A stretch of 6,001 nucleotides of DNA from Nitrospirota bacterium (GTDB taxonomy: Bacteria > JACPQY01), in the NCBI GenBank assembly GCA_016190245.1, contig JACPQY010000082.1:1-6001 (forward strand), given 5' to 3'. The translations under genes were made by a program, and so were the position numbers. The notes under the pieces were generated by a model. It was not told where the DNA came from, ran no database searches, and saw only the letters and a list, made by a program, of their open reading frames with translations. This document shows, piece by piece, positions 1 through 6,001 of the stretch (position 1 is the stretch's first letter; every line of letters begins with the position of its first letter).

Positions 1-2
1 GA

Positions 3-3000
3 GGCGGGGGAGGCGGAGGAAGCCCCAGCGACGAATTCCCGCCCCCCCAGGGTGGGACCGAGGGCGACTCGTGTCGTGAGAACACACCGCCACCGGCCAC
101 CCCGCCCCCGTGCGCGGCCACCTCCCCATCCGTGGCGCCCTTGCGCGATGTCAGGTCTGCCCGACTCCCTGCGGACAAGCACGACCCCCGGCGCTCTTCG
201 GCTGCCCAGATCGAGATCGGCATAGATCGCACCACTCCCTCGCATATGTCAGTGCCTTACGACGCCTTCCAAGACATTCCCGACCCCATGCGCTACGGCC
301 ACATCCGTGAGGCCGTGAACACACCGTTGGGCACGCTGCGCTACTCCACCGCGTGGGTCCGCCGCAGTTTCCCCATTCGCAGCCTCATTTACTCTGTTGC
401 CGTCCGCGGGCGCGAACTCATCCCCGATGTCACCGAAATCCGCTTCGCGGTCGGCCCCCTCGCCCGGACGCTCTACTTGAGACCCTACAGCGCCTACTAC
501 GGCAAGCCACCTTCCGAGGACGTCCAAACGGCCGCGCTCCGCCAACTTCTCGTCGAGATCCCCTGGGACGGTACCACAACCTCCAGTGGGGAATCCGTGG
601 CCCTGCCGAACGGGCTCTACACCTATTCCCTCACCGCCACGCACTACTCCAGTCCCGTCATGTCCACCCATGACTACGATCCGGAGACGACCGTAGAGGG
701 CCTGGGCATCAAGCCCGTCGAGTGCCATGAACTCCCCTGCTCCCTGCCCGGAGAATCACCGGCTTTGCCCAATCTCCTCGCCGGCCCCCCAACAGACCTC
801 TCCGGCTACGTCCTCGTCGCCGACCTCTCCGATTCTCCCTTCGGTCGCGGCTGGTGGCCCGACTTCTACGAAGAACTCTGGTTCTCGCCGGACAAGACCG
901 CCATCGTCCGCTTCACCGCCTCCGGGACCACCCTCTACCGCCTCGACCCCACCACCGGCGAATACATCAACGGCCCCGAACGCCTCCTCCCCTCCCCCGA
1001 CGGCTTCGACCTCATCGACTCCTCTCGACTTCCCGACTTCCCGACCTCCCGATTTCTCGCCTCCGGCAAGCCTGTTTCCATCGGTTCCACCTTCTTCTTC
1101 TACGACTCCGACAACCACCTCTCCGGCCTCGGCGATACCGACTCCGCCCCCACCACCCACTTCACCTACACTGGGGACCGTATCGCCTCCATCTCCGGTC
1201 CCGGCTTCACCCTCACGCTGGAACACGACCCCGACGGGCGCCTCCTCTCCATCACCGGCACGTCCACGAACGCCGCCATGACCTACGACGACCGCCACCT
1301 CCTCACCTCCCTCGACTCCCGACTGTCCGCCGAATGGCGGACTCCAGACTCCCGCGCTTACGCTTACGACGACCAAGCCCGCGTCCTCACCCTCTCCACC
1401 GCTTCCGGCACCCAGGAAATCGTCTACTCCTCCATTCTTAACTTCACCCCGCGCTTCTTTGCCGAGGCCCAGGAAAACGACCTCGCCCGCCCCTACGACA
1501 TCAGCGCCGTCTACCGCCAAGCCACGGAACAAGACTGCTCCCCCGTCACCTCCCGCGCCTCCGTCCTGGCCGCCATCACCACGGACCCGCCCGGCCTGAC
1601 CCTCGGTGACCACGACCCCGGCCCCCTCCTGTGCATGGGCACCATCCGAGGCCTCACCGGCCCAGGCTCCACCGACCGCATCCTGCTCACCACCGGCGAA
1701 ATCCTTCAGCTCGGCGGGGAAGACGCCGCATTCTTTACCTGGCCCTTTCCCCCCGAGGTAACCGAATCCCCCACGGTCAGCCGCTACGCCCTCACCGCGC
1801 GCTACACCATCGAGACAGGCGAACTGGGCACTGTCCGCCGCCGGTTGCTCTTCAAAGGGGAAGAAACCCTCCCCGAAAAACACGAGACCCTCGACGTGCC
1901 GCCCTTTTCGACTGACACCCTTTCCTGCACCGTGGACTTCAGATCCAAGACGACCCTCTTCGAACCCAGCAGCAACCGCATCCGCTCCACGAGCGGAGAC
2001 GACATCCCCCCCGCCATCCTCGGCTCACGCTCCGAGCGGCTCGGCCCCGCCGTCTGCCTCGCCCCCTCGGCCCCCCCCAACACCACCTACTCCTATGACG
2101 ACCTCGGCCGCCTCATCGCCAAGCTCTCCCCGGAAGGCACCACCACCTACGAATACGATGAACTCTCCCGCATCACCAAAATCACCGATCCCTACGATCG
2201 CGTTCTGGCTCTCAGCTATCAGCCCTCAGCTCTCAGCCCAGACTCACGACTCCCGACTGCCGACTCCCGACTCTCGAGCATCACCGATCCGCTCGGCCGC
2301 ACCACTTCCTTCACCTACGACGACCTCGGGCGCCTCACCTCCGTGACCGACCCCCTTGGAGGCCTCACACAAATCATCCCCGGACCCGCCGACGACAAAC
2401 CCCTCTTCATCACCGACCCCCTCGGCCACACCACGGGTTTCCGCTATGACAACACCGGCAATGTCCTCGAAGTCGTCGATGCCCTCGGCGGCACCACCTC
2501 TTACACGTACTCCCGACTGCCTACTGCCGACTCCCGACTCACGACTATGACCAACTCCCTCTCCCAAACCACCTCCTTCGGCTACGACGAAAACGGCCAC
2601 CTCGTCCGCATCACCAACCCCCTGGGCCAGACCCGCCTCCTCGAACGCTCCCCCGACGGCCTGGTCCTGCGAGACACCCGGGCCTCCGGGGAGGTCCTCG
2701 ACTACATCTACGGCGCCACCTCCCCCCTCGGCCGGCCCTTGCTCACAACGCTCTCCACCCTGGGGGGCGCGCCGGACCTCGCTTCGCCCAGCCTGAAGTA
2801 CGATGCGGAGGGCCGCCTCCTCTCCTTCAGCCTTCGCTACAAGGAAAACTTCACGTTTGCGTACGACTCCTTTGGGCGCGTCAGCCAAGTGAAACAGGGC
2901 GGGGCCGGGACCACTCTCGAAACGGAATACATCCAGGACGGCACGCCCGCCGCAGGCCAGCGCACCCGACTCGTCCTCAAGGACTCCTCCGGCCAAGAGT

Positions 3001-4766
3001 TGGGCGTGGTCGCCTACACCTACGACTCCCGCGGGCGCCTCGTCTCCCTCACGCCCACCGTCCAAGGCTCCTCCCCCGGCTCCATCACCCTCGAATACGA
3101 CAACTTCGACCGCCGCACGAAACTCACCTACCCCAACGGAACCTCCACCACCTACGAGTACGATGGCGTTTCAAGGCTTGCCTCCATCCACCACCAACGC
3201 GCCGGCGGCACCACCCTCTCCCGCTTCGACTACACCTACGATGCCGTGAGCAACATCACCTCCATCAGTGAGCAGTCGGCGGTGAGCAGTGAGTCCGCCC
3301 CTGCACGTTCTCGTAGTTCCCTCCCCTTCGTAAGGGGAGGCAAGGTGGGGTCGAGCCGATCCTCTTCTCGCCCCCCCCGCCCTCCGAAAATCCAACGGGC
3401 TCCCGGGCTCTCGGGTTCCCTGGTTCACAACTACCAGTACGACCCCCTCTACCGCCTCACCTCCGCCGGGCTCTCCGGTTCCCTGGCTCCCGGGCTCACG
3501 AGCGAAAACTTCAACTACGACGCGACCGGCAACTTCTTCTCCGCTCCGGGGGGCTCCCACGCCCTCCACGACAACGCCTCCCGTCTGCTACAATGGGGGA
3601 ACTGGGAGATGGAGTACGACGCCTCGGGCCGACTGACCCGGAAGATCAATTCCGTCACCGGCGCCTCTTGGTCCTACGCCTGGAACGCCTTTGACCAGCT
3701 CACCCTCGTCACCTGCACGCCTCCTTCGTCCCCCCCGCCTGTAGGGACGCCTTCCGATCCGTCCGGAGCCTCCTGCGACGTCCCCACCACCGTCAGCTAC
3801 TCCTACGGCCTCTTCGGCGCCATCGTCTTGCGCAAGGCGACCACGGTCCAGAATCAGGTCCCCCTCGTCGAAGAAACCCGCTACGTCCTGGACGGCCTCG
3901 ATACCGTGGCGGAAATTGATTCCGACTGCTCACCGCTCACTGCTGACTGCTTACGGCGGTTCTACGTCCACGGCCCCGGCATCGATGAACCGTTGGCGAT
4001 GTGGTCCGCCCCGGTTCCCGGGCTCCCTGGTTCCCCGGCTCCCGGCTCTTGGCACTTCGTCCACGCCGATCACCTCGGCTCGATCACCGAGATCACCGAC
4101 TCCACCGGTACCCTCGCCGCGCAGTACCGGTACTCGGCCTTCGGTTCCCGATTCACCGTTCTCGATCCTCCCGTCGGCCTCTCGGCTTCCCTGCTTCCCG
4201 GCTTCACGGGTCGCCCCTGGGACCCCGACGCCCAACTCCACCACTACCGCTTCCGCTGGTACGACCCCGAGGTCGGGCGCTTCATCAGCGAGGATGCCCC
4301 CCCCATCCTCATCTCTGACGACCCCATCCTCTTCCTCCGACCGAGCGAAGGAAGCATACGCCAATCAAACAAATCGTGGAAGCAATTCTGGCGGCGAACA
4401 CGGTACACTCTTGACATAATGGATAGCCCGATCAATGTCCCTTCACGCCTTCGCACTACGGGTGCCCATACGCCTTCGCACAGGCTGACACGCCCCGGAG
4501 CAGCCCTCGACGATCCCAGCTCTCTCCACCCGTACACGTACGCTTCGGGTAATCCGATCAATCTTATCGACCCCACCGGTCTAGCCAAGAAGCAGGACTG
4601 CTTTCGATCCAAGTGCTATTCCGTGTGTAGAACCCAGTGGCATTACACTTGCGGTGTATCCTGTACAATAGTGTGCTTCGGCCAGCCCGAGCTCTTCGTC
4701 CCCTGCTATGTCTTTTGTCAGGCCGTGGCAACATCCGTGTGCCAGCAGCGATGTGACTGCTACTAA
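3..4766 (+). CDS. RHS/YD-repeat protein with cysteine-rich C-terminal tip (5' partial)
   Basis: Large RHS-family protein. The family forms a beta-barrel shell that encloses a variable C-terminal tip, often a toxin, delivered to neighbouring cells. The frame has no stop back to base 3, with a Gly/Pro-rich stretch there, and neither GTG 132 nor ATG 246 has a Shine-Dalgarno sequence, so the start is probably upstream. Residues counted from GTG 132: WDG 145-147 with PNGLYTY 159-165 resembles a FlgD-type Ig-like fold; SPFGRGWW 235-242 is common before YD repeats; YD motifs are scattered from about 324 and dense from 655 (YDDLGRL, ITDPLGRTTSFTYD); DHLGSI starts at 1313; YDPEVGRFISED is 1377-1388; PINLIDPTGL ends at 1484; residues 1486-1544 are the tip. 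Odd features are many in-frame repeat islands and a 64-codon insert between core and end motif. No PAAR, signal peptide or secretion domain is visible, so the export route is unknown. RHS assignment is near certain; toxicity is inferred. Confidence 0.95.
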   Translation, partial: GGGGGGSPSDEFPPPQGGTEGDSCRENTPPPATPPPCAATSPSVAPLRDVRSARLPADKHDPRRSSAAQIEIGIDRTTPSHMSVPYDAFQDIPDPMRYGHIREAVNTPLGTLRYSTAWVRRSFPIRSLIYSVAVRGRELIPDVTEIRFAVGPLARTLYLRPYSAYYGKPPSEDVQTAALRQLLVEIPWDGTTTSSGESVALPNGLYTYSLTATHYSSPVMSTHDYDPETTVEGLGIKPVECHELPCSLPGESPALPNLLAGPPTDLSGYVLVADLSDSPFGRGWWPDFYEELWFSPDKTAIVRFTASGTTLYRLDPTTGEYINGPERLLPSPDGFDLIDSSRLPDFPTSRFLASGKPVSIGSTFFFYDSDNHLSGLGDTDSAPTTHFTYTGDRIASISGPGFTLTLEHDPDGRLLSITGTSTNAAMTYDDRHLLTSLDSRLSAEWRTPDSRAYAYDDQARVLTLSTASGTQEIVYSSILNFTPRFFAEAQENDLARPYDISAVYRQATEQDCSPVTSRASVLAAITTDPPGLTLGDHDPGPLLCMGTIRGLTGPGSTDRILLTTGEILQLGGEDAAFFTWPFPPEVTESPTVSRYALTARYTIETGELGTVRRRLLFKGEETLPEKHETLDVPPFSTDTLSCTVDFRSKTTLFEPSSNRIRSTSGDDIPPAILGSRSERLGPAVCLAPSAPPNTTYSYDDLGRLIAKLSPEGTTTYEYDELSRITKITDPYDRVLALSYQPSALSPDSRLPTADSRLSSITDPLGRTTSFTYDDLGRLTSVTDPLGGLTQIIPGPADDKPLFITDPLGHTTGFRYDNTGNVLEVVDALGGTTSYTYSRLPTADSRLTTMTNSLSQTTSFGYDENGHLVRITNPLGQTRLLERSPDGLVLRDTRASGEVLDYIYGATSPLGRPLLTTLSTLGGAPDLASPSLKYDAEGRLLSFSLRYKENFTFAYDSFGRVSQVKQGGAGTTLETEYIQDGTPAAGQRTRLVLKDSSGQELGVVAYTYDSRGRLVSLTPTVQGSSPGSITLEYDNFDRRTKLTYPNGTSTTYEYDGVSRLASIHHQRAGGTTLSRFDYTYDAVSNITSISEQSAVSSESAPARSRSSLPFVRGGKVGSSRSSSRPPRPPKIQRAPGLSGSLVHNYQYDPLYRLTSAGLSGSLAPGLTSENFNYDATGNFFSAPGGSHALHDNASRLLQWGNWEMEYDASGRLTRKINSVTGASWSYAWNAFDQLTLVTCTPPSSPPPVGTPSDPSGASCDVPTTVSYSYGLFGAIVLRKATTVQNQVPLVEETRYVLDGLDTVAEIDSDCSPLTADCLRRFYVHGPGIDEPLAMWSAPVPGLPGSPAPGSWHFVHADHLGSITEITDSTGTLAAQYRYSAFGSRFTVLDPPVGLSASLLPGFTGRPWDPDAQLHHYRFRWYDPEVGRFISEDAPPILISDDPILFLRPSEGSIRQSNKSWKQFWRRTRYTLDIMDSPINVPSRLRTTGAHTPSHRLTRPGAALDDPSSLHPYTYASGNPINLIDPTGLAKKQDCFRSKCYSVCRTQWHYTCGVSCTIVCFGQPELFVPCYVFCQAVATSVCQQRCDCY
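1023..1062 (+). repeat. 8-bp tandem repeat island inside RHS gene
   Basis: Five imperfect copies of an octamer of the type tcccgact run head to tail and are translated as SRLPDFPTSRFLA. The island lies in the N-terminal part of the YD region, between PDGFDLIDS and SGKPVSIGS, and keeps the frame open. Confidence 0.7.
1313..1353 (+). repeat. 7-bp repeats flanking a 7-bp-stem hairpin
   Basis: Two heptamers (cgactcc, cgactgt) on the left and two (gactcca, gactccc) on the right flank a perfect hairpin, gtccgcc at 1325-1331, loop gaat, ggcggac at 1336-1342. The whole is translated in frame as DSRLSAEWRTPDSR, between two YD-type segments (TYDDRHLLTS and YAYDDQARVLTL). Confidence 0.65.
2211..2273 (+). 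repeat. Nine-unit heptanucleotide tandem repeat inside RHS gene
   Basis: Nine consecutive 7-bp units occupy exactly 63 bp: four of the ctcagct/ctcagcc type, then five of the cagactc to ccgactc type. Sixty-three bp is 21 codons, so the array preserves the reading frame. It falls in the loop of a YD repeat, between the LALSY and LSSITDPLGR motifs, where an ordinary repeat would have only about five residues. Confidence 0.85.
2511..2545 (+). repeat. Five-unit heptanucleotide repeat inside RHS gene
   Basis: Five 7-bp units of the tcccgac/tgccgac type are translated as SRLPTADSRLT. The same peptide, SRLPTADSRL, is produced by the array 300 bp upstream. It replaces the usual short loop between TSYTY and TMTNSLSQTTSFGYD. 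Confidence 0.8.
3267..3294 (+). repeat. Four-unit heptanucleotide repeat, opposite orientation
   Basis: Four units (agtgagc, agtcggc, ggtgagc, agtgagt) are translated as SEQSAVSSES. The units resemble the reverse complement of the tgctcac/gccgact heptamers elsewhere in the gene. A pure agtgagc array would contain an in-frame TGA; here the second unit is agtcggc, which avoids it. Confidence 0.75.
3318..3352 (+). repeat. REP-like palindromic element translated within RHS gene
   Basis: A perfect 9-bp stem, cctcccctt at 3320-3328 and aaggggagg at 3332-3340 with a 3-base loop, is followed by caaggtgggg. This resembles the dispersed palindromes with a ccctcccctt...aaggggagg core seen in many bacterial genomes, usually between genes. 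Here it is read through as SLPFVRGGKVG, in an Arg/Ser/Pro-rich insertion unlike the surrounding YD repeats. Confidence 0.65.
3397..3428 (+). repeat. Four-unit octanucleotide repeat inside RHS gene
   Basis: Four 8-bp units (gggctccc, gggctctc, gggttccc, tggttcac) are translated as APGLSGSLVH, just before the YD motif NYQYDPLYRLTS. A second array of the same family follows about 40 bp later. Confidence 0.75.
3468..3499 (+). repeat. Four-unit octanucleotide repeat inside RHS gene
   Basis: Four 8-bp units (gggctctc, cggttccc, tggctccc, gggctcac) are translated as AGLSGSLAPGLT, immediately before the YD motif ENFNYDATGN. It belongs to the same family as the array just upstream, from which it is separated by one YD motif. 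Confidence 0.75.
3927..3954 (+). repeat. Four-unit heptanucleotide repeat in the RHS core
   Basis: Four 7-bp units (tgctcac, cgctcac, tgctgac, tgcttac) encode CSPLTADCLRR, just before FYVHGPGIDEP. The same island is present at the homologous place in the downstream RHS fragment (5708-5735), so it was acquired before the two copies separated or has been shared by recombination. Confidence 0.75.
4012..4043 (+). repeat. Four-unit octanucleotide repeat in the RHS core
   Basis: Four 8-bp units (cggttccc, gggctccc, tggttccc, cggctccc) encode PVPGLPGSPAPG between the MW of IDEPLAMW and the HFVHADHLGSI core motif. The homologous site in the downstream copy carries a different, 7-bp repeat. Confidence 0.8.
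4173..4204 (+). repeat. Octanucleotide repeat before the FTGR core motif
   Basis: Four imperfect 8-bp units (gtcggcct, ctcggctt, ccctgctt, cccggctt) encode VGLSASLLPG directly before GFTGRPWDPD. The island fills the loop between the RYSAFGSR motif and the FTGR motif of the RHS core. Confidence 0.65.
4317..4520 (+). other. In-frame 192-bp insert between RHS core and end-of-core motif
   Basis: In RHS proteins the GRFISED motif is usually followed within a dozen or so residues by the (L)xxYxYxxNPxNxxDPxGL motif. Here about 76 residues separate FISED (ending at 1388) from LHPYTYASGN (starting at 1465). The segment is bracketed by two 12-bp sequences that match at 10 positions, gacgaccccatc at 4317-4328 and gacgatcccagc at 4509-4520, exactly 192 bp (64 codons) apart. 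Removing one unit would restore a normal-looking junction, SDDP followed by SSLHPYTY. The inside is visibly less GC-rich and holds a 12-bp direct repeat (acgccttcgcac at 4445-4456 and 4470-4481). No terminal inverted repeats or transposase were found. Origin is inferred. Confidence 0.45.
4587..4763 (+). other. Cysteine-rich variable tip of the RHS protein
   Basis: This segment encodes the 59 residues after the DPTGLA end-of-core motif, where RHS proteins carry their variable effector tip. It contains 11 cysteines. Residues 1495-1511 and 1525-1541 share exactly the same spacing, Cys-x3-Cys-x7-Cys-x3-Cys, and both begin Cys-Tyr, so the tip looks like an internal duplication joined by a short linker holding one more cysteine (1515). 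The i, i+4 spacing fits paired helices stapled by disulfides, or metal binding. It is much shorter than typical nuclease or deaminase tips (often 80-150 residues), and I recognise no catalytic motif. It may be a small disulfide-rich or membrane-active toxin, or only a structural tail. Confidence 0.7.
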
Positions 4767-4768
4767 GT

Positions 4769-5296
4769 ATGGACACATATCTGCTAACGACCGGAGAGGG
4801 CGTCCAGGATCGCCACTCCGACCCCATCCATTCCGCCTTGGTGTCGCTCTTCGCCCGCGTGCGATCATTGTTCAGCGGGCCTCGCCTAATCCTCCGGCTA
4901 CTGCTCTGGTTGGTCATGTCGCTGGCCCTGCTTGTCTTCCACATCAAGCAGAGCCCCACCGAACACGTCACAACCGCGGGAATGGCCGTCGGAGTAGCTC
5001 TTGGAGGCCTCTTCGGCTTGGCCTATAACCGATATCTCAGGAGGGGTATTAGGCAGAATGAATACATTAGGCCTCCCAGGACTGACCTGCTGAAACAAGG
5101 TATCATCCTCATCCCAACAATGCTGATTTTCTGGCATTTCTTGCCACAACTCGTTGATGATTCAAAGGTTTGGAACCGATTCTTTGTATTCCCCTTCTTC
5201 TTGCTGCTGCCTGTTGGGATGCTCTATAACGTTCTCTGGCTGAATGAGTATGAGAGGAAGGTTGGGCCGGTCGTGATTCGGAAACACCGTAGATGA
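4769..5296 (+). CDS. Four-helix membrane protein, candidate immunity/partner of the RHS tip
   Basis: A 175-residue protein with four hydrophobic segments at about residues 40-59, 68-86, 108-128 and 138-158. Basic clusters lie before helix 1, between helices 2 and 3 (NRYLRRGIRQ) and at the C-terminus (RKHRR), while the loop between helices 3 and 4 is acidic (DDSK), which predicts both ends in the cytoplasm. The ATG is 2 bases after the RHS stop and an in-frame TGA at 4754 excludes an earlier start. No Shine-Dalgarno is visible, so translational coupling to the RHS gene is likely. RHS toxin genes are typically followed directly by their immunity gene, and membrane immunity proteins usually counter membrane-active or cell-envelope toxins. 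Its base composition, like that of the tip, is less GC-rich than the RHS core, consistent with the two moving as one cassette. I recognise no family; immunity is inferred from position. Confidence 0.75.
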   Translation: MDTYLLTTGEGVQDRHSDPIHSALVSLFARVRSLFSGPRLILRLLLWLVMSLALLVFHIKQSPTEHVTTAGMAVGVALGGLFGLAYNRYLRRGIRQNEYIRPPRTDLLKQGIILIPTMLIFWHFLPQLVDDSKVWNRFFVFPFFLLLPVGMLYNVLWLNEYERKVGPVVIRKHRR

Positions 5297-5482
5297 CCAG
5301 GCCAGGACTGAGCCGCGATGGAGTAGTCCCAGAGTCGAGTAGTTCATCGGTTGCCCGATTTCACTCTCACAGATCCGGACGGGCCGATGTCCCTCATCCG
5401 GCTCTTCCAAGCGGCTCACCCGGCCGACGCGTGACCCACTGCGAAGGTCGCGCAATGTGGGACGCGCCTTGCCACGGAGGGC
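5297..5482. other. Gene-free spacer between membrane protein and orphan RHS fragment
   Basis: No convincing gene is present; short frames here lack recognisable motifs and overlap structured DNA. The spacer holds a minus-strand group II intron-like motif, a small atcgg/ccgat hairpin (5346-5359) and an imperfect stem (gcgtgacc 5429-5436 with ggtcgcgc 5446-5453). No terminator with a T-run was seen after the membrane-protein gene. Confidence 0.5.
5346..5404 (-). other. Degenerate group II intron domain V/VI-like sequence
   Basis: Read on the minus strand, 5404 to 5372 begins GAGCCGGATGAGGG and ends CGTCCGGATC. This matches the outline of a group II intron domain V (about 34 nt, GAGCCG at the 5' end, a CGG-containing 3' arm, AGC triad), with 33 bases and imperfect pairing. 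Right after it, on the same strand, comes a small hairpin (atcggg...ccgat), where domain VI would lie. No maturase reading frame is in the window. If real it is an intron relic; a chance hairpin remains possible. Confidence 0.35.
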
Positions 5483-6001
5483 ATGGTGCCACGAGATGAA
5501 GCCCCGCAGGATGCGGGGCATCCTACGTGGCATTCCGATCCGTCCGGAGCCTCCTGCGACGTCCCCACCACCGTCAGCTACGCCTACGGACTGTTTGGCG
5601 CCATCGTCTTGCGCAAGGCGACCACGGTCCAGAATCAGGTCCCCCTCGTCGAGGAAACCCGCTACGTGATGGATGGTCTCGACACGATCGCCGAGATCGA
5701 TCCCAACTGCTCACCGCTCACTGCCGACTGCTTACGGCGGTTCTACGTCCACGGCCCCGGAATAGATGAACCGATGGCCCTTTGGGCCTCGGGAGTCGGC
5801 AGTGGGCAGTCGGCAGGCGAGTGGTTCTATTACCTTGCGGATCACTTGGGCTCGATCACCGAGATCACCGACTCCACCGGCGCCCTCGCCGCGCAGTACC
5901 GGTACTCGGCCTACGGGACCAGGACGGCCCTGTACTCGCCCGTCAACGCCGTCCCAGGAGGGGCGGCGACAGAAGGCGAGTACGGCCCCGTATCCGTCAA
6001 C
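5483..6001 (+). CDS. Orphan RHS core fragment (3' partial)
   Basis: This frame is open from 5435, after a TGA at 5432, to the right edge; the first ATG is 5483. From 5534 it encodes the same RHS core segment as the main gene: SDPSGASCDVPTTVSYAYG, then FYVHGPGIDEP, LADHLGSITEIT and QYRYSAYGTR, after which the sequence diverges. It lacks the shell-forming YD region. Orphan RHS fragments with a short core part and a different tip are a known feature of RHS loci; recombination with the full gene can swap tips. Codon differences from the main copy are mostly synonymous, so the segment has evolved as coding sequence. No Shine-Dalgarno precedes 5483 and the first 17 codons come from a palindromic repeat region, so it may be a silent cassette. 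Its tip lies outside the window. Confidence 0.7.
   Translation, partial: MVPRDEAPQDAGHPTWHSDPSGASCDVPTTVSYAYGLFGAIVLRKATTVQNQVPLVEETRYVMDGLDTIAEIDPNCSPLTADCLRRFYVHGPGIDEPMALWASGVGSGQSAGEWFYYLADHLGSITEITDSTGALAAQYRYSAYGTRTALYSPVNAVPGGAATEGEYGPVSVN
5501..5519 (+). repeat. 8-bp-stem palindrome at the border of the duplicated RHS segment
   Basis: A perfect hairpin, gccccgca, loop gga, tgcggggc, is followed by catcctacg. No T-run follows, so it is more like a dispersed palindromic repeat than a terminator. It lies 13 bases upstream of the point where homology to the main RHS gene begins, and inside the open frame of the orphan fragment. Confidence 0.6.
5708..5735 (+). repeat. Four-unit heptanucleotide repeat in the orphan RHS fragment
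   Basis: Same units as 3927-3954 with one substitution (tgccgac for tgctgac), at the homologous position, encoding CSPLTADCLRR. Confidence 0.75.
5794..5814 (+). repeat. Three-unit heptanucleotide repeat in the orphan RHS fragment
   Basis: Units agtcggc, agtgggc, agtcggc encode GVGSGQSAGE between MALWA and WFYYLADHLGSI. The homologous loop of the main gene instead has an 8-bp array of unrelated sequence. Confidence 0.75.

Follow-up and report, generated by a model that had tools for sequence, protein, structure and literature searches.

Organization of the locus

The window (the whole stretch of DNA analysed, a contig of exactly 6001 b) contains an RHS gene with a short cysteine-rich tip, an adjoining ORF and a displaced piece of RHS core:

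3-4583, + strand: RHS/YD-repeat core (Pfam RHS_repeat, E=1.2e-56; NCBIfam YD_repeat_2x and Rhs_assc_core)
4308-4517, + strand: in-frame stretch of ~70 codons, present once in the genome, interrupting the Rhs_assc_core match shortly before DPTG
4350-5300: lower-GC stretch, about 50-60% versus 65% on both sides, spanning the tip and the membrane ORF
4587-4763, + strand: 59-residue Cys-rich C-terminal tip (11 Cys), a predicted antiparallel two-helix hairpin (sequence and AF2)
4769-5296, + strand: 175-codon ORF with four hydrophobic helices, beginning 2 nt after the tip stop; proposed membrane immunity protein
5530-6001, + strand: displaced copy of the RHS core end, running off the contig; DNA 90-93% identical to 3749-4007 and 4065-4144

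The RHS reading frame is open at the contig 5' end, and its first internal start is GTG at 132. The Rhs_assc_core matches are confined to 4131-4307 and 4518-4583, and the core ends with DPTGL (4569-4583). The hallmarks of RHS toxins are present, namely YD/RHS repeats, a Rhs-associated core end, a DPxG junction and a variable C-terminal tip exchanged as a cassette, the last indicated by the compositional shift and the displaced core fragment. Lower GC content, a membrane ORF 2 nt away and the displaced core copy together suggest that the surroundings of the tip are those of an RHS toxin/immunity cassette. The displaced copy is taken as a remnant of an older or the next toxin cassette. The window lacks the autoprotease motif of Rhs proteins at its canonical spacing, DPXGX18-19DPXG (PMC10684867); it has DPSS-x15-DPTG instead, and 92 residues separate the Asp of GRFISED from that of DPTG.

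An inert tip, in the sense of a degenerate or merely structural RHS terminus followed by an unrelated gene, is very improbable. The organism is known from a draft genome only, its RHS gene is cut at the contig end, and the unexplained 70-codon stretch interrupts the core end, all of which would fit an inert tip. However, the frame is intact to the stop and the cysteines are organized. The 2-nt gap to the next ORF, the GC shift and the displaced core copy also argue against it, as does the identical arrangement in other genomes.

Cysteine pattern and predicted fold of the tip

The tip, KKQDCFRSKCYSVCRTQWHYTCGVSCTIVCFGQPELFVPCYVFCQAVATSVCQQRCDCY, continues the RHS reading frame; DPTGLA immediately precedes it, and a TAA stop (4764-4766) follows. 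Its Cys are at tip positions 5, 10, 14, 22, 26, 30, 40, 44, 52, 56 and 58. An earlier, sequence-only reading had described 59 residues with 11 Cys, which is exact, and two units of identical spacing that both start Cys-Tyr, which direct reading bears out. The units and the helices predicted by AF2 are arranged as follows:

4590-4673, + strand: predicted helix 1 (AF2 model), tip residues 2-29, with C5, C10, C14, C22 and C26
4614-4664, + strand: first C-x3-C-x7-C-x3-C unit (from sequence), CYSVCRTQWHYTCGVSC (C10, C14, C22, C26)
4686-4754, + strand: predicted helix 2 (AF2 model), tip residues 34-56, with C40, C44, C52 and C56
4704-4754, + strand: second C-x3-C-x7-C-x3-C unit (from sequence), CYVFCQAVATSVCQQRC (C40, C44, C52, C56), which mirrors the first

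Two such units occur in 2.5e-5 of residue shuffles of the window tip, a figure for a pattern picked post hoc; any repeated four-Cys spacing occurs in 0.7% of the shuffles. Besides the Cys and one Tyr, the similarity of the units is at the shuffled level (P=0.57), and their DNA is identical at 22 of 51 positions. They thus provide no evidence of duplication, and the duplicated motif claimed in the sequence-only reading is not upheld; the relatives in G434 and G347 are mirror-symmetric without a repeated unit. The 3-7-3 spacing is its own mirror image and fits both a tandem and a mirror arrangement. The identical spacing is better explained by mirror symmetry than by duplication.

AF2 run on the tip sequence alone, without an alignment, predicted two antiparallel helices. 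The best model has a pLDDT of 85.9, but three of the five are poor (40-44). Since the helices are antiparallel in the model, the mirrored Cys lie opposite each other, with facing pairs 10-56, 14-52, 22-44 and 26-40. On a helical wheel the ladder Cys of the window tip spread over ~130-160 degrees, with no significant one-sidedness, and all four disulfide rungs might therefore not form simultaneously. With an odd number of Cys (11), one is left without a partner. Foldseek searches with the tip model gave a best PDB match at E 7.3 and a best BFVD match at E 0.35, and VIA-align with the single PDB candidate gave Z 3.2; solved and viral structures thus hold no clear match to the model. The tip sequence has no Pfam, NCBIfam or PDB match.

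Within the same cassette, the tip could instead be two small tandem hairpins in the style of plant α-hairpinins, with disulfides 10-26 and 14-22 in one and 40-56 and 44-52 in the other. Each unit matches the α-hairpinin motif CX3C-X4-20-CX3C (PMC11591084), and the 3-7-3 spacing is compatible. However, AF2 runs a single unbroken helix straight through each unit, and only the whole tip forms a helix-turn-helix. The lack of detectable duplication, and the tips of G310, G434 (a and b) and G347 with one CX3C per end and mirrored inner Cys, also make tandem hairpins unlikely.

Related tips and their membrane neighbours

Similar mirror-patterned tips occur in unrelated bacteria. The clearest homologue, in G310, shares 13 of 48 residues in an ungapped alignment (z=7.3, or z=4.7 with Cys held fixed). 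It retains C10, 14, 22, 30, 44, 52 and 56, lacks both C26 and C40, which form a mirror pair, and has gained C36, opposite C30. The Cys spacing is 3-6-7-[12]-7-6-3 and 3-10-[19]-10-3 in the two G434 tips and 3-10-[12]-10-3 in G347. Compared with random Cys placement, mirror symmetry has P=0.02 in the window, 0.001 in G310, 0.012 in G347, and 0.0008 and 0.005 in G434 tips a and b; the two G434 tips, found after the mirror idea arose, have a joint P=6e-5. The remaining Cys-rich RHS tips of the survey have no such symmetry. A six-frame search of 1.26 Mb found 12 symmetric CX3C-Xn-C...C-Xn-CX3C segments, five of which are RHS tips preceded by a DPxG or HPxG junction. Of 43 asymmetric control matches, 30 were listed, and in these the sole RHS tips are those of the window and G310, re-indexed.

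The exact pair of C3C7C3C units, whose conservation had been suggested as a check, is not conserved in these relatives. The recurrent feature is a CX3C at either end with mirrored inner Cys, which favours a mirror arrangement over a tandem repeat. The disulfide-stapled helical hairpin suggested in the sequence-only reading gains support from the antiparallel helices, the mirrored Cys and the paired loss or gain of opposite Cys in the homologue. Its other suggestion, a metal cluster, has no specific support. If the Cys held zinc or iron-sulfur, the tip could serve as a small binding or redox peptide that depends on metal; 11 Cys in 59 residues, and helical CX3C pairs able to hold metals, are compatible with this. 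Yet the window tip has no CXXC pairs, and delivery takes RHS toxins out of the producer into surroundings in which Cys tend to oxidise. The Cys number ranges from 5 to 11 among the relatives and opposite Cys vary pairwise, which disulfides fit better than a fixed set of ligands. We consider metal binding quite improbable.

Broader searches yielded little. The G310, G347 and G434 tips have no Pfam or NCBIfam match, and a PDB search with the G310 tip and G434 tip a gave none. An exact DNA pattern of DPxG followed by one unit matched 31 of 386 genomes, which did not clearly exceed a reversed-pattern control. A pattern of NP..DPxG followed by two CX3C found 89 stretches in the GTDB collection; none of the 80 translated was an in-frame RHS tip with twin CX3C, in part because of the AACC start forced by the pattern, and most matches were out of frame, for example in membrane peptidases. 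tblastn with the window tip found nothing in plasmids and phage matches only at E about 5; the G310 and G434 tips gave nothing useful against plasmids. Profile A5 found no confirmed relative in viral contigs, and profiles run within the small phyla to which G310 and G347 belong found no further tip.

The sequence-only reading had tied the tip to the adjoining membrane protein, and the 2-nt gap and the recurrence of membrane ORFs after similar tips strengthen this tie. Five similar tips elsewhere likewise lie upstream of membrane ORFs with three to five helices, and the order of tip and membrane ORF is the same in G001, G050, G310, G347 and G434a. Of 10 short Cys-rich tips, 7 are followed by an ORF with at least three hydrophobic helices, compared with 12 of the 81 remaining tips (Fisher P=5e-4, or P=0.006 once the two tips that prompted the idea are left out). 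The ORF after G434 tip b has, by eye, one hydrophobic N-terminal stretch and is not polytopic. Membrane ORFs of different systems cannot be aligned with each other. The window ORF has no confident Pfam or NCBIfam family, and its AF2 model, run alone, is all helical with a pLDDT of 60.9, too poor for a structure search. Its position directly downstream and the recurrence agree with an immunity gene, which would neutralise the tip.

Proposed mode of action and comparison with known toxins

We propose, with a probability of roughly 60%, that the tip is a disulfide-stapled helical-hairpin toxin that acts at the target membrane and is neutralised by the membrane ORF. It would form the toxic terminus of a polymorphic RHS toxin, exchanged as a cassette along with the next gene. 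The RHS shell would hold it reduced and enclosed. Upon release at the DPTGL boundary into the target's oxidising compartment, it would fold into the antiparallel hairpin with the disulfide ladder 10-56, 14-52, 22-44 and 26-40, leaving C5, C30 and C58 spare. The tip would need no catalytic site: like disulfide-hairpin bacteriocins, it would most likely insert into the cytoplasmic membrane, disrupt it or block one of its proteins. The 175-residue four-helix membrane protein would be its cognate immunity protein. The small, possibly membrane-active effector envisaged earlier fits the membrane ORFs adjoining this and similar tips. Against the proposal, the tip has a GRAVY of 0.07 and no 19-residue hydrophobic stretch, and does not look like an obvious transmembrane hairpin.

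It is rather unlikely that the tip hits a specific envelope enzyme or receptor in the manner of an inhibitor, leaving the bilayer undisturbed, with the membrane ORF as decoy or target shield. The modest hydrophobicity of the tip (GRAVY 0.07, charge +3) would suit such a role. The protein targets of α-hairpinins are varied, and some inhibit trypsin (PMC11591084). On the other hand, some relatives are hydrophobic (GRAVY 0.92 in G310 and 1.07 in G001), and the recurring partner is a polytopic membrane protein.

The tips may also belong, at slightly under even odds, to an uncatalogued recurrent class set by mirror-symmetric Cys (CX3C-Xn-C...C-Xn-CX3C) rather than by sequence: bacteriocin-like multi-disulfide helical hairpins in RHS shells, most of them accompanied by a polytopic membrane immunity protein of their own, in several phylum-level lineages. 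Enzymes make up the majority of the RHS tips catalogued. As far as its accessible text goes, the 2012 catalogue of polymorphic toxins lists one pore-forming tip and does not mention a Cys-based hairpin (PMC3482391). If mirror-Cys tips do act as toxins, then short bacteriocin-type disulfide peptides are also among the cargo of RHS shells, and a simple palindrome rule would detect them where sequence profiles fail. This raises the question of how an oxidation-dependent peptide is harmless in the producer yet folded in the target.

Several known systems resemble the proposed toxin in part. Tse5 is a pore-forming Rhs effector of P. aeruginosa delivered by the T6SS (PMC10684867). Both would combine a YD-repeat shell with a short non-enzymatic C-terminal toxin acting at the membrane, as demonstrated for Tse5. 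However, Tse5-CT is about 16 kDa and not a Cys ladder, and Tse5 has a DPXGX19DPXG autoprotease motif, a spacing absent from the window. The CDI ionophore toxins are likewise polymorphic toxin ends that depolarise membranes and are paired with small, highly variable membrane immunity proteins (CdiI), features that the window may share (PMC11630599). Unlike the tip, they form bundles of five helices, carried on CdiA together with an entry domain, and their hydrophobic CdiI proteins have two helices and 72-100 residues, unlike the window ORF.

Gallocin A and similar class IIb bacteriocins are disulfide-stabilised helical hairpins that permeabilise lipid bilayers (PMC10100652). The small antiparallel hairpin would be common to both, as probably would the intramolecular disulfide and an immunity gene in the same operon. 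In contrast to the window tip, they are free two-peptide bacteriocins with a leader, one disulfide per peptide and ABC export, not fused to RHS; they are not known to be related to the tip in sequence. A free bacteriocin with a leader does not describe a tip that is continuous with the RHS frame. Plant α-hairpinins also place CX3C...CX3C over two antiparallel helices, joined by 2-3 disulfide rungs, and are antimicrobial (PMC11591084). They are secreted plant peptides with 4-6 Cys, whereas the tip would have up to four mirrored rungs, longer helices and a place at an RHS C-terminus. A bacterial RHS fusion, not a secreted plant precursor peptide, it may work like an α-hairpinin but is not classed as one.

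Tox-WTIP, the pore-forming domain of the 2012 catalogue (PMC3482391), is likewise a two-helix, non-enzymatic tip on RHS proteins. Unlike the window tip, it is not Cys-based, and its two membrane helices carry RxxR and Wx[ST]IP motifs, both absent from the 59 residues. Halocin C8 was considered as a Cys-rich comparison and dropped: no family model matched, and no literature link to RHS was found. A secreted phospholipase A2 reading was set aside, and the tip does not contain the His-Asp catalytic motif in its C-x-x-H-D-x-C context. Cys-rich RHS tips of the PLA2 kind also have membrane neighbours; the L219 tip shows the motif (CQAHDDC).

A mirrored cysteine pattern in the tip

The system belongs to the RHS polymorphic toxins, as a new variant, and its new element is a mirror-Cys rule, by which the Cys spacing is symmetric between the two ends of the tip. 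The rule is inexpensive to apply across all RHS C-termini. The contig is exactly the 6,001-base window and carries the following features.

Long ORF, truncated at the contig 5' end: RHS/YD-repeat protein (Pfam/NCBIfam profile matches)
1313-1324, 2241-2275, 2509-2550 and 5717-5815: short near-repeats, on the opposite strand in the displaced core
4587-4763, plus strand: Cys-rich tip of the RHS protein
Starting 2 nt after the tip's stop: ORF of 175 codons with four hydrophobic helices
5530-6001, past the 175-codon ORF: copy of the RHS core end, 90-93% identical

The sequence-only reading had described 59 residues, 11 of them Cys, with a pair of C-x3-C-x7-C-x3-C units, and this was confirmed at 4587-4763. 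The tip shares the frame of the RHS protein and immediately follows DPTGLA; both units open with Cys-Tyr. Shuffling of the tip residues produced two such units at 2.5e-5, for a pattern picked post hoc, and any repeated four-Cys spacing in 0.7% of shuffled tips. The same reading had proposed a duplicated motif. We found no sign of duplication, because the units differ apart from the Cys and one Tyr: their further likeness is not above chance (P=0.57), and their DNA matches at 22 of 51 positions.

AF2 modeling of the tip alone predicts helices at residues 2-29 and 34-56 (pLDDT 85.9 for the best of five models, 82.5 for the second, 40-44 for the remaining three). Since the 3-7-3 spacing is its own mirror image, an antiparallel hairpin would set the units opposite each other, with 10-56, 14-52, 22-44 and 26-40 as facing pairs (residue numbers sum to 66). 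Such mirror facing explains the 'twin' spacing without any duplication. Profile and sequence searches with the tip gave no Pfam, NCBIfam, PDB, plasmid or phage match of note, and Foldseek with its model gave no convincing match among solved or viral structures.

Recurrence among RHS tips

A profile of the RHS junction and three Cys-rich tips, run across 386 genomes, led to 122 RHS tips. One homologue of the window tip was found among them, in genome G310 (48 ungapped residues, z=7.3; z=4.7 with Cys held fixed). Seven of the window Cys are conserved in it, C26 and C40 are both absent, and an additional Cys is present at 36, facing C30. This paired loss and gain, a single case, is the behavior that would be expected of disulfide partners. 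With the central gap in brackets, the Cys gaps are 3-7-7-[5]-7-7-3 in G310 and 3-10-[12]-10-3, plus one extra loop Cys, in the tip of genome G347. The tip of G001, from the same family as the window, has CX3C...CX3C with one inner Cys. A second profile search brought in genome G434, which has two tips. G434a (3-6-7-[12]-7-6-3) is related to the G310 tip (z=5.1). The displaced core with the tip G434b (3-10-[19]-10-3) follows a few hundred bases downstream; in DNA stretch L321, G434b is on the minus strand, from about position 2246 in reverse-complement numbering.

In the mirror test, the first and last Cys were fixed and the others placed randomly. P was 0.02 for the window, 0.001 for G310, 0.012 for G347 and 0.11 for G001, tips that were partly picked by eye. 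G434a (0.0008) and G434b (0.005), jointly P=6e-5, were found later by a profile blind to symmetry. No mirror was seen in the tip of genome G050, which is Cys-rich with a four-helix neighbor (P=0.49), or in the remaining Cys-rich survey tips, phospholipase A2-like ones included. In six frames of 1.26 Mb DNA, CX3C-Xn-C...C-Xn-CX3C with equal n occurs in 12 segments. Of these, five are RHS tips that follow a DPxG junction, which in G434b reads HPDG. An asymmetric control with seven times the combinations gave 43 segments; among the 30 listed, the only RHS tips are those of the window and G310, re-indexed.

Cassette setting and downstream membrane ORFs

Swapped toxin/immunity cassettes of RHS/CDI systems usually consist of a core and tip followed by a small gene and a displaced fragment of the core. 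By analogy, the gene order of the window is that of such a cassette. The GC content is ~65% on either side and drops to about 50-60% across the tip and its downstream gene. The 175-codon ORF is modeled by AF2 as all helical, with low confidence. An ORF with 3-5 hydrophobic helices lies within ~40 nt after the tip in the window, G001, G050, G310, G347 and G434a, and RHS core sequence reappears past it in all six. The ORF after G434b begins with a hydrophobic, signal-like N-terminus, whereas the partners of the other mirror tips are polytopic. Across the survey, an ORF with at least three hydrophobic helices comes next in 7 of 10 short Cys-rich tips and 12 of 81 other tips (Fisher 5e-4). The value becomes 0.006 when the two seed tips are left out, and 0.02 when the phospholipase A2-type tip is also moved. 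These counts are approximate, since hydrophobic stretches were assigned with a basic Kyte-Doolittle window and the ORF following each tip was chosen by distance and length. Membrane ORFs of different systems show no mutual alignment (z of 2 or less), which is compatible with fast-evolving immunity proteins and is not evidence for them.

Two further repeats were observed in the window. The near-repeats CGACTCCCGACT / CTGCCGACT (read as SRLPTADSRL), at several sites within the RHS frame, look like a dispersed simple repeat tolerated in frame. At 5500-5525, a small inverted repeat, GCCCCGCAGGATGCGGGGC, separates the membrane ORF from the displaced core and is possibly a repeat element at the boundary of the cassette.

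Proposed action of the tip

We infer that the tip is a toxin, most likely a disulfide-stapled helical hairpin active at the target's cytoplasmic membrane, and that the downstream membrane protein is its putative immunity partner. The tip is only mildly hydrophobic, and therefore may instead work at the membrane surface or on a protein target. The stapled hairpin acting on the membrane has a tested precedent in gallocin A, whose helical-hairpin peptides with an intramolecular disulfide permeabilize bilayers and lose activity upon reduction (PMC10100652). Tse5 is a precedent for a membrane toxin delivered by an RHS shell (PMC10684867). The small, variable, membrane-borne immunity proteins of CDI ionophores (PMC11630599) provide one for the proposed role of the 175-codon ORF.

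The canonical Rhs autoprotease is not supported as the means of release, because its DPXGX18-19DPXG spacing is not present in the window and the two candidate Asp residues are 92 residues apart, with a 70-codon in-frame stretch between them. At 4308-4517, ~70 in-frame codons lie between GRFISED and DDPSSLHPYTYASGNPINLIDPTG and interrupt the match to Rhs_assc_core; their GC is partly lower, and the genome carries this DNA in a single copy.

Other RHS tips were met in the survey. Those in L219 and L189 (G131:C9 and G252:C14) resemble secreted phospholipase A2 (CxxHDxC) by eye, and a three-helix membrane ORF follows the former. L244 and L220 carry far larger Cys-rich tips (22 Cys in 197 residues and 19 in 236), with 4-5-helix membrane ORFs next. 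L184 1-3000 (G050:C158) holds three successive, compact cassettes of RHS core fragment, tip and hydrophobic ORF, with differing tips.
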